Source: Methanomassiliicoccus sp. (GTDB lineage Archaea > Thermoplasmatota > Thermoplasmata > Methanomassiliicoccales > Methanomassiliicoccaceae). Taken from it: DNA of 64,000 nucleotides. The notes under the pieces were generated by a model, which made no database searches, was not told the origin of the DNA, and was given only the letters and a program-made list of their open reading frames with translations. The stretch spans positions 310,001-374,000 of the forward strand of contig JAAYAX010000004.1 of NCBI GenBank assembly GCA_012719175.1. Reading direction: 5' to 3'. The position numbers and the translations under genes are program-made. Below are positions 1 to 64,000 of this stretch, piece after piece; position 1 is the first letter of the stretch, and each line of letters begins with the position of its first letter.

Positions 1-2
1 CC

Positions 3-491
3 ATCACGGTCATCATCAGCGTTCCCATAGGGAGATGGTCCGATCATGTCGGGCGCAGGTGGTTCAGCGTCGTGTCCTGCCTGGCCATGGCCATTTCCTG
101 CGCGATCCTGATCTTCATCGATCCCTCGATGGGTCTGCTACCCCTCATCACCGTGGCCATCCTCTCGGGGATCTTGTGGGGTTTTTCCGGCCCCGCCGCA
201 GGCCGGATAGTGGAACATGTGCAGGAAGGAGAGGAGGGAACGGGAGCAGCCCTGATCGCGGTCTCCGGCTACTTCGGGGCCGCTGTGGGAGCGGCTCTCT
301 TCGCCGCGCTCTTCTCCTTCATCAGTGATTCCGGGAACGTTCCCTTCACGGACCTCGATCCCGGAACCTTCATGCTAGGTTTCCATGGGGTGATGCTCGT
401 CGGGCTGGTGATGGCGATCGTTGCGGTGGTCCTTTCAGCAGCGGTCAAGGACAAATGTCCTCCAGAAAGTTCGATGGTTCCAGCCCAGTAG
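3..491 (+). CDS. MFS transporter, C-terminal part (gene begins before the window)
   Basis: The frame is open from the left edge, so only the last 162 residues or so are visible. Right at the edge is a major-facilitator loop motif (GRWSDHVGRRWF, the G-x-x-[S/A]-D-x-x-G-R-R signature found between helices 2-3 and 8-9). Four hydrophobic segments follow, two of them rich in small residues (the GAAVGAALFAALFSF region and the segment near the end), as expected for helices 9-12. The motif fixes the family; the substrate cannot be told. It is cut only by the window edge. The stop is followed by an AT-rich gap and a minus-strand gene, so it is the last gene of its unit. Confidence 0.75.
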   Translation: MTVIISVPIGRWSDHVGRRWFSVVSCLAMAISCAILIFIDPSMGLLPLITVAILSGILWGFSGPAAGRIVEHVQEGEEGTGAALIAVSGYFGAAVGAALFAALFSFISDSGNVPFTDLDPGTFMLGFHGVMLVGLVMAIVAVVLSAAVKDKCPPESSMVPAQ

Positions 492-571
492 TTAACGAGG
501 TCGATTGAGCGAAATAATGTGAATTAAAAGGATGGGATTTTTTGATGAAAAATAGCTGAGGCGTTCAAACC

Positions 572-793
572 TCAGATGACATTAAGCAGCTTGTTAAAGA
601 ACTCTCTGAGGGACTCCCAGGTCCCGTTCAACCACTGGTAGACATCGGTCCATATCCCATTTATGAACTGGGTTATATCGTTCCATGTTTGAGGCAGGAA
701 CACCGATATGGCCGCGGCGAGAATGAACAGGATAATTAACCAGACAGCCGTGGACACTATTCCTCCGCTCGTATCTCCCTTCCAATTCTTCAT
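572..793 (-). CDS. small single-span membrane protein
   Basis: A 73-residue product, unrecognised. One strong transmembrane segment (about residues 12-36, rich in I, L, A) follows a short charged N-terminus. The C-terminal half is amphipathic and Trp-rich (TWNDITQFINGIWTDVYQWL), which suggests a surface-lying helix. An upstream in-frame ATG at 832 would add 13 polar residues. I prefer the ATG at 793 because the peptide then starts just before the membrane segment, but no ribosome site decides it. No operon partner is seen. Confidence 0.5.
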   Translation of the reverse strand: MKNWKGDTSGGIVSTAVWLIILFILAAAISVFLPQTWNDITQFINGIWTDVYQWLNGTWESLREFFNKLLNVI

Positions 794-1066
794 CGGACCA
801 TCCTCATCACGGCACCTGATATTATGCCGCAAGATAACACATCATACGGCCAATTAGAAAAACTTATGGTTGGCTTGATAGAAAGGGGAGTATGCTCGAA
901 GAAAAAAATTTCAATTCTCCATTCGGTAACGTTCGATGTGAGCGGTCTGTCCATATCACACTTTGGGGATAATCTGAAGCCAGAATGATATATTCAGGCC
1001 AAGATTAATTTCATTGAGCCGTCAGTATTATGCTCCCTAATATTCCTCTCATATCATAGGGAAGGC

Positions 1067-1222
1067 ATGACCGACCTAGAGCTGATAATGGCTGAAGCGC
1101 CTACGATAAAGATTAAGGCAGTAAAGGAGCGCAAGGTAAGAGAGAAGAACAGGGAGAAGCGATCGAAGAAAGTTGAAATACAGAACCGGACCCAGCGTTC
1201 GGTGAACCCACGTCGAAGGTGA
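1067..1222 (+). CDS. possible small basic protein
   Basis: A 51-codon frame, MTDLELIMAEAP then an almost unbroken run of Lys, Arg and Glu, ending NPRRR. A purine-rich stretch (AGGGAAGGC) lies directly before the ATG. It could be a nucleic-acid-binding micro-protein, but biased composition alone can produce such frames. It is the only candidate in the 529-base stretch between 793 and 1323; the rest of that stretch is AT-rich with nothing I can name. Confidence 0.25.
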   Translation: MTDLELIMAEAPTIKIKAVKERKVREKNREKRSKKVEIQNRTQRSVNPRRR

Positions 1223-1322
1223 CCCTCCTTTTCTTAAAGTACACCGCATTCCATTATCAGGCTATCTTACCTTCAATAGATCAACCGAATACCATTTAAA
1301 CGCCTGGATAAGGCGGAATTGT

Positions 1323-1802
1323 TCAGGGTAAGCTGTTCAGTATCGCCGCTTCCACCCTGTTCGCTGCCGCCTCCAACTCATTGCTCAACCCCTCGCCGAA
1401 GTCCACGTTCTTCGGTTCGATCAGCACAAGAGCGATCTTCGCCCCGGTGAGCCTCTTCACATACTCGCAGAAGACCCTCAGAGGTAGCGTGTGGGTGGAG
1501 ATGGAAGGAACGTTCATGACCTCCTCCGCCTCGTAGAGGTGAGCCTCTCCGGGACCGAGGCCCATAAGGGCAGCATCTACCAGGAGCACATGTGTCGGTC
1601 TGATCTCCACAATCTCGTCCACGAAGCTCTCGGGTACGGTCTCGCACTCGATGAGAGTTACCGTCGGCGACACCTTTCCCTGCAGGTCCGATACCACCTT
1701 GACGCCCACGAAATCATCTGAACGGATGGCGTTGCCGATGCCAGCGACCACCACTCTGCGAGCGTCGTTCAACCAGGAACGCAGCTCCTCCTCGACGTTC
1801 AT
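1323..1802 (-). CDS. [NiFe]-hydrogenase maturation endopeptidase (HycI/HyaD family)
   Basis: A 159-residue peptidase that removes the C-terminal tail of the hydrogenase large subunit after nickel insertion. Seen: the N-terminal GIGNAIRSDDFVG motif, whose Asp is a nickel ligand in the family; the LLVDAA strand (second acidic ligand); and STHTLPL, which carries the third ligand (His). The final LVLIEPKNVDFGEGLS block is typical of HycI-like enzymes. It starts 56 bases after the large-subunit stop on the same strand, so it is almost certainly the last gene of the operon and acts on that subunit. A TTG at 1817 is an alternative start; the ATG at 1802 has AAAGG seven bases upstream. Confidence 0.93.
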   Translation of the reverse strand: MNVEEELRSWLNDARRVVVAGIGNAIRSDDFVGVKVVSDLQGKVSPTVTLIECETVPESFVDEIVEIRPTHVLLVDAALMGLGPGEAHLYEAEEVMNVPSISTHTLPLRVFCEYVKRLTGAKIALVLIEPKNVDFGEGLSNELEAAANRVEAAILNSLP

Positions 1803-1858
1803 GTCGTGCCTTTTCAAAAGCAGTTACCACCTCAAGAAAGATGAGAATGGGTTTGAGG

Positions 1859-3310
1859 CTACCGCGACACGGAGTCCAGCAGCTCCTTGTTGTGGTCGAA
1901 GAGCTTGACCTCCAATGGCATCTGCCCGACCGCGAAGTGAGTGGCGCAGCCGAAGCAGGGGTCGTAGGCCCGGAAGGCCATCTCCACCTTGTTCAGTATG
2001 GTCGCGTCCACCTTCCCCTCGTGTATCAGGCCCTTGGCCGCATCACGGATGCTGAGGCAGATCGACGGATAGTTGTTGGTGGTGGCGACGATCATGTTGA
2101 CCTTTCGCATCAGGGCGTTCTCGTCCAGCTTGTAGTGGTGGACGAGCGTTCCCCGAGCGGCCTCCACGATGCCTATCCCCTCGCCCGGCTCTCCCACCGG
2201 ATTGCGGACATAGGTGCTGGTGATCTCTGGATCGGTGGCCAGCTCCACAGCGCGTTCGGCCGCGTACAGCAGCTCGATCAGCCGGGCCCAGTGGAACACC
2301 AGGGTGCCGTGGACAGGCTTGCCCAGCAAACCGAACATGCTCTCGTACTCCTTCTGCGCCAGGGGCGTGGCCATCCCATCAGCGGCGTTCAGACGGGCCA
2401 GGGGGCCGACGCGGTATATTCCGCTATCAGGACCATCGGTGAAGCCTTTCCAGCCGATCTTGCGCAGGAAGGGCAACTTGGAGTAGGTCCACTCCTCCGA
2501 GCGCTCCTCGATATGGTCCTGGTAATCGGCAGCGCCGAAGCGAGAGAACTCCTTGCCTGAGGGGTCCACCACCCGGACGTCACCGTCGTAGAAGTTCACG
2601 CGGTTCTTGGCGTCCACGGTGCCGGCGTAATGGGTCCTCATGGTGTAGGCATCGCTCTTGATCATGTCCAGGTACTGAGGGTTGTCCAGCACCAGGTCGT
2701 GGAACAGCTGCAGCGTGAACTGGGCGAAGTCGACGGACGATCTGGCCATCTGCAGTATGGACAGCCGGTTCTCCTCGCTGAGAGGCTTGCTGATCCCACC
2801 AGGCAGACCGCTCACGGGGTGCGTGGCCTTCCCACCGAGGATCTCCGTGATCTTTTGACCATAGGCACGGTGCTTGATGACCTCCATGGTGACGTCCAGC
2901 CCTGCTTTCTCTATCACGCCCAGGATGTTGCGCTTATCTGCGGGCGCGTCCGGCCCCACTATGAAGTCCGGTCCTCCCAGGAAGTAGAAGTGCAGGGTGT
3001 GGTCGTAGATGATATAGCCCATGTACTGGAGCTCCCTCAGCTTCTTGGCGGCCGGGGGCGGCGTAACGTTGAAGGCCGCGTCCAATGCTTTCACGGAGGC
3101 GTAATGGTGCGCGACCGGGCACACTCCGCAGATCCTAGTGGTGATTATGGGCATGAGCTCCGCCTGTCGTCCTAGGCAGAAGGCCTCGAAGCCCCTCAGC
3201 TCGGGTACCTTGAGGTATGCGTTCTCCACCTCGCCTGCCTCGTTGAGGAATATGGATACGCTACCGTGGCCTTCCAGCCGGGTGATGGGGTCGATGGTTA
3301 TCTCCTTCAT
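1859..3310 (-). CDS. [NiFe]-hydrogenase large (catalytic) subunit, group 3-like
   Basis: A 483-residue subunit carrying the Ni-Fe(CN)2CO site. The proximal motif RICGVC is at about residues 59-64 and the distal motif DPCFGCATH at about 450-458, giving the four cysteine ligands. The 25 residues after His458 are the tail expected to be cut by the peptidase at 1323-1802. Length and the DPCxxCATH ending fit cytosolic group 3 enzymes (Mvh/Frh/Hyd type); there is no signal peptide or membrane anchor. Its ATG overlaps the small-subunit stop (ATGA). The exact subgroup (3b, 3c or a new branch) needs a tree. Confidence 0.95.
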   Translation of the reverse strand: MKEITIDPITRLEGHGSVSIFLNEAGEVENAYLKVPELRGFEAFCLGRQAELMPIITTRICGVCPVAHHYASVKALDAAFNVTPPPAAKKLRELQYMGYIIYDHTLHFYFLGGPDFIVGPDAPADKRNILGVIEKAGLDVTMEVIKHRAYGQKITEILGGKATHPVSGLPGGISKPLSEENRLSILQMARSSVDFAQFTLQLFHDLVLDNPQYLDMIKSDAYTMRTHYAGTVDAKNRVNFYDGDVRVVDPSGKEFSRFGAADYQDHIEERSEEWTYSKLPFLRKIGWKGFTDGPDSGIYRVGPLARLNAADGMATPLAQKEYESMFGLLGKPVHGTLVFHWARLIELLYAAERAVELATDPEITSTYVRNPVGEPGEGIGIVEAARGTLVHHYKLDENALMRKVNMIVATTNNYPSICLSIRDAAKGLIHEGKVDATILNKVEMAFRAYDPCFGCATHFAVGQMPLEVKLFDHNKELLDSVSR

Positions 3311-4287
3311 TCTTTCATCTCCTTCCTGCGCAGTATGGCGGCCGGCAGACTGTACATATAGAAGATACCTGCCGGGTCCTTTATCTGTGATATGAGCTTG
3401 TTGACCTCCTCCTCATCATATGTTCCCGGCTCCTTGCCGGGGTTGAGGATCGAGGCCAATGCCGTGATCATTCCAGTTCCCATGTCCGGCTGGTTAGGGG
3501 TCGCGCCCCCGCAGCCGGTGCAGGGCATGTCCACTTTGAGGCACTGGGCCCCGCAGCCGCTTCGGGTGGCCATCCCCATGCATATGATGCCCTGCTCCAT
3601 GAGACAGCGTTCTGGTTCCGGTGTAAGCTCATACACCCGGTGTATGGTGGTGATCTTCTTGTTCTCCCGCTTGCGAGGGCACTCGTCGCACACCGCCGGC
3701 AGGGGCGCCAGCACCGATCCCTTGGGAGGCAGCTCGCCCTTGACTATCGCTTCCACCGCCCTGTTGATGAGCACGACAGGGGGTGGGCAGCCGGGTAGGA
3801 AGTAGTCCACATCAACGGTCTGGGCAAGGGTCCTCACTGCATCGTGGAATACTGGAATGTGAAGAACGCCCTCCTTTACATGGGTCTCAGGCTTGGGTAT
3901 CACTCCACCGTCCGATGACACCTGATCGTTGCTTAGGTACACCTTCTCCAAGATCCCTTTGGCGTTAAGGAAGTTGGCCAACCCGGGTGTGGAACCCTCG
4001 TTGGCGCAGGAGCCGAAGGCTATTAAAGTACGTGACTTGGCACGTAACATCTTCGCCATGTGCTCCTGCTCGCTGTTACGTATAGAGCCATTGAAGAACG
4101 TTATATCGATGTGACCGTCGGGCATGGCCTCGACGTCCTTGTACTTGACGTCCATGGCCACTGGCCAGAACACTATGTCCGCCGCCTTGACGACATCGAG
4201 TATCTTTTCGTTCATGTCCAGCACGGCGATCTCACAGCCGCCGCAGCTGGCGGCCCAGTAGAACGCGATCCTCAGTTTCCGGTCTAT
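3307..4287 (-). CDS. [NiFe]-hydrogenase small (iron-sulfur) subunit, probable ATA start
   Basis: Carries the FeS relay from the NiFe site. The essential first motif, FYWAASCGGCE, lies upstream of every ATG, GTG or TTG that could be a proper start: the first GTG (4224) would delete both cysteines. Extended upstream, the frame reads ATA-GAC-CGG, with ATA overlapping the preceding TAG stop and AAGGAGG seven bases before it; ATC at 4290 is the alternative. Using ATA the product is 326 residues, with Cys15 and Cys18. Further ligands are in GSCANEG, PGCPPP, CDEC, and a Cys-rich block (ERC, IIC, GCGAQC, CTGCGG) for the medial and distal clusters. Four-base overlaps on both sides imply tight translational coupling. 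Confidence 0.9.
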   Translation of the reverse strand: MDRKLRIAFYWAASCGGCEIAVLDMNEKILDVVKAADIVFWPVAMDVKYKDVEAMPDGHIDITFFNGSIRNSEQEHMAKMLRAKSRTLIAFGSCANEGSTPGLANFLNAKGILEKVYLSNDQVSSDGGVIPKPETHVKEGVLHIPVFHDAVRTLAQTVDVDYFLPGCPPPVVLINRAVEAIVKGELPPKGSVLAPLPAVCDECPRKRENKKITTIHRVYELTPEPERCLMEQGIICMGMATRSGCGAQCLKVDMPCTGCGGATPNQPDMGTGMITALASILNPGKEPGTYDEEEVNKLISQIKDPAGIFYMYSLPAAILRRKEMKE

Positions 4288-5726
4288 GATGACCCCTCCT
4301 TGGGCTCCTGGTTCGTAAGGTAATCGTGCATGGCCTGGGCCGCTCGTCTACCGGCTCCCATGGCGCTGATGACGGTGGCCGCCCCTGTAGCTACATCTCC
4401 ACCGGCGAACACCCCCTTAACATTGGTCCTACCTTCATCGTCGATGATGATGGTCCCGTTGCGCGGGTTTGTCTCCAGCCCCGCGGTGGTGCGCTGGATG
4501 ATGGGATTGGGGGTCTGACCGATAGCTACAATGACCGTGTCCGCATCCATGGTGAAGTCGGTTTCGGGAATGATCCGGCAGCTCTGCCGGCCGCTGGCAT
4601 CGGGCTCGCAGAGCTCCATCTCGGTGCACCTCATGGCCCTCACCCAACCCTTGTCGTCACCATAGAACTCCAGGGGAGCATTTAGGAACCTGCAGATAAG
4701 TCCCTCTTCCTCGGCGTTCTCGATCTCTTCCTGTCTGGCAGGTAGCTCTTTGCGCGAGCGGCGGTAGTTCAGGCATACGGTGGCGCCTAGCCTCATGGAT
4801 ATGCGGGCGCAGTCCATGGCGACGTTACCGCCGCCTATGACCACCACATGCTTGCCCACTCGGATGGGGGTGTCCTTTTGCGGGAAGTCGTAGGCCTTCA
4901 TCAGATTGACGCGGATAAGGAACTCGTTCGCCGAGTAGATCCCGCCCAGGTTCTCCCCGGGGCAGCCGGTCCATTGCGGGAGCCCGGCCCCGCTTCCGAT
5001 GAAAACGGCATCGTATCCGCTCTCCATGAGCTCGGGTATGGTGTGTATCCTCCCGATGAGGTTGCCCAGCCGGAGGTCCACGCCCAGTTTCTGAACGTAC
5101 TCCACCTCCTTCTGCACGATGTCCTTGGGCAGGCGGAACTCGGGGATGCCGTATATCAGCACCCCGCCGGCCACGTGCAGCGCCTCGAACAGCGTCACAT
5201 CGTGGCCCAGCTTGACTAGGTCAGCAGCGACGGTCAGGCCTGCAGGCCCGGCGCCGATCACCGCCACCTTCTTTCCGGTCGACGGCGCCCGCTCCGGCAC
5301 ATGCACGCCGTGCTCCCGCTCCCAGTCCGCTAGATATCGCTCCAGGCGGCCGATGCTGATGGGGTTCCCCTTCTTGCCCAGGATGCACATCTTCTGACAC
5401 TGCTCCTCCTGGGGGCAGACGCGGCCACACACGGCCGGCAACGCGTTCTTGGTCTTGATCACGGATATGCCGTCCGCGTAATTGCCCTCGGTGATGCACT
5501 TGATGAAGTCCGGTATGGGCACATCCACCGGGCAGCCCTTACGGCACTGGGGGTTCTTGCACTGGAGGCACCTGTTGGCCTCCTCATGGGCCATCTCCTC
5601 GGTGTATCCAAGGGCGACCTCGCGGAAGTTCTTGACCCTGTCCTCCGGCTCCTGCTTGGGCATCTCCACCGCTTGCTGCCGCTTCGTGGACGCGGCCTTC
5701 TTGGTATCGGGCTCACTGCCGTTCAC
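4284..5726 (-). CDS. NfnB / GltD-type NAD(P)H-FAD-FeS oxidoreductase subunit
   Basis: 480 residues, homologous to the large subunit of NADH-dependent ferredoxin:NADP+ oxidoreductase (NfnB, also SudA) and to the glutamate synthase small subunit. An N-terminal domain has two cysteine groups (CLQCKNPQCRKGC and CGRVCPQEEQCQKMC) for [4Fe-4S] clusters. An FAD Rossmann motif (GAGPAGLTVAADL), an NADP-binding motif (GGGNVAMDCA) with the basic YRRSRKELPAR loop, and the C-terminal flavin motif (GVFAGGD) follow. In Nfn this subunit holds the bifurcating FAD. GTG start with GGAGG eight bases before it; the first 14 bases overlap the end of the NfnA-like gene. No glutamate synthase large subunit is nearby, so a hydrogenase role is favoured. 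Confidence 0.9.
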   Translation of the reverse strand: MNGSEPDTKKAASTKRQQAVEMPKQEPEDRVKNFREVALGYTEEMAHEEANRCLQCKNPQCRKGCPVDVPIPDFIKCITEGNYADGISVIKTKNALPAVCGRVCPQEEQCQKMCILGKKGNPISIGRLERYLADWEREHGVHVPERAPSTGKKVAVIGAGPAGLTVAADLVKLGHDVTLFEALHVAGGVLIYGIPEFRLPKDIVQKEVEYVQKLGVDLRLGNLIGRIHTIPELMESGYDAVFIGSGAGLPQWTGCPGENLGGIYSANEFLIRVNLMKAYDFPQKDTPIRVGKHVVVIGGGNVAMDCARISMRLGATVCLNYRRSRKELPARQEEIENAEEEGLICRFLNAPLEFYGDDKGWVRAMRCTEMELCEPDASGRQSCRIIPETDFTMDADTVIVAIGQTPNPIIQRTTAGLETNPRNGTIIIDDEGRTNVKGVFAGGDVATGAATVISAMGAGRRAAQAMHDYLTNQEPKEGSS

Positions 5727-6555
5727 AGTCGCAGCCTCCGCTGGTCTCCCATAGTATGGAGCTTAGCCTCTCCTCAGGCAACATGGTGCGCTGACGTTTG
5801 ATCAGCTCGTCGAAGTCGGTCTTGTGGCCATCGAACTCGGGGCCGTCCACGCAACCGAAGAGCATCTTACCGTCTACGGTCACACGGCATACTCCGCACA
5901 TGCCCATGCCATCGATCATTATAGGTGTCAACGTGACCACCGTGGGTATGCCGTAGGGTTTGGTGATCTCGCTCACCTTCTTCATCATGACCACTGGACC
6001 CATGACCACGCACCGGTCGTATCTCTCTTTGTTGAGTAGCTCATCAAGGAACTCCATCCCCTTCTCGCCGATGGAGCCGTCATCGGAGGCTATGAGCACC
6101 TCATCGCTGCAGGCTTTGGCATCATCGACCATGAACAGGAAGTCCTTGCTGCGGCAGCCCAGGACCGTCGTAACGTGGTTACCCGCGGCCTTCAATGCCT
6201 TCGATTGCAAGAGAAGCGGGGCGATCATTATGCTCCCGCCCACGCACAGCACCCGACCATAGTTCTTTATCTCCGAAGGATTGCCAAGCGGTCCAGTGAC
6301 ATTGTACAGGCAGTCGCCCTTCTCGAACGTCCCCAGCTCCTTGGTGGTCTTACCAACCTCATGGAAGGCGAAGGAGACTGTTCCCTGCTCTGCATCATAG
6401 CCGCATATCGTGAGGGGTACCCTCTCTCCCCCAGCACGGGGGATGACTATGAGGAACTGCCCCGGCAGGGCCTTGGCCGCTATCTCCGGGGCGCTGACCT
6501 CGAACAGCGTTTCCTTATGCGCCAGCTGGGTCTTCAATAATATCTCATAACTCAC
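5713..6555 (-). CDS. NfnA-type ferredoxin-NADP reductase subunit (FAD, [2Fe-2S])
   Basis: 280 residues with a ferredoxin reductase-like FAD domain (GGERVPLTICGYD; GPLGNP), an NAD(P)-binding domain (VLCVGGSIMIAPLL), and a C-terminal [2Fe-2S] site: Asp and Cys in IDGMGMCGVC, then CVDGPEFDGH. This Asp plus three Cys pattern is that of NfnA. Family role: passes electrons between NAD(P)H and the bifurcating flavin of NfnB, which is encoded next. The start is a GTG overlapping the upstream stop (GTGA at 6555-6552); the longer frame from 6648 would only re-read the neighbouring gene. The HydG subunit of group 3b hydrogenases is related, so the pair could also be read as a HydG-plus-GltD module. Confidence 0.88.
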   Translation of the reverse strand: MSYEILLKTQLAHKETLFEVSAPEIAAKALPGQFLIVIPRAGGERVPLTICGYDAEQGTVSFAFHEVGKTTKELGTFEKGDCLYNVTGPLGNPSEIKNYGRVLCVGGSIMIAPLLLQSKALKAAGNHVTTVLGCRSKDFLFMVDDAKACSDEVLIASDDGSIGEKGMEFLDELLNKERYDRCVVMGPVVMMKKVSEITKPYGIPTVVTLTPIMIDGMGMCGVCRVTVDGKMLFGCVDGPEFDGHKTDFDELIKRQRTMLPEERLSSILWETSGGCDCERQ

Positions 6556-7766
6556 GGCTGCAACCCCCTGGTAACGATGCATTGCTTCGACAAATTCATG
6601 ATCTTCTCGTGGAAATCGTCGAACTTGGCAGCGAACTCGCTCCCGCATCGAGGGGAGAGCTCATGGAGCTCGAACCTGTCGCTCAATCCCAACTTCTTCA
6701 GGGCGTTCTGGAGGACCTCCAGCTGCCTGTCCGCCACATCCCTTCCCTTCTGTAGCTTGCAATCCGTATCCGAGCAAACCACAGCCATGACCCCATCGAA
6801 CCCATGTCTGAACGCGTTGACGACATGGACGGGATCCATTCCCTTGAAGCAAGGGACCTCCATGACCATGGCATTCTTGCCCTTGAGCATCCTTTCTGGA
6901 TCGTCCAGGGCAGAGAACTCGGACCACTGGCAGCTGAACACGAGGATGGCCGGCAGGTCACGTTGAGACCTCATCCGCTTCGCGGCCCCTCCGTACGAGG
7001 CGAGAACATTGTCGAACTCGTAGCCCTTCACCTGTATGGCCTTATGAGGACACACCAGTTGGCACGCTCCACAGCCCACGCATTTATCCTCGATCACTTT
7101 GGGCGAGGAGAACGGCTCCGCGATTATGGCATCATAGGGGCATATGAATACGCACTTATCGCATCCCACACATTCCTGGTTGATCCACATCGCCTTACGT
7201 GAATACTTCACGACCTTCAGCGCATCCCGTGGATAGCCGAACTGCTGAATCACGGCCATGCCTAGAAGCATGCGCCTGGTCTCGATCGAAGTGCCCTCTT
7301 TCATACGGCAGAAGCCGTCCTGGCATTGCACCGATATGATATTCTTCGTGCCGGACCGGAGGACGTTGAATATGAAGTCCATGGGTATCCTGCCCGCACA
7401 GGGAACGCGCATGGACAAGTAGCTATTTCCACCCAGACCCTGTGCGGCGAGGATATCCTCTATCTCACCGCTACTGGGGGAGTTGCCTCTGCACATAATC
7501 ACCAGTGTATCTTCGTTCTCGTTCCCGGTCGCCTCCCGGATGTGTTCCAGCAGGCCCTCATGATCATAGTACGCCATCTCAATGGCCGACACCGGACAGG
7601 AACTGGAGCATATGCCACAGACCTGGCACTTCTGGATGTCGATCTTTATTCTGCCGTCCTCAGGCTGTTGATAGATGGCTTCGAACGGACAGAGCGAGTA
7701 GCATACCTTGCATCTGCTGCAGAGGTCTTGGTCTATACTCACGGCTGCAAGGCAGGTATCGTTCAT
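6552..7766 (-). CDS. polyferredoxin with two MvhD-like domains
   Basis: 404 residues, first gene of the operon. Order: a [4Fe-4S] pair at about residues 16-61 (CSRCKVCYSLCP, CQVCGICSSSCP); an MvhD/FlpD-like domain at about 85-190 (IMCRGNSPSS, VPCAGRI, VQCQDGFC); a second [4Fe-4S] pair at about 193-250 (CVGCDKCVFICP, CVGCGACQLVCP); and a second MvhD-like domain at about 265-400 (VFSCQWSE, VPCFKGMD, VCSDTDCKLQKG, SPRCGSEF). MvhD normally carries a [2Fe-2S] cluster linking hydrogenase MvhAG to heterodisulfide reductase HdrA; here it probably links the hydrogenase to the Nfn pair. ATG preceded by GGAGGGGGG at eight bases; a GTG codon directly before is possible. Confidence 0.88.
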   Translation of the reverse strand: MNDTCLAAVSIDQDLCSRCKVCYSLCPFEAIYQQPEDGRIKIDIQKCQVCGICSSSCPVSAIEMAYYDHEGLLEHIREATGNENEDTLVIMCRGNSPSSGEIEDILAAQGLGGNSYLSMRVPCAGRIPMDFIFNVLRSGTKNIISVQCQDGFCRMKEGTSIETRRMLLGMAVIQQFGYPRDALKVVKYSRKAMWINQECVGCDKCVFICPYDAIIAEPFSSPKVIEDKCVGCGACQLVCPHKAIQVKGYEFDNVLASYGGAAKRMRSQRDLPAILVFSCQWSEFSALDDPERMLKGKNAMVMEVPCFKGMDPVHVVNAFRHGFDGVMAVVCSDTDCKLQKGRDVADRQLEVLQNALKKLGLSDRFELHELSPRCGSEFAAKFDDFHEKIMNLSKQCIVTRGLQP

Positions 7767-9568
<1,802 letters not shown>

Positions 9569-9598
9569 GCAACGCGACCTATCCTTTCCAAAACCCTT

Positions 9599-9643
9599 CC
9601 CTGCCTACCGCATCCAGCGGTGGTGCAGGGAGAGTCATTTTTT
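9599..9643 (+). terminator. hairpin terminator after gdhA
   Basis: Inverted repeat CCCTGC...ACCGC with GCGGT...GCAGGG around an ATCCA loop (small internal loop), followed eight bases later by six T residues. It sits 31 bases after the gdhA stop. Confidence 0.6.
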
Positions 9644-9789
9644 CATATACTGAGAGATCTGCCTCCATTATTACTGATCGAGAACGATATTGCGGTTCCT
9701 AACCGGCGAAGGGCGGGAGCATAGGCTTTTCAACAGCAGGTGGTCATCACATTGACTACAGGATGGAAATACCAGGAAGAGGCGATGAA

Positions 9790-10161
9790 ATGGGATCCGT
9801 GGACGACTACGTGGGCAGGTTCGATGGCGACAAGAAAGAGTGGTTGACGACCATGATCGGATACATGCGCAAGAATCATCCCTCTCTCGAGGAGATCATC
9901 TCATACCAGATACCCACCTTCAAGTTCGATGGCCAATACATAGCCTTCTCCGTGGCCAAGGAACACTTCACCTTTCATACGCTGGACTTCGAGGTGATCG
10001 AAGAGCTCAAGTCGCTCCTGCCCAAGGCCAAGTTCGGTAAGGGCAGCGCCAAGGTCCCGTTCAGCGACCGCGCCGCCATTCCGGTCCTATTTGAGGCATG
10101 TGAGAGGATTATCGAAAGGAGTTCACATAGGCGAGGTGCTCACAAGGTTATGAAAAGTTGA
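9790..10161 (+). CDS. DUF1801 / YdhG-like protein
   Basis: 123 residues. SVDDYVGRFDGDKKEWLTTMIGYMRKNHPSLEEIISYQIPTF... is the pattern of the DUF1801 (YdhG, frataxin-like fold) family: an N-terminal helix pair followed by the sheet (TFKFDGQYIAFSVAKEHFTFHT) and a C-terminal helix. Bacterial members have been linked to iron handling, but the function here is unknown. The ATG at 9790 has GAGGCGATGAA upstream; the ATG at 9763 is less likely. No partners. Confidence 0.75.
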   Translation: MGSVDDYVGRFDGDKKEWLTTMIGYMRKNHPSLEEIISYQIPTFKFDGQYIAFSVAKEHFTFHTLDFEVIEELKSLLPKAKFGKGSAKVPFSDRAAIPVLFEACERIIERSSHRRGAHKVMKS

Positions 10162-10260
10162 ACTCTAGATGCGATAGATGACCTTCGCACGGGCTCGAAA
10201 TCGAATGTTTCTACACTCCATCTTCGACTGGATGTAAGCTGGGAATAGAATGGCTTGATC

Positions 10261-10431
10261 TCACGGGACCTGGGGCGCCCTCTCCTTCCAATGATCATAG
10301 ATGCCTCCACGGCGGGTACAGTCCTCGCACTCCTTGGCATCCTCCCACTCGGTCTTTCCGTGCTCATAAAAGTGCTGGCAGTTGGGGCATATTCGCTCTA
10401 CACTGCTGCTGGTCACGTTCTCTTCTGCCAT
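10261..10431 (-). CDS. small zinc-ribbon protein (56 aa)
   Basis: A 56-residue frame with C15-x2-C18 (ERICPNCQHF) and C35-x2-C38 (KECEDCTRR), sixteen residues apart, an obvious zinc ribbon. The rest is charged, and the tail is DHWKERAPQVP. GGGTGGGG lies just before the ATG. Divergent from the Cys-rich protein at 10542. Function unknown; likely a nucleic acid or protein-binding accessory factor. Confidence 0.65.
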   Translation of the reverse strand: MAEENVTSSSVERICPNCQHFYEHGKTEWEDAKECEDCTRRGGIYDHWKERAPQVP

Positions 10432-10541
10432 GCCCCACCCTTATCCCTCACAGGTTTTTCTCCTTTGTGCTCAAGGTCATGTTTCACCGGCGTCCGGTCT
10501 CCATGAACCTCGCTCAGGTTTATTTCCAGGCAGGACATTCA

Positions 10542-10781
10542 ATGTTCATGGACGCGCCTTGGAACTGGTTTAGGGATGCCACCGAGCGAGCACCGACAGA
10601 AGTGGAAGCGCTTGCATTCAAGCCCTTCTCAAAGGGAGGGTACGCTGACTACCGATGTAAGATCCTAGACCGCGAGTGTAGCTATGACCAACGGACCGGT
10701 TCGGGGGACTGCCGCAGGTGCATCTTCGCTCTCGCCCAGGTGATGAAGGACCCCGACTCCGTGAAACAAGCGAAGGAATGA
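10542..10781 (+). CDS. small Cys-rich hypothetical protein
   Basis: 79 residues from the ATG at 10542 (longer frames start at 10467 and 10503). Cysteines in YRCKILDRECSYDQRT and GDCRRCIFAL suggest metal binding or a disulfide-stabilised fold. A TATA-like TTTATTTC at 10518-10525 would start transcription close to 10542, supporting a near-leaderless start there. Not recognised; a DUF-like archaeal protein is likely. Confidence 0.5.
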   Translation: MFMDAPWNWFRDATERAPTEVEALAFKPFSKGGYADYRCKILDRECSYDQRTGSGDCRRCIFALAQVMKDPDSVKQAKE

Positions 10782-10944
10782 TCCATCCACTGAAGACTTT
10801 TTGGGACCTAGGATGAATGCCTGCACCTCCATTGTAAAATTTTGTTCAGAATGTAAGTTTGTTCGGAGCGAAGATCTGCAGCATATCGATTATTAAATAG
10901 AATATAATAAAATAAAAATGAGGCTTCCCAGCCTCTTTCACTCA

Positions 10945-12777
10945 CTACTTCTTCAGGCCACGTCCTGCAAGCAGCAGGAACGCCACCATCGCCACTACCA
11001 TGATGCCAGAGGCAGCGAGGATGATCGTGCCGTTGGAATCGTCGCCACCGGCAGTGCTGGAGCGGAAGCTGATGCTGCCCAGATCGATCTCCTGGCCGGC
11101 ACCTGCCTCAACGTTCTGGGTCACGGTGGGGAATCCGGCCTTGGTGATCTCCAAGGTGTAGTTGCCGGCACTGACGTTGGAAAACTCGAAGTGCCCATAC
11201 TCATCGGTGGTGGTGACCTGACCGTTCGATAGTGCAACGGTAGCGTTGTCCACCAGGTTCCCATCAGGGTCCCTAACTGTACCGGAGATGGAGCCCTCGT
11301 TGCTCATAGTGGTGAACGACCACGATTCACTGACCTCATGCCCTGCCAGGTCCTGACCTTCCACCGCCACCGTGTAGGTGGTGGAATGGTCCAGGAAGGC
11401 GGAGGGGGTGAATATCGCGGTGTTCCCGTTCCAAGTGAGGGTGCCCGTTACACCGTTGACTAAGATGCTGACAGTGTCATGGTCCATGGCCTCGGAGAAG
11501 GCCACGCCTATGGTTGTGCCGATGGCAACGTTAGTGCCTACTGGTGTGACCATTACAGTGGGAGCAACGGTGTCCACGACGAAGGTCAGGGTGGCGTCCT
11601 CATAGTTGCCGGCATGGTCGGTAGACCTCACCACGACGGTGTGAGGACCATCAGCAAGATCGGTGATTGTATGATTGTTGACAGAGACGACCTCCCAAGT
11701 GGCATCATCGACACGGACCTTGGTGTCCGCTACCCCTGAACCGGCCTCGCTCACTGTCCATGCCACGATCACGTTATTGGTACCGATCATCGCCCCTTCG
11801 TTGGGAGATGAGAAGAGCACCTCAGGAGATATACTATCGACATCAATGGACACTGAGCTGGTGTTCACGTTGCCGGCGAAATCGCTTACCTTCACGGAGA
11901 TCTCATGCTCACCCTCAGTAAGACCAGTAAAAGTGTAGGAGGTGTTCATGTCGATATCCGTCCAAGCATCGCCGTCCATGCTCACCCAGTAGTTGGCGAT
12001 CTCTATTGAGGGATCACCTTCCCAGGTGGCGGTCACGCCTGTGGAGCTGAGCAGCTGTGCCTCCGCGGGAGCGGTTATGTGTACGGAGGGCAGGACGGTG
12101 TTGATGTTGAAGGTCTTGGTAGATGTGCGCATATTCCCGGCGTTGTCGATCACGCGGACGGAGATGTTGTGCTGTCCATCGGCCAGGGAGGTGAGCTCGT
12201 AGTACTCAACGGTGACCTCGGTCCAATCACCCTCGTCAAATGATACCGAGGTATTGTGTAACCCGCTTCCGCCATCAGACGCTGTCCAGGTGGCGTTGAT
12301 CGTGGTAACGTTGTACCATGCGCCGACGACCGGATAGTTGATCGTCAAGGTAGGCACGGTCATGTCCACGATAAAGTTCACTTCATCATACACGGCGTAC
12401 AATTCAGGGTTGTAGGCCGTGACGTTCACGTTATGGTTCCCCTCCTCCAGCGGATCGAAGGTGATGCTGGTGTTCGTAGATACATTGACGGCGGAAGCCC
12501 CGTCGAGACTTACGTCAATGTGCGAGATGTACGGACCGGCCTCCCATGTGACCGTGACATTGCCGGTGTTGTTGCAGAAGCCCTCGCTAGGCGAGGTGAT
12601 CGTCACAAAGGGAACTATTCCCATTGGCGCACTAGCCCCAGCAGCATGTGATTGTGCTGAGCTCATCTCCGCATTGGCGGCAGATGTTGCCTGAATATTC
12701 CCATCGAAAACAATACCAAAGCTCGACAGGAGCACTGAAGCACACATTATGATAATCAGTAATCTACGGCATCCCAT
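10945..12777 (-). CDS. large surface protein with Ig-like repeats and C-terminal anchor
   Basis: 610 residues. A signal peptide (MGCRRLLIIIMCASVLLSS..., cleavage probably near AANA) is followed by about four Ig-like repeats of 75-85 residues, each with a ...ITSP/NYP/SSPxEG... opening and a LxDGxHxIxVxxxDxAGN ending. Then comes a Big_5-like domain (VTPVGTNVAIGTTIGVAFSEAMD), a carboxypeptidase regulatory-like fold (GSISGTVRDPDGNLVDNATV...), a Ser/Gly linker, and a transmembrane anchor with a Lys tail (GRGLKK). Many N-x-S/T sites suggest N-glycosylation. Probably a cell-surface adhesin or envelope protein. The repeats differ enough at DNA level to be stable. Single gene; the divergent side is empty. 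Confidence 0.8.
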   Translation of the reverse strand: MGCRRLLIIIMCASVLLSSFGIVFDGNIQATSAANAEMSSAQSHAAGASAPMGIVPFVTITSPSEGFCNNTGNVTVTWEAGPYISHIDVSLDGASAVNVSTNTSITFDPLEEGNHNVNVTAYNPELYAVYDEVNFIVDMTVPTLTINYPVVGAWYNVTTINATWTASDGGSGLHNTSVSFDEGDWTEVTVEYYELTSLADGQHNISVRVIDNAGNMRTSTKTFNINTVLPSVHITAPAEAQLLSSTGVTATWEGDPSIEIANYWVSMDGDAWTDIDMNTSYTFTGLTEGEHEISVKVSDFAGNVNTSSVSIDVDSISPEVLFSSPNEGAMIGTNNVIVAWTVSEAGSGVADTKVRVDDATWEVVSVNNHTITDLADGPHTVVVRSTDHAGNYEDATLTFVVDTVAPTVMVTPVGTNVAIGTTIGVAFSEAMDHDTVSILVNGVTGTLTWNGNTAIFTPSAFLDHSTTYTVAVEGQDLAGHEVSESWSFTTMSNEGSISGTVRDPDGNLVDNATVALSNGQVTTTDEYGHFEFSNVSAGNYTLEITKAGFPTVTQNVEAGAGQEIDLGSISFRSSTAGGDDSNGTIILAASGIMVVAMVAFLLLAGRGLKK

Positions 12778-12989
12778 TATCTCTCACCATCCTTGACCAT
12801 TCGGCATCGAGGATCGTTGAGTTGCTGGTTCGCTTCGAGCGTATATAACTCCCTGTTTCTCAATATCCTCGGTGATACTGACCGTAGTATCGTGTGAAAA
12901 TTGTAGGGTGCCAATGCAATGGCGACCCGAAATCGTGCCGATCTGTTCACAGTGGAAGAAAAAAGAGCGGAAAAGGTTTGTTTATGGGA

Positions 12990-14111
12990 TCAAAGAAGCA
13001 TTTCCTTGTCCGGTTTTCCGGATCCCAGCGCCCCGATGGCCTCGGCCTCCGCTTTCTCCTTGGCCATGATGTCTTCCAGACCCTTCAGCTCGCTGCGCAG
13101 CTCATCCGGAGTGGGTATAGGGCCTAGGATGTCCTCAGGCTTGCCCACGGCCTTCTCCAATCCATCTATATCGCAGACCTCGCGGGTGGGGGTCTGCCTG
13201 GATACACCCAGGAACTCGGACATTCCCTCCAGTACCTTGGTGACCTCGAAGGGTAGTATCCACTTGGTCGACTGGGAGTAACCCAGGGTCTGCATGGTCT
13301 GCATAGAGAGCACTGCCAGCGCCTTGGAGTCGAGGGGGCCGGCACCCACAGCCAGGATACGCAGCTTTTGGGCCTCACCTTGGCTCTGTAGAATGATCGC
13401 TAGCCTCTCACCCTCTGCCTCCAATACCTTGGACTGTCGTACACCTTCCGCTTGCAGGATGCGGGCTCTCTTCGATCCTTCAGCGCTAAGAATGGCGGCG
13501 CGCTTGTCGCCGTCCGCACGCAGGATGGCTGCCCTCCTCAGACGTTCTGCGGAGGTCTGTTCCTCCATCGCCGTCTTGACCTTGGGGGCGGGATCGACCT
13601 CCCTGATCTCCACCGCTTCCACCTTGATGCCCCACTTGTCGGTAGAATCGTCAAGAATGTCCCTCAGCCGGAGGTTGATCTTCTCACGGGAGGATAGGAT
13701 CTCATCCAGCTCCATATCGCCGATGATGGCCCTCAGGGTCGTCTGCGCCAGGTACACCGTAGCGGCCCGATAGTTCGTAACTTCGAAGTACGCCTTCTTG
13801 GGGTCGATGACCTTGATGTAGATGATGGCGTCCACGTTGGTAGGGGAGTTATCTTTGGTGATGACCTCCTGACTGGGAACGTCCAGCACCTGGGTCCTGA
13901 GGTCCAGCTTGACGACCTCGCTTATCAATGGGAACACATAGTTGAAACCCGGATTCAACGTCCGCTTGTATGTACCGAGCAAGATATAGATGGCCTGCTC
14001 GTAAGGTTTTACGATCCTGATGCCGGTTATGAGTATGAGCACGGCGGCGACGACCGCCAGTACCAATAGTCCGACTGTGACTAAATCTACCTGTGCCAAA
14101 ATATCTACCAT
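12990..14111 (-). CDS. stomatin/prohibitin-like SPFH membrane protein
   Basis: 373 residues. One N-terminal transmembrane helix (about 8-32), then a full SPFH/Band 7 domain (KPYEQAIYILLGTYKRTLNPGFNYV, DLRTQVLDVPSQEVITKDN, ATVYLAQTTLRAIIGDMELDEIL), then an Ala/Glu/Arg coiled coil with repeated RAAILxADG / RARILQAEG units. This is the QmcA/stomatin type that forms membrane-associated oligomeric cages. It is the partner of the NfeD protein 12 bases upstream, a pairing conserved across bacteria and archaea. Confidence 0.92.
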   Translation of the reverse strand: MVDILAQVDLVTVGLLVLAVVAAVLILITGIRIVKPYEQAIYILLGTYKRTLNPGFNYVFPLISEVVKLDLRTQVLDVPSQEVITKDNSPTNVDAIIYIKVIDPKKAYFEVTNYRAATVYLAQTTLRAIIGDMELDEILSSREKINLRLRDILDDSTDKWGIKVEAVEIREVDPAPKVKTAMEEQTSAERLRRAAILRADGDKRAAILSAEGSKRARILQAEGVRQSKVLEAEGERLAIILQSQGEAQKLRILAVGAGPLDSKALAVLSMQTMQTLGYSQSTKWILPFEVTKVLEGMSEFLGVSRQTPTREVCDIDGLEKAVGKPEDILGPIPTPDELRSELKGLEDIMAKEKAEAEAIGALGSGKPDKEMLL

Positions 14112-14123
14112 TTCTTTACCTCC

Positions 14124-14594
14124 TCACTTGCACTCTGCCATGGGGGCGTCCTCTATGGGCTCCACCTTGACATGGACTCCTTCGCTGGATACCACGCGAA
14201 CCTTGTATCCCACCGCTATGGGACGGGTGGAGGTCGCGCTCCAGACATCGTTCTTTATCTTCACCTTGCCCTTAATGTTCTCGGGGCATACGTCGGTCAC
14301 AACCGTGCCCTCCATCCCCACGAGGGACGTGGCCACCGTTGTGGTGGGGGGCATGGAAGGAGACAGCTTCTGGTAAGCTTTCACTGTCAGCAGGAACACT
14401 GGCACCCCAACAGCGAGAGCTAGTAAGGGCGACCATATGCTTAGAAGCAGGTCAGGCGCGGCCAGACCCAGCGCACCCAACACGATCAATACTGTGGCGG
14501 GGACCACCAGGAACGCTCCGGGGGTCACAGCCTCCGCCAACAACATGATCACCCCAATGATGATGAATATCAATCCTAGGTCCGATCCGGTCAT
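14124..14594 (-). CDS. NfeD-like membrane protein
   Basis: 156 residues with three to four hydrophobic segments (about 6-70) and a C-terminal OB-like domain (SLVGMEGTVVTDVCPENIKGKVKIKNDVWSA), the short NfeD form without the serine protease domain. Family knowledge: works with SPFH proteins in membrane domain organisation. Followed by the stomatin gene after 12 bases. A TATA-like TTTTTAAAAA tract upstream (14600-14625) suggests its own promoter, so the pair may be an internal unit of the larger cluster. Confidence 0.88.
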   Translation of the reverse strand: MTGSDLGLIFIIIGVIMLLAEAVTPGAFLVVPATVLIVLGALGLAAPDLLLSIWSPLLALAVGVPVFLLTVKAYQKLSPSMPPTTTVATSLVGMEGTVVTDVCPENIKGKVKIKNDVWSATSTRPIAVGYKVRVVSSEGVHVKVEPIEDAPMAECK

Positions 14595-14709
14595 GGATAA
14601 AAATATGAGTGGGGGTTTTTAAAAAGGTATGCCTGGAAGGAGGGCCTTCCGGTCTAAAGTCAAGGGTGATTTGACCTTTTTGTGTTCTTTTTTGCCTCAG
14701 GATGTAAAC

Positions 14710-15300
14710 TCAGACCGCCAACTGCAGGCCGTTGGGTCCCTGTTCGAAGGGCAGGTAGATCAGCTTGGTCTCCTGCACCTTCAGATCATAGTCCAGGTAC
14801 TGCATCTTGCCTGGCTTCTCGGCCTCCAAGGTGACCGCAACAAAGTCCGCCATCTCCGCCGCCTCCTCGGGGGTGAGGGTGGTGGGCATCCTCTCGACGT
14901 TGCTGAAGTCCCTTCGCAGGTTGTAGCGGGGATTGTTCACCGTGAGGTTCACGGCCATGGAGCGGAAGGTCGAGGCCTCGAGGTCCGAGGCCGGTACGAA
15001 GATGTACAGCATGCCACCGTTGTCACCGCCCTTTATTTTCGTTGCCAGTTTGTGCACGTAACCCCCCTCTATATCCCGGGAGCGGATGTTGAAGTGGCAG
15101 TACACCCGCCAGAAGGGGATGTAGTACTGCCGACCCCTGACATTTGGATTCACGTCCGCAATCTCGTACTCCACGGAGTGAGGACCTTTGAGGTCACGGT
15201 AATGGATGGTCCCACAGTTCTTGCAGTGGAACATGTTGTCCCTCTGCTTCTGGTAGATCGGCTGCTCGCAGTTCGGGCACTTCACCTGGACGACCTTCAT
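14710..15300 (-). CDS. zinc-ribbon protein of the envelope cluster (196 aa)
   Basis: An N-terminal zinc ribbon (CPNC at 8-11, CKNC at 26-29) is followed by a 160-residue domain containing YYIPFWRVYCHFNIRSRD, which resembles the IPFW/YFPVW blocks of the next two genes. So the three proteins seem to share a common soluble domain; this one lacks transmembrane segments. ATG overlaps the preceding stop (ATGA at 15300-15297). Resembles the TFIIB-type zinc-ribbon YdjG group of Bacillus only in outline. Function unknown. Confidence 0.7.
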   Translation of the reverse strand: MKVVQVKCPNCEQPIYQKQRDNMFHCKNCGTIHYRDLKGPHSVEYEIADVNPNVRGRQYYIPFWRVYCHFNIRSRDIEGGYVHKLATKIKGGDNGGMLYIFVPASDLEASTFRSMAVNLTVNNPRYNLRRDFSNVERMPTTLTPEEAAEMADFVAVTLEAEKPGKMQYLDYDLKVQETKLIYLPFEQGPNGLQLAV

Positions 15301-16298
15301 CGGTACAACCCCTCTATCTGTTTCCCTATATCGGTCATGGACTTGAGGTCCAACGGTTTCTTCTTGTCACCAAAGTCCCCCTGGATTATCTCCGAACCAT
15401 GGCGGAAGAAGAAGTAGGTCAGTCCCAGGATGATGAGGCCACCTATCACTCCCACGATGCCTATCTCGTTCCCTGCAGCTATTGTGAACAGTATGCCCCC
15501 AGCTGCGGCCAGCCCTCCTATGGACGTGCCTGCGGTCACCGCAAGGCTTTGGAACAGCGGGTCCCCCGGGGCGCGACCGGAGAGTACCTCGCCGGTGACG
15601 CCGTCCACCGTCAGGATGTACATGCGGTCGCGGTAGCTGTACCTGACCACCCATATCGGGTAGTATATTATGGAGGTCTTCTTGAGAAGAACATGCAGGT
15701 TCTCGAAGGTGACGTGGGGGACGTTGGCAGAGGACCTCCCCCGCTGGGCCGCATCGGCCCGAGCATGGGCGGTGGCATCGTCCTTGCTGGTGGTGGACTC
15801 GAAGGTGGGTATCATCTCGAAGTCCTCGAACGAGGACTCACCGGAAAAGTTCCTCAGCGCCTTTATCCCCAGGTCCCCGGGGTCGCAGGCGATCTCAGAG
15901 AACACCAGGTCCTGGAGGACCATCTCCTCCTTGTATATCCTCTCAGTGGTGGTGTGACCCTTGGAGTCGGAGTGGGTCCTCTCCTCATAGCCGCAAACCC
16001 ATCCAGCCACCCGAGAACTGATGTTCCAGAACGGTATGTAGATCGGATAGCACTCGTTAACGGTGCCCGTCTTCTTCAGATCGCGGGCCTTGAAACCTTT
16101 CTTCCACCAATCCTGAGCGGTGTTGACCGCCGATTCCCTGGTAAGCTTGTTCTTGAAGGCGATGGTGAAAACGCCCTTGTCCCCTTCGATGTAGAGAGTG
16201 GAGCCACAATAAGCACAGTTGACCGAGGTGTCGCCTTCCTGTATGACTATGGCGCCCCCGCAGGAGGGGCAGCTCAGACCTATCGACAGATCGCCCAT
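15297..16298 (-). CDS. zinc-ribbon membrane protein, YdjG-like (333 aa)
   Basis: Zinc ribbon at the N-terminus (CPSC, CAYC), then a long soluble region with two copies of an aromatic block (YPIYIPFWNISSRVAGW and IIYYPIWVVRYSYRDRMY, the latter followed by DGVTGEVLSGRAP). Two hydrophobic helices come at about 255-300 (AGTSIGGLAAAGGILF; IVGVIGGLIILGLTYFFF) with a basic tail. Architecture matches TFIIB-type zinc-ribbon membrane proteins next to PspA/SPFH genes in Bacillus (YdjG). One base after the previous gene's stop. Confidence 0.75.
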   Translation of the reverse strand: MGDLSIGLSCPSCGGAIVIQEGDTSVNCAYCGSTLYIEGDKGVFTIAFKNKLTRESAVNTAQDWWKKGFKARDLKKTGTVNECYPIYIPFWNISSRVAGWVCGYEERTHSDSKGHTTTERIYKEEMVLQDLVFSEIACDPGDLGIKALRNFSGESSFEDFEMIPTFESTTSKDDATAHARADAAQRGRSSANVPHVTFENLHVLLKKTSIIYYPIWVVRYSYRDRMYILTVDGVTGEVLSGRAPGDPLFQSLAVTAGTSIGGLAAAGGILFTIAAGNEIGIVGVIGGLIILGLTYFFFRHGSEIIQGDFGDKKKPLDLKSMTDIGKQIEGLYR

Positions 16299-16299
16299 A

Positions 16300-17043
16300 T
16301 CACAGCCTCCTGGCCACGGTAAGCGATAAGAAGAACACCGCGAGCACCGTAATGCCCATCAATATCAGGGCTGGAACCAGGGCAACCGTGGCGATGAACC
16401 CCTCGACGAGGAATGCCAGGAACCCCACGATGGCCACCACAAGGTAGGCGGCGGAGCTGCGGGTAGGAAAATCGCTGGCGAAGACCTCCGAAGAGGAGGC
16501 GTCCACGATGACCTTGTAGGACTTGCCGTTGAACGTGTAGTCGATCATCCAGACGGGGAAGTATACCAGGGACTGCTCCTTGGACGTGCCGGGGAGGGAG
16601 CTCAGGTAGTGGGTCATCTCGATGTCCGGCTTGATCAGCTCCGCCTCGGTGGTGTCGAACGACTGGTCGAATATCTTCAGGTCCCCTCCAGGGACCTTGA
16701 GGCTATGAAGCCCAGGAAGGGTGGTGGAGCCCGCGGGTTCGATGATCACTTCCTCCCGACCGTTCACGTCCCTCCGGAACATGTACACCGGGAAGAACAC
16801 CTTCTTCACAGCGGTGATGTTGGCCTGACGGTCCAGGTCCTTGGCCCGGGTGGAACCCCCTGCCCATCGCCGGAAAGTACCGATGGCGTCGTTCTGGCTG
16901 AGCTTGAACGGTATCACGTAGTAGAAGCCGGCACCCGCCCGGTCAAAGAATATGAGGGAGCCGCAGTAGTTACATTTGGTGAACTTCACGCCGCTGTCCA
17001 GTTCCACTGGTGCTGCGCATTTCGGACAGTTGACCTGAGGCAT
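16300..17043 (-). CDS. zinc-ribbon membrane protein, YdjG-like (247 aa)
   Basis: Shorter relative of the next gene: zinc ribbon (CPKC, CNYC), a domain with VIPFKLSQNDAIGTFRRW, KKVFFPVYMFRRDV and VYFPVWMIDYTFNGKSY, and two C-terminal transmembrane helices (about 195-245). The DGxxxEVxxxxxP pattern after the aromatic block is shared with the 333-residue protein, so these are probably diverged duplicates. Nine bases after the SPFH/zinc-ribbon gene. Confidence 0.72.
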   Translation of the reverse strand: MPQVNCPKCAAPVELDSGVKFTKCNYCGSLIFFDRAGAGFYYVIPFKLSQNDAIGTFRRWAGGSTRAKDLDRQANITAVKKVFFPVYMFRRDVNGREEVIIEPAGSTTLPGLHSLKVPGGDLKIFDQSFDTTEAELIKPDIEMTHYLSSLPGTSKEQSLVYFPVWMIDYTFNGKSYKVIVDASSSEVFASDFPTRSSAAYLVVAIVGFLAFLVEGFIATVALVPALILMGITVLAVFFLSLTVARRL

Positions 17044-17052
17044 CTAGGGACC

Positions 17053-18222
17053 TCACTGGATAGGCTTACCGCATTCGGGGCAGAACTTGGTCCCTGCGGT
17101 CACCTCAGCACCGCAGTTAGCGCACTTCTTGTTTCCCATGGGCGTCCCGCACTCGGGGCAGAACTTGGAGCCTCCCGGCACATTGCCCCCGCACTTGGGG
17201 CACTTCTTGTCCGCCTCGAACTTGGTCCCACAATCGGAGCAGAACTTGTTGGTGGGCGGGTTCATGGTTCCGCACTTGGGGCACTTCACAGTGTTCCCGA
17301 AAGGCGGTGCTGCGGCGGCCCCGGCCTGCTGGGGTGGCCCTGCGGCCGGCTGCCTCATCTGGTCCATCATGGTGTAACCCATCCCAATACCGGCTCCCAC
17401 ACCTACGCCGACGCCCGCGGCCCCGCCCGAGGGGTTGTTGGCCGCATCGCGCATGGCCTGCCCGGTCTGGTAGCCCATGTAGTTGGTGCCCAGCACCTGC
17501 ATGGAGGCCCGGGTGTCGACCGCCTTCTGCACCTCTTCAGGTAGGGAGATGTACAGACCCGAGACCTTGTCGATGAGCAGGCCATAGAGGTCGAAATGGT
17601 CCTTGGCCTTGTCCAGCACACCCTGCTCGATGTTCATGAGGCTGGACGCGAAATCGGCCACTCCCATTCCCTGCTCCTTCATCTCGCCAACGACGTTGTA
17701 AATGAGGACGACCATCTGCTCCTTGATCCTCTCCTCCACCTCTGCGGAGGTCGCGAAGTTCAATGTACCGACGAACTGGTTGACGAAGTTCTCGGGCTGG
17801 TTGATCTTATAACGGAACTCGCCGAACACCCTGAGGTTCACCACCCCGAAGTCCGGGTCGCGGAACTGGTACGGCTGCTTGGAGCCGAACTTACCGTCGA
17901 ACGCCCTCTTCTGGAGGTAGACGACCTCGGCCTGTTGGACCACGCCCGTAAGGGCTTTGACTATGGTGCCCACAATGGGCGCGTTGATGTCCGTCAGAGC
18001 ATACCTGTCAGGGCGGTCGAAATAGGATAGCGCCTTGCCATCCCGGTAAAAGACGGCGATCTCATCCTCCCTGACCACGATATTGTCGTTCCACCTGATG
18101 AGCCGGGGGACGCGATACATGATGTTGCTGCGCTTCTCGTTGTCGTCCCAGCTGAAGGTGGCCGATCCGATCAGGCTGTCCTTGAGCGCCCCTCCCTTGC
18201 TTGGATCCGTGACCTTCGCCAT
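17053..18222 (-). CDS. SPFH-like protein with C-terminal triple zinc ribbon (YdjI-like)
   Basis: 389 residues. Residues 25-260 are an SPFH/virion-core-like domain (RLIRWNDNIVVREDEIAVFYRDGK, FGVVNLRVFGEFRYKINQPENFV, GLYISLPEEVQKAVDTRASMQVLG). A Gly/Ala/Pro-rich linker follows, then repeated zinc ribbons: CPKCG/CSDCG, CPKCG/CPECG and CANCG/CPECG. Same architecture as Bacillus YdjI, which acts with the PspA homologue YdjF. No transmembrane helix, so it is probably recruited to membranes by its neighbours. Two bases after the coiled-coil gene's stop. Confidence 0.85.
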   Translation of the reverse strand: MAKVTDPSKGGALKDSLIGSATFSWDDNEKRSNIMYRVPRLIRWNDNIVVREDEIAVFYRDGKALSYFDRPDRYALTDINAPIVGTIVKALTGVVQQAEVVYLQKRAFDGKFGSKQPYQFRDPDFGVVNLRVFGEFRYKINQPENFVNQFVGTLNFATSAEVEERIKEQMVVLIYNVVGEMKEQGMGVADFASSLMNIEQGVLDKAKDHFDLYGLLIDKVSGLYISLPEEVQKAVDTRASMQVLGTNYMGYQTGQAMRDAANNPSGGAAGVGVGVGAGIGMGYTMMDQMRQPAAGPPQQAGAAAAPPFGNTVKCPKCGTMNPPTNKFCSDCGTKFEADKKCPKCGGNVPGGSKFCPECGTPMGNKKCANCGAEVTAGTKFCPECGKPIQ

Positions 18223-18224
18223 GC

Positions 18225-18755
18225 TTAGACCTCCGTGCCCTGGATAATATCTATACGCTTCTTGAACTGGTCCTCGAAGTTATCTATCTGCGCCCGGAGC
18301 TGGGTGATGTTCTTCCTGGCCTGCTGGTTCTCTTCGGCCTCCAGGGCAGCTTTCATCGCATCTATGGCCTGCTGCATGATATCCAGCCCGTCGATCATGG
18401 CGGCATCGTAATCGTACAAGCGGTTTATCTCGTCCTGCTTGAACTGGATGTCCGCGGAAATACCTGAATAACCGGGAGAGGAGTGAGATACCAGTCCCTC
18501 GGTCTTCTTGTACTGGTTTATCACCTTTCCCATCAGCTCAAGCTCCTTGGACCTGAAGGACCTGGTCACCAAAGATCGCGCTTCCTCCACCTCTTCCCGC
18601 TGCGCCCCCAGCTTCTTCGCCAGCTGGTCTCGGAGCATTCGGTCGGCGTCCCGCAGGTCCTCCTTCTGGCGATAGCCGCGGAAACCTGGAACGAACATCT
18701 GGATCTTCTTCAGTATGCCTTGGTCCTCTTTGACTCTCTGGCGAATATCGGCCAT
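18225..18755 (-). CDS. coiled-coil protein, PspA-like by position
   Basis: 176 residues, almost all predicted helical (RQKEDLRDADRMLRDQLAKKLGAQREEVEEARSL; later ALEAEENQQARKNITQLRAQIDNFEDQF). It is the first gene of a five-gene run whose second gene is YdjI-like; in Bacillus the equivalent place is held by a PspA/YdjF coiled coil, an ESCRT-III-related membrane-remodelling protein. Sequence similarity to PspA is not visible by eye, so the assignment is by context. GGGGATGTGAC precedes the ATG. Confidence 0.65.
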   Translation of the reverse strand: MADIRQRVKEDQGILKKIQMFVPGFRGYRQKEDLRDADRMLRDQLAKKLGAQREEVEEARSLVTRSFRSKELELMGKVINQYKKTEGLVSHSSPGYSGISADIQFKQDEINRLYDYDAAMIDGLDIMQQAIDAMKAALEAEENQQARKNITQLRAQIDNFEDQFKKRIDIIQGTEV

Positions 18756-18966
18756 GTCACATCCCCATTTGGGTGTAAAATGAATGGGTCAGATGATAAA
18801 AGTATCGTATCGGTTAGCAAGAACGCACACACGCTGGAACGTTCTCCTTGAACAGGAGCGCCGACAATGAAAAGCGACCAAAATTATCGTGGTCTAGCTC
18901 CCTCCTTCAAGCATAGGCCTTCGGGACAGGTTTTAAAACATCTGAGAGGATAATATCTGTAGGCCG

Positions 18967-20004
18967 ATGTACAGCTTCCGAGCGATCTGCATGGGTCTGA
19001 CCCTTATGCTTCTGATGTCGTTACCTTATGTTGCCGCTCACAGCCCGGTCTTTTCCGGGGGTAACGATGGGCTCGACAGAGCCATGGAAGTGGATGATCC
19101 CACCAAGTCATGGGCGATCTACAACACGTTGCCAGAAGGCGGTATGGCACACTACTACAGATTGGAGATGAAGCAGGGCGAAGGGATCGTCCTCTCTCTG
19201 ATATCTCCTCAGGTAAGCGTCGAGAAGGGTTTCCTCCCATCGGTTGCGATCTTGGGCAAGGGCCTGGGGAGTAACGATACGTTGCCATCGTTCGTGGATA
19301 GGCCCACGGATGATGATGCGTTATTGGTGAAGGGTGATCCGTCCTCCACGATCGAGTTCGAGCCCTTCACACCTGCAGCATTCCACGAGATCGCCAAGGT
19401 GACCGTGGATGCACCCGCCGACGGAACGTACTACATAGCTGTGTTCGATGAGAACGTCGGCGGCAACTACGGACTTGCGGTGGGGACCAGGGAGACCTTC
19501 ACCGCTGAGGAGTGGCTATTGATCCCCTTCGTTTCCTTCAGGACGTACCAGTGGGAAGGGCAGACGACATTAAGCATACTGGCCCCGTCCATCATCGCCT
19601 TCTTCGTCTCCTTCGGCTACGCCGCCTGGACATCAAGAAGACGAGATGTTCCCATGGATGGTCTTTGGTTGATGACCGTTATCTCTGGCTCGCTCATGGT
19701 GGCCACCGCCGCATCGATACTCTATCAGATGACATGGGGACTATCCAAGGTCGGCTGGGTCAACTTCGCCCTGGTGAGCATCATGTTCGCGGTCATTCCT
19801 CTGTTCCTTGGGCTCATGATCATCAGGATCGGGTTAAGGGACAGTCGGGCTCGACCACTGACTCACCGCACCCGCCTGGCCCTGCTTCTGATCGGCGCTG
19901 TAGGCCTCCTCTTCTGGGCGGGATGGATCGCCGGACCCATACTTGCCATAATATCTGCGTTCTTCCCACGAAGATGGATGAAGAGAGACCACTCTGATGC
20001 ATAA
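18967..20004 (+). CDS. exported multi-span membrane protein, unknown function
   Basis: 345 residues. Signal peptide (FRAICMGLTLMLLMSLPYVAAHS), then an external beta domain of about 160 residues (GGMAHYYRLEMKQGEGIVLSLISP ... ADGTYYIAVFDENVGGNYGLAVG) that resembles pre-peptidase C-terminal domains, and then four transmembrane helices (about 203-222, 236-258, 268-290, 305-335) ending in a basic tail. Possibly a sensor or anchoring protein with an extracellular binding head. A TATA-like TTTTAAAAC near 18933 fits a short leader. No partners: the neighbours are on the other strand. Confidence 0.6.
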   Translation: MYSFRAICMGLTLMLLMSLPYVAAHSPVFSGGNDGLDRAMEVDDPTKSWAIYNTLPEGGMAHYYRLEMKQGEGIVLSLISPQVSVEKGFLPSVAILGKGLGSNDTLPSFVDRPTDDDALLVKGDPSSTIEFEPFTPAAFHEIAKVTVDAPADGTYYIAVFDENVGGNYGLAVGTRETFTAEEWLLIPFVSFRTYQWEGQTTLSILAPSIIAFFVSFGYAAWTSRRRDVPMDGLWLMTVISGSLMVATAASILYQMTWGLSKVGWVNFALVSIMFAVIPLFLGLMIIRIGLRDSRARPLTHRTRLALLLIGAVGLLFWAGWIAGPILAIISAFFPRRWMKRDHSDA

Positions 20005-20105
20005 GGCCATCTTATTATGTCTGGATGGGGGATAGAGAACGGATCTTTTGCCTAAGGCGGCGGTCGGATGCAGATTATGAAAAATAAAAAAAGATTTGAG
20101 CGTGC

Positions 20106-20381
20106 TCAGGCCCTTTTCTTCTTGTCCCTGGCCTGATATTTCGCAAGCACTCTGGCGATCCCAATGATGGCGATGACTGCCAGGATGGTCACGAGGATAG
20201 CGTACACGAACAGACCGGTCAGGTCGCCCTCGTTAGGGAACATTTGAGTTATAGCGGTCTGGATCGCGGTGTTCCACGCTAAGGCGGCAACGAATGCGAA
20301 GGCAGCGCTCATGAGGCCTGCAATGACCTCGATAACTATCGTTCCCATGCTCTTCCCATCTTCTTCCTTAATATCTACCAT
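20106..20381 (-). CDS. DUF5654-type small membrane protein
   Basis: 91 residues, two transmembrane helices: about 14-40 (IEVIAGLMSAAFAFVAALAWNTAIQTAI) and 55-80, with a Lys-rich tail. The SAAFAFVAALAWNTAIQ signature is that of DUF5654, a family frequent in methanogens and Thermoplasmata; function unknown. GGAGG lies nine bases before the ATG. Confidence 0.75.
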   Translation of the reverse strand: MVDIKEEDGKSMGTIVIEVIAGLMSAAFAFVAALAWNTAIQTAITQMFPNEGDLTGLFVYAILVTILAVIAIIGIARVLAKYQARDKKKRA

Positions 20382-20871
20382 TTCTCACGTCCTCCTATGC
20401 TGGAGGGAATGATTTGGGTACCTTAATATTTAGCCCGTAAATACTGTAAAAAAAATATCCAGTGTCCTGAAAGAATTGAGTTAATAGGCCCGGTAACATA
20501 ATATGATCGTTGTAGGCCGGCAGATTTTGTCCCTTGCATGACCTTTTTTTCGATCGTCTAACTTTGTCGTCACCAGAAATCATGGGTAAAGCGTTCATGT
20601 CCATGAGAGGATCTACCGTCAAGAACCCCGAAATCTCATCATTTTTCCAACATCCGTGGCAAATCATTTTATACCTGGTTAAAAAATTGGACTGCAGAAG
20701 GAGAGACTGTGTCGTGGAGGCTTACCCTCCATGACTGAAATAGAGGAGGAAAAACGGGGGGTGGACAGGTCTCTGTTGACGGTCCATCCCCATTCTATCG
20801 TTCACTTTTGAGTTCTCAATGAAATCTTATTATCCACGCCTCGCCGTTTGTTGATCGGCAATGATCCTATC
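20382..20871 (+). other. intergenic region, no gene found
   Basis: About 490 bases between DUF5654 (minus) and the DUF255 protein (plus). A 90-codon minus-strand frame (20395-20667) has poor composition and no ribosome site, and I reject it. A T-rich run near 20650-20680 may be a promoter for the downstream gene; otherwise nothing is recognised. Confidence 0.5.
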
Positions 20872-22935
20872 ATGAGAGCTGCGGGAAGTAAAGCGAATCG
20901 ATTGCTGGGGGAGAAGAGCCCTTACCTTAGGCAGCATGCCTACAATCCTGTTGATTGGTTCCCCTGGGGACCTGAGGCATTGAGCCTATCCGTGGAACTT
21001 GATCGCCCTATCTTCCTTTCCATAGGTTACTCCTCATGCCACTGGTGCCATGTCATGGAAAGCGAGTCCTTCGAGGACCAGGAGGTGGCCTCATACATCA
21101 ATGATAACTTCATCCCCATAAAGGTCGACCGGGAGGAGCGACCGGACCTGGATGCCACCTACATGGCCGCTGCCCAGCTGCTGCATGGTGGAGGCGGCTG
21201 GCCGCTCACGCTGGTCCTCACTCCCCAAAAAAGGCCGTTCTTCGCCGCCACCTATCTACCCAAGAGGGCCAGGGGAGGGATGTTGGGACTCCTGGACCTC
21301 CTGCCCACCATCACGAACTATTGGAAGGATAGGAGGGCTGAGATCGAGGAAACTTCCGGAAAGGTCCTGGAGATCCTACGCGAACAGCAGGGGACCACAG
21401 CCGGAGGCGACCTGGGGGATGAGGTATTGATAGGTGCCTTCCAATCCCTTCTGGATAATTACGACGGGGGTTATGGCGGTTTCGGCCGGGCGCCCAAGTT
21501 CCCCACCCCTCACCGCATCACCTTCCTCCTGAGATATTGGGCCCGGAGCGGCGATGAGAAAGCCAGGGACATGGCCGTGGAAACCCTGGAGGCCATGCGA
21601 CGTGGCGGTATCTTCGACCAGCTGGCCTATGGCTTTCACCGCTACTCCACGGACCGTGTTTGGAGGCTACCTCACTTCGAGAAAATGCTGTACGACCAGG
21701 CGTTGCTGGTGCTCGCTTATGTCGAGGCCTGGCAGGCGACGGGGAGGGATGTGCTCGCGCAGACCGCCCGCCAGACCCTGGATTATGTGCTGAGCACGCT
21801 GGCCTCACCACAGGGAGGTTTCTATTCCGCAGAGGACGCGGATAGCGAGGGGGAGGAGGGCAAGTACTATCTATGGACCATGTCCGAGGTCAAGGACGCT
21901 GTGGGCATAGAGGGAGCATCGATCGTCCAAGAGCTATTAGGAATCGACCGTCAGGGTAATGTAGGCGCAGGGGCCAGGGGAGAACTGGAAGGAAGGAACG
22001 TCCTGCACCTACGAAGCCTCGATGCCATGTCCGATCCTCGCTACGAGGAAATGAGGAACATGCTGCTGAGGGTTAGACAGGACCGGTCCCGGCCGCTCAC
22101 TGACGACAAGGTCATGAGCGATTGGAACGGCCTGATGATCGCCGCCCTGGCCCGGGCTGGGTGGGCCCTTAGGGAGCCAAAATATGTGGAGGCGGCGAGG
22201 ATTGCGGCGGATATGGTGCTTACCACTATGCGCTCCAAGGAAGGAGGCCTTCTCCATATGGCCGGCACCCCAGGGGTTCCGGGGTTCCTGGACGATCATG
22301 CGTTCATGGCATGGGGCCTCCTGGAGCTTTTCCAGGCGGACCAGGACCCCCGATGGCTGAAGGCCTCGATAGATATGGTGCGAGCAATGCTGGAGAGGTT
22401 CTGGGATGAGGAGGAGGGAGGCTTCTTCCAGACCGATCACATGTCCAGCGACGTGCTCCACCGTCACAAGGAGGTGTACGACGGGGCCTTGCCCTCAGGC
22501 AATTCCGTGGCCCTTCAGGTACTGCTCACCCTTAACCGGATAACTGAGGATGAGGACCTGATGAGGAGAGCGGATCGGTTGATCACCGCATTCTCAGGGT
22601 CCATATTCCGTTCCCCGGAAAACTTCTCGCATTTCCTGTGCGCCCTGGACCTAAAGATCGGGCCGTTCTATTCGGTGGTCATCACCGGTCATCATGATAC
22701 GGCCGACACATCATCGTTCATCGACGCCATGGCCTCCGAATACCTTCCTAACAAGATCGTCATGGTCGTCGATCCGGGGGAGAAGGGGGACCTCATCAGG
22801 GAGCTGTCCCCAGTGGTCCGCGAGTATGGGATGATGGAGGGCAAGGCCACTGCATATGCATGTACACAGAACAGCTGCCTGCAGGGGACCGCCGATCCCT
22901 CAACGCTGATATCCTTGATGCGCCCCGTCAGATGA
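20872..22935 (+). CDS. DUF255 thioredoxin-domain protein (YyaL / SPATA20 family)
   Basis: 687 residues. The N-terminal thioredoxin-like domain has [16 protein letters not shown] with a CHWC active-site motif, preceded by [18 protein letters not shown], the family signature. The rest is an (alpha/alpha)6-like barrel ([66 protein letters not shown]) similar to N-acylglucosamine epimerase folds. Biochemical role not settled in the family. Start: ATG at 20872; the frame also opens at a TTG (20848). Its last eight bases overlap the convergent DUF4443 gene. Confidence 0.93.
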
Positions 22936-23635
22936 TCTCGAAGGCAGCGGCCAATGCTCCCTCTTCTGCGCGTTGGACATCAGACGAGGTGCCGATGATG
23001 ACCACGTCTCCGTCGTTGAGATCGAACAACCTGCGGATCTCCCCCGCAATATCTGGCTGGTCCTTGTCCAGATCATAGTCCACGGGCACTACCAGTCGGT
23101 CGCCCCTCACGATTATGGTGGTCGCTCCGTCCGCCCCTGCCTTTATGGCGTTGTCCCTCTGCTCCATGCCCGAGCCTATTTTGGCACTAGCTCCCTTGAC
23201 CAGGACGGCCACTGACTGCTGGCCGAGGGTCATCTCCTGCACATCGAGCGTGTACAGCTGTAGGGGCAGGCGGACGATATACTCCTGGCCCTTCTTGGTG
23301 ATCTTTACACCGGTCTGCTTGACATCGATGTATCCCTCGTCACGGAGATAATCGACGATGGTGCGCATGCTGCCCTCGCCCACCCCGATCCGGTCGGCGA
23401 GCTGTTTTCGACCCTTCCTTCGTCCATCGGACAGCAGGGAGAGGGTCTTATAGACGTGATAATCGCTGAAGCGGAACAATGGTCCATACTTCGGTCGATC
23501 GATGAGCTTCACGTCCAGGATATGGTTCACATGTCCATAAACAATTTGCCATCGCATGAAGGAGCTGAAGGGAGCGACAGGGATGGCATGTCGGAGAACG
23601 TCCGGTGTTATGTGCCTCCGCTTCTCGAAGCGCAT
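22928..23635 (-). CDS. DUF4443 winged-helix protein
   Basis: 235 residues. After a poorly conserved N-terminus, a winged-helix domain ([46 protein letters not shown]) is followed by the DUF4443 domain with a [18 protein letters not shown] block and a C-terminal [24 protein letters not shown] strand-helix. Probably an archaeal transcription factor with a small-molecule-sensing domain. Starts five bases after the RNase Z stop, so the two are cotranscribed. The true start may be the GTG before KLIDRPKYG, since the first 40 residues look unlike the family. Confidence 0.8.
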
Positions 23636-23640
23636 CGATC

Positions 23641-24546
23641 CTACTTGGTCCTGACCTTCAGGGACATGAGATCTTCCGCGATGATGGTCCGGGGGAATAC
23701 CTCCTGGGCCTCGGCCTCCAGTATGGACAGGTCATCATAGCGGTTGGAGATGTGGGTCAGGATGAGCATGTGGACGTCGGCCTCCCGGGCCACCTCGCCG
23801 GCCTCCCTGGCGGTGGAGTGGCCGTAGCTTTTCGCGCCCTCCTTCATGCTCGAGTCCAGGGTGGCCTCATGTATCAGCACGTCCGCGCCTCTTGCCGCTT
23901 CGGTCAGCCTAGAAGTGGGCCGGGTGTCCCCGGAAATGACCACTTTGCGACCTTTGCGGGGAGGCCCCAGTACGTCCTCGGATCTCACCAGCCGGTCCCC
24001 CACTACTATCTCGCCCCCTGACTGCAGAATGCTGAACTGGGGGCCTGGGATCACACCCAGCTCCTTGGCCCGTTCGGTCAGGAAGCGCCCTCGACGCTCC
24101 TTCTCCTCTATTACAAAGGAAAGCGCGGGCACGGTATGCTCGCCGGCCACTGCCATCACCGTAAGGGGGCCGAGGTCGACCGAGTCCCCGTCCTCCATCT
24201 CCGTGGCCGTCACTTGGAATCCGAGCTGGAAGTAGCCTAGGGATAGTATCTGTTCGGCCGTTTCGATCATTCCCGAGGGCCCATGGAGCGCGAGCGGCTC
24301 CTTCCTCCCGGAGAAGCTCATGGACTGTATCAGACCAGGAAGGCCCAGGAAATGGTCCCCGTGAAAATGGGTGATGAATATATTGGTGACCTTCATGAAG
24401 GACACCGAGGATTGCATGAACTGGCGTTGGGTGCCCTCGCCGCAGTCAAAAAGAAGGACCTCCCGCCCCACCTGCAGGGCGATGGCGCTGACCCCCCTGG
24501 AAGGTGAAGGCATCCCCCCACCGGTGCCTAGGAAGGTCAGCTGCAT
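23641..24546 (-). CDS. rnz: ribonuclease Z (tRNA 3' processing)
   Basis: 301 residues; the metallo-beta-lactamase enzyme that removes 3' trailers from pre-tRNA. Seen: MQLTFLGTGGGMPSPSRG start block, FDCGEGTQRQF, the metal motif THFHGDHFLGLPG, SGDTRPT, and the late HEATL and HSTAREAG elements. Start chosen at the third ATG (24546) because AAGGAGAT lies directly before it and the family begins MxLTFLGT. Needed here because tRNA-Arg in this window lacks an encoded CCA. Operon with the DUF4443 gene. Confidence 0.96.
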   Translation of the reverse strand: MQLTFLGTGGGMPSPSRGVSAIALQVGREVLLFDCGEGTQRQFMQSSVSFMKVTNIFITHFHGDHFLGLPGLIQSMSFSGRKEPLALHGPSGMIETAEQILSLGYFQLGFQVTATEMEDGDSVDLGPLTVMAVAGEHTVPALSFVIEEKERRGRFLTERAKELGVIPGPQFSILQSGGEIVVGDRLVRSEDVLGPPRKGRKVVISGDTRPTSRLTEAARGADVLIHEATLDSSMKEGAKSYGHSTAREAGEVAREADVHMLILTHISNRYDDLSILEAEAQEVFPRTIIAEDLMSLKVRTK

Positions 24547-24627
24547 ATCTCCTTCCATGACCATCAAGGGATAATAACTTTACATTCCCTCATGGTTGTC
24601 GCCGTGGGCCAGCCTTCGTGGGAAAGA

Positions 24628-24822
24628 TCAGCGTCCCAGGTTCTCCAGCTTGCGATCGTCCTTGGTGGCCTTCTTATACTCCTTGTTGTGCTCCTTGCAG
24701 AGGTGCACCCGTTTCGCATTCTCATCCGCCACCTTTAGGCCCCCCTTCTCCACCGCGTCACGGGAGTAGGACCTCACGCCAGGTTGTGAACAGCCCATCA
24801 CGCCGCACTTGTCCTCAGCCAT
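24628..24822 (-). CDS. small conserved-looking Cys/His protein (64 aa)
   Basis: 64 residues: MAEDKCGVMGCSQPGVRSYSR at the start, HLCKEHNKEYKKATKDDRK near the end. Cys6, Cys11, Cys42 and His45 would make a zinc site. Lys-rich C-terminus suggests RNA or ribosome binding. GGGGCT precedes the ATG. It lies just upstream of RNase Z on the same strand (81-base gap). Not recognised. Confidence 0.6.
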   Translation of the reverse strand: MAEDKCGVMGCSQPGVRSYSRDAVEKGGLKVADENAKRVHLCKEHNKEYKKATKDDRKLENLGR

Positions 24823-24914
24823 ATTAGCCCCATCCGCAATCCCTGTTAAAATAAGTTTTCAGGTGGTTCCACCGTCAGCATTATGATGCTGGCACTCACA
24901 ATAGTATTATTTGT

Positions 24915-25334
24915 ATGACCGAGATCAAGAAGATTCTGCTGGGCATCGACGGATCGGACGGTTCGTACAAGGCCGCAGGCTATGCAGCGGAGCTCGCAGC
25001 CCGCACGGGGGCGACGGTGACGCTGATGTTCGTGGTATCAGACCAGTACACCGACCGATTCATTGCCAAACCTACATACACGCCGAACGAGGAGATCATG
25101 GTGGGGACCAGGTTCAACCGCGCCAAGGCCATCATGGAGGAGAAGCATGTGACCTACGATACAGTGGTGGAGATGGGCAACCCCGCCCAGAAACTGATCG
25201 CCACAGGAGATGAGGGGTACGACATGATCGTGCTGGGGACCAGGGGCCTGAGCGCGGTGAGGGAGTTCATGCTGGGAAGCGTCTCCTCGAGGGTCGTGCA
25301 GCACTCCAAGATACCCGTGTTGGTCGTGCCCTAA
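24915..25334 (+). CDS. universal stress protein (UspA family, ATP-binding type)
   Basis: 139 residues, full-length single Usp domain: MTEIKKILLGIDGSDGSYKAA at the N-terminus and the ATP motif G-x2-G-x9-G-S (GTRGLSAVREFMLGS) at about residues 112-126. A short gap to Rpe, which has its own TATA-like element, so probably independent. Confidence 0.93.
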   Translation: MTEIKKILLGIDGSDGSYKAAGYAAELAARTGATVTLMFVVSDQYTDRFIAKPTYTPNEEIMVGTRFNRAKAIMEEKHVTYDTVVEMGNPAQKLIATGDEGYDMIVLGTRGLSAVREFMLGSVSSRVVQHSKIPVLVVP

Positions 25335-25365
25335 GCCTTTATAGTGCGATGGAGATTTCCCGCGG

Positions 25366-26031
25366 ATGATCAAGATCGCTCCCTCCATCCTCTCCGCCGA
25401 CTTCAGCAAGCTGGGTAACGAAGTGGAGCGGCTGGATGCCCAGGGGGCGGACTGGGTGCACGTGGACATCATGGACGGGCTCTTCGTCCCCAACCTTACC
25501 ATCGGGCCCGGAGTGGTGAGTGCCATCCGGCCGTTCACCCAGCTACCTTTCGACGTTCACCTGATGATCGTCGAGCCGGAGAGGTACCTTGACGTCTTCG
25601 CCCAGTCCGGCGCCGACATCATCACTATACATGTTGAGGCATCCACGGACGTCCGCGGCAGCATAGAGAAGATCCATTCCCTGGGCAAGAGGGCAGGCTT
25701 GTCCCTGAACCCCGAAACGCCCTTCGAGGCCGTGGAGCCCCATCTCGATAGTATCGACCTATTGCTGGTCATGACCGTGCATCCCGGGTTCGGCGGGCAG
25801 TCGTTCATGGAGAGCTGCGTGCCCAAGATATCCCAGGCCCGGAAGTTCATGGACGATCAGGGCTATAGCACCGAGCTGGAGGTTGATGGAGGGATCAACT
25901 ATGATACTGCCCGCAAGGCCATCCGGGCCGGGGCCACGGTCCTGGCGGCAGGAAGTTCTCTCTTCAAGAGCGGGGACATGAGGACCGAGATGGAGAGATG
26001 GAGACAGCTAAGTTGTCAGAAAGATGATTAG
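25366..26031 (+). CDS. rpe: ribulose-phosphate 3-epimerase
   Basis: 221 residues; interconverts ribulose 5-phosphate and xylulose 5-phosphate. Family blocks: APSILSADFSKLGNEVERLDAQGADWVHVDIMDG (catalytic Asp), FDVHLMIVEPERY, VMTVHPGFGGQSF, and EVDGGINYDTARKAIRAGA (second catalytic Asp and phosphate site). A TATA-like CTTTATAG at 25336-25343 implies a near-leaderless message. Supplies pentose phosphates in an organism where no other pentose enzyme is visible in the window. Confidence 0.96.
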   Translation: MIKIAPSILSADFSKLGNEVERLDAQGADWVHVDIMDGLFVPNLTIGPGVVSAIRPFTQLPFDVHLMIVEPERYLDVFAQSGADIITIHVEASTDVRGSIEKIHSLGKRAGLSLNPETPFEAVEPHLDSIDLLLVMTVHPGFGGQSFMESCVPKISQARKFMDDQGYSTELEVDGGINYDTARKAIRAGATVLAAGSSLFKSGDMRTEMERWRQLSCQKDD

Positions 26032-26078
26032 CAACGGGAAAGTTTCTTAAATAGGCCATATCATCCACCATCGTTCCT

Positions 26079-26255
26079 ATGAAGTTCGATTTCGTCGGTT
26101 CTAGGTGGTTCCAGCCGCTGATGATCATCATCCTGCCACTTCTGCTGCTCCTCTTGGCCATGGTGCTCAATGCCGATATCTGCTACTTCTTGCTCATTAT
26201 CCTGTGGATCGGAATGGGCCTGATGCTATTCTGCCTGCCCAAGATGAAGGACTAG
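26079..26255 (+). CDS. small two-span membrane protein (58 aa)
   Basis: 58 residues with two strong hydrophobic helices: PLMIIILPLLLLLLAMVL and ICYFLLIILWIGMGLMLF, a charged N-terminus (MKFDFVGSRW) and a PKMKD tail. A TTAAATAGG element at about 26047 would give a very short leader. Not recognised; the frame is too clean in composition to dismiss. Confidence 0.55.
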   Translation: MKFDFVGSRWFQPLMIIILPLLLLLLAMVLNADICYFLLIILWIGMGLMLFCLPKMKD

Positions 26256-26297
26256 GTCCCAAATCGTTATTACTTGGTCCAACGTTATTTCTGACCA

Positions 26298-27344
26298 ATG
26301 GGTGTCAATCTTTCCGATATCGTTCCGGTCCAGGCCAGGGACCTGGAGGATCTTTCGGGTCAGAAGCTTGCTATCGATGCTTACAACGCCATTTACCAGT
26401 TCCTGTCCATCATCCGCGGCCCCGACGGCAATCCCCTGAAGGATTCCCGAGGCAGGGTGACATCCCACCTGGCCGGCCTCCTTTATAGAAACATCAACTT
26501 CCTCGAGGCGGGGGTGCTTCCTGCCTATGTTTTCGATGGCCATCCTCACGTGATGAAGACCCAGACCCTGGTAGAAAGGTCGGAGCGCAGGAGCAAGGCC
26601 CATGATGAGTGGAAGGAGGCCATCACCGAGGGGGACATGGAGCGGGCACGCAGCAAGGCCACCCAGTCCTCGAGGATAAACAACGAGATCGTGGAGTCCT
26701 CCCGCATACTCCTCACGTACCTGGGCATCCCTACGATACAGGCGCCGGAGGAGGGTGAGGCCCAGGCCGCCTACATGGCGATGAAGGGTGATGTGTGGGC
26801 TGCGTCCTCCCAGGACTACGATTCCCTCCTGTTCGGCGCGCCCCGGCTGGTGCGCAACCTTAACATCACCGGCCGCAGGAAGATGCCGGGCGGCAGGGAG
26901 TACCGGGACGTGCACATCGAAGTGGTGGAGCTGGCCAAGGTCCTCGAGGTCAACGGACTGGAGAGCAGGGAACAGCTCATCGACATGTGCATAATGATCG
27001 GCACCGACTATAATCCCGGGATCCGGGGTATCGGACCGAAGAAGGGTTTGAAGCTCATCAAGGAGAACGGGACCCTGGACAAAGCCCTCCAGGCAGCAGG
27101 GCAAAGCATACCCGACAGCGATGTGATCAGGGAGATATTCCTTCATGGGGAGCGTCTTGACGATTACAGCCTGGAGTGGAAGCCCCCCCAGCGGGACAAG
27201 GTCGTCAGCTTCATGTGCGATGAGCACGGATTCTCGGAGCAGCGCATCAACTCCGCACTGGACCGCCTAGAGAAGAAGAAACCGGCGAAAAGGATGGAGA
27301 GCATGCCGGCGTCCCAGTCCAGCCTGGACCGCTGGGGCTCCTGA
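26298..27344 (+). CDS. fen: flap endonuclease 1
   Basis: 348 residues; structure-specific nuclease for Okazaki-fragment flaps. N-terminal MGVNLSDIVP, metal ligands in IDAYNAIYQFL, VFDGHP, EEGEAQAAYMA and SSQDYDSLLFG, the helix-hairpin-helix IGTDYNPGIRGIGPKKGLKLI, and the C-terminal PCNA-interacting peptide QSSLDRWGS. All acidic ligands are present. Upstream of ileS on the same strand, but ileS has its own TATA box. Confidence 0.97.
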   Translation: MGVNLSDIVPVQARDLEDLSGQKLAIDAYNAIYQFLSIIRGPDGNPLKDSRGRVTSHLAGLLYRNINFLEAGVLPAYVFDGHPHVMKTQTLVERSERRSKAHDEWKEAITEGDMERARSKATQSSRINNEIVESSRILLTYLGIPTIQAPEEGEAQAAYMAMKGDVWAASSQDYDSLLFGAPRLVRNLNITGRRKMPGGREYRDVHIEVVELAKVLEVNGLESREQLIDMCIMIGTDYNPGIRGIGPKKGLKLIKENGTLDKALQAAGQSIPDSDVIREIFLHGERLDDYSLEWKPPQRDKVVSFMCDEHGFSEQRINSALDRLEKKKPAKRMESMPASQSSLDRWGS

Positions 27345-27439
27345 CCCTGCACACCGTGCCAAATGAATTATCCAGCGTTCCCTTTCGTACCATCAAGATT
27401 TTAAAGGGTCACTCTATTGACAGCCGGAAAGGGACTGCG

Positions 27440-30400
27440 ATGATAAAGCAGGTTCAAGCGAATTATAATCCTCCTGAGCTTGAGAAGAGAGTTCAAAAGT
27501 TCTGGATCGATACCAACGCCTATAAGTTGACCAAGGAGCTCCGTGCCCAAGGAGTGGACTACTACTTCGTGGACGGTCCCCCCTACACCACCGGATATAT
27601 CCATCTCGGCACCGCCTGGAACAAGACCATAAAGGACGCGGTGGTCCGCTACAAGCGGATGCAGAAGCACAATGTACGGGACCAGCCGGGCTATGACATG
27701 CACGGCCTGCCCATAGAGGTCAAGGTGGAGCAGGCGATAGGGATCAAGAGCAAGAAGGACATTGAGACCTACGGTATCGACAAGTTCGTTTCTACCTGCA
27801 AGGAGTATGCTCTCGGCTTCCAGAAGAAGATGACCGAGCAGTTCCAGGAACTGGGCATCTGGATGGACTGGGAGAATCCGTACATGACCATCGCCCCTAC
27901 CTACATAGAGGCGGCGTGGTGGACGCTCAAGAAGGCATACGATAAGGGTTTGTTGGTATCCTCCAACCGGGTCATCTCCTGGTGCCCCCGCTGCGAGACA
28001 GCGCTGGCAGAGGCGGAGATCGAGTACGCCGAGGAGAAGGACCCGTCCATTTACGTGAGGTTCCCGGTCCGTGGTGAGGCGGGCGTGTCCCTCCTCATAT
28101 GGACCACCACCCCCTGGACACTGCCGGCCAACATGGCGGTGGCCGCTCATCCCGATTACCGTTATGCCAAGGTCAAGTTCATCAAGGGAGATGAGTCCAG
28201 CATAGTCATCATACTGGAGTCCCTCATCGATCAGGTGGGGGAGCTGGAAGGCTGGGAGGAGTACGACGTCCTACAGCTCATAGAGGGCGATGACCTCGTG
28301 GGCAAGGAGTACATACCTCCGCTGGAGGGCGAAGTCGAGTCCCAGGGCTCCATGGTCGGCAAGTGGGTGCACAAGGTCATACCCTCCAAGACGGTGGAGG
28401 CGGACATGACCGGCCTGGTGCACATAGCTCCCGGCCACGGTCCTGAGGACTTCGAGCTGGGCAAGGAGTTCGGCCTGGAGCCTTACTGCCCTGTGGATGA
28501 GAGCGGTAAGTTCACCAATGACGTGGGGCCGCGGTACGCCGGTCTGCACGTGAAGAAGGCCAACGGCCAGATCATTGAGGACCTGAAGTCCAAGGGGCTC
28601 ATGTTCCACCACGGGACCATAGAGCACCGCTATGGGCACTGCTGGAGATGCAACTCCGGCATCATCTACAGGAACACCAACCAGTGGTACCTGAGGATCA
28701 CCCAGGTCAAGGACCTCATGCTCGACGAGATAGCTAAGGTGCGTTGGACGCCGGAGTGGGCAGGATCGTCCAGAGAGTACGACTGGACCATGAACGCCCG
28801 CGACTGGTGTGTGTCCCGGCAGCGCTACTGGGGCATACCCCTGCCTGTCTGGACCTGCAAGTGCGGACATATGAAGGTCATAGGTTCCGTGGACGAGCTG
28901 AATGGCGCGGAGGGTTACCGCAAGGACATGGAGCTCCACCGGCCCTGGATCGACGGGGTCACGCTGAAGTGTGACAAGTGCGGTTCCAATATGAAAAGGG
29001 TGGCCGACGTCCTCGATGTTTGGTTCGATGCCGGTGTCGCCTCCTGGGCCCAGCTCGGGTTCCCCCGCAGCCGCACCGATTTTGACCGCTGGTGGCCCGC
29101 CAAGTTCATCACCGAGGCCCATGACCAGACCCGGGGATGGTTCTACTCCCAGCTTGGCTCGTCGTGCGTGGCCTTCGGCCGCGCTCCCTACCAGAGCGTT
29201 CTCATGCACGGTTGGATGCTCGACCCCCAGGGACAACCGATGTCCAAGAGCAAGGGGAACGTCATAGACCCTGCCAAGGTCATCGCCGAGTTCGGGGCCG
29301 ATGCCCTCAGGTTCTACTTCCTGCGGGTATCCGCACCTTGGGAGGACATCTCCTTCCAGCACGAGGGGGTCAAGAACGCCCGCAAGACCCTCAACATCCT
29401 GTGGAACGTGGCCAACTTCGCCACCACCTACATGTCCATAGACAAGTTCGATCCCACGTCCGTGGACACCGCGGCAGTGCGCGGTGCCATGAGGCCCGAG
29501 GACCGCTGGCTGGTGTCCCGCACCGAGAAGCTCAAGGGAGATGTGACCAGGAACCTGGACTCCATGGACCTGCACAAGGCATGCCGGTCGATAGAGGAGT
29601 TCATCCTGGAGGACCTATCACGTTGGTATGTGCGCCTCATAAGGGACCGTATGTGGAGCGAGTCCACGGACATGGACAAGGTTGCCGCCTACGTCACCCT
29701 GCACGAAGCCCTCATGACCACCATCAAGCTCCTGTCACCAGTATGTCCGCACATAACCGAGGAGATATTCCAGGCCCTGGACGGCTCCAAGGGCTCGGTG
29801 CACATGTGCGACTGGCCCATCCCCGACCTGACACAGGTGGATGACCGCCTGGAAGCATCGATGAAGACCATGCAGGAGCTGGTCGAGGAGATCACCAAAG
29901 AGCGCCAGAAGAAGAACATGAAGCTCCGCTGGCCGCTGCAAAGGATCATCATACACCCGCAGACGCAGGAGACCCTGGACCTCTTGAGGCCGATGGAGGA
30001 CGTTCTTCTGTCCCAGGCCAACGTGAAGAATGTGGAATACGTTGCGCCGGAGCAGGAATGGAGCGAGCTGGTGCTGGATGTCGTACCCAATCCCAACGCC
30101 ATCGGTAAGGTCTACCGCCAGTGGTCGTCCAAGATCGCGGTCCTGCTGAAGAACCGACCCGCAGCCACCATTAAGGAGGCCATAGGCCGCGGGGAATATT
30201 CCCTGGGGATAGAGGGGCAGATAGTGAAGATAGAGCCCAACATGGTATCCTTCACCTCCACTCTACCTGAGAACGTGGCGGGCGTGAAGTTCACCGGAGG
30301 GGACCTGTACATCGACTTCAACATGAACGAGGAGATCGAGGCCGAGGGCTACACCAGAGAGCTCATCCGACGCATCCAGCAGATGCGTAAGGATATGAAA

Positions 30401-31639
30401 CTGGACGTGGAGGAATACATCCGCGTTGAGGTCCGGTCCACCGCGGTCATCGAGGAGTACTTCAAGTCCTGGAAGGAGCACATCATGAAGGAGACCCGGG
30501 CCCTGCAGATGGACTTCAAGACCGAACCCAAGGGGGAGAGGGAGGCCAGTTGGGAGGTGGAGAAACAGCGCATGGATATCGCCATCACCTCCCTCCACCT
30601 GAAGGAAGGGCTCAAGGAGCTCACCAAGGTTCCGGGGCTGTCCCAGGAGGGGGCGCTTGCCGTGATCAGGTCCGGGAAGACAAAAGTGGAGGACCTGAAG
30701 GGCATGGACGAGGCCACTCTGACCGCCATACCTGGTGTCAGCAAGAGCGATGCCCGGAATATCTCTCACTATCTGGCGAGACAGGACATATTGCCCAAGG
30801 CCGAGATAGCCCCCCAGCCCTCAAAGGGCCTGGACGGCGGGGACCGCGACCTCATGATCAACTACCTCATGCGAGTTCCGCGGATGAACCAGCTCAAGGC
30901 CGAAATGGTGGTCGACGCCGGCTACGATACCGTGGACAGGATCGGCCAAGCGTCCAAGGACGACCTGAGGGCCATCAACGGCCTGGGCAACAAGACCGTC
31001 CAGGAGATCATGGACTACGCCGCCGCAGGAGGGTTTACAAAGGTCACGCAGTGCTCCCAGTGCCAAGGGCCGGTGCAGCCTCACGAGCGGGAGTGCCCGA
31101 CCTGCCACGCCCCCGTGGAGGCCTCCTTACAGGAGGTCAAGACGGGGGAGGAAGGAGAGGACAGGGCTCGCCCGATGCCCTCACAGGCCAAGCTGGAGCC
31201 CTCGTTCACCTATCTGATCAAGGAGACCAAGGGTGGCCTTTCATACTCCTTGTTCGAGGAGGCGATCAAGAAAGGGATGCTCGGGTACTGCATCACCCGC
31301 GAGTATCCTCTTAAGATCCGCTCCAAGTACAACCTCGGAGAGACCCCCGTGGTATGGCTGAGCAACATCGGGAAGGAGAACTGCCTCCGGCCCAAGGACC
31401 TGGAGAAGCTGAGCTTCTCCCTGGAGCAGTTCCTCTCCAAGAAGGACGTGATAATCCTCCTGGACGGTCTGGAGTATCTCATCACCAACAACAACTTCCT
31501 GACGGTGCTGAGGTTCATCCAGAGCCTCAGGGACCAGGTGGCCATAAACCACTCCATCCTGATGCTGGCAGTGAACCCCTCCACCCTGGACCCCCACGAG
31601 CTCAACCTGTTGGAGAAGGAAGTGGACGCGAACCTCTAA
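27440..31639 (+). CDS. ileS: isoleucyl-tRNA synthetase with C-terminal HhH - zinc ribbon - DUF835 extension
   Basis: 1,399 residues; ordinary archaeal IleRS is about 1,030-1,060. The enzyme part (1 to about 1050) has the HIGH-like HLGT (55-58), the editing domain (TTTPWTLPANMAVAAHPD), the Cys pairs of the C-terminal zinc region and MSKSK (601-605). Beyond it come tandem helix-hairpin-helix motifs (about 1055-1200: LTKVPGLSQEGALAVI, LTAIPGVSKSDARNI, LRAINGLGNKTVQEI), a zinc ribbon (CSQC, CPTC, about 1204-1225), an acidic linker, and a DUF835 domain (about 1250-1399). No stop or frameshift lies between the parts. ATG at 27440 has AAAGGGA and a TATA box (TTTTAAAG) upstream; an earlier in-frame start at 27356 is rejected. 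Confidence 0.95.
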   Translation: MIKQVQANYNPPELEKRVQKFWIDTNAYKLTKELRAQGVDYYFVDGPPYTTGYIHLGTAWNKTIKDAVVRYKRMQKHNVRDQPGYDMHGLPIEVKVEQAIGIKSKKDIETYGIDKFVSTCKEYALGFQKKMTEQFQELGIWMDWENPYMTIAPTYIEAAWWTLKKAYDKGLLVSSNRVISWCPRCETALAEAEIEYAEEKDPSIYVRFPVRGEAGVSLLIWTTTPWTLPANMAVAAHPDYRYAKVKFIKGDESSIVIILESLIDQVGELEGWEEYDVLQLIEGDDLVGKEYIPPLEGEVESQGSMVGKWVHKVIPSKTVEADMTGLVHIAPGHGPEDFELGKEFGLEPYCPVDESGKFTNDVGPRYAGLHVKKANGQIIEDLKSKGLMFHHGTIEHRYGHCWRCNSGIIYRNTNQWYLRITQVKDLMLDEIAKVRWTPEWAGSSREYDWTMNARDWCVSRQRYWGIPLPVWTCKCGHMKVIGSVDELNGAEGYRKDMELHRPWIDGVTLKCDKCGSNMKRVADVLDVWFDAGVASWAQLGFPRSRTDFDRWWPAKFITEAHDQTRGWFYSQLGSSCVAFGRAPYQSVLMHGWMLDPQGQPMSKSKGNVIDPAKVIAEFGADALRFYFLRVSAPWEDISFQHEGVKNARKTLNILWNVANFATTYMSIDKFDPTSVDTAAVRGAMRPEDRWLVSRTEKLKGDVTRNLDSMDLHKACRSIEEFILEDLSRWYVRLIRDRMWSESTDMDKVAAYVTLHEALMTTIKLLSPVCPHITEEIFQALDGSKGSVHMCDWPIPDLTQVDDRLEASMKTMQELVEEITKERQKKNMKLRWPLQRIIIHPQTQETLDLLRPMEDVLLSQANVKNVEYVAPEQEWSELVLDVVPNPNAIGKVYRQWSSKIAVLLKNRPAATIKEAIGRGEYSLGIEGQIVKIEPNMVSFTSTLPENVAGVKFTGGDLYIDFNMNEEIEAEGYTRELIRRIQQMRKDMKLDVEEYIRVEVRSTAVIEEYFKSWKEHIMKETRALQMDFKTEPKGEREASWEVEKQRMDIAITSLHLKEGLKELTKVPGLSQEGALAVIRSGKTKVEDLKGMDEATLTAIPGVSKSDARNISHYLARQDILPKAEIAPQPSKGLDGGDRDLMINYLMRVPRMNQLKAEMVVDAGYDTVDRIGQASKDDLRAINGLGNKTVQEIMDYAAAGGFTKVTQCSQCQGPVQPHERECPTCHAPVEASLQEVKTGEEGEDRARPMPSQAKLEPSFTYLIKETKGGLSYSLFEEAIKKGMLGYCITREYPLKIRSKYNLGETPVVWLSNIGKENCLRPKDLEKLSFSLEQFLSKKDVIILLDGLEYLITNNNFLTVLRFIQSLRDQVAINHSILMLAVNPSTLDPHELNLLEKEVDANL

Positions 31640-32406
31640 AGGAGGTCACGCAGAAGCTCTGCCAGACCGGGAACGGTCTGGTAGTCCTTCAATTCCTGCG
31701 GTTGGACCCAGCAGAACTCGGTATGCTCCCAATCGATGCATACCAAAGGGGCATGGGCCTCGAACAGGAAGGGATGGATGTGCCAGATGGTGTCGCGGTC
31801 TCGGACCGTTACCATCTTTCCCTCCTTCGCAATAGGCAGGTCCAGACCTGTCTCCTCTCCCAGCTCCTTGACGGCCGTTCTCTGAGGGCTGTCCCCCTCT
31901 TCCACGAAACCGGAGACGGCTGCCCAATACCCTTGGAACGTTCCCACCTCCGCGCTCCTCTTGAGAAGAAGTAACTTGACACCGTCCCTGACGATGCAGC
32001 TCACCACGTGGGACTCCTTCACATCGGGCAGCTCCACCGTCCCCTGGGTGCCGTCCACGACCGCATGGTCCCCGTCCTTCAGCAGCGAGAGGTCGATCCG
32101 GTCCACCAGCGGTACCGCGGCCATCACCGCCCCTGTTGCCACTATGGGCTCGGCCAGAGCGTTGATCAACGCCGCTGGGAGAGTTCCCTGCCTCCTCATC
32201 TCCAGAAGAACGTAAGAGCCTACGGTGCTCCCGCGGCCCTGAGGGAAGGCGAACACCTGCCCCTTGATCGAACGACCGTTGTGAGCTGGGTCGGTTAGCA
32301 TGCCGGTGGACGGCTCCACACCCCCGAGGAGGGACGTGGCGGATGCGCTCAGAAGTACCTCTCCTTCTCCCTTTCCCTTGGAGATGCCCCTTCCCTTGAG
32401 GATCAT
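31636..32406 (-). CDS. phosphomevalonate dehydratase small subunit (AcnX swivel) fused to Nudix domain
   Basis: 256 residues. Residues 1-about 128 are the aconitase X swivel domain (DUF126): MILKGRGISKGKGEGEVL, the catalytic-site block STGMLTDPAHNGRSIKG, GRGSTVGSYVLLE and ALINALAEPIVATG. Residues about 133-256 are a Nudix hydrolase domain, with box G166-x5-D172-x7-K180-E-L-G-E184-E185-T-G-L. Asp and Lys replace the usual Glu and Arg; the metal-binding Glu residues remain. In archaea this subunit with the large one dehydrates 5-phosphomevalonate to trans-anhydromevalonate phosphate. ATG overlaps the large-subunit stop (ATGA). The normal small subunit is about 130-140 residues, so the Nudix part is an addition. 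Confidence 0.9.
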   Translation of the reverse strand: MILKGRGISKGKGEGEVLLSASATSLLGGVEPSTGMLTDPAHNGRSIKGQVFAFPQGRGSTVGSYVLLEMRRQGTLPAALINALAEPIVATGAVMAAVPLVDRIDLSLLKDGDHAVVDGTQGTVELPDVKESHVVSCIVRDGVKLLLLKRSAEVGTFQGYWAAVSGFVEEGDSPQRTAVKELGEETGLDLPIAKEGKMVTVRDRDTIWHIHPFLFEAHAPLVCIDWEHTEFCWVQPQELKDYQTVPGLAELLRDLL

Positions 32407-33566
32407 GATATCATCTCCACGAGGCCGTCGGTGGAACGGTACACCACCTTCTGCGAACATAGCGTGGGGAGGTAGTTGCAGGCCTTCCCCGAGTTCGTGG
32501 CGGTGGTCCTGAAACGTTCCTCTATGGGTGCCACCACCATGCAGGTGTCGCAGACCACACGGCCGAACTTCGACAGCACGTCTAGTTCCCTTGGGCATTT
32601 GGCCGCGGTGCATCGAGAGGTACAGAACCACACCTCGGCGTCCCCTTTGCGGTGCTTCCCTCTAAGCTTGGAGGCAAGGTCCCTAATCTCCTCGACCGAT
32701 AGATGCGGGCATCCTAGGGCAATGAGCTCCGGGTCCTTACCGGTCTCGAACTTGTTCCTTGCGGCCTCGACCTCCCTCTTGCCTACGGCCAGGCGGTCCA
32801 AGCCCTTGAGGTCATGGATCCCCGCCTCAGGGGTGACACCTTCCACGTGGAAAAGAGCAACGGAGCCCGCGGCCGCCATGGCCGCGGCCAGGGTCTTTAG
32901 CTGGTCAACCGTTGGACGGATGCCTCTGAAATAGGGGACGCGTCCGCCCACGGCGGAACCTACGGCCTGACCGAGGAGGGAGTAGTCCACCTTGTCAAGC
33001 TCCACGCTGACGAAGATGGCGGGAGCGCGGTTCTCATCCAGATGGAGACCGTACCGGGGGGTCTTGCCCACGATGGCAGCTGCCAACGCTCCTGGCCCTC
33101 CTTCGCGGTTGGTCCTGGCCCCGATCACGGAGTTGGCGAACGACAGAGCGTTGGACTCCGCCCATGCCAGGGTCTGCCCCTTCTGAGGGATGTTCGTTCC
33201 CAGATAGGGGGTGCAGGAGCAGTCCGTGTTGACCCCCAAGCGCTCATACTGGTCGATTATATGCAGCTGGCGATCGGCAAAGCGGGGAGATATACCCATC
33301 TCCTTCCACTTCTGTCTGTCCATCCCTGCAGGGTTGAGGGTCGTGGGAACGCACACCTTGGCATCTTTGGATAACCGCTCCAGGAACTCTATCCCTCCTT
33401 CACCGATGGTCTTGTAGGAAACGCCAGAGAGGTGCGCGGAGGATATGGGCACCAGCTCCTCGGCATCATAGATATCGCCAAGAGCCACCAGAAGCTCCAT
33501 GGCTGTCCTCAGGCCCTCGCCCTTCTCGCCCGCCAGGACAGACTCCTCATCCCTTGTAAGTAACAT
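32403..33566 (-). CDS. phosphomevalonate dehydratase large subunit (AcnX, DUF521)
   Basis: 387 residues; the [4Fe-4S]-containing catalytic half of the archaeal mevalonate-pathway dehydratase. Seen: ISSAHLSGVSYKTIGEGGIEFLERL at the N-terminus, TLNPAGMDR, SCTPYL, AWAESNALSFANSVIGARTNREGGP, and three cysteines in TSRC, AKCPREL and VCDTCMVVAP for the cluster. First gene of a two-gene operon; the next gene is translationally coupled. Family function is established from work on Aeropyrum; the assignment here rests on clear conservation. Confidence 0.95.
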   Translation of the reverse strand: MLLTRDEESVLAGEKGEGLRTAMELLVALGDIYDAEELVPISSAHLSGVSYKTIGEGGIEFLERLSKDAKVCVPTTLNPAGMDRQKWKEMGISPRFADRQLHIIDQYERLGVNTDCSCTPYLGTNIPQKGQTLAWAESNALSFANSVIGARTNREGGPGALAAAIVGKTPRYGLHLDENRAPAIFVSVELDKVDYSLLGQAVGSAVGGRVPYFRGIRPTVDQLKTLAAAMAAAGSVALFHVEGVTPEAGIHDLKGLDRLAVGKREVEAARNKFETGKDPELIALGCPHLSVEEIRDLASKLRGKHRKGDAEVWFCTSRCTAAKCPRELDVLSKFGRVVCDTCMVVAPIEERFRTTATNSGKACNYLPTLCSQKVVYRSTDGLVEMIS

Positions 33567-34011
33567 GATGTTTCCTCTCTAGGCCATCAGGCGTTAAAAT
33601 CCTTATGCATGAACGAGCCACCTCTACAAGGAGGTCCCCGATCTTGCTGATGATATAGTTCAGCGGTAGAAGAATCCGGCCAGCGAGCTATTGCTTCTTC
33701 TTACCCTTTTTCTTGAGCCGCGCTGTGCCGAGCGTCCACTGATCCTTGAGATTGATGCTGTGAAACTTTGGTGGTTATAGCTGAAGGACGTCATCGTTCC
33801 TCTCTCCTTGATCCCCAGCCTGCTGATGTGCAGCGTACCCCTCAAGAGCGTGAAGGAGCACCATGAGGAAGAGGCTGCCAACGCCCAACCTAAGGTCATC
33901 TCAGGGATCGCTCGAAATGACAAAGAGTGGTGCGGTCCGGGCCCAACCCTCTTTCCAATATTTTTTTAATGGTTGGGGGATGTATTCTATACAAGACCAC
34001 TTGGTGTTCTA
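33567..34011 (+). other. intergenic region, possibly decayed sequence
   Basis: About 445 bases between divergent genes. An 87-codon minus frame (33660-33923) is rejected for lack of a ribosome site and odd composition. Plus-strand frames contain protein-like but interrupted bits around 33800-33950 (for example a SLLMCSVPLKSVKEHHEEEAA reading), which may be a dead gene remnant. A TATA-like TTTTTTTAAT at 33961-33970 probably drives the UspA gene. Confidence 0.35.
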
Positions 34012-34446
34012 ATGCAATGGTACCGGAAGATACTCATCCCCACTGATGGCAGCAAGTATGCTCAGAACGCGGTAGCACGCGGCCTCTACATCGCCAAGAT
34101 GTTGAACGCGGACGTGACCCTTCTCACCGTGATTGATGTCAAGGCCACGGTGAGTCTGCAACAGGGCCTGGGCGTGCCTGATGAGTACGCTTACCAGCAG
34201 AAGTCAGCGGAGGCCGCGGTGGAGGCAGCGGAGGCGATGGCCAAGGAGATGGGGGTTAGGGCGACCTCCATAGTAAAGAGGGGTTCACCGGCCTATGACA
34301 TCATCGAGGAGTCAAAGAACCATGACCTCATAGTGATGGCCAGTCGGGGGAGGACGGGAGTGGCCAGGCTGTTCATTGGGAGTGTGGCCGAGAAGGTTGT
34401 CCGGTTCGCGGCCTGTCCAGTGCTGGTCGTCAAGACCAAGGAGTGA
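34012..34446 (+). CDS. universal stress protein (UspA family)
   Basis: 144 residues: MQWYRKILIPTDGSKYAQNAV and the C-terminal ATP motif with one change, A-S-R-G-x9-G-S (ASRGRTGVARLFIGS), so nucleotide binding is likely kept. The ATG at 34012 is chosen over 33973 because the family starts just before YKKILVPTDGS. Second Usp of the window; about 30% identical to the first by eye, so not a recent duplicate. Confidence 0.93.
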   Translation: MQWYRKILIPTDGSKYAQNAVARGLYIAKMLNADVTLLTVIDVKATVSLQQGLGVPDEYAYQQKSAEAAVEAAEAMAKEMGVRATSIVKRGSPAYDIIEESKNHDLIVMASRGRTGVARLFIGSVAEKVVRFAACPVLVVKTKE

Positions 34447-34601
34447 TTAGGGAAATAAAACCGAGGGCCGGGGCGGTATCCTTCTCCCGGACCTAGGATA
34501 TTGCTGATCGCAAGTGGTTTTTCTCCTGGAGACTTTGATCTGATGCCACCTAGGTAAGTTGGACGCGGGCCGTCCTGAGCTTCAGGCAAGGTCTGTAGTG
34601 T

Positions 34602-36593
34602 TCAGTTCCGCTTACGACCCCACAGTCCGTATCCGACTATCCCGATACCGCATAGGGCCAGGGCAACGATCGCCACCTGACCTGCCATGGTCCCGAAGAA
34701 CGATGGTTTTGAGCCATCATCGGCACCGACAACGGTGGATATGTTGACGCTGCCCACGATGTCGCCTTCACCATCTTTCTCTAGAGCTTTTACCTGGTAG
34801 TAGTAGGTCATGTTGCTCTGAACATCTCCATCCAGGAACTCTGTTCCTGTTGTTGATGCCAAGTACTCCATGACCGTTTGGTTCTCTCCCCGGTAGATAT
34901 TGTAACCAGTGATGTTCTCTTCCTCAGCTACTGGAGCATTCCAATCGAGGGATACGCTGCCGTTGACCAGGTAAGCGGAAAGATCGGTGGATCCTGGAAG
35001 GTTCGTGGAAGGCGTTAAGGTCGTTACGCTCACAAGCTCGCTCATCGCTCCCTCGCCAACTACGTTGATAGCGGACACCCGATAGTAGATCGTTGTTGAG
35101 TTATCCAGACCCTCATGAACATAGCCGGCCTCAGAGAGCAAAATGGATTCAAAGGTACCGTTGGGGTCTAGGGACCAGGAGAGATTGTAGCTCGATATGG
35201 GAGCACCCCCATCGGTCTCAGGAGCGTTCCAGGTGAGTATGACCTCATCCTGGGAGGGCACTGCAGTAAGGTTCATGGGAGCCCCTGGTGCCAACATCGA
35301 TACCGATGGTGCAACTGTCACGGCATTGCTTTTTCCTCCGACCCCCGCACTGTTGTGCGCACCTACGGCGAAACTGTACTGGACACCGTTGGTCAAGCCT
35401 GTGATCTGGGTTGTGGCTCCAGTAACATGTGCCACATCCCTTCCGTCCTGGTAGACGACGTAATAGTCGATCGCCGCACCCCCGTCGTCTGCAGGTTCGC
35501 TCCAGTAGAGGCGAACCTCTCCGTCACCAGGGGATGCCCTCAAAGCGGTCGGCGCTCCTGACATCTGTATCAAAGCATGAGGAGTGACCTTGACCGTAGA
35601 GCTCAGGGCTCCAGTTCCGGCGCTGTTGTGGGCGGCCACCGCGAAGCTATAACTAACGCCATTGTTGAGGCTTTTCACGATGGTGTTTGTCGTAGAAACG
35701 TGAGCGACGTCCTTACCGTTCTGGTAAACGACATAATAGTTTATGGCCGCTCCACCGTTATCTGCAGGCTTGTTCCAAGTGAGGCGGACCTCTCCGTCAC
35801 CTGGGGACGCCTTCAGTGAACCAGGAGCTCCCGGTATCTGCACCGATGCATGAGGTGTTGCCTTCACTGTAGAGCTCAGGGTGCCAATGCCCGCACTGTT
35901 ATGGGCAGCCACTGCGAAGCTGTAACTGACCCCGTTGCTAAGCGCTTTCACGACAGTGCTAGTAGCTTTGACATGAGCCACGTCCTTTCCGTTCTGATAG
36001 ATCACGTAGTAATCGATCGATGCTCCCCCGTTGCTCGATGGTGCTTTCCAGGACAATGCTACCTGAGCGTCACCGGCGGTTGAGGTCAGAGAGGTAGGCG
36101 CACCCGGCTTCTTTATCGTAGGGGTCGGTGCTGGATCGTCGTTCTGGGCAGCCAGCAGGGCCTTTATGGTAGGCTCCAGATTGGCCCTGATCGCGTCCTC
36201 AGCTACCAGAGCTTTGTCCCCGACGAAGACCGAGGGGATCATCTGTTTCGGGACGTTGTATCTGTGGTTAAAATCCTGATAAAGGTCCCAGTTGGCACTG
36301 TTCTGGGTGACCTCATACCTTAAGAAAGTAACTTGAGGGTATTTTTTCTCCATGCTGTCAATGTACGGCTCAATTGCAGCGCAATGAGGGCAGCTGATGC
36401 CGTAGAAGAAGTACACCTTGATGCCGCTGGTCGCGCTCGCTCCAAGTGTCAACATCTCCGAGGGCATCCCTTGGGACCTGTCGTCCGTTAAGGAGCTGAC
36501 ATCCTTGTCACCGTTCAAGTTGGCAAGGTTCGTTCCGAGAGCAAGAACAAGCATCAAGATGAATGCGATGATCATCAGGGGGAGTGGCCTCAA
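34602..36593 (-). CDS. exported thioredoxin-like protein with five fibronectin type III domains
   Basis: 663 residues. Signal peptide/anchor (PLPLMIIAFILMLVLALG), then a thioredoxin-fold domain at about 55-150 with active site CPHC (FFYGISCPHCAAIEP) and a cis-Pro-like IPSVFVGD segment. A Pro-rich linker leads to five fibronectin type III repeats of about 88-95 residues (PGAPTSL/GSLKASPGDGEVRLTWNxPADNGGAAI...). The first three are near copies in protein and DNA. A transmembrane helix and basic tail (GRKRN) end it. So a redox domain is held outside the membrane on a stalk. CPHC is the DsbA-type motif, suggesting disulfide formation or isomerisation at the cell surface. Confidence 0.85.
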   Translation of the reverse strand: MRPLPLMIIAFILMLVLALGTNLANLNGDKDVSSLTDDRSQGMPSEMLTLGASATSGIKVYFFYGISCPHCAAIEPYIDSMEKKYPQVTFLRYEVTQNSANWDLYQDFNHRYNVPKQMIPSVFVGDKALVAEDAIRANLEPTIKALLAAQNDDPAPTPTIKKPGAPTSLTSTAGDAQVALSWKAPSSNGGASIDYYVIYQNGKDVAHVKATSTVVKALSNGVSYSFAVAAHNSAGIGTLSSTVKATPHASVQIPGAPGSLKASPGDGEVRLTWNKPADNGGAAINYYVVYQNGKDVAHVSTTNTIVKSLNNGVSYSFAVAAHNSAGTGALSSTVKVTPHALIQMSGAPTALRASPGDGEVRLYWSEPADDGGAAIDYYVVYQDGRDVAHVTGATTQITGLTNGVQYSFAVGAHNSAGVGGKSNAVTVAPSVSMLAPGAPMNLTAVPSQDEVILTWNAPETDGGAPISSYNLSWSLDPNGTFESILLSEAGYVHEGLDNSTTIYYRVSAINVVGEGAMSELVSVTTLTPSTNLPGSTDLSAYLVNGSVSLDWNAPVAEEENITGYNIYRGENQTVMEYLASTTGTEFLDGDVQSNMTYYYQVKALEKDGEGDIVGSVNISTVVGADDGSKPSFFGTMAGQVAIVALALCGIGIVGYGLWGRKRN

Positions 36594-36952
36594 GTTCAGG
36601 TAGCTCCTTTCTAGAAAATCAGTACGGATAATAGTATATTAAACATGCTGCTGATTAGTTCATTGAGCCAAACTGGACTGGGCCATAGTTTCGTGGTCAC
36701 CCTCTTTCCCAACGTGGACTTGGCTTTCTCCAAAGGATGATGTGTGGATCATCGTTGCTATGCACACCATACTGTGGTATCGATATTGTATAAGGTGCCT
36801 TGGCCAGACATCATGATGAGACAGAGCGTCGTCGGTGAATAGCTCAGGGAGTCGTGGAGAGAGGCCATCTTAATGGGTGAAAGAAGGACCGTTATGGAAA
36901 GCTAGCCGCCACTCCCCGTACCGAGTGGGCAATTGGTCAATGCTCATTGCGA
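36594..36952 (+). other. intergenic region, nothing recognised
   Basis: About 360 bases between two minus-strand genes. A TATA-like ATAGTATATTAAACATG stretch at about 36630-36650 is the likely promoter of the thioredoxin/FN3 gene. No frame or RNA structure that I can support. Confidence 0.4.
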
Positions 36953-37927
36953 TCAGAGGTAAACGGCCTCTAACAGGGCGATGCTGTCCCCAGCTTCATC
37001 GAACAGCTCCATCGTGGCACCCTTGATCCGGTAACGTCTTGTCCCTGACAACACTTGGCCCAGGCGTCGCTCCCAATCGTCCAGGGGAGGGCCGCAGGCC
37101 ATCAAGGTTGAGGCGGCCATACCGAAGGTCAGGCTTTCTCCCCGCTGTTCGTACCCGCTGACCAGCTGGTTACACCCCACTGTGGCCGAGCATCTCCGGT
37201 GGCCGTCCACCTCTTTGAGCAGCATGTGCGGCTCCCGTCGGCCTTCCACGGTGGTGATGGCCTGGCCCTGCAGGTCGACGATGCGCCAGTAGGTGTTGGC
37301 CAGCTCCGCATTGCTCCTGGACCTTTCGTTGCTATGGCCCGGCCAAGCACGGATGAATCGCTTGACCACGACCGTTCCGCCCCCGAGGATTATGACGCCC
37401 TCAAAGGTCACGAACAACGGTCCTCCTGCAGCAACCTGACGGTATGATGCTTCCAGGCGATCGTAGTCACCTTCACGGGCGAGAGGGTACCTTTTCCCGG
37501 TATCGACCTCAGTGAAGGTGCCCTCCCCATCGACAAAGTGGAGTTCGCCGCCCATTATGCTCAGGGCTTCCGCCTCGCGGACCATGCGCATCATGATGTC
37601 AGCCTTGGACCCCGAGCCCCCGGTGAGCACAGGGTAGAACGTGTCTGAGGTACACCACAATCTTCCATTCACCAGAATCCGGGCTCGCACCGCGTACTGC
37701 AGTGAGGGGATTATGGTCGCCGCATCGTACTCGATCACGAACGCGAACGGCGGCCCGGCCGGATCCCCAATGACACTCCGTGCGACCTCGGTGGCCTTAA
37801 TATCCTGAATGGACACGTCCTCCAGAACGACCTCCAATACCGCGCCTGGTGGAAGGGGTATTCGCTCCCGGTAGCTGGCTCTCCCTTCAATACGGTCAAC
37901 CTTGCACATCTGACCTACCCATCCCAT
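36953..37927 (-). CDS. YbaY - NlpE-like - META (HslJ) domain protein, cytosolic form
   Basis: 324 residues. Residues about 12-105 match YbaY (RASYRERIPLPPGAVLEVVLEDVS...), about 118-185 an NlpE-like copper-resistance domain (GTFTEVDTGKRYPLAREGDY), and about 215-324 a META/HslJ domain (TYWRIVDLQG ... CSATVGCNQLVSGYEQRGESLTFG ... TLMACGP). In bacteria these occur together in periplasmic lipoproteins; here there is no signal peptide or lipobox from the preferred ATG. A TATA box on the minus strand (37957-37964) predicts a transcript starting within about ten bases of 37927. An ATG at 38056 would add 43 residues not seen in the family. Probably gained from bacteria. Confidence 0.75.
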   Translation of the reverse strand: MGWVGQMCKVDRIEGRASYRERIPLPPGAVLEVVLEDVSIQDIKATEVARSVIGDPAGPPFAFVIEYDAATIIPSLQYAVRARILVNGRLWCTSDTFYPVLTGGSGSKADIMMRMVREAEALSIMGGELHFVDGEGTFTEVDTGKRYPLAREGDYDRLEASYRQVAAGGPLFVTFEGVIILGGGTVVVKRFIRAWPGHSNERSRSNAELANTYWRIVDLQGQAITTVEGRREPHMLLKEVDGHRRCSATVGCNQLVSGYEQRGESLTFGMAASTLMACGPPLDDWERRLGQVLSGTRRYRIKGATMELFDEAGDSIALLEAVYL

Positions 37928-38317
37928 GATGGCGGGCGAAACTATGTTTTCGAAATAATATAAAATTATGTCCAGACCACTCCATTTCGGTCGTATCGTT
38001 CCTGACACTTTGTCAGTATGGGTTCTAATGGCTTCCGTACTTAACACCAAGTCCAAGCCCTGTCCGACCCTCTTCTCTTTCTGTTTCAGGGACTGGAACA
38101 GAGGCTTTGATGAAGGCTTGAAAAACCCAGTGGCGTTTTGCTTTTATTTCATCAATCCCAAACCACCATCGTGAGATTTCTGTTTACATGCGAAATGGAG
38201 ATATTTGGTAACTGCAAGATGATCACAAGAACTGGAAAAAGGTTTGGCTGGCTAGAGGTATTGTACAGAAAATGCTCGAACTGAACTAGAAAAACCAGAC
38301 ACTGGATAATAGTAAGG
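37928..38317 (+). other. AT-rich intergenic region upstream of the YbaY/META gene
   Basis: About 390 bases; holds the minus-strand TATA box for the gene at 36953-37927 and otherwise only low-complexity, AT-rich sequence with the 3' side of tRNA-Arg at its right end. No gene supported. Confidence 0.4.
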
Positions 38318-38413
38318 CGGACCCGGGGGGATTCGAACCCCCGTTCGAGGCTTTCCCTGGACCGTGATGGTCCACCGGAGGCCTCAGTGATATCCAAGCT
38401 ACACTACGAGTCC
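38318..38413 (-). tRNA. tRNA-Arg(CCG) with a 22-base intron
   Basis: Folds as a full tRNA: acceptor GGACTCG/CGGGTCC (one G-U pair), D arm with A14, G15, G18G19 and A20 (an arginine identity base), anticodon stem GAGGC/GCCTC, T arm GGGGG-TTCGAAT-CCCCC, discriminator G. The anticodon stem is split by 29 bases. Removing 22 at the usual 37/38 site leaves the loop CTCCGGA, anticodon CCG. The intron forms its own hairpin (TGGACC/GGTCCA, loop ATCAC). The bulge-helix-bulge has an imperfect central helix (a C-A mismatch). CCA is not encoded. Confidence 0.9.
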
Positions 38414-38435
38414 CAGCTATCTGATAGAGAAGGTA

Positions 38436-38443
38436 CTAATAAA
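38436..38443 (-). promoter_or_regulatory. TATA box of tRNA-Arg
   Basis: Minus-strand TTTATTAG, its centre about 27 bases before the tRNA 5' end at 38413, the spacing expected for archaeal TBP. Confidence 0.6.
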
Positions 38444-38506
38444 CCTATCCTGACCAGGACCCATAAGGAGTTACCTGCTGGCACCCTCTGTTCGAAGAGT
38501 TCGATT

Positions 38507-39292
38507 CTATCGTGCCTTCCTCGTCGCCTCGAACATATGGTCGAAGGTGGAGGGAAGCTCCATCTCCAGGACCCTAAGCCCCTTTTCCGTTATTCCGCCC
38601 TTGGTGGCGACCTTCTCCATCAGTCCATGTGTGCTCTCGCTGCCTTTCGCCAGGATCGAGGCCGTTCCCACCAAGGTCTCCAGGAGCACCTCCTGGACCT
38701 CCTTGAGGGGGAGACCGCTGGACCTCGCTCCTGCCTGCACGAAGGCCTCTACCATCATGGCCAAGAGGCCGGGGGCACAGCTTGTCAGGTCAGTGTAACG
38801 AACAAGGTCATCCTCGGCCAAGACCTTCACCTTGCTGCACCGCTGGAATAAGGCCTGCAGGTCCATCTGCATCGCTAAAGGCACCCGGCAGCCGTGGGTG
38901 ATCAATGTGAGACCATGTCCAGAGGTCATGATTATGGTGGGAATGACCCTGCTGACGGGACCGTTGTGACGGGCCTCGATCTCCTCTATCGAGATTCCGC
39001 CGTTTATCGAGACCACATGTGTGCGCATATCGATGTATGGGGACAGGTCCTCCAAAACACTGAGCACGGCGGAAGAGTCGGTGCACAGGAACAGGACGTC
39101 CGAAGCGCGGGCTATCTTTGGAGGGTCGGAGGCAATGACCACGTCGGGGTACGATGCGGAAAGTTCCTTGAGCCGGTCCGGGGTGCGGTTGTAGACCATA
39201 ACCTTGTCAGGGGCGATGGAATCTTTACCCAGGAGGGACAGGAGAACCGCCCGCCCCATGTTCCCGTATCCGATGAACCCGTACCTTTTCAT
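38507..39292 (-). CDS. proC: pyrroline-5-carboxylate reductase-like enzyme
   Basis: 261 residues; last step of proline synthesis, NAD(P)H reduction of pyrroline-5-carboxylate. N-terminal Rossmann motif MKRYGFIGYGNMGRAVL, the VIPTIIMTSGHGLTLI block (family: RxMPNTPxxxxxGxT, so PN is altered to TI), and the C-terminal LTSCAPGLLAMMVEAFVQAGARSGLP substrate site. The RxMPNTP change leaves room for a related imine reductase. Stands alone between tRNA-Arg and rps27ae on the same strand. Confidence 0.85.
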   Translation of the reverse strand: MKRYGFIGYGNMGRAVLLSLLGKDSIAPDKVMVYNRTPDRLKELSASYPDVVIASDPPKIARASDVLFLCTDSSAVLSVLEDLSPYIDMRTHVVSINGGISIEEIEARHNGPVSRVIPTIIMTSGHGLTLITHGCRVPLAMQMDLQALFQRCSKVKVLAEDDLVRYTDLTSCAPGLLAMMVEAFVQAGARSSGLPLKEVQEVLLETLVGTASILAKGSESTHGLMEKVATKGGITEKGLRVLEMELPSTFDHMFEATRKAR

Positions 39293-39381
39293 TGGAAAGA
39301 TGGATTGAACCCCGGTATATCAATCATAAGGCTTGGACTGGACAATAAAGAGAATATGGTAAAAGATTGATGAAAGGGGTT

Positions 39382-39642
39382 TTACTTCTTGTTCTTGAAC
39401 TCGGTGTAACCGCACTTCCCGCAGGAGTTGCGGTCCTTGTGCTCCGCCAGGAAAACACCCGGACCGCACTTGGGGCAGTTGCGTCCCTTGCGCTCCAGCT
39501 TTCCATCCTTAACCGTGTAGTGGTCCTTCTTGGCGGAGGCCTCGCCGCCAGCCTTCTTGCCAGCTGCGGCCTTTCCCTTGTCCTTCGATTCTGGCTTCTT
39601 GTCTGCAGGTGCCGCCCCGGCGGCCTTAGCGTCCTTTGCCAT
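39382..39642 (-). CDS. rps27ae: ribosomal protein S27ae with low-complexity N-terminal extension
   Basis: 86 residues; the last 45 or so are S27ae with its zinc site ([24 protein letters not shown]). The first 40 are an Ala/Lys/Gly/Asp-rich disordered extension ([20 protein letters not shown]), longer than in most archaea, where the protein is about 50-60 residues. Binds the small subunit. Last gene of the rpo7 operon, 11 bases after rps24e. Confidence 0.95.
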
Positions 39643-39653
39643 TCATATCACCC

Positions 39654-39992
39654 TTACTTGGCCTTCTTCTTCTTGGCCGCGGGAGCGGGCTTGGGCTTCT
39701 TTGCCTTCTTCTCCGCGAGTCCATTGCGTACCAGCAGGTAGTTGGCCTCATACTTCTTGGCGCTGTCGACAGATCCATACACCTTGGCGTATCCGTCGCT
39801 GGCTCCCATCCCGAACCGGGAGGCCATGTCCGATACCACGACGCGCTCCTTCTGAACGCCCAAGGCACCTGCCAAGGCTGTGCGGACCGCATCGCGGTTA
39901 GGGGAAGGCTCACCGACGTGGTCGGTCTTGAACTCGACGTCGACCCTGTCCATGAGCTTGTTCTCGCTCTTACTGACGATCTCTAACTTCAA
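39654..39992 (-). CDS. rps24e: ribosomal protein S24e
   Basis: 112 residues. KLEIVSKSENKLMDRVDVEF at the start and the core SPNRDAVRTALAGALGVQKERVVVSDMASRFGMGASDGYAKVYGS are diagnostic. The C-terminus is a Lys/Ala/Pro tail. Its ATG overlaps the stop of the upstream kinase gene (ATGA at 39992-39989). Confidence 0.97.
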   Translation of the reverse strand: MKLEIVSKSENKLMDRVDVEFKTDHVGEPSPNRDAVRTALAGALGVQKERVVVSDMASRFGMGASDGYAKVYGSVDSAKKYEANYLLVRNGLAEKKAKKPKPAPAAKKKKAK

Positions 39993-40546
39993 TTCAATTC
40001 CTCCATCGAATATATCAACGATCTTGCTTGGTCCGCTGCGTTCTGGTCTATCTTCAACAATGCCATTCCCTTACCAGGGATGCCAAAGACAAGACAGGAG
40101 CCTATAGGAGCCATGGCCGCGCAGACCAATGCGGCCAGATCCTCCTCGCCCTCGACCAGGACTTTCGTTGGAACGTTCCTATCAAAAGCTCGAGCGATCT
40201 CGCGCACGAGCTCAGCACTGATCTGACCCGCCGGGTTCGCAACCTTGACGTCAACTCCCTCCATGTCCCTGAGCTTGGCCGTCAGAGAGGTGAACGGCCG
40301 GCGCTCGGTCATGAGGTCATAAACGACCAGGTCCGGTGTGAAACCGTTTTCCAGCAGAGTGAGAGATACCATGTCACCGACGGCCATTAGGAGCTTGCAT
40401 CCATCCATCTCGGCAGGAAGGTCCTCTAATGGGACCAAATTACCGAAACCGGTCGCGAGCTGAGCCCTCATGCTTTCAGGCAGGGACCATCCTCTTCGGG
40501 GGCACCGCAGCCTAACGCACCTTGAGGGCGAACTTTCCGTTGACAT
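39989..40546 (-). CDS. GTP-dependent dephospho-CoA kinase (DUF359)
   Basis: 185 residues; last step of archaeal coenzyme A synthesis. Recognised by LPESMRAQLATGFGNL, KLLMAVGDMVSLTLLENGFTPDLVVYDLMTERRP (family GDxxTxxLxxxGxxPxxxxxDxxxxR), VANPAGQISAELVREIARA and KVLVEGEEDLAALVCAAMAPIGSCLVFGIPGKGM. It sits in its usual archaeal place between spt4 and rps24e. The start is unsure: the ATG at 40546 has GGGGATCA before it and overlaps spt4 by 35 bases; the ATG at 40468 would cut into the conserved N-terminus. Confidence 0.92.
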   Translation of the reverse strand: MSTESSPSRCVRLRCPRRGWSLPESMRAQLATGFGNLVPLEDLPAEMDGCKLLMAVGDMVSLTLLENGFTPDLVVYDLMTERRPFTSLTAKLRDMEGVDVKVANPAGQISAELVREIARAFDRNVPTKVLVEGEEDLAALVCAAMAPIGSCLVFGIPGKGMALLKIDQNAADQARSLIYSMEELN

Positions 40547-40697
40547 TGATCCCCATCCGCTTCGCGATCTCCGAACGAGTGTGATCTACAATTATGACAT
40601 AACCCTGCCAATCCTTGGAGGTCTGGTTTCCGCACAGGGGACAGGTGTCCTCCTCGCTCATGAAGCTGCAGTGCTTGCAGGCCTTTTGTATCTTCAT
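40512..40697 (-). CDS. spt4: transcription elongation factor Spt4 (RpoE'')
   Basis: 61 residues with the zinc site CKHC...CPLC and the WQGYVIIVDHTRSEIAKRMGI core; partner of Spt5/NusG on RNA polymerase. The ATG at 40697 overlaps the rpo7 stop (ATGA), so the longer 75-residue frame is rejected. Confidence 0.95.
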   Translation of the reverse strand: MKIQKACKHCSFMSEEDTCPLCGNQTSKDWQGYVIIVDHTRSEIAKRMGINVNGKFALKVR

Positions 40698-41260
40698 GCC
40701 GCACCACCGCTGGTCTTCTTCCGTTCCTCCTCGATCCATTCCAGCTTGCCGAGGCCCGGCTGCCGCATGGTGAGGCCGATCTTGGATTCACGGGGGCTCC
40801 TCTCGTTCAAGCTCAAGGCCACGATGCGAGCTCGGACGGTATCACCCACCTTGAGGTCACGCTTGGTGTCCTTTCCCAGAAGGCGGCCGTTCTCGGTGTC
40901 GATGTCTATACGATCATCCATTATTTGGCTGATATGAAGAAGTCCGTCCAGAGGGCCGAAGCGAACGAACGCTCCGAACTTGAGGACCTCGACCACAGTA
41001 CCTTCGATGACCTCTTGGAGCATGGGTCTGAACACCAGGCTGTTATACTTCACGTTCTGGTAGATGGCACCGTCTCCATGGACGATGCGCCCCTCACCCA
41101 TCGGCTCCACGTTGGACACCAGGACGGTCAAAGAGTCGGAGCCCTCGATCTTACCCTCGAAGGACTCCCAGCTCAATTGATTGATGACGTCAGTAAGGTC
41201 TTCGCCGAGCCGCTCAGGCGGGATGCGCACGACCTTCTCCTTGGTTGACAATAGGTACAT
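40694..41260 (-). CDS. rpo7: RNA polymerase subunit Rpo7 (RpoE')
   Basis: 188 residues. N-terminal RNP-like part (MYLLSTKEKVVRIPPERLGEDL), then the S1/OB domain (FRPMLQEVIEGTVVEVLKFGAFVRFGPLDGLLHISQIMDD). Forms the polymerase stalk with Rpo4. The ATG at 41260 follows AGAGG; the frame from 41296 is longer than the family. First gene of the operon with spt4, the CoA kinase, rps24e and rps27ae. Confidence 0.96.
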   Translation of the reverse strand: MYLLSTKEKVVRIPPERLGEDLTDVINQLSWESFEGKIEGSDSLTVLVSNVEPMGEGRIVHGDGAIYQNVKYNSLVFRPMLQEVIEGTVVEVLKFGAFVRFGPLDGLLHISQIMDDRIDIDTENGRLLGKDTKRDLKVGDTVRARIVALSLNERSPRESKIGLTMRQPGLGKLEWIEEERKKTSGGAA

Positions 41261-41381
41261 AACGTGGCCTCTGAATGATAAATGGGGATAAGCCATCTGT
41301 TATATAAACGTAAGGGTAATCAAAAGAAAGGGAAAAAGTATCTGGATAAAAGAGATGGAAAGGGTTTGATGGGTTCATCGC

Positions 41382-43565
41382 TTACATTATGATGAACAGC
41401 CCAGCGAAGACCAGGGTGATGGTGGAGAGCAGCTTCACCAGCACGTGCAGGGACGGACCGGCGGTGTCCTTGAAGGGGTCACCGACAGTGTCACCGACGA
41501 CCGCAGCAGCGTGAGCAGGGCTCTTCTTGCCGCCGTGGTGTCCGGTCTCCACATATTTCTTCGCGTTGTCCCAGGCACCGCCGCCGTTGTTGAGCAGCGT
41601 GGCCATCAGGATACCGACGATGGTAGCGACCATCAGGAAGGCCCCAACGGCCTGAACCGCGATCTGCTGGGTGGGGTCAGGGTAGGCGTAACGCCAGATG
41701 AGACCGACGGCGATGGGGACCACGACCGGCAGGATACCGGGCAGGACCATGGCCTTAAGGGCTCCAACGGTGGAGATATCGACGCACTGGGCGTAGTCGG
41801 GCTTCTCCGTTCCTGCGAGGATTCCGGGCTTCTCCTTGAACTGCCTCCTGACCTCATTGATCATGTCGTAGGCAGCCTTGCCCACGGCGCGAATGGCCAG
41901 GGATGTGAAGAAGAAGACCAGCATACCGCCGATCAGAGCAGCTACGAACACGGGGGGCTGGGCGATGTCGACCACGAATATGGACAGAAGGTCCACATTG
42001 AGCTTGACCGCAACCTCCTGGAAGTAGGCAGCGAACAGCAGGTAGGCGGCAAGGGCAGCGGAACCCATGGCGTATCCCTTGGTGAGGGCCTTGGTGGTGT
42101 TACCGACCGCGTCCAGCCTGTCGGTCCTGCGGCGGACGTCCTCAGGTTGCTTGGACATCTCTGTGATGCCACCGGCGTTGTCGGTGATCGGCCCAAAAGT
42201 GTCCATGGCCAGCACGAAGGCTGCGGTAGCCAGCATACCCATGGTGGCGACAGCGGTCCCGAACAGGCCGAATATGAACTGGCTGTTGGCGGAGGGGTCA
42301 CTGACGCCCAGAACCGTAGCCGCGGCATCCTGCCCTAGGAAGTAAGAGGCCAGCAGGGATATGGCTATAGCGATGATAGGCAGCGCGGTGGTCTCCAGAC
42401 CGATAGAGAACCCGGTGATAATGTTAGTGGCCGGGCCAGTCTCGGAAGCCTTAGCGATCTCGCGGACAGGCCTGTATTCGCCAGCTGTATAATATTGTGT
42501 GATGAACACGATGGCGATGGACAGAGCGATCCCGATGACCCCGCAAACGAAGAACTGCCAGGCACCTAGCATCTCTTGGCTGATGAAGTAGAAGCCAATC
42601 GCGCCAATAATAGCAGAAACGTAGTAACCGCGGTTCAAAGCCGCCATCGGCTCCTCGTCCTCGTTCTTCAGCTTCACCATCATGATGCCGACAAGTGAGG
42701 CGAGAAGACCGAAGGCACGAACGACCAGCGGGAAGAACACCCAGTCAATGTTACCAGTGAGGCCGAAGATGGCAGCACCGAGGATCATAGCACCGATGTT
42801 CTCGGCGGCGGTGGACTCGAACAGGTCAGCGCCACGACCAGCGCAGTCACCGACGTTGTCACCAACAAGGTCAGCGATGACAGCGGGGTTACGGGGGTCG
42901 TCCTCAGGTATACCGGCCTCGACCTTACCGACGAGGTCAGCACCCACATCGGCAGCCTTAGTATAGATACCGCCGCCCAGTTGGGCGAACAGCGCAGCGA
43001 AGGACGCACCGAATGCGTAACCAACGGCGAGGTTCAGGGTCTCCACGACGTGCCAGGACTCGAGATCATATCCAGTCGGAGCAGAGGTGGGTTCAGCGAC
43101 CACGAAGAACAGGTAGATGAAGAAGAGACCAGCAACACCTAGAAGACTCAGAACGACCACGGCGATACCGGAAACGGCGCCGCCGCGGAATGATGTCTGC
43201 AAAGCCTCGTTGAGGGTCCTTCTTGCACCGCTGGCGGTCCGAATGTTGCTGTTGACAGCAACATACATCCCAATATAGCCAGACAGTGCGGAGAAGAAGG
43301 CACCGAGCAAGAAGGCAACGCCGACCTCAAATCTCAGTCCTATCATTATGATAATTCCTAAGATCACGCTTATAATTGCAATCGTTTTATACTGACGGGC
43401 CAAGTAGGCCATGGCTCCTTCGCGAATAGCATCCCCGATAAACTTCATTTCGGGGGTGCCAGTGTCCTTCTTGAAGATGTGACGAGTCAGAAGGCCCGCG
43501 ACCAGGAGGCCGATTACGCCAGCGATCGGTATTAGGTATACCCAGGCATCGATTTCTATAGCCAT
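41382..43565 (-). CDS. hppA: membrane H+-translocating pyrophosphatase, K+-independent type
   Basis: 727 residues, about 16 transmembrane helices. Conserved pyrophosphate-binding blocks are all present: [59 protein letters not shown], and [25 protein letters not shown]. In the [10 protein letters not shown] segment a Lys stands where K+-dependent enzymes have Ala, so K+ is not needed and H+ is the likely ion. It stores PPi energy as a membrane gradient. Start at 43565 from GAGAGG upstream. Confidence 0.97.
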   Translation of the reverse strand: [727 protein letters not shown]

Positions 43566-43607
43566 AATCAGAACCTCTCTCAGGTTTGGGCCCATAATTA
43601 GGATTCA

Positions 43608-43648
43608 TGTATATATTGTTTGTTCAATTGATAATTTTAAACAAACAA
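43608..43648 (-). promoter_or_regulatory. TATA box and dyad operator candidate upstream of hppA
   Basis: On the minus strand a perfect 9-base inverted repeat, TTGTTTGTT...AACAAACAA (arms 43640-43648 and 43616-43624, 15-base AT-rich spacer), runs directly into a TATA-like AATATATACAT (43617-43608). The predicted transcript start near 43590 lies about 25 bases before the ATG. A regulator bound here would block TBP/TFB. Confidence 0.5.
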
Positions 43649-43855
43649 TGCTGGATGAAATGAACGCATGTCGTGAATATCAACTTGTGAACTGTTGTAG
43701 GGGGAGAGCAGATCACATCTGTCATATGTTCAACTCCATTTTCAGCACATCGATGTACATTATTACATCAGTGAAAATGGATGAATAGCAGTTCTTCATC
43801 GAGACGAGGTCTCCTCAGCCAAAGCCCAGGGCGTGTCCCATCTACGCGGGTAATA

Positions 43856-44500
43856 CTAGGCCAGTTCCACCACTATCCTGTGTAGTATATCGACCGTGAT
43901 GCTCAGCGCCCTGCCCGCATCTTTTAGATGGTGGTAGACCTCGCGCTTCTTGATTATTTCAACGATATCGTCGGTCGTGAACTGGTAGGCCATGCAGGCG
44001 ACATAGGTCTTCTCTATGTCATGCTCGGTCTTTCTCATCCCCACGATCATCATCTTCGTGGCCGCTGGGTCCTTGGCCATTATCCTGACCGCCTCCACTA
44101 TCATCTCCGTTCCCTGGTGAAGGCTTGTGGTCATTGACTTGATGGTGCCGTCCGGGTGGACCTGAAAGGCACGCATCTCGTGGGCCGTGGAGAGGCAATA
44201 GTTGAGGATGTGGTCCATCTGTCTGGAAAATGAGTAGATATCCTGACGGTCGAAGGGAGTGGAGAAAGCCTCCAGAAGCAGGTCTTCCGTGCGCAGCCTG
44301 AGGTCGTCGGCCTGCTGCTCGATCCTTATGAGTTCATCTGGCTCCCGGGTCAGATCGTCCATGTCCAGCCACTCGTGGAGCGCCTTAACCCCATCGCGTG
44401 TTTCAGTAGCCTGGGACAGGAGCATTCCTAGAAAGTCGTACCTGGGAGGAAAGATGGAGTTCCATAGACCGACCTTCGTTTCCTGCCCTTTGTTCTCCAT
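43856..44500 (-). CDS. DUF47 / PhoU-like phosphate transport accessory protein
   Basis: 214 residues, all-helical with the DUF47 pattern (IEQQADDLRLRTEDLLLEAFSTPFDRQDIYSFSRQMDHILNY ... IEKTYVACMAYQFTTDDIVEIIKKREVYHHLKDAGRALS). Members sit beside PiT transporters and gate phosphate uptake. It starts eight bases after the PiT gene, with AGGTGG before its ATG. Confidence 0.93.
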   Translation of the reverse strand: MENKGQETKVGLWNSIFPPRYDFLGMLLSQATETRDGVKALHEWLDMDDLTREPDELIRIEQQADDLRLRTEDLLLEAFSTPFDRQDIYSFSRQMDHILNYCLSTAHEMRAFQVHPDGTIKSMTTSLHQGTEMIVEAVRIMAKDPAATKMMIVGMRKTEHDIEKTYVACMAYQFTTDDIVEIIKKREVYHHLKDAGRALSITVDILHRIVVELA

Positions 44501-44508
44501 GGGACCAC

Positions 44509-45516
44509 CTAGAGGCCGAACAGCAGTTTGATGATATTAAATATCAACGCAGACAAAGCTGCCGAGGCCGGTATCGTCAGCATCCATGAGACCACCATGT
44601 GCTTGCCCACCGACCACTGGACCATCTTGGCCCGTTCCCCTGCCCCTACCCCCATGACGCTGGAGGCGACCACCTGCGTGGAGGACACGGGAGCGCCCGC
44701 AGCGGTGGACAGCAATATCGTGACCGAGGATGCGATCTGAGAGTCCAGGCTGTCTATGGGCTTGATGGGGAATATCCTCCTGCCCAGCGTCTTCATGATC
44801 TTCCAGCCCCCGCCGATCGTTCCCATGGCGATGGCCCCGGCCACCAGAAGGCGGACCCACAAAGGTATTTCCTGCACGCTGATCATTCCTCCGGCCAGGA
44901 GGGCGATGATGATCACACCCATCTGCTTCTGACCATCGTTGGCCCCGTGGGAGAAGGACAGCACGGCGGTGGTGAGGAACTGGGCACGGCGGATGGGGCG
45001 GTTGGCCGACCGCTTGGCGTTCATAAGGGCTAGCATGCTGGCCTTCTTCATGAGGTACCCGCCCAAGAACCCTATGGCCACAGAGAAGACCAGCAGAAGC
45101 AGTATCTTGGTGAGCCCAGTGAGCTCCCCGTTCAACAGCTCTGTGGTCCCCCAGCTGATGCTGCCCGCGCCAGCCCCGGCGAGGCCTCCGCCGACCAGCC
45201 CCCCTACCAGGGCATGGGTGGAGGATGAGGGGAGGCCGAACCACCATGTGATAAGGTTCCATGTCGAAGCGCTCAGCACCGCGGCTAGGAGGATCGGCAA
45301 AAGGGCCTCCGGCTGCGGGACCTGGACCAGGCCCCCAATGGTGAAGGCCACCGCGCTACCCCCAAGTATGGCGCCCAGGAACCCAAAGGCCGCGGAGTAG
45401 AGCACGCTGGTCCTGGGCGTGGCCGCCCGGCAGGCCACCATCGTGGCCACGGTCGCGCTGGAATCCTGGAACCCGTTGGTGAATGCGAAGAACAGGGCCA
45501 CCCCCGAGATGATCAT
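44509..45516 (-). CDS. pit: inorganic phosphate transporter, PiT family
   Basis: 335 residues, about ten transmembrane helices. The two inverted PiT signatures are present: FAFTNGFQDSSATVATMVA at the N-terminus and SFSHGANDGQKQMGVI in the second half, plus WWFGLPSSSTHALVGG and APVSSTQVVASSVMGVG. The first helix is short from the ATG at 45516; the open frame continues upstream with hydrophobic residues (PGVLLIDPALLA) but no ATG, GTG or TTG, so the start may be a rarer codon. Operon with DUF47. Confidence 0.93.
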   Translation of the reverse strand: MIISGVALFFAFTNGFQDSSATVATMVACRAATPRTSVLYSAAFGFLGAILGGSAVAFTIGGLVQVPQPEALLPILLAAVLSASTWNLITWWFGLPSSSTHALVGGLVGGGLAGAGAGSISWGTTELLNGELTGLTKILLLLVFSVAIGFLGGYLMKKASMLALMNAKRSANRPIRRAQFLTTAVLSFSHGANDGQKQMGVIIIALLAGGMISVQEIPLWVRLLVAGAIAMGTIGGGWKIMKTLGRRIFPIKPIDSLDSQIASSVTILLSTAAGAPVSSTQVVASSVMGVGAGERAKMVQWSVGKHMVVSWMLTIPASAALSALIFNIIKLLFGL

Positions 45517-45590
45517 GGCCAGAAGCGCGGGGTCTATCAGCAGAACACCGGGGGTGGCATGCTCTTTCTTATTATATGACCCCTACCAGA

Positions 45591-46295
45591 TCAGAAACGG
45601 GACTTCAGGACCACGATGCCATCATTGCGGTTAATGTCGATGGACTGCTTGCCTGTCATGTGATCGGTACCTCTCATCTTCAGGACCTCTAAGTACTTGC
45701 GCCTGGCACCTTCCTCCTCGGCCATCAGCAGCAAGATTATTCCATCGACGGCGTAACCTAGATCGCTGGGGTACAGTTCTCCGGGAAGCACCTCTCCGGT
45801 GACCACCGTGGTAGCGTTCCAGTTCTTCAGCCGATTGGCCATGTCGAAAAGGAATGCACGGTAGTTGCCCCTCATCATGCTGCCGATCACGGATATGGGA
45901 TCGATGACGATGCGCTGGGGCATGACCTCTGCGATCTTCTCCTCCATGATGTTAAGTAGGTCCGCAGGTTCGATGTCCCGGATCATAGCTCCCAGGTCGG
46001 AGTAGATGATCTTGTCCCCGAACATCTCGGGGTCGATGAACTTGAACTGTGACGCATACCTCAACATCCACTGGGTAGGTTCTGACAGGGTGGTGAAGTA
46101 GAGCCCTTGCTCACCTCTCCGAGCGCCTTCGCTGAGGTACTTGAGGGCAAAGGTAGTCTTACCGACACCGGCGGTGCCTGCGACCATTATAACGGCCGGG
46201 AACGGGAATCCCCCTTCTATCATCGGGTCTAGGCCAGGGATACCGGAGCTGATCCTGATGATCTCATTTCCACTCGGAACGCTGCATGTTGTCAT
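45591..46295 (-). CDS. KaiC/RAD55-type RecA-like ATPase
   Basis: 234 residues: SSGIPGLDPMIEGGFPFPAVIMVAGTAGVGKTTFALKYL carries Walker A, RIVIDPISVIG is Walker B, and RRKYLEVLKMRGTDHMTGKQSIDI is the KaiC-like C-terminus. Single-domain signalling ATPase of a class abundant in Archaea. Two bases downstream of a paired gene with a RecA-like fold but no P-loop, suggesting a heteromer. GGGGGGAAGGT precedes the ATG. Confidence 0.9.
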   Translation of the reverse strand: MTTCSVPSGNEIIRISSGIPGLDPMIEGGFPFPAVIMVAGTAGVGKTTFALKYLSEGARRGEQGLYFTTLSEPTQWMLRYASQFKFIDPEMFGDKIIYSDLGAMIRDIEPADLLNIMEEKIAEVMPQRIVIDPISVIGSMMRGNYRAFLFDMANRLKNWNATTVVTGEVLPGELYPSDLGYAVDGIILLLMAEEEGARRKYLEVLKMRGTDHMTGKQSIDINRNDGIVVLKSRF

Positions 46296-46297
46296 AG

Positions 46298-46975
46298 TTA
46301 CCTTCCCCCCGCTGCGAATCTTGTTTCTGATATCTTCCTAATCTCGACGGCCCTTGTTGCTCCAGAGTTGGAGGTGGCCCTGGCTATAGCCTCTCCCCGA
46401 CAGTCGATCTCTTTCACGGCCAGGGACTTGGCGGCCTGGTAGAGCGGTCCGCACCTTTCGCTGTCGACCACCAAAGGTACTATGGTATTGCCCCTGGACG
46501 TCATTACCTCGACGAACATCTTGAGGAAGGCCTGAACCGAGCCGAAGCTGTTGTATGGTAGCATCGCGGCCAGGTTATCGATCATGGCAAACCCGCAGGA
46601 GTTCAGGTTCAATTTGTCATCCCCCATGCTGTTGATGGCGGCGGGAAGGGTGTCGATATGGAAAGGCGCGTCCACGAAGCTTGCACCTGCGTTGCATATC
46701 TTGTTGTCGGCAGAGAACCTTCCGATGGCATCCAGGAACATCAGGCGTTCGAGGCCGATCTGGTGCATGCGCATGAGGTGCACCATGTACTGATGAGGTC
46801 TGTCCACGGATATGAAAAGGCCGTTCAGCTTCTTCTCGAGCAACAGGCCCTTCAATATGACCAGGTTGACCCTGACGAACTGCGTGGAGTTGACGTCGAA
46901 CAGGACGGGCCCAGAGGTGTTCTCGCCCAGTGAAGCTACGATATATCTCATTAAAGACTCATCCTGCTCGTTCAT
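46298..46975 (-). CDS. degenerate RecA-like protein (no P-loop) paired with the KaiC-type ATPase
   Basis: 225 residues. The order of hydrophobic strands (GPVLFDVNSTQFVRVNLVILKGLL, LNGLFISVDRPHQYMVHLM, CGFAMIDNLAAMLPY, NTIVPLVVDSERCGP) follows a RecA/KaiC fold, but the Walker A loop is replaced by DVNSTQF and no catalytic Glu is obvious. Probably a non-hydrolysing partner or regulator of the ATPase encoded two bases on. A TATA-like TTATAATATAA at about 47000-47010 gives a near-leaderless start. Confidence 0.6.
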   Translation of the reverse strand: MNEQDESLMRYIVASLGENTSGPVLFDVNSTQFVRVNLVILKGLLLEKKLNGLFISVDRPHQYMVHLMRMHQIGLERLMFLDAIGRFSADNKICNAGASFVDAPFHIDTLPAAINSMGDDKLNLNSCGFAMIDNLAAMLPYNSFGSVQAFLKMFVEVMTSRGNTIVPLVVDSERCGPLYQAAKSLAVKEIDCRGEAIARATSNSGATRAVEIRKISETRFAAGGR

Positions 46976-47295
46976 TCAGGTCCGGGTTGGGATTTCTCGG
47001 TTATATTATAAAACTTGTCCACTAATTATCTGGGTTGATTCAGAACCAACGAATTACTGGCCTGACCGGGAGAGCGGGGATGAGGGGATATCACTATACA
47101 TGTCCGATACCCTCAAAGAGGTTGCAAGGGTCTCCCTCTCCACGATCGACGACACCCCTGCCGAGCGTGGGAGCAGATGGCAACATCATCATCGACCTTG
47201 TATCGGTCCATCACACAGCCCTATAGACCTATGGATCATGAGGGGTTTTTCCATGAGTAAAATATAATAAATCATAGACCTTCCTTCCGCCGTTC
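46976..47295 (+). other. intergenic region with one doubtful small frame
   Basis: About 320 bases between divergent genes. A plus-strand ATG at 47100 opens 55 codons (MSDTLKEVARVSLSTIDDT...), and a second frame over the same bases reads DGNIIIDLVSVHHTAL. Together they look like a short gene broken by a frameshift, but this is weak. TATA-like elements lie at both ends. Confidence 0.3.
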
Positions 47296-48018
47296 ATGTG
47301 GAGCATGGGAGATATCGTCGGTCTCATCTTGGTATACTCCTATGTCATAGTTGTCATCGTCATCTCGACCCTGGCCAAGAAGCGGTTCCCGGGTTGTGGC
47401 TACCGCAAGATAATACACATCCTGGTCGGTAACATTGCGTTCTTGTGGTGGGTGTTCGACTCGCGATACATCATGGCCTTTCTGGCCGCGGCACCCTTCA
47501 TCGTCCTGCTGCTGCTGGTGACCCCTCGCTCTCCACTGCGTAAGTTCGAGAATTCATTCCTCAAGATGGCCACCTCGCAAGGGCACGGCTATGGCCTGGT
47601 CTACTATGCAATATCCTGGACCATCCTGGCGTTGGTGCTGTTCGATGATCGCATGGTGGCGAGCATTGGCATCGTGGCCATGTCCTATGGGGACGGGGTC
47701 GGGGGCCTTATAGGAAAGCAGTATGGACGCCGCAAACTGTGGAAGGACAAGAGCTACGTGGGTACGGCAGCGGTGATGATAGGTACGTTCCTGGCCACCC
47801 TAGCGGTCATCGCATTCTACACCTATCTTAATGGGGTGGTTCCTGGGCTCAACGTGCACCAGTACTCAGTTGCTACAGCCCTCGGCCTGGCAGCGGTAGT
47901 GGGACTCTTCGTATCCTTGGTGGAGATGCTTTCGCCGGGAGAGTACGATAACCTCATTGTCCCCTTCTCCACCGTGGCCTTGGTCCTCCTGATACAATGG
48001 TTCCTCCTGGGGGGATGA
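47296..48018 (+). CDS. dolichol kinase / CTP-dependent lipid kinase family membrane protein
   Basis: 240 residues, about seven transmembrane helices. CGYRKIIHILVGNIAFLWW, SYGDGVGGLIGKQYGRRKLWKDKSYVGTAAVMIGTFLA and SLVEMLSPGEYDNLIVP match the phosphatidate cytidylyltransferase/dolichol kinase (SEC59-like) family. In archaea it is likely to phosphorylate a polyprenol or diether lipid. First gene of a four-gene operon; its stop overlaps the next ATG (ATGA at 48015). Confidence 0.85.
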   Translation: MWSMGDIVGLILVYSYVIVVIVISTLAKKRFPGCGYRKIIHILVGNIAFLWWVFDSRYIMAFLAAAPFIVLLLLVTPRSPLRKFENSFLKMATSQGHGYGLVYYAISWTILALVLFDDRMVASIGIVAMSYGDGVGGLIGKQYGRRKLWKDKSYVGTAAVMIGTFLATLAVIAFYTYLNGVVPGLNVHQYSVATALGLAAVVGLFVSLVEMLSPGEYDNLIVPFSTVALVLLIQWFLLGG

Positions 48019-48617
48019 GGGCGAGGCGTTGGATCATCGTGGACGGGCTCGACGGCTCGGGCAAGAGCACCATCGCCCATTGGATCGGTGAGCATTACGA
48101 GTCCAGGGGAGAGAAAGTGCTGATCCAGATGCACCCCTCCGGGCGCTTCACGGGCAGGATCGCCCGCAGGGCCCTCCAGAGCAAAGGGGCGGCCATGTTC
48201 GTGGTGTCCACCACCTTCTTCATACTCGATGTCCTCGGATCCCTGATCAGGCTCAGGCGCTGGCGCCGGTCCTATGAAACGGTGGTGTTCGTGCGCTATA
48301 TCATGGCCGCGGCCTACCTGCCCAAACGCTATGCACAGAAGGGCTATGAAATCATCGCCAAGGTGCTTCCCATCCCTTCTCGGCTGCTCCTCATCGATAT
48401 CGACCCCGAGACCGCCATGAAGCGGATGTCCACGAGGGAGGACGAGGAGGAGATGTTCGAGAACATACCCTCGCTCACCAGGGAGAGGGAGAAGATCCTG
48501 CTGCTGTCCCATGGCTGGAAGGTGCTGGACAACAACCAGGACGAGGCCGCCTCCCGCATTCAGCTTATGCGCATTCTAGAGGAGTGGGACGTCAACCTGG
48601 GCGATGCCGCGGCGTAG
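48015..48617 (+). CDS. thymidylate kinase-like P-loop kinase
   Basis: 200 residues. WIIVDGLDGSGKST is the P-loop; LLLIDIDPETAMKRMSTRE is the Tmk-type RX-R lid region. It lacks the usual DRY motif of dTMP kinase, having FVRYIMAAAYLPKRY at that position. So the true substrate is open; a role with the upstream lipid kinase is possible. ATG overlaps the previous stop, so the two are translationally coupled. Confidence 0.8.
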   Translation: MRARRWIIVDGLDGSGKSTIAHWIGEHYESRGEKVLIQMHPSGRFTGRIARRALQSKGAAMFVVSTTFFILDVLGSLIRLRRWRRSYETVVFVRYIMAAAYLPKRYAQKGYEIIAKVLPIPSRLLLIDIDPETAMKRMSTREDEEEMFENIPSLTREREKILLLSHGWKVLDNNQDEAASRIQLMRILEEWDVNLGDAAA

Positions 48618-48684
48618 GTACGCTGATGACAAGGATTATTTAGGGTCACGGGATTGCTTTTTTATTCGCGATGAGGTTTATTTC

Positions 48685-49626
48685 ATGAAGGCCAAAAGAC
48701 CGGTCAAGGATGTAAAGATCGAATCGGGCATGACCGTCGACGACCTAATGGTCCAGCTGCGCCAGTCCGGAGGTTTCACCGGCAGGAAGCTAGCCGAGGC
48801 CGTGGACATAATGGAGAAGATGGTGCTTAAGGAAGGCTGCACCAAGTTCCTGTCGTTCCCCGCATGCATCATGGCCACGGGGACCCGAGGGGTCATTGTG
48901 GAGATGGTCAAGAGGGGGATGGTCGACGCCATCATCACCACCTGCGGGACTATGGACCATGATCTGGCAAGGACCTGGAAGAGCTATTACCACGGCGACT
49001 TCCATATGGACGATGTCAAGCTCCACCAGCAGGGCATGAACCGCCTGGGCAACGTCCTGGTGCCCAACTCCAGCTACGGTGTGGTATTGGAGAGGAAGCT
49101 CACTCCCATGTTCAAGGAGATCCTGAAGGGGAAGAGCTCTATATCAACCCGCCAATTGGTCGACGAGGTGGGCGCGCGGCTCCACGACGAGGACTCCCTG
49201 GCATACTGGTGCCACCGCAAGAAGGTCCCGATGTTCATACCGGGGATCACCGACGGCTCCTTCGGCAGCCAGCTGTGGATGTACTGGCAGGACCACCGTG
49301 ACCTCAAGATAGACCTGTTCCAGGACGAGCAGGACCTCATGGACATGGTCTTCGACGCCAAGGAGAGCGGGGCCCTTATGATCGGGGGTGGGATCTCCAA
49401 GCACCACACCATCTGGTGGAACCAGTTCCGCGGAGGCCTGGACCATGCGGTGTATCTGACCACCGCCGTGGAGTATGATGGCTCCCTCTCTGGGGCCCAG
49501 GTGCGGGAAGCGGTGTCCTGGGGAAAGGTGAAGGAGAACGCCGATCACGTGACCGTGGAGGGTGATGCCACCATAACCCTGCCCTTCATAGTGGCCAGCC
49601 TCGCCGAGAGGCTCGAGCGAAGATGA
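48685..49626 (+). CDS. dys: deoxyhypusine synthase
   Basis: 313 residues; transfers an aminobutyl group from spermidine to a lysine of aIF5A. Catalytic lysine in GGGISKHHTIWWNQFRGGLDHAVYLTTA, NAD-binding TTCGTMDHDLARTW, and the PGITDGSFGSQLW block are intact. ATG at 48685 has GAGGT eight bases before it; the frame from 48604 is rejected because it overlaps the kinase gene. ATGA overlap with the next gene. Confidence 0.96.
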   Translation: MKAKRPVKDVKIESGMTVDDLMVQLRQSGGFTGRKLAEAVDIMEKMVLKEGCTKFLSFPACIMATGTRGVIVEMVKRGMVDAIITTCGTMDHDLARTWKSYYHGDFHMDDVKLHQQGMNRLGNVLVPNSSYGVVLERKLTPMFKEILKGKSSISTRQLVDEVGARLHDEDSLAYWCHRKKVPMFIPGITDGSFGSQLWMYWQDHRDLKIDLFQDEQDLMDMVFDAKESGALMIGGGISKHHTIWWNQFRGGLDHAVYLTTAVEYDGSLSGAQVREAVSWGKVKENADHVTVEGDATITLPFIVASLAERLERR

Positions 49627-50621
49627 GGAAGGTCGCGATCATCGAGGGGGACGGCATCGGCCCCGAGGTCATCAGCTCCGCCGTGGACGTCCTGCGGTAT
49701 ATCGGCGTCGACCTGGAGATGGTCCCTGCGGAGATGGGGCAGGGGAGCTTCCTGCGGAACGGGAGCTATCTGCCACTGGGAACGATGGACCTGCTGAAGG
49801 AGTGCGATGCCGCGCTCTTCGGGGCCATAACCTCGCCCACCACCTACGACCCCAGCTACAGGTCCCCTCTCCTCCAGTTGCGTCGAGAGTTCGACCTCTA
49901 CGCTAACATCCGGCCGGTCAAGAGGCTCCATCCCTCAATAGGATTGGTCGATCTGGATGTGCTCATCGTGAGGGAGAACACTGAAGGCATGTACACGGGG
50001 TCGGAGCGTGAGGTCCCGGGGGGCGTCATAACCGAGCGCAGGATCACCGAGAGAGCGTGCCGACGCATCGTCGACAAGGCCATAGAGCTGTGCAAGGCGG
50101 AGGGGCGAGGGAGCATCACCTGCGTCCACAAGTCCAATGTGCTCAGAAGGTCCGATGGCATGTTCCGAGAGATATTCTACGATCTGGTCAGGGACAGCGG
50201 CCTGAAGGGGCGGGACCTCCTGGTGGACGCAGCGTCCGCAGCCTTGGTGTTGCGACCTCAGGAACAGGAGTGCCTCGTCACCTTGAACCTCTACGGAGAT
50301 ATCCTGTCGGACGAGGCCGCGGCCCTGGTAGGGGGCCTGGGCTTCGCCCCCTCGGCCAACATCGGAGAGCAATTTGCTCTCTTCGAGCCTACCCACGGGT
50401 CAGCCCCTGATATCGCCGGAAAGGGAGTGGCCAACCCCATCGCCGCCATACTCTCCGCGGCCATGATGCTTCGCTTCCTGGGCTTGGGTCCGAAGGCCCA
50501 AAGGATAGAGTCGGCGATCCCTGCGGCCCTAGGGCAGGGAATACGGACCCCCGATGCCGGGGGGAAGCTGAGCACTACGGAGTTCACCAGAGACTTCCTA
50601 GAGGTGTTATCCACTTTTTGA
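49623..50621 (+). CDS. isopropylmalate / homoisocitrate dehydrogenase family enzyme
   Basis: 332 residues; decarboxylating 2-hydroxyacid dehydrogenase. IIEGDGIGPEV, SPLLQLRREFDLYANIRPVK, VRENTEGMYTGSERE, HKSNVLRRSDGMF, DEAAALVGGLGFAPSANIG and FEPTHGSAPDIAGKGVANP give the whole active site. Substrate (leucine, 2-oxosuberate or TCA-type) cannot be fixed by eye, though LYANIRPVK plus VRENTE is typical of archaeal LeuB/AksF. The C-terminus overlaps the convergent membrane gene by 38 bases. Confidence 0.93.
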   Translation: MRKVAIIEGDGIGPEVISSAVDVLRYIGVDLEMVPAEMGQGSFLRNGSYLPLGTMDLLKECDAALFGAITSPTTYDPSYRSPLLQLRREFDLYANIRPVKRLHPSIGLVDLDVLIVRENTEGMYTGSEREVPGGVITERRITERACRRIVDKAIELCKAEGRGSITCVHKSNVLRRSDGMFREIFYDLVRDSGLKGRDLLVDAASAALVLRPQEQECLVTLNLYGDILSDEAAALVGGLGFAPSANIGEQFALFEPTHGSAPDIAGKGVANPIAAILSAAMMLRFLGLGPKAQRIESAIPAALGQGIRTPDAGGKLSTTEFTRDFLEVLSTF

Positions 50622-51126
50622 GGGAGCGTAGCACCGGTAACGCACTGACGAGCGTGGCCAACCCCGTCGTCTCATGGACTATCAGTCCCTTCAGAGAGGG
50701 ATCGCCGGAGGTCGCCGAGAACTCAGCCCTGCGCATATGCAACAGGACCAACGCCATCAGCCCCATGAGGAACATCTCCGCCGGCGAGCAAATGCCCAGG
50801 TAGTTCATCTGGACATAGTCCATGAGGAGGTGCGCAGACCATGCCACCAGAGGGAGCACCATGCGGAACCCCAGGACCACTGGCGCCACGAACAACACCG
50901 CCTGGGGGCTGTGCAGGAGACTCTTCCACTGCACGTCCGAGGAGAGGGCCGCCTGGAGGTTAAGGCTGTTCTCCACACCCTCCTTCGCCACGAACTCGGC
51001 CATGCCCAGCACATGATCGATGTCAATGAGAACACCGAACAAGAGTACAGCGAAGGCGGCCTTTCGATCGAGACCGAACCAGCCGATGAGGATAAGGGCA
51101 AAAAGGAGGTGGGTTGTAGCTAGCAT
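50584..51126 (-). CDS. YdjM-like membrane protein (metal-dependent hydrolase fold)
   Basis: 180 residues, about five transmembrane helices with conserved His/Asp groups typical of the family: THLLFAL, DIDHVLG, LLHSPQAVLF, and SAHLLMDYV. Such proteins (PF04307, YdjM) are membrane-bound putative hydrolases. GGTGG eight bases before the ATG. Convergent overlap with the dehydrogenase. Confidence 0.82.
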   Translation of the reverse strand: MLATTHLLFALILIGWFGLDRKAAFAVLLFGVLIDIDHVLGMAEFVAKEGVENSLNLQAALSSDVQWKSLLHSPQAVLFVAPVVLGFRMVLPLVAWSAHLLMDYVQMNYLGICSPAEMFLMGLMALVLLHMRRAEFSATSGDPSLKGLIVHETTGLATLVSALPVLRSLKKWITPLGSLW

Positions 51127-51459
51127 TTTCGGCCCACCTACCCCTGAAGAGCATAAAGATTTTTTGGGACGGGGATGCCGAGCAGGTAATACGAAAAAAT
51201 TGTACCCGTCACCATTGAGGGAAACAACTGAAGAGGTGAAGGTACGGCATCCACTGGCCGCCGGTCATACTCGAAGGGCGGAGCAGGGAGAAGAGTACAT
51301 TGATCTCAGAATGCCAACAACACGCGGGCTCAGAATTATCGTAAAGACCGGCATATCCGTGGGCGGTCCATGCTGTAGGTGGCATGTGTTAAATCCTATC
51401 TCATAAAGCTGCTGACGAAAGATTCAAAGACCGAACAGGGCCTAGGGGGGCTGAGCATC
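51127..51459 (+). other. intergenic region, nothing recognised
   Basis: About 333 bases between divergent genes. A 128-codon plus frame (51020-51406) that crosses it is a shadow. GC is close to that of coding DNA, but there is no supportable frame; a structured leader for the DUF3795 gene is possible. Confidence 0.35.
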
Positions 51460-51909
51460 ATGTCAGAATCCACAGAACGTACTGCCTACTGCGGCCTCTA
51501 CTGCGGTGACTGTATTCCCCACGACAAGCGCGTGTTCAAGGCCGTAGAGGAGCTGAAGAAAGCATTGGACGAGGTCCAGTTCGACCAGTATGCCTACCTG
51601 AGGTCCCAGGCCTATGGGAAGCTGCTTGATTACCCCATATTCATCAGGGTGCTCGACGAGATCGAGGCCATCGAATGCAGAGGGCCCTGCGCATGTGGTG
51701 GAGGAAAGAAGGTCTGCATCGTCCGGGACTGCGTGAAAGCGAAAGGGCACAGGGGCTGCTGGGAATGCAATGACAGCTCCACCTGCAATAAGCTGGCATC
51801 CCTGAAGAGATTCCATGGGAAGACCATCGAGCACAACCATCAGATGATACGCGAGCATGGGCTGGAGAACTGGTCCGACAAGAGGGGCAAACACTACCCC
51901 TGGCGTTAG
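51460..51909 (+). CDS. DUF3795 Cys-rich protein
   Basis: 149 residues. TAYCGLYCGDCIPH at the N-terminus, CRGPCACGGGKKVCIVRDCVKAKGHRGCWECNDSSTCNKL, and FHGKTIEHNHQMIREHGLENW are the DUF3795 signature: about eleven cysteines likely to bind metal or a FeS cluster. Function unknown. The start at 51460 removes 27 residues of the longer frame that are not part of the family. Confidence 0.88.
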   Translation: MSESTERTAYCGLYCGDCIPHDKRVFKAVEELKKALDEVQFDQYAYLRSQAYGKLLDYPIFIRVLDEIEAIECRGPCACGGGKKVCIVRDCVKAKGHRGCWECNDSSTCNKLASLKRFHGKTIEHNHQMIREHGLENWSDKRGKHYPWR

Positions 51910-52115
51910 ACCAAGGCACGGAACGTACCCTCGTCGAGGGCTACGTCACCGCCAACTTTTTTTTACATCATCAAGAACGCCTGATCATGGGACACGAACG
52001 TGAGCCCAACAAAAAAGGGATGTCCGAAGGAGGTCTGCCTTGACCACGTCCCGTTTCAACGATGGGGCGATCTCTGAACTGAAAGGGGGCGATCGCCGCT
52101 CTTTTCGGCTATCGC

Positions 52116-52259
52116 TCATTTCTTCTTCGGCTTTTTTCGGGGGATAACACGCTTGCGTTGCATTTCACCATGAACGTCCTCTAGATGCGCATGCAGCTCA
52201 GATATCGTCTCGAACCTCGCACCGCACCTCTCACAATCTGTCTTTATTCGCTGGGTCAT
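52116..52259 (-). CDS. 47-residue C2H2 zinc-finger protein
   Basis: A single classical zinc finger: C9-x2-C12-x12-H25-x4-H30 (CERCGARFETISELHAHLEDVH), then a very basic tail ending RKKPKKK. This is like the tiny archaeal C2H2 proteins thought to act as DNA-binding regulators. The motif would be very unlikely by chance in a 47-codon frame. No near neighbours; the upstream side (52260-52546) is AT-rich. Confidence 0.8.
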   Translation of the reverse strand: MTQRIKTDCERCGARFETISELHAHLEDVHGEMQRKRVIPRKKPKKK

Positions 52260-52546
52260 GATTCATCTCATTCCATATGTCATCAGCGCCTGAGCAGAGC
52301 CCAGGACCGGGCCCATCACGCCTGACATCTTCGTCCATTTGTTTAAGTGATATAAACCCTTTGAACTTATAGGCGTTCGCATGAAAGAGTTATGGCCTCC
52401 TGGTCAGGGCATCAATCATATAATAATGAAAACGGAATGACGTGTTTCAAAACATTATTTTAAGTACTAGAAGTTCTTTGGCGGGTTAGTCGAAAAAGTC
52501 TGAGAGGATTTTTTTAGGACGAAACAAACCAACAGTAGGTATAGTA

Positions 52547-52717
52547 ATGTACGGAAACAAGAGACAGGGCGGTTACAGCCGCGAACCCCGCGAAATGCAC
52601 GACGCAACTTGCTCCGATTGTGGAGCTCAGACCCAGGTACCATTCAAGCCGACGGAAGGCAGGCCTGTGTACTGCAGGGACTGCTTCCAGAAGCACAAGC
52701 CCAGGGACAGGTTCTAA
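52547..52717 (+). CDS. CxxC-x17-CxxC domain protein (56 aa)
   Basis: 56 residues. C22-x2-C25 and C43-x2-C46 separated by exactly 17 residues (TCSDCGAQTQVPFKP ... VYCRDCFQKHK), matching the small CxxC-x17-CxxC family. A basic N-terminus (MYGNKRQGGYSREPREM) suggests nucleic acid binding. A run of A/G-rich bases and a TATA-like ATTTTTTTAGG at about 52508-52518 lie upstream. Confidence 0.85.
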   Translation: MYGNKRQGGYSREPREMHDATCSDCGAQTQVPFKPTEGRPVYCRDCFQKHKPRDRF

Positions 52718-52848
52718 ACCTGATCCACATTTTTTTATTTTTTAATCTCATACCACGTAAAAGTTCCCATTTCTCAAGAACGGCCTTCCGGCGTGTTCAT
52801 CAGCGACCCTCCTTAACAGTCTTATAGGGATGCAGCTCATTCACGAGC

Positions 52849-53253
52849 ATGGTTAGCCTAACCACTGACATGATGGAGCTCATTAAGAACACCCGCTACT
52901 TCCCTCTGGCCACTGCCTCCGCGGATGGCGATCCCAACGTGGTGCCAGTGGGCTCGGTGTTCCTCATCGATCCTGAGACCATCTGGATCGGCAACCAGTT
53001 CATGGATGCCACCATTAACAATGTCAAAGAGAACCCCCGCGCGTCGCTCTACGTATGGACCCAGGGCGTGAAAGGATGCCTCAAGATAAGGGCCGATGTG
53101 ACGGTAATGGAGGAAGGCGAGGAATATGAGAGGATGAAGGAGATGGTGAGCGCTAAGAGGGCGGACCTCAAATGCCGTTCCCTCCTGGTACTCAAGATCA
53201 CAGAGGTATACGAGTGCACCTCAGGCAAGGATGCTGGGAAGAAGCTCCTCTGA
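52849..53253 (+). CDS. pyridoxamine 5'-phosphate oxidase-like FMN protein
   Basis: 134 residues, single split-barrel domain: MMELIKNTRYFPLATASADGDPNVVPVGSV, IWIGNQFMDATINNVKENPRASLYVWT, LKIRADVTVMEEGEEYERM. Members bind flavin (FMN or F420). Probably the first of two genes; the next starts nine bases later. Confidence 0.88.
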   Translation: MVSLTTDMMELIKNTRYFPLATASADGDPNVVPVGSVFLIDPETIWIGNQFMDATINNVKENPRASLYVWTQGVKGCLKIRADVTVMEEGEEYERMKEMVSAKRADLKCRSLLVLKITEVYECTSGKDAGKKLL

Positions 53254-53262
53254 TCCTCCAGA

Positions 53263-54021
53263 ATGTCGGACCCTGTGTTAAGTGTCTCAGACCGCGATAG
53301 AATGACCATCATGATCTGCGTGGGGGGTGGGTCCTTTGGCACCCAGGCGGCCCTGCAGGGTCGCACCCAAGGGGACAGGGTCCTGGTGATCGATATTGAT
53401 GCCAATTGTCGCGCGCGATCCCATGCCGACAGCATCATCGACGACTTACGTACGTTCCAAGGCTCCCCACCCGGTAGCATCCATCTGTTAGTGGATGATG
53501 GAACTCGAGCTCTTCTGAACATCCTTCAAAGGTGGGTGCCTGACCGGGTCGTGGCCGCATCCCGCGGTCATCTCGCGGCACATCTCGCGGCAGAGCATGT
53601 TCGGGGCCTTGGGAAGTCGCTAAGGCCCATGACAGAAATATTGCCCACCATTATCAAGGCCCTTCCTTCAGGGTCGGTGATGGTCAGTGATCTGCAGCAG
53701 GCGGTGGTGGTTACCAGCTACATGCCGTCCTCGCTACTATGCGATGATGGCTGCATGCAACCCTCCATTTGCCCGGTGACGGGTCGAGACATTCCCATTC
53801 CTATGCACGAGGCCATCTTTCGAGCTGTGGAGGACAGGGTCGATCTGCCCATAGTCCTGCAGACCACCCGTACCGAGGATGTTGCTTCCATATCCGGTAA
53901 AGAGCTGGCAGCCATGCTATCATCCTTGGAGCAATTGGAGGACGGAAGCACCTGCGCGATCGCCACTGTCTGCGCCTGCCATGGGTTCCTCAACCTGTTC
54001 CATTTGAATGAAAGCAAATGA
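53263..54021 (+). CDS. hypothetical protein with Rossmann-like start and Cys/His clusters
   Basis: 252 residues, unrecognised. MICVGGGSFGTQAAL and RVLVIDIDANCRARSHADSI look like a dinucleotide-binding strand-helix-strand. Later CMQPSICPVTGRDIPIPMHE and CAIATVCACHGFLNLF group cysteines and histidines that could bind metal. It lies nine bases after the FMN protein gene. The ATG at 53302 (MTIMICVGGG) is an alternative start. I do not assign a function. Confidence 0.6.
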   Translation: MSDPVLSVSDRDRMTIMICVGGGSFGTQAALQGRTQGDRVLVIDIDANCRARSHADSIIDDLRTFQGSPPGSIHLLVDDGTRALLNILQRWVPDRVVAASRGHLAAHLAAEHVRGLGKSLRPMTEILPTIIKALPSGSVMVSDLQQAVVVTSYMPSSLLCDDGCMQPSICPVTGRDIPIPMHEAIFRAVEDRVDLPIVLQTTRTEDVASISGKELAAMLSSLEQLEDGSTCAIATVCACHGFLNLFHLNESK

Positions 54022-54112
54022 TCATTCCAGAGCGCTATGGGGAAGGACAAGCGTTTTGACGGGGCGAGAAAACTTCGTCGGGTCGGGCAATTTTGGGGCC
54101 TTGCAGAGGAAA

Positions 54113-54120
54113 ACTTAATA
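54113..54120 (+). promoter_or_regulatory. TATA box of tRNA-Leu
   Basis: CTTAATA-type box whose centre is about 30 bases before the tRNA start at 54149. Confidence 0.5.
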
Positions 54121-54148
54121 TTCGTTCCCATTATTGGGTGGGCTACAA

Positions 54149-54235
54149 GCAGGGGTAGCCAAGCTTGGCCAACGGCGCAAGGTTGAGGGCCTTGTCCTTA
54201 GTGGTTCCTGTGTTCAAATCGCAGCCCCTGCACCA
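54149..54235 (+). tRNA. tRNA-Leu(GAG), CCA encoded
   Basis: Acceptor GCAGGGG/CCCCTGC with A73 and an encoded CCA. Anticodon stem CAAGG/CCTTG with loop TTGAGGG, anticodon GAG (codons CTC, CTT). The T arm is CTGTG-TTCAAAT-CGCAG, and the long variable arm between them is typical for a type II leucine tRNA. No intron. Encoded CCA contrasts with tRNA-Arg in this window, which lacks it. Confidence 0.93.
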
Positions 54236-54304
54236 TCATTCTCTACAAACATCGATTGGCTCATAATTATGGCTACAATGGCTCTCATTGTTCGGCCCAT
54301 TCTA

Positions 54305-54853
54305 TTATTTCTGCGCATCTCCAATTGCAAGGCCATCCTTATCAGCCCTGCTGCCGCAAACGCTTGAGGAAGCGAGGCAGTCCAAAAAAATGATTCCAGT
54401 AGGAGTTCGGAAGATCTCCTCCTTGATCTTCGCAATCGCCGGCCCCTGCATACTGTCCTCGATGATGTTGACCAAGAAATCCGCCTCTACCAGGATCTGA
54501 TGGTCCCTGGCATCGATATTGCCGTAGGTGTGATGGTGGGCTATCAGCCAGCAAACACGGTCCACTAGCGCAGGTTCGCATCCGAGCTGATCAAGCATTA
54601 TTTTTGCGACGGGGGGGCCTTCCCTCTCCTGATGCTTGCCGGGGCAGCAACCGTACTTCGCCTCGCTGACCTTGATCCCTATGTCATGGGTGAGAGCGGC
54701 AACCTCCAGGATTCTCAGAGTACTAGGGTCCAGGCCTTCCAACTCCCCGATGGTCTTGGCGAAGGAGTATACCTTCATGAAGTGGTTGATCCGTTTGGGA
54801 TCACCCGAGTAGTATGTTATCATTGCATTGGCGATATTCGCTATCATGTCCAT
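54305..54853 (-). CDS. HD-domain phosphohydrolase
   Basis: 182 residues. Metal ligands: H24 (RINHFMKVYSFA), HD in LTHDIGIK, then the HQEREGP and AHHHTYGNIDARDHQILVEADFLVNI blocks. Single HD domain, likely a nucleotide or cyclic-nucleotide phosphatase. Its tail overlaps nothing; the tRNA-Leu gene lies just beyond its 3' end, on the other strand. Confidence 0.9.
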   Translation of the reverse strand: MDMIANIANAMITYYSGDPKRINHFMKVYSFAKTIGELEGLDPSTLRILEVAALTHDIGIKVSEAKYGCCPGKHQEREGPPVAKIMLDQLGCEPALVDRVCWLIAHHHTYGNIDARDHQILVEADFLVNIIEDSMQGPAIAKIKEEIFRTPTGIIFLDCLASSSVCGSRADKDGLAIGDAQK

Positions 54854-55462
54854 CGATTCTCCCAGGGAGCGTGGTCACCACAAATGCCTCAACTTCCTAC
54901 AGTGAACAGCTACCTCTGGGCGAAGGGGATGAACGATATTAATGACATCCTTCCTAGTCCAAGAACGGACCGAGAAGCCTCTTCGGTGTTGGGCTGCATA
55001 TCTATCTTCGATAGGCACGAGGCTCTGAAATTCTGGTTGGCCATCTGAAAAAACATAAATTAGGTCACTACGATGGTTTTTCTTAAAGGTACTCCGGTTG
55101 AAACGTCTGCATCATATTCTCGGACGATAGCCCAGGTTTGTGATGGGAGATTAGATGGTCCGTGTAGATGTGTCAATAAGCATATTCGTGTGCTCGTTCA
55201 CTGAGATCTGAGGCTTTTTCAATGAAGAGGCGAATGACACTGGCAAAAAATATTCGATAAAGGATGATAATCTGCTTAGATAACCACCTCTATAAGATTA
55301 ATAGTGGTTTTTTCACTTATCCATCGTCTTAAAAAATATATAAAATATTATTTATAAAAACAATAATATCTATTATAAATAACCACCTGTTATCAAAGAT
55401 ACTAATCGGGTATTGACTGATTATATATTGCGGATAAGCTGCTTGCTTCTTAGGTGAAAAAG
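54854..55462 (+). other. AT-rich intergenic region with repeated ATAACCACCT
   Basis: About 610 bases, very AT-rich from 55250 on. The 10-mer ATAACCACCT occurs at 55280-55289 and again at 55379-55388; the first is followed by its reverse complement AACCAC...GTGGTT (arms 55282-55287 and 55304-55309) and a T-run. Between the copies lies an A/T run with TATA-like boxes. Likely promoter/operator region for the small Cys protein at 55463. No gene seen. Confidence 0.4.
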
Positions 55463-55606
55463 ATGAGCGATGTCCATTGCTACTTCTGCAAGTACCAATT
55501 CACCTCGACCAAGTGCTCCGAGTGTGTTGGCCACAGTGCATTCAAGATATCCGCGACCGCACAGAGGATACCGTCTACAGAGGAAGCGGAAGAGGATTCG
55601 GATTGA
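55463..55606 (+). CDS. 47-residue CxxC/CxxC zinc protein
   Basis: MSDVHCYFCKYQFTSTKCSEC then an acidic tail (STEEAEEDSD): C6-x2-C9 and C18-x2-C21, a compact zinc knuckle. A clear ribosome site (AGGTGAAAAAG) precedes the ATG. Not recognised. Confidence 0.65.
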   Translation: MSDVHCYFCKYQFTSTKCSECVGHSAFKISATAQRIPSTEEAEEDSD

Positions 55607-55936
55607 ACCTCGAGGAGTTGGATGGCGGAGGGTAAGGATAAATCGATCCCGATTCTCATCTAACCTGTGACGACGCTCGCATATGGGGACGCTCTTCATC
55701 GACCACGTCTGTGTTCCTCACGGTGATCGGGTCCCTTGAAAAGAGAGAACATAGAAGGATCATGTACGGTCAAGCCTTTTCGTCTGTCCATTTACTAGCT
55801 TCACAATAGTGTGCCCTAACTGACCTTGGAATAGAGCCGGGAAAACTAGGACCTTGATATTCATATCTGATCTGCCGATGGGCTACTACTATTATCTCAG
55901 ATATTCAGTGTCAACGTGAAATCAAGATACTGAGCA
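55607..55936 (+). other. intergenic region, nothing recognised
   Basis: About 330 bases between the small zinc protein and the CDF transporter, which is convergent. Only short frames of fewer than 40 codons. The T-rich stretches are compatible with terminators from both sides. Confidence 0.35.
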
Positions 55937-56866
55937 TCAAGAGCTGGGGATAATGCACTTCTCTTCTCCCTCGCTCTCTATCTGAATGGTAGAATGTGTG
56001 ACCTGGTAACGTTCTCTCAGCAGCTCATTGGCCTTGAGTATGATGTTGTTGCATGTACTTATTGGGCGGTCCTTGACCACCAAGTGAAGGCTCATGGCAT
56101 ATACTCCCGAGGTCAGGGTCCAGGCATGGAGGTCGTGAACCCGTTCGACCTCCTCTATCTCCATCAGGACCCTCTCTACCTCTTCCATGTCGATATGTTC
56201 CGGGGCTGCTTCCAGCAGGATAGCAATCGATTGGTCCACCAGACGGTAAGCACCGAAGATGATCACCAACCCGATGATTATGCTGATGATCGAGTCGGCG
56301 ATAGTGAGGTTGAAGAAGAATATCAGGAGGGCGGCAAGTATGACCCCAATAGAAGAAAGGAGGTCACCCAGCATGTGAAGGTAGGCACCCTTGACGTTGA
56401 GGTTCTCCTTGGTCTTGTCCCGAAGGATGTATATTCCCAGAAGGTTCGCGCCCAGGCCAATCACGGATATAATGAGCATGAGCGAGGAGTCCACCGATCG
56501 TGGCTGACCTATCCTTTCGAGGGCCTCCAAGATGATGATTATGGAAAGGACCGCCAGAGTGATCCCATTTACCAGAGCTACCAGTATCTCGATGCGATGG
56601 AAACCAAAGGTGTGCCTCTTCGTCGGAGTTCTGGTGGTCACGATAGAGGCGCCGAGGCTTAACCCCAAGGCTAGGACATCGGTGAACATGTGCCCTGCAT
56701 CACTGAGCAACGCCAGGCTATCGCTTAGTATGCCGCCGATGATCTCGATCAGGGCGAACCCGAGGGTGATCCCCAGTGCCAGGAGCAATACCTTAGTTGA
56801 ACCGTTCCTCAGCGAAACCTCGCTCATCGACCGTGGATTGGGCGATATGATATTGACCTTTTCCAC
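55937..56866 (-). CDS. cation diffusion facilitator (CzcD/ZitB-like metal exporter)
   Basis: 309 residues, six transmembrane helices and a C-terminal cytoplasmic domain. The metal-site motif SDSLALLSDAGHMFTDVLAL (His and Asp of the HxxxD site) and TKRHTFGFHRIEILVALVNG are the CDF signatures. The tail domain holds VERVHDLHAWTLTSGVYAMSLHLVV. Zinc or a similar divalent metal is the likely substrate, H+-coupled. Start GTG at 56866, or the ATG at 56827 (MSEVSLRNGS), which I cannot separate. Confidence 0.92.
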   Translation of the reverse strand: MEKVNIISPNPRSMSEVSLRNGSTKVLLLALGITLGFALIEIIGGILSDSLALLSDAGHMFTDVLALGLSLGASIVTTRTPTKRHTFGFHRIEILVALVNGITLAVLSIIIILEALERIGQPRSVDSSLMLIISVIGLGANLLGIYILRDKTKENLNVKGAYLHMLGDLLSSIGVILAALLIFFFNLTIADSIISIIIGLVIIFGAYRLVDQSIAILLEAAPEHIDMEEVERVLMEIEEVERVHDLHAWTLTSGVYAMSLHLVVKDRPISTCNNIILKANELLRERYQVTHSTIQIESEGEEKCIIPSS

Positions 56867-57068
56867 GAACCTAATCCGTGAGGCGTTGGAAAGGCCTCGG
56901 AACTCGGCTGAGCAAAGGCCACAATACTAGCCGTTCGGCGGTCTTGTCCTTTACCTAGCGAACGTGAGCCTGTCCTCGAGCGTACCCCCCCCCCGCATAG
57001 TATCAGCTTTCGGAAAAACGCACTTCACCTGACAAGCCTTAGATACTACAAATGAGTGATTTCCAAAG

Positions 57069-57872
57069 ATGGCTGCCAACGGTTTTCGATGTAAGAAGTG
57101 CGGATCGCCGTTTGTGAAGATGCGCGCTGTGAACGGTGTCCGGGTGTTCTTTACCCTGATATGCGTAGGCATCCTAGGTCTAGCCTTCATCATAATGATA
57201 GACCAGATCTCCGATCCCATGCTGCCGGAGCTGCCGTTCATCAACGTGAACAGCGTGATGGCGGCCCTGGTGGTACTGGTGCTGGTCAACCTCGCCTCAT
57301 TCCAGACCATCAATGGTGAGAAGAAGAAGTACCTCAGCGATGGCAAGTTATTATGCTCCTCTTGTCAGGGAATTGTCAAGGAGGAGCAGTACCAGGCTCA
57401 CTTGACAGAGGAACTGGAAAGGAGCAAGTGGACCTCAGAGCTGAAGGCCTTGACCGAAAGTGATCCCGTCCTTCGCTCGGTCGTACAGGAATGGGTGTTG
57501 TCCAACGAAGGCGGTGAGCCGGGCCAGCCCGTGGTGATCGACCTAAGGAAGGCCATTAATCTGGACAAGGCGGGCAACTACGAGGGCGCGGCCAAGATAT
57601 TCGAAGAGCACAAACTATGGTCATCCGCCGGCAAGGTCCGGGAAAAGAACCGTGTTCAGATGGTCAAGCATGTGACCGTGGACATGAACCAATTGATCGA
57701 GCAGATCGGGAACAAAGGGCTCGCCGTCCCCTATAAATGCCACAACTGTGGTGCCAGCATCACTATTGACAAGAACTCCAGTGCAACAGGGCTCAAGTTC
57801 TGCTCCTACTGCGGTACCGCATATAACATAGAGGAGATGTCCAAGATCGTCCAAGAGGCGTTGGCTATCTGA
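57069..57872 (+). CDS. zinc ribbon - membrane - zinc ribbon protein
   Basis: 267 residues: an N-terminal zinc ribbon (RCKKCGSPFVKM, with CSSCQG at about 97-101 as its second half), two transmembrane helices in between (about 27-46 and 63-82), a helical middle part, and a C-terminal zinc ribbon (YKCHNCGASITIDKNSSATGLKFCSYCGTAYNIEEM). The layout recalls the zinc-ribbon membrane proteins at 15-17 kb, but I see no clear sequence match. Function unknown. Confidence 0.7.
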   Translation: MAANGFRCKKCGSPFVKMRAVNGVRVFFTLICVGILGLAFIIMIDQISDPMLPELPFINVNSVMAALVVLVLVNLASFQTINGEKKKYLSDGKLLCSSCQGIVKEEQYQAHLTEELERSKWTSELKALTESDPVLRSVVQEWVLSNEGGEPGQPVVIDLRKAINLDKAGNYEGAAKIFEEHKLWSSAGKVREKNRVQMVKHVTVDMNQLIEQIGNKGLAVPYKCHNCGASITIDKNSSATGLKFCSYCGTAYNIEEMSKIVQEALAI

Positions 57873-58095
57873 TATCCTGACAGGGTCATCTCGAATATGA
57901 GCCGGAAGGTCTGATTCAGACCACGCTAGCTCGTTTGTTAGACTGAGCGCTTCCAGGCCTTGATCGATCGATAATAGAATTATTCTGTTTAAATATAGAT
58001 GAATAGCAGTGGTACACACAATATGGCCATGAAAGGCCTGTGAACGAACATGTCACACCCGAAAGGCGGTCTTGCTATCGCATATCTAGATATCA

Positions 58096-58102
58096 TTATA
58101 TT
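58096..58102 (+). promoter_or_regulatory. TATA box of the RNase P RNA gene
   Basis: TTATATT, about 26 bases before the start of the P1 stem at 58124-58126; spacing is right for TBP. Confidence 0.5.
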
Positions 58103-58123
58103 GGTAACCGACCTTAAGAAGGG

Positions 58124-58427
58124 GCGTCAGGAGAGGGAGGGCGGCCGACGGTAGGACGCAGGTCCAGCTGAGGAAGGTCCCTCCTCCATGAGAAAGGTGG
58201 GTCGCGAAAAGCGGCCTGGCGAGAGCCAGGGCAAGGGCCCAGAAACGACACAGCCTTGACCGAGAATGATCTGCTCGGCGGTGACGTTGGTCAGGGAAAT
58301 GGTGAAACGGCGACTCCCCACCGGAGCAAGCCCAAACAGTCGGGATGACGGCTCAGGACCGACGGGTAGGGTGCGAAGTTGAATGCTGCCTGAAACAGAA
58401 GGGGGCCTACTACCCTCACCTGACACT
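58124..58427 (+). ncRNA. rnpB: RNase P RNA (archaeal)
   Basis: About 304 bases. P1 pairs GTCAGG-A-GAGG (5' end) with CCTC-A-CCTGAC (3' end). Conserved cores are visible: CR-I GAGGAAGGTCC, CR-II/III-like GGTGAAACGGCG and CCCACCGGAGCAAGCCCAAACAG, and the late CAGAAG...CTACTACCC (CR-V region). The RNA removes 5' leaders from pre-tRNA with its protein subunits. It carries its own TATA box and ends in a T-run. A 99-codon minus-strand frame over it is not a gene. Confidence 0.9.
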
Positions 58428-58440
58428 TTTGCATTTTTTC
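58425..58440 (+). terminator. T-rich terminator of RNase P RNA
   Basis: ACTTTTGCATTTTTTC directly after the closing P1 strand, the usual archaeal oligo-T termination signal. Confidence 0.5.
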
Positions 58441-58755
58441 CATATCATCTCTGATATTACTTCAGGTCCTTACTGCCATCCATACAGAAAAAAGTACGTC
58501 ATATTTTTGATATTTTCATTAATGAATATATTCCAGCATACTGTATGAGGTCATTAGATTATCAGTATCAAGACCACGAAGTAAGACTAATGGCGTTCAA
58601 ATATTTACTAATGCCAGTAAATATCAAAATCAATATAACTTTGAAATAATCCGCAATTGTAGCGGCATTATTATCAGTTTTTGATTATTCCGATTGGACA
58701 AACCCCTAATACCTACAAACCTACTTTAGTTGGACAAGGAACAGGAGAGAGTCCG
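58428..58755 (+). other. AT-rich leader region before the DUF835 gene
   Basis: About 328 bases, strongly AT-rich; holds the rnpB terminator at its left end and the DUF835 promoter and ribosome site at its right end. No gene or structured RNA recognised. Confidence 0.4.
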
Positions 58756-59229
58756 ATGAAACTGTCCAAGGGTAAGTTCTATCTGTTCGAGGAGAGGGTC
58801 CCGCTCAGAACGCATCAGGTATTGAGAAAAGAAATGGATAATGGAAGAAAGACACTATATATCTCGAAGAACCCACCCCGGCTTCTCAGGAGCCAATTGG
58901 ACTTTGACGAGCACATGTTAGAGACCATGTGGTTGAGCACCCGCCCCAACGACGAGTGCATCCCGCCCATGAACCTTGAGGTGTTTGAGAAGTACATCAA
59001 CCAATTCCTAGCCGAGAACAAGGACGGCATAATCGTTCTCAACGGCCTGGACGTCCTGGAGATGTGGAACGGGTTCCGCCCTGTCCTTGATGTGCTGGCT
59101 AGAGCCTCTGACAAGGTGAATGAGGACGGCAGCAACTTGATCATCAGCTTAGACCCACGCAATCACTTCCCCCAGAAGCTCACAATGCTGGAGCATATAT
59201 CCGACGAAGTGGTCTCGAGCTACGCCTGA
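58756..59229 (+). CDS. stand-alone DUF835 protein
   Basis: 157 residues: KLSKGKFYLFEERVPLRTHQVLRKEMDNGRKTLYISKNPP, IPPMNLEVFEKYINQFLAENKDGIIVLNGLDVLEMWNGF and LIISLDPRNHFPQKLTMLEHISDEVVSS. Same family as the end of the IleRS fusion (ISREYP/IxKNPP, xxLxKFIxxFL, IIL-DGLEYL). DUF835 looks like a RecA/KaiC-like fold without a P-loop and is common in archaeal signalling proteins. ATG at 58756 with GGAGAG upstream; the frame open from 58681 is longer but starts at TTG. Confidence 0.85.
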   Translation: MKLSKGKFYLFEERVPLRTHQVLRKEMDNGRKTLYISKNPPRLLRSQLDFDEHMLETMWLSTRPNDECIPPMNLEVFEKYINQFLAENKDGIIVLNGLDVLEMWNGFRPVLDVLARASDKVNEDGSNLIISLDPRNHFPQKLTMLEHISDEVVSSYA

Positions 59230-59300
59230 ACTCTAAAACCCTCTCCCAGTGAAAAATATTCCAATCAAACGATGAACACGAAAATCTCTTCCTCATTGAG

Positions 59301-59395
59301 GACCTCCAAAACCCTTTCCCTCTAAACCCTTTAACAACTCCATCCAAACGAGCACATCCTAAGATCACGATTCAGAGACCTCCAAAACCCTTTCC
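59301..59395 (+). repeat. 19-base direct repeat, CCAAAACCCTTTCC type
   Basis: GACCTCCAAAACCCTTTCC occurs at 59301-59319 and 59377-59395, with weaker copies (CTCTAAAACCCTCTCCC near 59230, CTCTAAACCCTTTAAC near 59320) around them. About 230 bases between the DUF835 and eIF2B-like genes are built of these C-rich/A-rich blocks. Could be a regulatory array or a remnant of slippage. Confidence 0.55.
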
Positions 59396-59460
59396 ACCAA
59401 ATCCTTTCATCATCAGTTCTACGGTAAATAGTCATATATTCATTTCCGATTCTAATCTAC

Positions 59461-60348
59461 ATGGACCACCGTCTCAGAGATATTGCGGAATCATTGGCCA
59501 GGGATGGCAATTCAGGCGCTTCGGAGATGATGGCCTCGACCCTCAACGACCTGCTGGCCATCCCAGAGGACACCATCGTGTCCATCCCTCCCTCGGATTG
59601 GGAGGATTTTGCCATAGCCCTTCATCGTGCCAAACCGAGCGTCGCCCCCCTCTTCAACATCGCCAACACCATACTTCTACTGTCAGAGAAGGGGAAGGAT
59701 GGCATCGACCTCCTTTATGGGGCGATCATGGACCTCAGGGAGAAGGAGAGGAAGAGCGGGCTGCGCATAACCGATCTATCGGTCGAGACAATAAAGGGGG
59801 AGCATCTGATGACCACTTCTTATTCCTCCACCGTCGCCCAGGTGCTAAAGGCATTGGCCAAGGACCGCCTTTTTAAGGTCACGGTTGCTGAAGCCCTTCC
59901 CGGCGGGGAGGGGCGGCAGTTCGCCAAGATCCTTTCAGAGCATGGATTGCACGTGGAGATAATACACGACTCTACCGTCTTCTCGCGAATGGCAGGGATG
60001 GATACAGTGCTCGTGGGAGCGGATTCGGTGACCCAGTCGGGGCTGGTGAACAAGATTGGTACCAGGGCCATCGCTGAGGCCGCCAATGTGTTCGATGTCG
60101 ACGCCTATGCGGTCTGTGGATGGAGCAAGATCAGTCCGGTGACGCTTTCAGACCTCATCACTTATGAGAACGAGGTCGAGGCGAACCTCACGGAGTTCGT
60201 TCAGGTCTTCGAGAGCACCCCCTTGGAGCTCTTCAAATATCTCATCACAGACCAGAAACTCCTAGCCCCTGCCGATCTTAAACAGGAGCTGCAGGGGAGC
60301 AGGATCGCTAAGGCATGGCACACCCGGAACGTTTTTTCTGACCCATAG
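59461..60348 (+). CDS. eIF2B-like protein (ribose-1,5-bisphosphate isomerase / aIF2B family)
   Basis: 295 residues: the family's C-terminal Rossmann half is clear (TTSYSSTVAQVLKAL, VTVAEALPGGEGRQFAKIL, VLVGADSVTQSGLVNKIGTRAIAEAA, VCGWSKISPVT, NEVEANLTEF). Archaeal members are either ribose-1,5-bisphosphate isomerase (AMP phosphorylase pathway) or unassigned aIF2B; the GADSVTQSG and NKIGT motifs occur in both. The upstream TATA box CATATATT at 59432-59439 implies a leaderless start. Single gene. Confidence 0.85.
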   Translation: MDHRLRDIAESLARDGNSGASEMMASTLNDLLAIPEDTIVSIPPSDWEDFAIALHRAKPSVAPLFNIANTILLLSEKGKDGIDLLYGAIMDLREKERKSGLRITDLSVETIKGEHLMTTSYSSTVAQVLKALAKDRLFKVTVAEALPGGEGRQFAKILSEHGLHVEIIHDSTVFSRMAGMDTVLVGADSVTQSGLVNKIGTRAIAEAANVFDVDAYAVCGWSKISPVTLSDLITYENEVEANLTEFVQVFESTPLELFKYLITDQKLLAPADLKQELQGSRIAKAWHTRNVFSDP

Positions 60349-60453
60349 GGCTTCGAAAGAACAGTGGTGTTATCTCCACGGTCCTGGCACGAACATTAAC
60401 GCCCGTTTCATGCCGAGATAGTAATTAAGTCCATCCAGACAATCTATCCCACT

Positions 60454-62220
60454 ATGACGGTGTCGGCTCTCCTGTCCGCCAATGCCCTTCAGGTCCTCGA
60501 AAGACGGTATCTCCTCAGGGATAGGATGGGGAGGACCTGCGAGACCCCAGAACAGATGTTCCGGAGGGTCGCCAGAAATATTGCGGCCGTGAACGAGACC
60601 TATGGTGATCGCCAAGGGGAGGAAGAGGAGTTCTTTCGGGCCATGAGCGCCCTGGAGTTCCTGCCCAACTCCCCCACGCTTATGAACGCAGGGACCGAGA
60701 TACAGCAGCTTTCCGCTTGTTTCGTCATTCCCGTCAACGATTCGATCGAGGGCATTTATGATGCTGTAAAGTACGGGGCTGTCGTCCAGCAGACCGGGGG
60801 TGGTACCGGTTACTCCTTCTCCCTCCTCCGTCCGGAGGGCGACACAGTGCGCTCCACAGGTGGTATCGCTTCAGGTCCTGTCTCCTTCATGCGGGTGTTC
60901 GATGCCGCCACCGAGGCCATCAAGCAGGGCGGTAGGCGAAGGGGTGCCAACATGGGCGTTCTGAGGGTCGATCATCCTGACATCGAGGCCTTCGTGAACG
61001 CCAAAGACGATCTCATCTCCTTCTCCAACTTCAACCTCTCGGTGGCGGTCACCGACGATTTCATGCGCAGAGTGTACCTCGATGAGAAGATGGCCCTCAT
61101 AAATCCTAGGAGGGGGGAAGAGGTCCGTAGGTTATCTGCCCGTAACCTCCTGGAAAGGATGGCCAGGGCGGCATGGAGGAGCGGGGACCCTGGCATCCTG
61201 TTCATAGATACAGTGAATAGAGACAATCCCACTCCCGCCCTAGGTAAAATTGAGGCCACCAACCCTTGCGGTGAGGTACCTCTCCTCCCCTTCGAGGCAT
61301 GCAACCTAGGGTCGATCAATCTTAATCTCATGGTGGACGAGGATGGGGTGAACTGGAATAAGCTCGCCAGGACCGTGGACATGGGCGTGAGGTTCCTGGA
61401 CAATGTAGTCGATGCCAGCCGCTATCCCCTGGAGCAGACGACCAGGATCGTGAAGGGCAACCGGAAGATCGGGCTGGGAGTGATGGGGTTCGCTGACCTT
61501 CTTGTGCGCCTGAAGATGAGGTACGGAAGCCTCTCATCAATAGAGATGGCAGAGAGGATCATCTGTTTTATTAAGGAGAAAGCGGAACGAACCTCACGCG
61601 ATATCGCCGAGTCCCGGGGTAGCTTTCCCAACATCGATGCATCCACAGTTACCTCCCCCCGTCGTAATGCTACCCTACTGTCCATAGCGCCTACGGGTAC
61701 CATCAGCTTGATCGCTGGTTGCTCCTCAGGCATTGAGCCCTACTATGCCATATCCTACTCAAGAACTGTGCTCGAAGGTCAACACCTTAACGAGACCCTC
61801 CCCACTTTCTTGGAGGTTGCCAGGAAGGACGGTTTCCTAGATGACGACCTACTGATGGAACTGTCAACAGTACGGTCCATACAATATCTTACCAAGGTGC
61901 CCCCAGATGTTCGTAACATTTTCGTGATCGCTCATGACGTCCCCGTTGATGAGCAGATCGATATGCAGGCCGCTTTCCAACGACATGTTGATAACGCAGT
62001 GTCAAAAACTATCAACCTTCCGGCATCTGCGACCTGGCAGGATATTCTTCATGCCTTCACCTATGCTCATTCCCGCCGATGCAAGGGCGTGACAGTCTAT
62101 CGTGAGGGCTCCAAGCCCGGCCAGGTCCTGACCACCATCAGAGATAGCAGGCACTGTCCAGAATGCGGGAGACTGATGAGAGGCGAGGAGGGGGCGATGC
62201 AGTGTGATAGCTGTGGATAA
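60454..62220 (+). CDS. nrdJ: adenosylcobalamin-dependent ribonucleotide reductase (class II)
   Basis: 588 residues, compact form without an ATP-cone. Catalytic elements: first Cys in QLSACFVIPV, GGTGYSFS, FNLSVAVTDDF, the radical-site NPCGEVPLLPFEACNLGSINL (Asn-Pro-Cys-Gly-Glu), and LLSIAPTGTISLIAG. The C-terminus ends HCPECGRLM...CDSCG, whose Cys pairs could be the reducing cysteines and/or zinc. Reduces NDPs or NTPs with B12; works under anaerobic and aerobic conditions. Followed by TrpB2 after 62 bases, which has its own TATA box. Confidence 0.96.
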   Translation: MTVSALLSANALQVLERRYLLRDRMGRTCETPEQMFRRVARNIAAVNETYGDRQGEEEEFFRAMSALEFLPNSPTLMNAGTEIQQLSACFVIPVNDSIEGIYDAVKYGAVVQQTGGGTGYSFSLLRPEGDTVRSTGGIASGPVSFMRVFDAATEAIKQGGRRRGANMGVLRVDHPDIEAFVNAKDDLISFSNFNLSVAVTDDFMRRVYLDEKMALINPRRGEEVRRLSARNLLERMARAAWRSGDPGILFIDTVNRDNPTPALGKIEATNPCGEVPLLPFEACNLGSINLNLMVDEDGVNWNKLARTVDMGVRFLDNVVDASRYPLEQTTRIVKGNRKIGLGVMGFADLLVRLKMRYGSLSSIEMAERIICFIKEKAERTSRDIAESRGSFPNIDASTVTSPRRNATLLSIAPTGTISLIAGCSSGIEPYYAISYSRTVLEGQHLNETLPTFLEVARKDGFLDDDLLMELSTVRSIQYLTKVPPDVRNIFVIAHDVPVDEQIDMQAAFQRHVDNAVSKTINLPASATWQDILHAFTYAHSRRCKGVTVYREGSKPGQVLTTIRDSRHCPECGRLMRGEEGAMQCDSCG

Positions 62221-62282
62221 TGGACATAAACATACATTATTACACAATAGTGTTAAATATTCCATAGAGATTCTGGGTCTTC

Positions 62283-63605
62283 ATGTCCATACGCCCCGAC
62301 GACCGGGTCAGCTTAACCAGCGAAGAAATACCCAAGAACTGGTACAATATTTCGGCCGATCTGCCCGAGCCCATACCTCCTCACCTTCACCCGGGCACCA
62401 AGGAGCCCGTTACGTTAGATGATTGGAAGGGGATATTCTCCAAGGCCTCCTGGTATCAGGAAACGACCAATGACCGTTGCATCCCCATTCCTGAGGAGGT
62501 GCGCGATGCATACATGATGCTCGGACGGCCCTCGCCCTTGCAGAGGGCAAAGAGGCTGGAGGCCTTTCTGAAGACCCCGGCCAAGATATACTTCAAGCGC
62601 GAGGACCTCTCGCCTGCAGGCTCCCATAAGCCCAACTCCGCCATCCCTCAAGCCTACTATAACATGAAGGAAGGGGTGGAAAACCTGACAACGGAGACAG
62701 GTGCCGGACAGTGGGGTTCCGCCCTTGCACTTGCCTGTGCCCATTTCGACATGAACTGCACCGTCTTCATGGTGCGGGTCTCCTTCGACCAGAAGCCCTT
62801 CCGCCGCCTCATCATGGAGACATATGGCTCCAAGGTGTACGCCTCTCCGAGCAAGGAGACGGAGTACGGACGCTCGGTCCTCCAGAAGAACCCTGAACAC
62901 CCGGGCACCCTGGGCATAGCAATATCCGAGGCCATCGAGACGTGCGTGCACCAGCCTAATACCAAGTACTCCCTCGGAAGCGTTCTGAATCACGTCATGC
63001 TGCACCAGACGGTGGTAGGCCAGGAAGTCATGCAGCAGATGAAGAAGATAGATATTACCCCTGACTACATGATCGGTTGCGTCGGTGGCGGCAGCAACTT
63101 CGCTGGCTTCTCCTTCCCCATGATCGGTGAGAAGATAAAGGGGAAGAACGAGACCGAGTTCATCGCCGTGGAGCCAACGTCGGTGCCTTCCCTCACCAAG
63201 GGGGAGAACCGCTATGACTTCGGGGACACTGCAGGTATGACCCCACTGGTGAAGATGTACACCTTGGGCTGTGATTTCGTTCCATCGCCGATCCATGCAG
63301 GAGGACTTCGTTACCATGGCATGGCCCCGGCCGTGTCTCAGGTGACAAAGCTGGGCCTGGTTACCCCTGTTTCCTACGAGCAGAACCAGACCTTCGAGGC
63401 CGCTATAACCTTCGCCAAGACGGAGGGTATCATCCCTGCACCCGAGTCCTCCCATGCCATCAAGGCAGCCATTGACAAGGCCCTGGAGGCGAAGAGGAAC
63501 AACGAGGAGAAGGTCATCGTGTTCAACCTCTCTGGCCATGGGTTGTTGGATATGGTGGGGTATGGCAGGTACCTCCATGGGGATCTGAAGAACTCCTCCT
63601 CATAA
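62283..63605 (+). CDS. trpB2: tryptophan synthase beta subunit, TrpB2 type
   Basis: 440 residues; PLP-dependent joining of indole and serine. The PLP lysine is in [16 protein letters not shown], the ETGAGQWG block matches, and the phosphate-binding loop is [10 protein letters not shown]. The N-terminal extension with [19 protein letters not shown] and late [18 protein letters not shown] mark the TrpB2 subfamily, which acts without TrpA, often as an indole-salvage enzyme. TATA-like TAAATATT at about 62252 gives a short leader. Confidence 0.95.
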
Positions 63606-64000
63606 ACCATTTTCAGATCTCTTTTTTTCCCTACCATCCTCATTTTCATACTCCAATCTTTTACTACCTAAGCGAAGTCCTTCTTTCATCGCAAGCGCGA
63701 GCATTTAGCTCTCCGAAGACCTTTGAAACGTTGGACAGGTCCTATGAGGTCGGCCTCTTCCAAGGACGAAAATGATCTGATTGATGCCTGGAATGACCCA
63801 TACCGGTGATCGAGGTTAGATATTATTTCGATACACAATGTGATAATTTTACGTTCTCAAAAATGAACATAGTGTGATTATTATCACTTCTAGAATAAAT
63901 CGAAATGTTGTATTCAGGAAACTTGCTACAATCATTTATTTTCATTCCTTAATACGGGAATGACTGATTGATATTTTTCGATAATATCCTAGATGGGTTT
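63606..64000 (+). other. AT-rich intergenic region with operator-like dyads
   Basis: About 395 bases with no gene. GTGAT-TATT-ATCAC (63874-63887) is a 14-base dyad, and GTGATAAT (63840-63847) with ATTATCAC (63880-63887) forms a wider 8-base inverted repeat. Direct repeats of xxGTGTGAT are also visible. Probably the promoter region of a gene to the right. Confidence 0.35.

Follow-up and report, generated by a model that had tools for sequence, protein, structure and literature searches.

GCN2 combines a kinase with a tRNA sensor resembling histidyl-tRNA synthetase (HisRS), a class II synthetase. To our knowledge, the sensing of amino-acid starvation in archaea is poorly understood. Synthetase paralogs with new jobs include HisZ, PoxA, SbzA and LeuRS-I of Sulfolobaceae (PMC9437257). 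DUF835 is an inactivated KaiC that serves as an output domain of archaeal response regulators and is joined to receiver (REC) and PAS modules (PMC5847659). No link or fusion between DUF835 and isoleucyl-tRNA synthetase (IleRS) was found in the literature searched.

The window analysed here is a stretch of 64,000 nucleotides from a Methanomassiliicoccus-type genome. A single open frame within it encodes an IleRS followed by a tail composed, in order, of two helix-hairpin-helix (HhH) modules, a CxxC..CxxC zinc ribbon and a C-terminal DUF835 domain (Table 1). The frame is open from a GTG at 27356 through the ATG at 27440 to a stop at 31637-31639. The ATG is preceded by the purine-rich stretch GGAAAGGGA, and the resulting N-terminus (MIKQVQ...) agrees with that of relatives. 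The order of this gene and the FEN1-like gene upstream is identical in family f5.

Table 1. Coordinates of the ileS fusion gene, its domains and its upstream neighbour in the window
Feature	Positions	Strand	Residues and remarks	Basis
FEN1-like nuclease gene, upstream neighbour (name by sequence inspection)	26298..27344	+		ORF lists
ileS fusion gene, ATG to stop	27440..31639	+	1399 aa, single frame	
Class I synthetase catalytic domain	27491..29356	+	18-639, editing domain inserted	PF00133, 418 bits
HIGH-type signature HLGT	27602..27613	+	55-58	motif table
CP1 editing domain	28025..28639	+	about 196-400, WTTTPWT and APGHGPEDF intact	match to 1wk8, motif table
KMSKS-type signature PMSKSKGN	29237..29260	+	600-607	motif table
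Anticodon-binding domain	29501..29947	+	688-836	PF08264, 124.7 bits
IleRS C-terminal domain DUF5915	29999..30589	+	854-1050	PF19302
Tail HhH module 1	30599..30784	+	1054-1115	HHH_5, own profile
Tail HhH module 2	30842..31036	+	1135-1199	HHH_2/HHH_3, own profile
Tail zinc ribbon CxxC-x10-CxxC, CSQCQGPVQPHERECPTC	31052..31105	+	1205-1222	sequence, relatives' alignment
Tail DUF835, predicted KaiC/RecA-like, no P-loop	31193..31636	+	about 1252-1399	PF05763, AF2, Foldseek

The first-pass annotation had described a synthetase extended by about 350 residues in one frame and had listed the same three kinds of added domain. Both descriptions hold: the tail starts near residue 1051 of an uninterrupted frame, and its modules are recognised by Pfam and NCBIfam (HHH_5, E 1e-16; DUF835, E 8e-33) and by the four cysteines of the ribbon. 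It had also named, as evidence against a fusion, a stop or frameshift near 30,600 or relatives with separate ileS and tail genes. The junction is open in the independent assemblies L041, L042 and L044 (94% and 76% identity) and in at least 30 of 60 related genomes, and the fusion is therefore neither an assembly error nor the product of chance. Separate genes were not found in the relatives, which lose either the tail or catalysis; an apparent split in G013 seems to be due to frameshifts, the gene being interrupted at several points.

The synthetase body is complete. It matches the IleRS model TIGR00392 (NCBIfam) at 954 bits for a cut-off of 621, includes DUF5915 in a Pfam scan and retains all HxGT, MSKS and CP1 editing motifs. 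The HLGT form of the HIGH signature is not a mark of inactivity, being usual in archaeal IleRS and found also in Archaeoglobus, haloarchaea and methanogens (motif table). Since this is the sole IleRS of a genome that is 99.6% complete, we infer that it charges tRNA(Ile); the protein is apparently the active, editing IleRS of its cell. It scores 661 bits against PmIleRS2 and 456 against PmIleRS1, neither being close, and falls in an archaeal clade in the tree.

The DUF835 domain scores 118.7 bits against a Pfam cut-off of 33.1. Its AF2 model (pLDDT 93.5) resembles FlaH/ArlH (Foldseek TMq 0.69) and PH0284 (TMq 0.73), and the domain is thus predicted to fold like KaiC/RecA without a Walker A motif. 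None of 51 DUF835 sequences has GK[ST] at the P-loop position, and a single GKS occurs elsewhere. The fused domain forms a distinct IleRS subtype (RPKDLEK, EYLITNN, QSLRDQVAI, LLEREVD); a tree of DUF835 is too short for its deep order to be resolved. The stand-alone DUF835 protein noted earlier near 58756 is present (58681-59229, 182 aa) but belongs to a different subtype. IleRS-type domains also occur on two-TM receptor-like proteins (f13) and zinc-ribbon proteins (f11), and stand-alone IleRS-type proteins, where seen (f6, f19, f23), coexist with the fusion.

DUF835 is the most constant added part and often the best conserved segment of the whole fusion. The other modules vary. HhH modules are detected with our own profile in nearly all fused forms; the fusions of f20 and f13 have none recognisable. 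The four cysteines of the ribbon are invariant in 30 relatives, and the ribbon is missing from many fused families, which rules it out as an essential part. Both kinds of module are therefore non-essential. Spacer length varies between about 30 aa (f13) and about 1600 aa (L134, where the spacer contains TPR repeats). DUF835 is not always at the extreme C-terminus: L147 runs about 175 aa beyond it.

No such IleRS had been known to the first-pass annotation. Far from being an isolated case, the fusion is class-wide: about 25 families of what is probably the class Thermoplasmata have it, and a search of the other classes of the phylum found none. At least two lineages have lost the tail and kept the enzyme. 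These tailless relatives, which include f2 and some f1 genomes, stop after DUF5915, and in one genome the remains of a decayed DUF835 still follow the new stop. G011, a candidate for this group, is uninformative, its contig ending at IleRS residue 1077. Tail loss accompanies loss of other DUF835 proteins (0-1 per genome in the tailless f2, mostly 6-13 in fused genomes), and genome reduction alone may explain this in f2.

The converse is seen in families f16, f21, f26, f29, f32, f11 and f34, in which the tail is kept and the catalytic motifs have decayed. KMSKS is gone in the fused cores of f16, f21, f26 and f29, and both HIGH and KMSKS in those of f11, f32 and f34. The PF00133 score drops from 418 to 61-107 bits in the decayed forms, whereas Anticodon_1 declines only from 125 to 91-95. 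The decayed forms lie on long branches, and their grouping in the tree is uncertain. Between the decayed genes of G137 and G143, pN is 0.07 and pS 0.80 in the catalytic part; in DUF835 the values are 0.012 and 0.56. These values show that purifying selection acts on the decayed genes. That the fusion is a neutral, functionless read-through or an assembly artefact has a negligible chance of being true: tail losses do show that the tail is dispensable for charging, but its presence in about 25 families, the very strong conservation of DUF835, this selection and the open junction in independent assemblies all argue against it.

Genomes with a decayed fusion nearly all encode a separate, unfused IleRS, which is IleRS2-like where typed. 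A second IleRS-like gene was present in all 16 decayed-fusion genomes surveyed, full-length and apart from the fusion in 15, a rule that leans partly on draft genomes. The companion in G126 is a 400-aa fragment, and G132 gave no IleRS match above the threshold used. HIGH and KMSKS-type motifs are present in the tabulated companions of the decayed families, and these companions group as a single clade in the tree. One of them (L172), with scores of 946 against PmIleRS2 and 360 against PmIleRS1, is clearly IleRS2-like (PMC10485003). An intact fusion and a companion IleRS occur together in f8 and in part of f23. In f8 the KMSKS of the companion deviates (KISRA), so replacement has not always followed the same route. 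The decayed gene is the vertically inherited IleRS, whose charging role an IleRS2-like enzyme apparently took over.

Judging from the sequences, charging and tail are separable both ways; evolution has run the separation experiment, leaving enzymes that charge without the tail and tails kept where catalysis is lost. Could the tail chiefly aid charging? Synthetases commonly have appended domains that help to bind tRNA, nearly every fused form has HhH modules, and NCBIfam reports a weak match to the HhH of L32e. The HhH and zinc modules would add tRNA affinity, and DUF835 would oligomerise or dock to a multi-synthetase or ribosome complex. This is unlikely. Selection maintains the tail even alongside a dead synthetase, with another tRNA(Ile)-charging enzyme present; some lineages with an intact enzyme have dropped it; and DUF835, rather than the nucleic-acid modules, is its most constant part.

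Alternatively, DUF835 could be an input domain through which a signalling network controls IleRS and throttles translation. Such control would fit both the apparently active enzyme of the window and the fusion of DUF835 with receiver and PAS modules in other proteins (PMC5847659). It nevertheless seems quite unlikely: in f11, f32 and f34 the protein has been retained although it appears to have lost any synthetase activity that could be controlled, and a mechanism shared by all the fusions must therefore have some output beyond charging.

The loss of catalysis with retention of the tail suggests instead that the fusion has a second, probably regulatory, function separable from charging. The first-pass annotation had suggested that the fusion may tie isoleucine charging to regulation, DNA repair or ribosome contact. 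Regulation is best supported, by enzyme decay with tail retention in several families; repair and ribosome contact are unsupported, the Foldseek and NCBIfam matches to Rad51/RadA reflecting generic HhH and RecA folds. The second function is most likely that of a sensor or adaptor for tRNA(Ile) or isoleucine status within the KaiC/DUF835 signalling network. The body would engage tRNA(Ile) via its anticodon and C-terminal domains, perhaps aided by the HhH and zinc modules, and so report charging or isoleucine status, while DUF835 would dock a partner from the network. In the window genome one polypeptide would serve both charging and signalling; where an IleRS2-like enzyme takes over charging, the fusion would become a dedicated sensor working like GCN2, with a RecA-like adaptor replacing the kinase. 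This account, a sole editing IleRS with a signalling appendage that becomes a dedicated sensor elsewhere, is the best explanation, and it is about as probable as not.

Conservation within the protein bears on whether the fusion is instead a scaffold, its IleRS body only a platform and its structural role an unrelated one in, say, RNA polymerase or DNA-associated complexes. Across intact families, conservation is highest in the catalytic part (59%), and DUF835 comes second (56%). In f11 this constraint is inverted: the catalytic part comes last (30%), behind the anticodon domain (42%), the C-terminal domain (49%) and DUF835 (56%). The inversion favours the sensor account, and the better conservation of the anticodon and C-terminal domains suggests a tRNA-related contact. 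A scaffold would accommodate the very variable spacers and the resemblance of the HhH and RecA folds to Rad51/RadA, but we consider it very unlikely.

The conserved fusion physically couples isoleucine charging to a domain of an archaeal KaiC-type signalling family. It defines a directly testable protein family, and its IleRS pseudo-enzymes may pass as ordinary isoleucine--tRNA ligases in automatic annotation.

Compared with known systems, the window protein has the whole body, motifs, editing domain and DUF5915 of archaeal IleRS (TIGR00392, HxGT type). Those of Archaeoglobus, methanogens and haloarchaea are about 40-48% identical to its body and end near residue 1050; it adds the 350-aa HhH-zinc-DUF835 tail, and several families have decayed catalytic forms. 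The tail shares fold, missing Walker A and general family with known DUF835 proteins (PF05763); it differs in its IleRS subtype and in being attached to a synthetase, whereas the single paper found that names DUF835 reports only REC and PAS fusions (PMC5847659). HisZ, PoxA, SbzA and Sulfolobaceae LeuRS-I are synthetase-derived with non-charging roles, like the decayed fusions, and no IleRS with a DUF835 tail is among them. The working analogy is GCN2, likewise a catalytically dead, tRNA-binding body derived from a synthetase and joined to an output module. The synthetase class is unrelated, a Pfam scan found no protein kinase domain in the window protein, and the output would be a RecA-like adaptor. 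The body is intact in the window, dead in f11, f32 and f34 and partly so in f16, f21, f26 and f29; retention of the anticodon-binding domain in these decayed genes is at most suggestive of binding to uncharged tRNA. It is tentatively possible, with the balance of probability somewhat against it, that the fusions constitute a class-wide archaeal amino-acid-starvation sensor derived from IleRS, bifunctional (charging and sensing) in some lineages and a dedicated pseudo-synthetase in others, that acts via an inactivated KaiC domain and is the counterpart of GCN2 in logic.

The gene at 27440-31639 is one uninterrupted open frame of 1399 aa, in which the archaeal IleRS body is complete (TIGR00392, 954 bits) and the HxGT, MSKS and editing motifs are all intact in the motif table. 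The joining of synthetase, HhH, zinc ribbon and DUF835 in a single frame, as read in the first-pass annotation, is thus borne out by the frame and its domain matches, and the lone DUF835 placed there at 58756 proves to be an ordinary protein of this kind. Other synthetase-like matches in the same genome are limited to two frames of 927 and 962 aa, taken here as ValRS and LeuRS. Since genome completeness is reported as 99.6%, the fused gene must be the housekeeping IleRS, with charging itself predicted.

Coordinates of the features discussed (residues of the window protein, window positions, or loci L of related genomes)
Feature	Location
DUF5915 (IleRS C-terminal domain), end	aa 1050
HhH modules, two	aa 1054-1115, aa 1135-1199
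Zinc ribbon CxxC-x10-CxxC	aa 1205-1222
DUF835	about aa 1252-1399
Ordinary DUF835 protein, 182 aa	window 58681-59229 (+)
Two further DUF835 genes, just past the window end	G000:C4 (own genome) 374180 and 375072
663-aa ORF; apparent thioredoxin-like domain, repeated FN3-type domains, C-terminal TM segment	window 34602-36593 (-)
UspA-like stress protein genes, two, near ileS	window 24915-25334 and 33973-34446 (+)
Gene upstream of ileS fusion (families f19/f23)	L246:5073-10976 (-), L247:135-6050 (+); also L221, L222
IleRS-DUF835 protein, 2929 aa	L134:501-9287 (-)
DUF835 relic of genome G014	L155:3691-3987 (+)
f8 companion IleRS	L256:965-4117 (+)

The fusion is present in about 36 of 61 related genomes. 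Among 400 genomes of the class, many further families have strong-scoring DUF835 of the IleRS type within frames 1100-2929 aa long, and IleRS bodies were verified by ORF reading in f7, f8, f11, f12, f13, f15, f16, f17, f19, f20, f21, f23, f24, f26, f27, f29, f31, f32 and f34. Across 390 genomes of the phylum, DUF835 of the other classes lies mostly in 331-367-aa frames, which we take to be ordinary DUF835; an additional match falls within a 1395-aa frame broken by stops (G424). For archaeal IleRS from beyond the class (L055-L120), the match mostly runs as far as about residue 1050, the length without the tail. HhH can be recognised in almost every fused form, f13 and f20 excepted, and zinc ribbons number from 0 to 4; DUF835 is therefore the constant element added to IleRS. 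In the 2929-aa protein, the spacer contains TPR repeats as well as several zinc ribbons.

The AlphaFold2 model of the DUF835 domain (51 sequences; pLDDT 93.5, pTM 0.89) matches PH0284 (TMq 0.73), FlaH/ArlH (TMq 0.69), KaiC and RecA in Foldseek, and GK[ST] is missing at the P-loop position. DUF835 is listed by Galperin and co-workers among the output domains of archaeal response regulators, as an inactivated KaiC (PMC5847659). A signature of the IleRS type is common to intact and decayed fusions and is absent from all nine of the remaining DUF835 domains in the window's own genome.

The tail can be lost and the enzyme kept. The enzymes of f2 and, in f1, those of G007, G008, G010 and G014 end where DUF5915 ends and fall within the fused clade of the tree; in G014 the decayed remains of a DUF835, interrupted by stops, lie about 200 bases past the new stop codon. 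Tail loss parallels low DUF835 gene number: tailless genomes carry 0-1 (f2) or 2-5 (f1) such genes, and most Methanomassiliicoccales with the fusion have 6-13, incomplete drafts having 4-5 and G047, exceptionally, 2. This hints at a link to signalling but is no more than suggestive, since the f2 family may have undergone general genome reduction.

Conversely, the enzyme can decay and the tail be kept. HIGH and KMSKS are both gone from the f11, f32 and f34 fusions, and KMSKS from those of f16, f21, f26 and f29. TIGR00392 scores fall to 214-346 in the f11 and f32 members scanned, and the NCBIfam scan of the f34 fusion gave no match. A second IleRS-like gene was found in all 16 genomes with a decayed fusion that were searched: 15 of these companions are full-length (about 990-1140 aa) and separate from the fusion, and that of G126 is a fragment. 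Those tabulated for these families carry HIGH and KMSKS-type motifs and group as a separate clade (support 1.0). The one that was typed is nearest PmIleRS2 (946 bits, versus 360 for PmIleRS1; reference structures from PMC10485003). The fused enzyme is the sole IleRS in G128, G140, G092, G071 and the Methanomassiliicoccales searched. Intact fusion and companion occur together in five genomes of f8 and in two of the three of f23; the f23 companion has the GVHH form known from some IleRS2. That of f8 departs from the usual KMSKS (it has KISRA) and editing motif and perhaps lacks full activity itself. The fused enzyme there is intact, and decay possibly took the opposite direction. In the other families, we infer from co-occurrence that the companion was present first and permitted fusion decay. 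Beside the decayed fusion of G119 (f26), contigs C277 and C336 carry a partial archaeal-type IleRS, 53% identical, possibly bin contamination.

The decayed fusion genes are not pseudogenes, because pN lies far below pS for nearly every region and pair; with dS mostly saturated in these comparisons, pN and pS give the more reliable measure. Conservation between intact families is highest in the catalytic region (59%), with DUF835 at 56%. Among f11 members that region ranks lowest at 30%, below the anticodon region (42%), the C-terminal domain (49%) and DUF835 (56%, without L147). Pfam scores agree that the catalytic part is eroded more than the anticodon-binding domain: PF00133 scores 418 bits in the window protein versus 61-107 in decayed forms, and Anticodon_1 125 versus 91-95.

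IleRS-type DUF835 has other carriers. It is C-terminal on two-TM proteins with PEGA or carboxypeptidase-regulatory-like (CarboxypepD_reg) domains in f13 (L141, L143) and on zinc-ribbon proteins in f11 (L144, L146), and stands alone (161-248 aa) at L148, L149, L159 and L160, coexisting with the fusion. In f19 and f23, a protein of about 1970 aa encoded directly upstream of the fusion has helical repeats and CARDB-like domains ahead of a C-terminal DUF5915 (profile E 1e-54). Its middle domain recurs among large proteins of the class, and relatives occur in f16, f20, f27 and f31.

These results support a further function of the fusion protein, one that is under selection and independent of aminoacylation. 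The tie between charging and regulation suggested in the first-pass annotation is the reading best supported. Its regulatory part is best explained by a sensor or adaptor of tRNA(Ile) or isoleucine status, since tRNA-side domains are retained together with DUF835; we give this role an even chance, in which decayed forms would bind tRNA and both signal and partner are putative. In our literature search, of limited scope, neither an IleRS-DUF835 fusion nor this pseudo-IleRS family was found described. The natural experiment is unusually clean, tail and enzyme dissociating both ways. GCN2 is one known synthetase-derived regulator. Such regulators and appended domains are already known kinds, as in HisZ, SbzA and LeuRS-I (PMC9437257).

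Follow-up and report, generated by a model that had tools for sequence, protein, structure and literature searches.

The window, a 64,000-nucleotide stretch of Methanomassiliicoccus sp. DNA, contains a single gene whose product combines an intact AcnX-type swivel, the phosphomevalonate dehydratase small subunit, with a Nudix domain. The two domains are evolutionarily separable, and judging from sequence relationships and gene partners the Nudix half probably has a separate, nucleotide-related job rather than a lipid-precursor one. The enzyme that defines the archaeal mevalonate pathway is phosphomevalonate dehydratase, whose small subunit has two domains across much of the Thermoplasmata.

A preliminary description of this locus had the swivel subunit running on into a Nudix domain, and this holds, as the 256-residue reading frame has no internal stop (none between residues 130 and 140 either) and both Pfam domains score above their cut-offs. 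The same continuous frame is found in ∼90 distinct proteins of other genomes, the congener included, which excludes sequencing error or chance as the source of the fusion; nor do all close relatives keep the two domains as separate genes, as the congener shows. An AlphaFold2 model of the full protein, built on 24 aligned relatives, has two confident domains (mean pLDDT 94.6), and fold comparison matches one half to the swivel structure and the other half to Nudix structures. We also considered an internal start from which the Nudix domain could be expressed on its own. Start and Shine-Dalgarno-like signals at the junction seemed enriched (48% versus 19%), but synonymous-codon shuffling explains the enrichment (42 observed versus 36.9 ± 4.0 expected), and this candidate was rejected.

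The ATG of the fusion gene overlaps the stop codon of the AcnX large-subunit gene by 4 bases (Table 1). The convergent ileS-like gene downstream recurs next to the fusion and, in Sysuiplasma-type genomes, next to decayed-swivel copies; the copy in the window spans 1427 codons and has a C-terminal extension with helix-hairpin-helix repeats, a cysteine-rich stretch and DUF835. Two further genes on the reverse strand of the window encode a protein with fibronectin type III repeats, a thioredoxin-like CPHC motif near the N-terminus and a hydrophobic C-terminal segment (34602-36593), and an archaeal protein with lipoprotein-type Pfam matches to YscW, META and NlpE_C (36953-38056).

Table 1. Features of the fusion gene and its immediate neighbours, in window positions.
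Feature	Position	Strand	Basis
Swivel-Nudix fusion gene, 256 aa + stop	31636..32406	-	Uninterrupted ORF; two Pfam domains; conserved across Thermoplasmata
AcnX swivel domain, residues 1-128	32023..32406	-	PF01989; similarity to solved TK1248
Swivel motif GSTVGSYV, residues 59-66	32209..32232	-	24-row fusion alignment
Nudix domain, residues 129-256	31639..32022	-	PF00293; AlphaFold2
Nudix box GFVEEGDSPQRTAVKELGEETGL, residues 166-188	31843..31911	-	Sequence; E..EE comparison
Subfamily signature DWEHTEFCW, residues 225-233	31708..31734	-	Alignment A1
AcnX / phosphomevalonate dehydratase large subunit gene, 387 aa	32403..33566	-	Pfam PF04412, full 400 positions, E 2.6e-150
Convergent ileS-like gene downstream of fusion gene	27356..31639	+	ORF, Pfam, neighbour comparison

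Pfam PF01989 matches residues 25-101 of the swivel half (E = 4e-27, 94.2 bits against a cut-off of 27), which is ∼48% identical over 127 residues to the solved TK1248 (7cnr_B) with a TM score of 0.92 on the target. G59, S60, T61 and G63 of the swivel motif are invariant in the fusion alignment, and the motif is missing from relatives with a decayed swivel. The score against NCBIfam NF003046 (DUF126 domain-containing protein), 154.6 bits, is just under the equivalog cut-off of 163, which is a naming threshold and reflects no biochemical feature; the Pfam match and the motif are those of an AcnX small subunit, and so is the gene pair: an intact large-subunit gene (PF04412) lies alongside, and the genome contains archaeal mevalonate genes. 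The N-terminal half is predicted to be a working phosphomevalonate dehydratase small subunit that docks on the large subunit encoded just upstream.

For the C-terminal half, Pfam PF00293 matches residues 134-254 (E = 3e-16, 60 bits against a cut-off of 21.1), the AlphaFold2 model of the domain alone has a pLDDT of 96.6, and fold comparison gives Z scores up to 19. In the Nudix box GFVEEGDSPQRTAVKELGEETGL, described earlier as nearly full, the metal-binding E..EE triad is intact, and there are two conservative departures from the strict box (Gx5Ex7REUxEExGU), D for the first E and K for R. The full box occurs in many relatives, and of the 43 fused sequences inspected 42 retain E..EE. This half may well be a catalytically active Nudix hydrolase and belongs to a distinct subfamily. 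The DWEHTEFCW signature, whose W, E and last W are invariant in alignment A1, served as the pattern for finding relatives, and its DWEH part reads NxEN in most of family f2 (Methanomassiliicoccales) and NWEN in family f9.

The scores against the NCBIfam models for NAD+ diphosphatase (NF001299, 22.7 bits against a cut-off of 158) and NadM-Nudix (NF003787, 26.5 bits against 449) are so far below the equivalog cut-offs that we do not file the domain in either family; it may nevertheless work like the ADP-ribose/NAD pyrophosphatases. No isopentenyl-diphosphate isomerase model is among the NCBIfam matches at E up to 0.001. In sequence and in fold the domain comes closest to MutT/NudG/NudI/RppH-like enzymes. 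Fold comparison was rejected as a means of choosing a substrate: M. mazei MutT, rose NUDX1 with geranyl diphosphate, NudI, and NrtR with ADP-ribose all lie within ∼2 Z units, so that prenyl, NTP, dinucleoside polyphosphate and ADP-ribose ligands all occur among near-tied neighbours.

The preliminary description called for a survey of the small subunits of Thermoplasmata, and this shows that the fusion is no local oddity. Swivel matches occur in 166 of 250 sampled Thermoplasmata genomes, the Nudix subfamily (counted at E at most 1e-12) in 167 and AcnX above its cut-off in 164, and all three occur together in 48/48 sampled genomes of the Methanomassiliicoccales. Fused proteins were seen directly at their loci, 43 in a first set and ∼90 distinct ones overall, and the relatives that bear a name are Methanomassiliicoccus and further Thermoplasmata MAGs. 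Purifying selection acts on both domains, as dN/dS within the genus is 0.14 (swivel) and 0.09 (Nudix domain); the congener protein is 86% identical in the former and 91% in the latter. In the swivel tree the solo rows that belong to f14, f24, f10, f18, f19, f27 and part of f9 group away from the fused rows, and the solo family f16 is nested among fused rows. The fused label changes three times in this tree, once at a contig-edge row (L029, an artefact) and once through the un-fusion in f16, which fits a single origin of the fusion followed by a single loss. The short domain lends this modest support, and one of the two outgroup sequences (TK1248) falls at the base of the fused side. The joining would then have been a single event in an ancestor of many Thermoplasmata.

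The two halves have, however, parted in several lineages. In family f11, to which Candidatus Sysuiplasma belongs, and in most of f12, AcnX matches do not rise above the aconitase-like background; the Nudix domain is retained there, preceded by ∼110 N-terminal residues from which GSTVGSY has been lost. Profile comparison still matches these decayed N-termini to the swivel (98.1% and 97.6%), the f11 copies retain the ileS-like neighbour found beside fused genes, and the decayed-swivel rows nest among fused rows in the Nudix tree. N-terminal dN/dS in decayed pairs is about 0.2 to 0.9, which exceeds that of the Nudix domain in most measurable pairs. Other genomes (G055, G026 and those of f27) have a separate solo-swivel AcnX, a replacement dehydratase, alongside an orphan decayed-swivel Nudix gene. 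The opposite situation is found in f16, which retains AcnX and has only distant, generic Nudix matches, and in G063, where the swivel is intact and the Nudix box ruined. Finally, two paralogous fusion genes of G041 (L056 and L196) show reciprocal decay, one copy having an intact swivel and a ruined box (EVVEAAL) and the other a decayed swivel and an intact box. Together these cases indicate that each activity can do without its counterpart in cis, and that retention of the dehydratase does not depend on the Nudix domain. The persistence of the fusion in most AcnX-keeping families could still reflect real coupling, and these natural losses and decays allow a direct test of how the two activities are linked.

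Members of the Nudix subfamily that stand alone or have other fusion partners share the signature KRS..VGT..G.WAGVSGY.E ... HPFLF ... DWEH.EYRW. In the Syntrophomonadia class an IF-2B-like gene is adjacent in 21/23 loci, mostly overlapping the Nudix gene (the overlap is seen at L109, L121, L140 and L262-L280). In the Chloroflexota CinA (PF02464) and/or IF-2B is fused or adjacent in 22/37 loci, with some IF-2B-CinA fusions, and in the Dehalococcoidia the subfamily occurs fused to CinA. Four Chloroflexota loci (L235, L236, L237 and L238) have a set of Nudix, IF-2B-like and CinA genes, with IF-2B and CinA fused in three; at another (L260, 859-1890) a weak HIT-domain match is fused before a Nudix domain of the same subfamily. 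Three loci from two distinct genomes of the Nitrososphaerota have a Nudix-IF-2B fusion. Within the Thermoplasmata an MtnA-like gene follows the Nudix gene in 9/9 loci of f9, including one decayed-swivel and one swivel-less case. These counts are of loci, not of independent events, and some genomes enter twice through different searches. Most Nitrososphaerota and Thermoplasmata loci have no IF-2B or CinA neighbour in the flanks examined, and a plasmid search for relatives gave one match only, in Arthrobacter.

The CinA NMN deamidase is part of NAD recycling. ADP-ribose pyrophosphatases, Nudix ones among them, are often fused to NAD-recycling enzymes, and NMN deamidase itself is fused to another ADP-ribose pyrophosphatase (PMC3680494). 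From this pattern and the eIF2B/MtnA-like and CinA/PncC partners we infer a nucleotide-type diphosphate as substrate, with ADP-ribose or a NAD-derived dinucleotide as the first candidates. The Nudix half would cleave such a compound to monophosphates, and the fusion would mainly share expression and stoichiometry, each activity being selected on its own and presumably working free of mechanistic coupling to the other. We lean, by a narrow preference, towards this combination of a separable function and a nucleotide-type substrate, while ADP-ribose specifically is a tentative choice, somewhat against the balance of probability. The argument from partners spans wide distances, and the fused subfamily could have switched substrate; the changes to the DWEH motif in f2 and f9 might point that way. 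Hydrolysis of PRPP to ribose-1,5-bisphosphate to feed an IF-2B-type isomerase is only a possibility, as the IF-2B-like partners are without the cysteine at the MtnA position and may be no isomerases; those of the Syntrophomonadia class keep the GAD aspartate.

The fusion had previously been read as adding a second activity or a sensor to isoprenoid synthesis. The analysis supports what this says of the two domain identities, of a setting in the archaeal mevalonate pathway and of a second, catalytically conserved domain. It does not support membership or sensing in isoprenoid synthesis, as at least two lineages have kept the Nudix domain after the dehydratase was gone, the AcnX-keeping f16 is without it, and its relatives in bacteria and other archaea are tied to eIF2B/MtnA-like proteins and NMN deamidase rather than to isoprenoid genes. 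In its metabolic form this reading has the Nudix half convert IPP or DMAPP to their monophosphates, or clear the dead-end diphosphates of a promiscuous kinase, with the fusion locating it at the pathway. The fusion partner is indeed a mevalonate-pathway enzyme across many families, and the source genome contains IPK above its family cut-off as well as UbiD-family genes (whose identity as the decarboxylase is unproven), so that the mevalonate setting is sound and an IP/IPP cycle could operate. Rose and Arabidopsis NUDX1, which act on prenyl diphosphates, are among the fold neighbours (Z 17-18), but nucleotide-acting Nudix proteins score about equally. Organisms that have lost AcnX still need IPP, a further point in favour of such a role. 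The Chloroflexota, Syntrophomonadia and Nitrososphaerota relatives, linked to IF-2B-like proteins and NMN deamidase, argue against it, and we regard the isoprenoid interpretation of the fusion as weakly supported and a role in isoprenoid metabolism as unlikely.

If the Nudix half were instead a regulator, ligand binding or hydrolysis would alter dehydratase activity, as a long-lived 1:1 tether to a dehydratase subunit would allow. A pure sensor has no need of catalytic residues that are nearly always kept, and the persistence of each domain without the other, together with the ruined box in G041 and G063 copies with intact swivels, makes this very improbable. A general house-cleaning enzyme acting on damaged NTPs or dinucleoside polyphosphates, fused through operon proximity and with no particular pathway link, would agree with the MutT/NudG/NudI/RppH-like best matches; recurring CinA and IF-2B/MtnA-like partners are more specific than plain house-cleaning predicts, and we consider it quite improbable. 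We also doubt, while leaving some room for it, that the dehydratase holoenzyme of most pathway-bearing Thermoplasmata uses a built-in Nudix pyrophosphatase to couple lipid-precursor flux to NAD/ADP-ribose or IPP turnover. If true, such coupling would be a control layer undescribed for any mevalonate pathway. For the favoured nucleotide-type activity, the recurring association of Nudix, IF-2B and CinA supplies a specific proposal on the substrate of this uncharacterised subfamily, which archaea and bacteria share.

We found no description of a swivel/AcnX-Nudix fusion in the papers searched: none names Nudix together with phosphomevalonate dehydratase or aconitase X, PMC11052028 contains neither 'Nudix' nor 'fus', and the passages of PMC10040528 examined do not mention the fusion. 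Relative to the literature searched the architecture is thus new, while both component families were already known. The type II AcnX small subunits (TK1248, AF0055 and Ape_2089) have the same swivel fold, GSTVGSY motif and overlap with the large-subunit gene as the protein described here, but the solved TK1248 and AF0055 each consist of one domain, with a length of about 130-140 residues, and have no Nudix part. Plant NUDX1 from Arabidopsis and rose shares the Nudix fold; however, its identity to the Nudix domain of the fusion is only 17-18%, and it is tied with many nucleotide-acting Nudix enzymes. The Nitrososphaerales Nudix-IF-2B fusion at L122 contains the present subfamily; Haloferax HVO_1934, going by its listing in PMC8576121 as 'NUDIX family hydrolase/eIF-2B domain protein', likewise combines Nudix with another domain. 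Finally, the NAD-recycling COG1058-PncC (CinA) and NadM-Nudix proteins (PMC3680494) also have a pyrophosphatase domain fused to a metabolic enzyme, whereas here the partner is a subunit of the mevalonate pathway.
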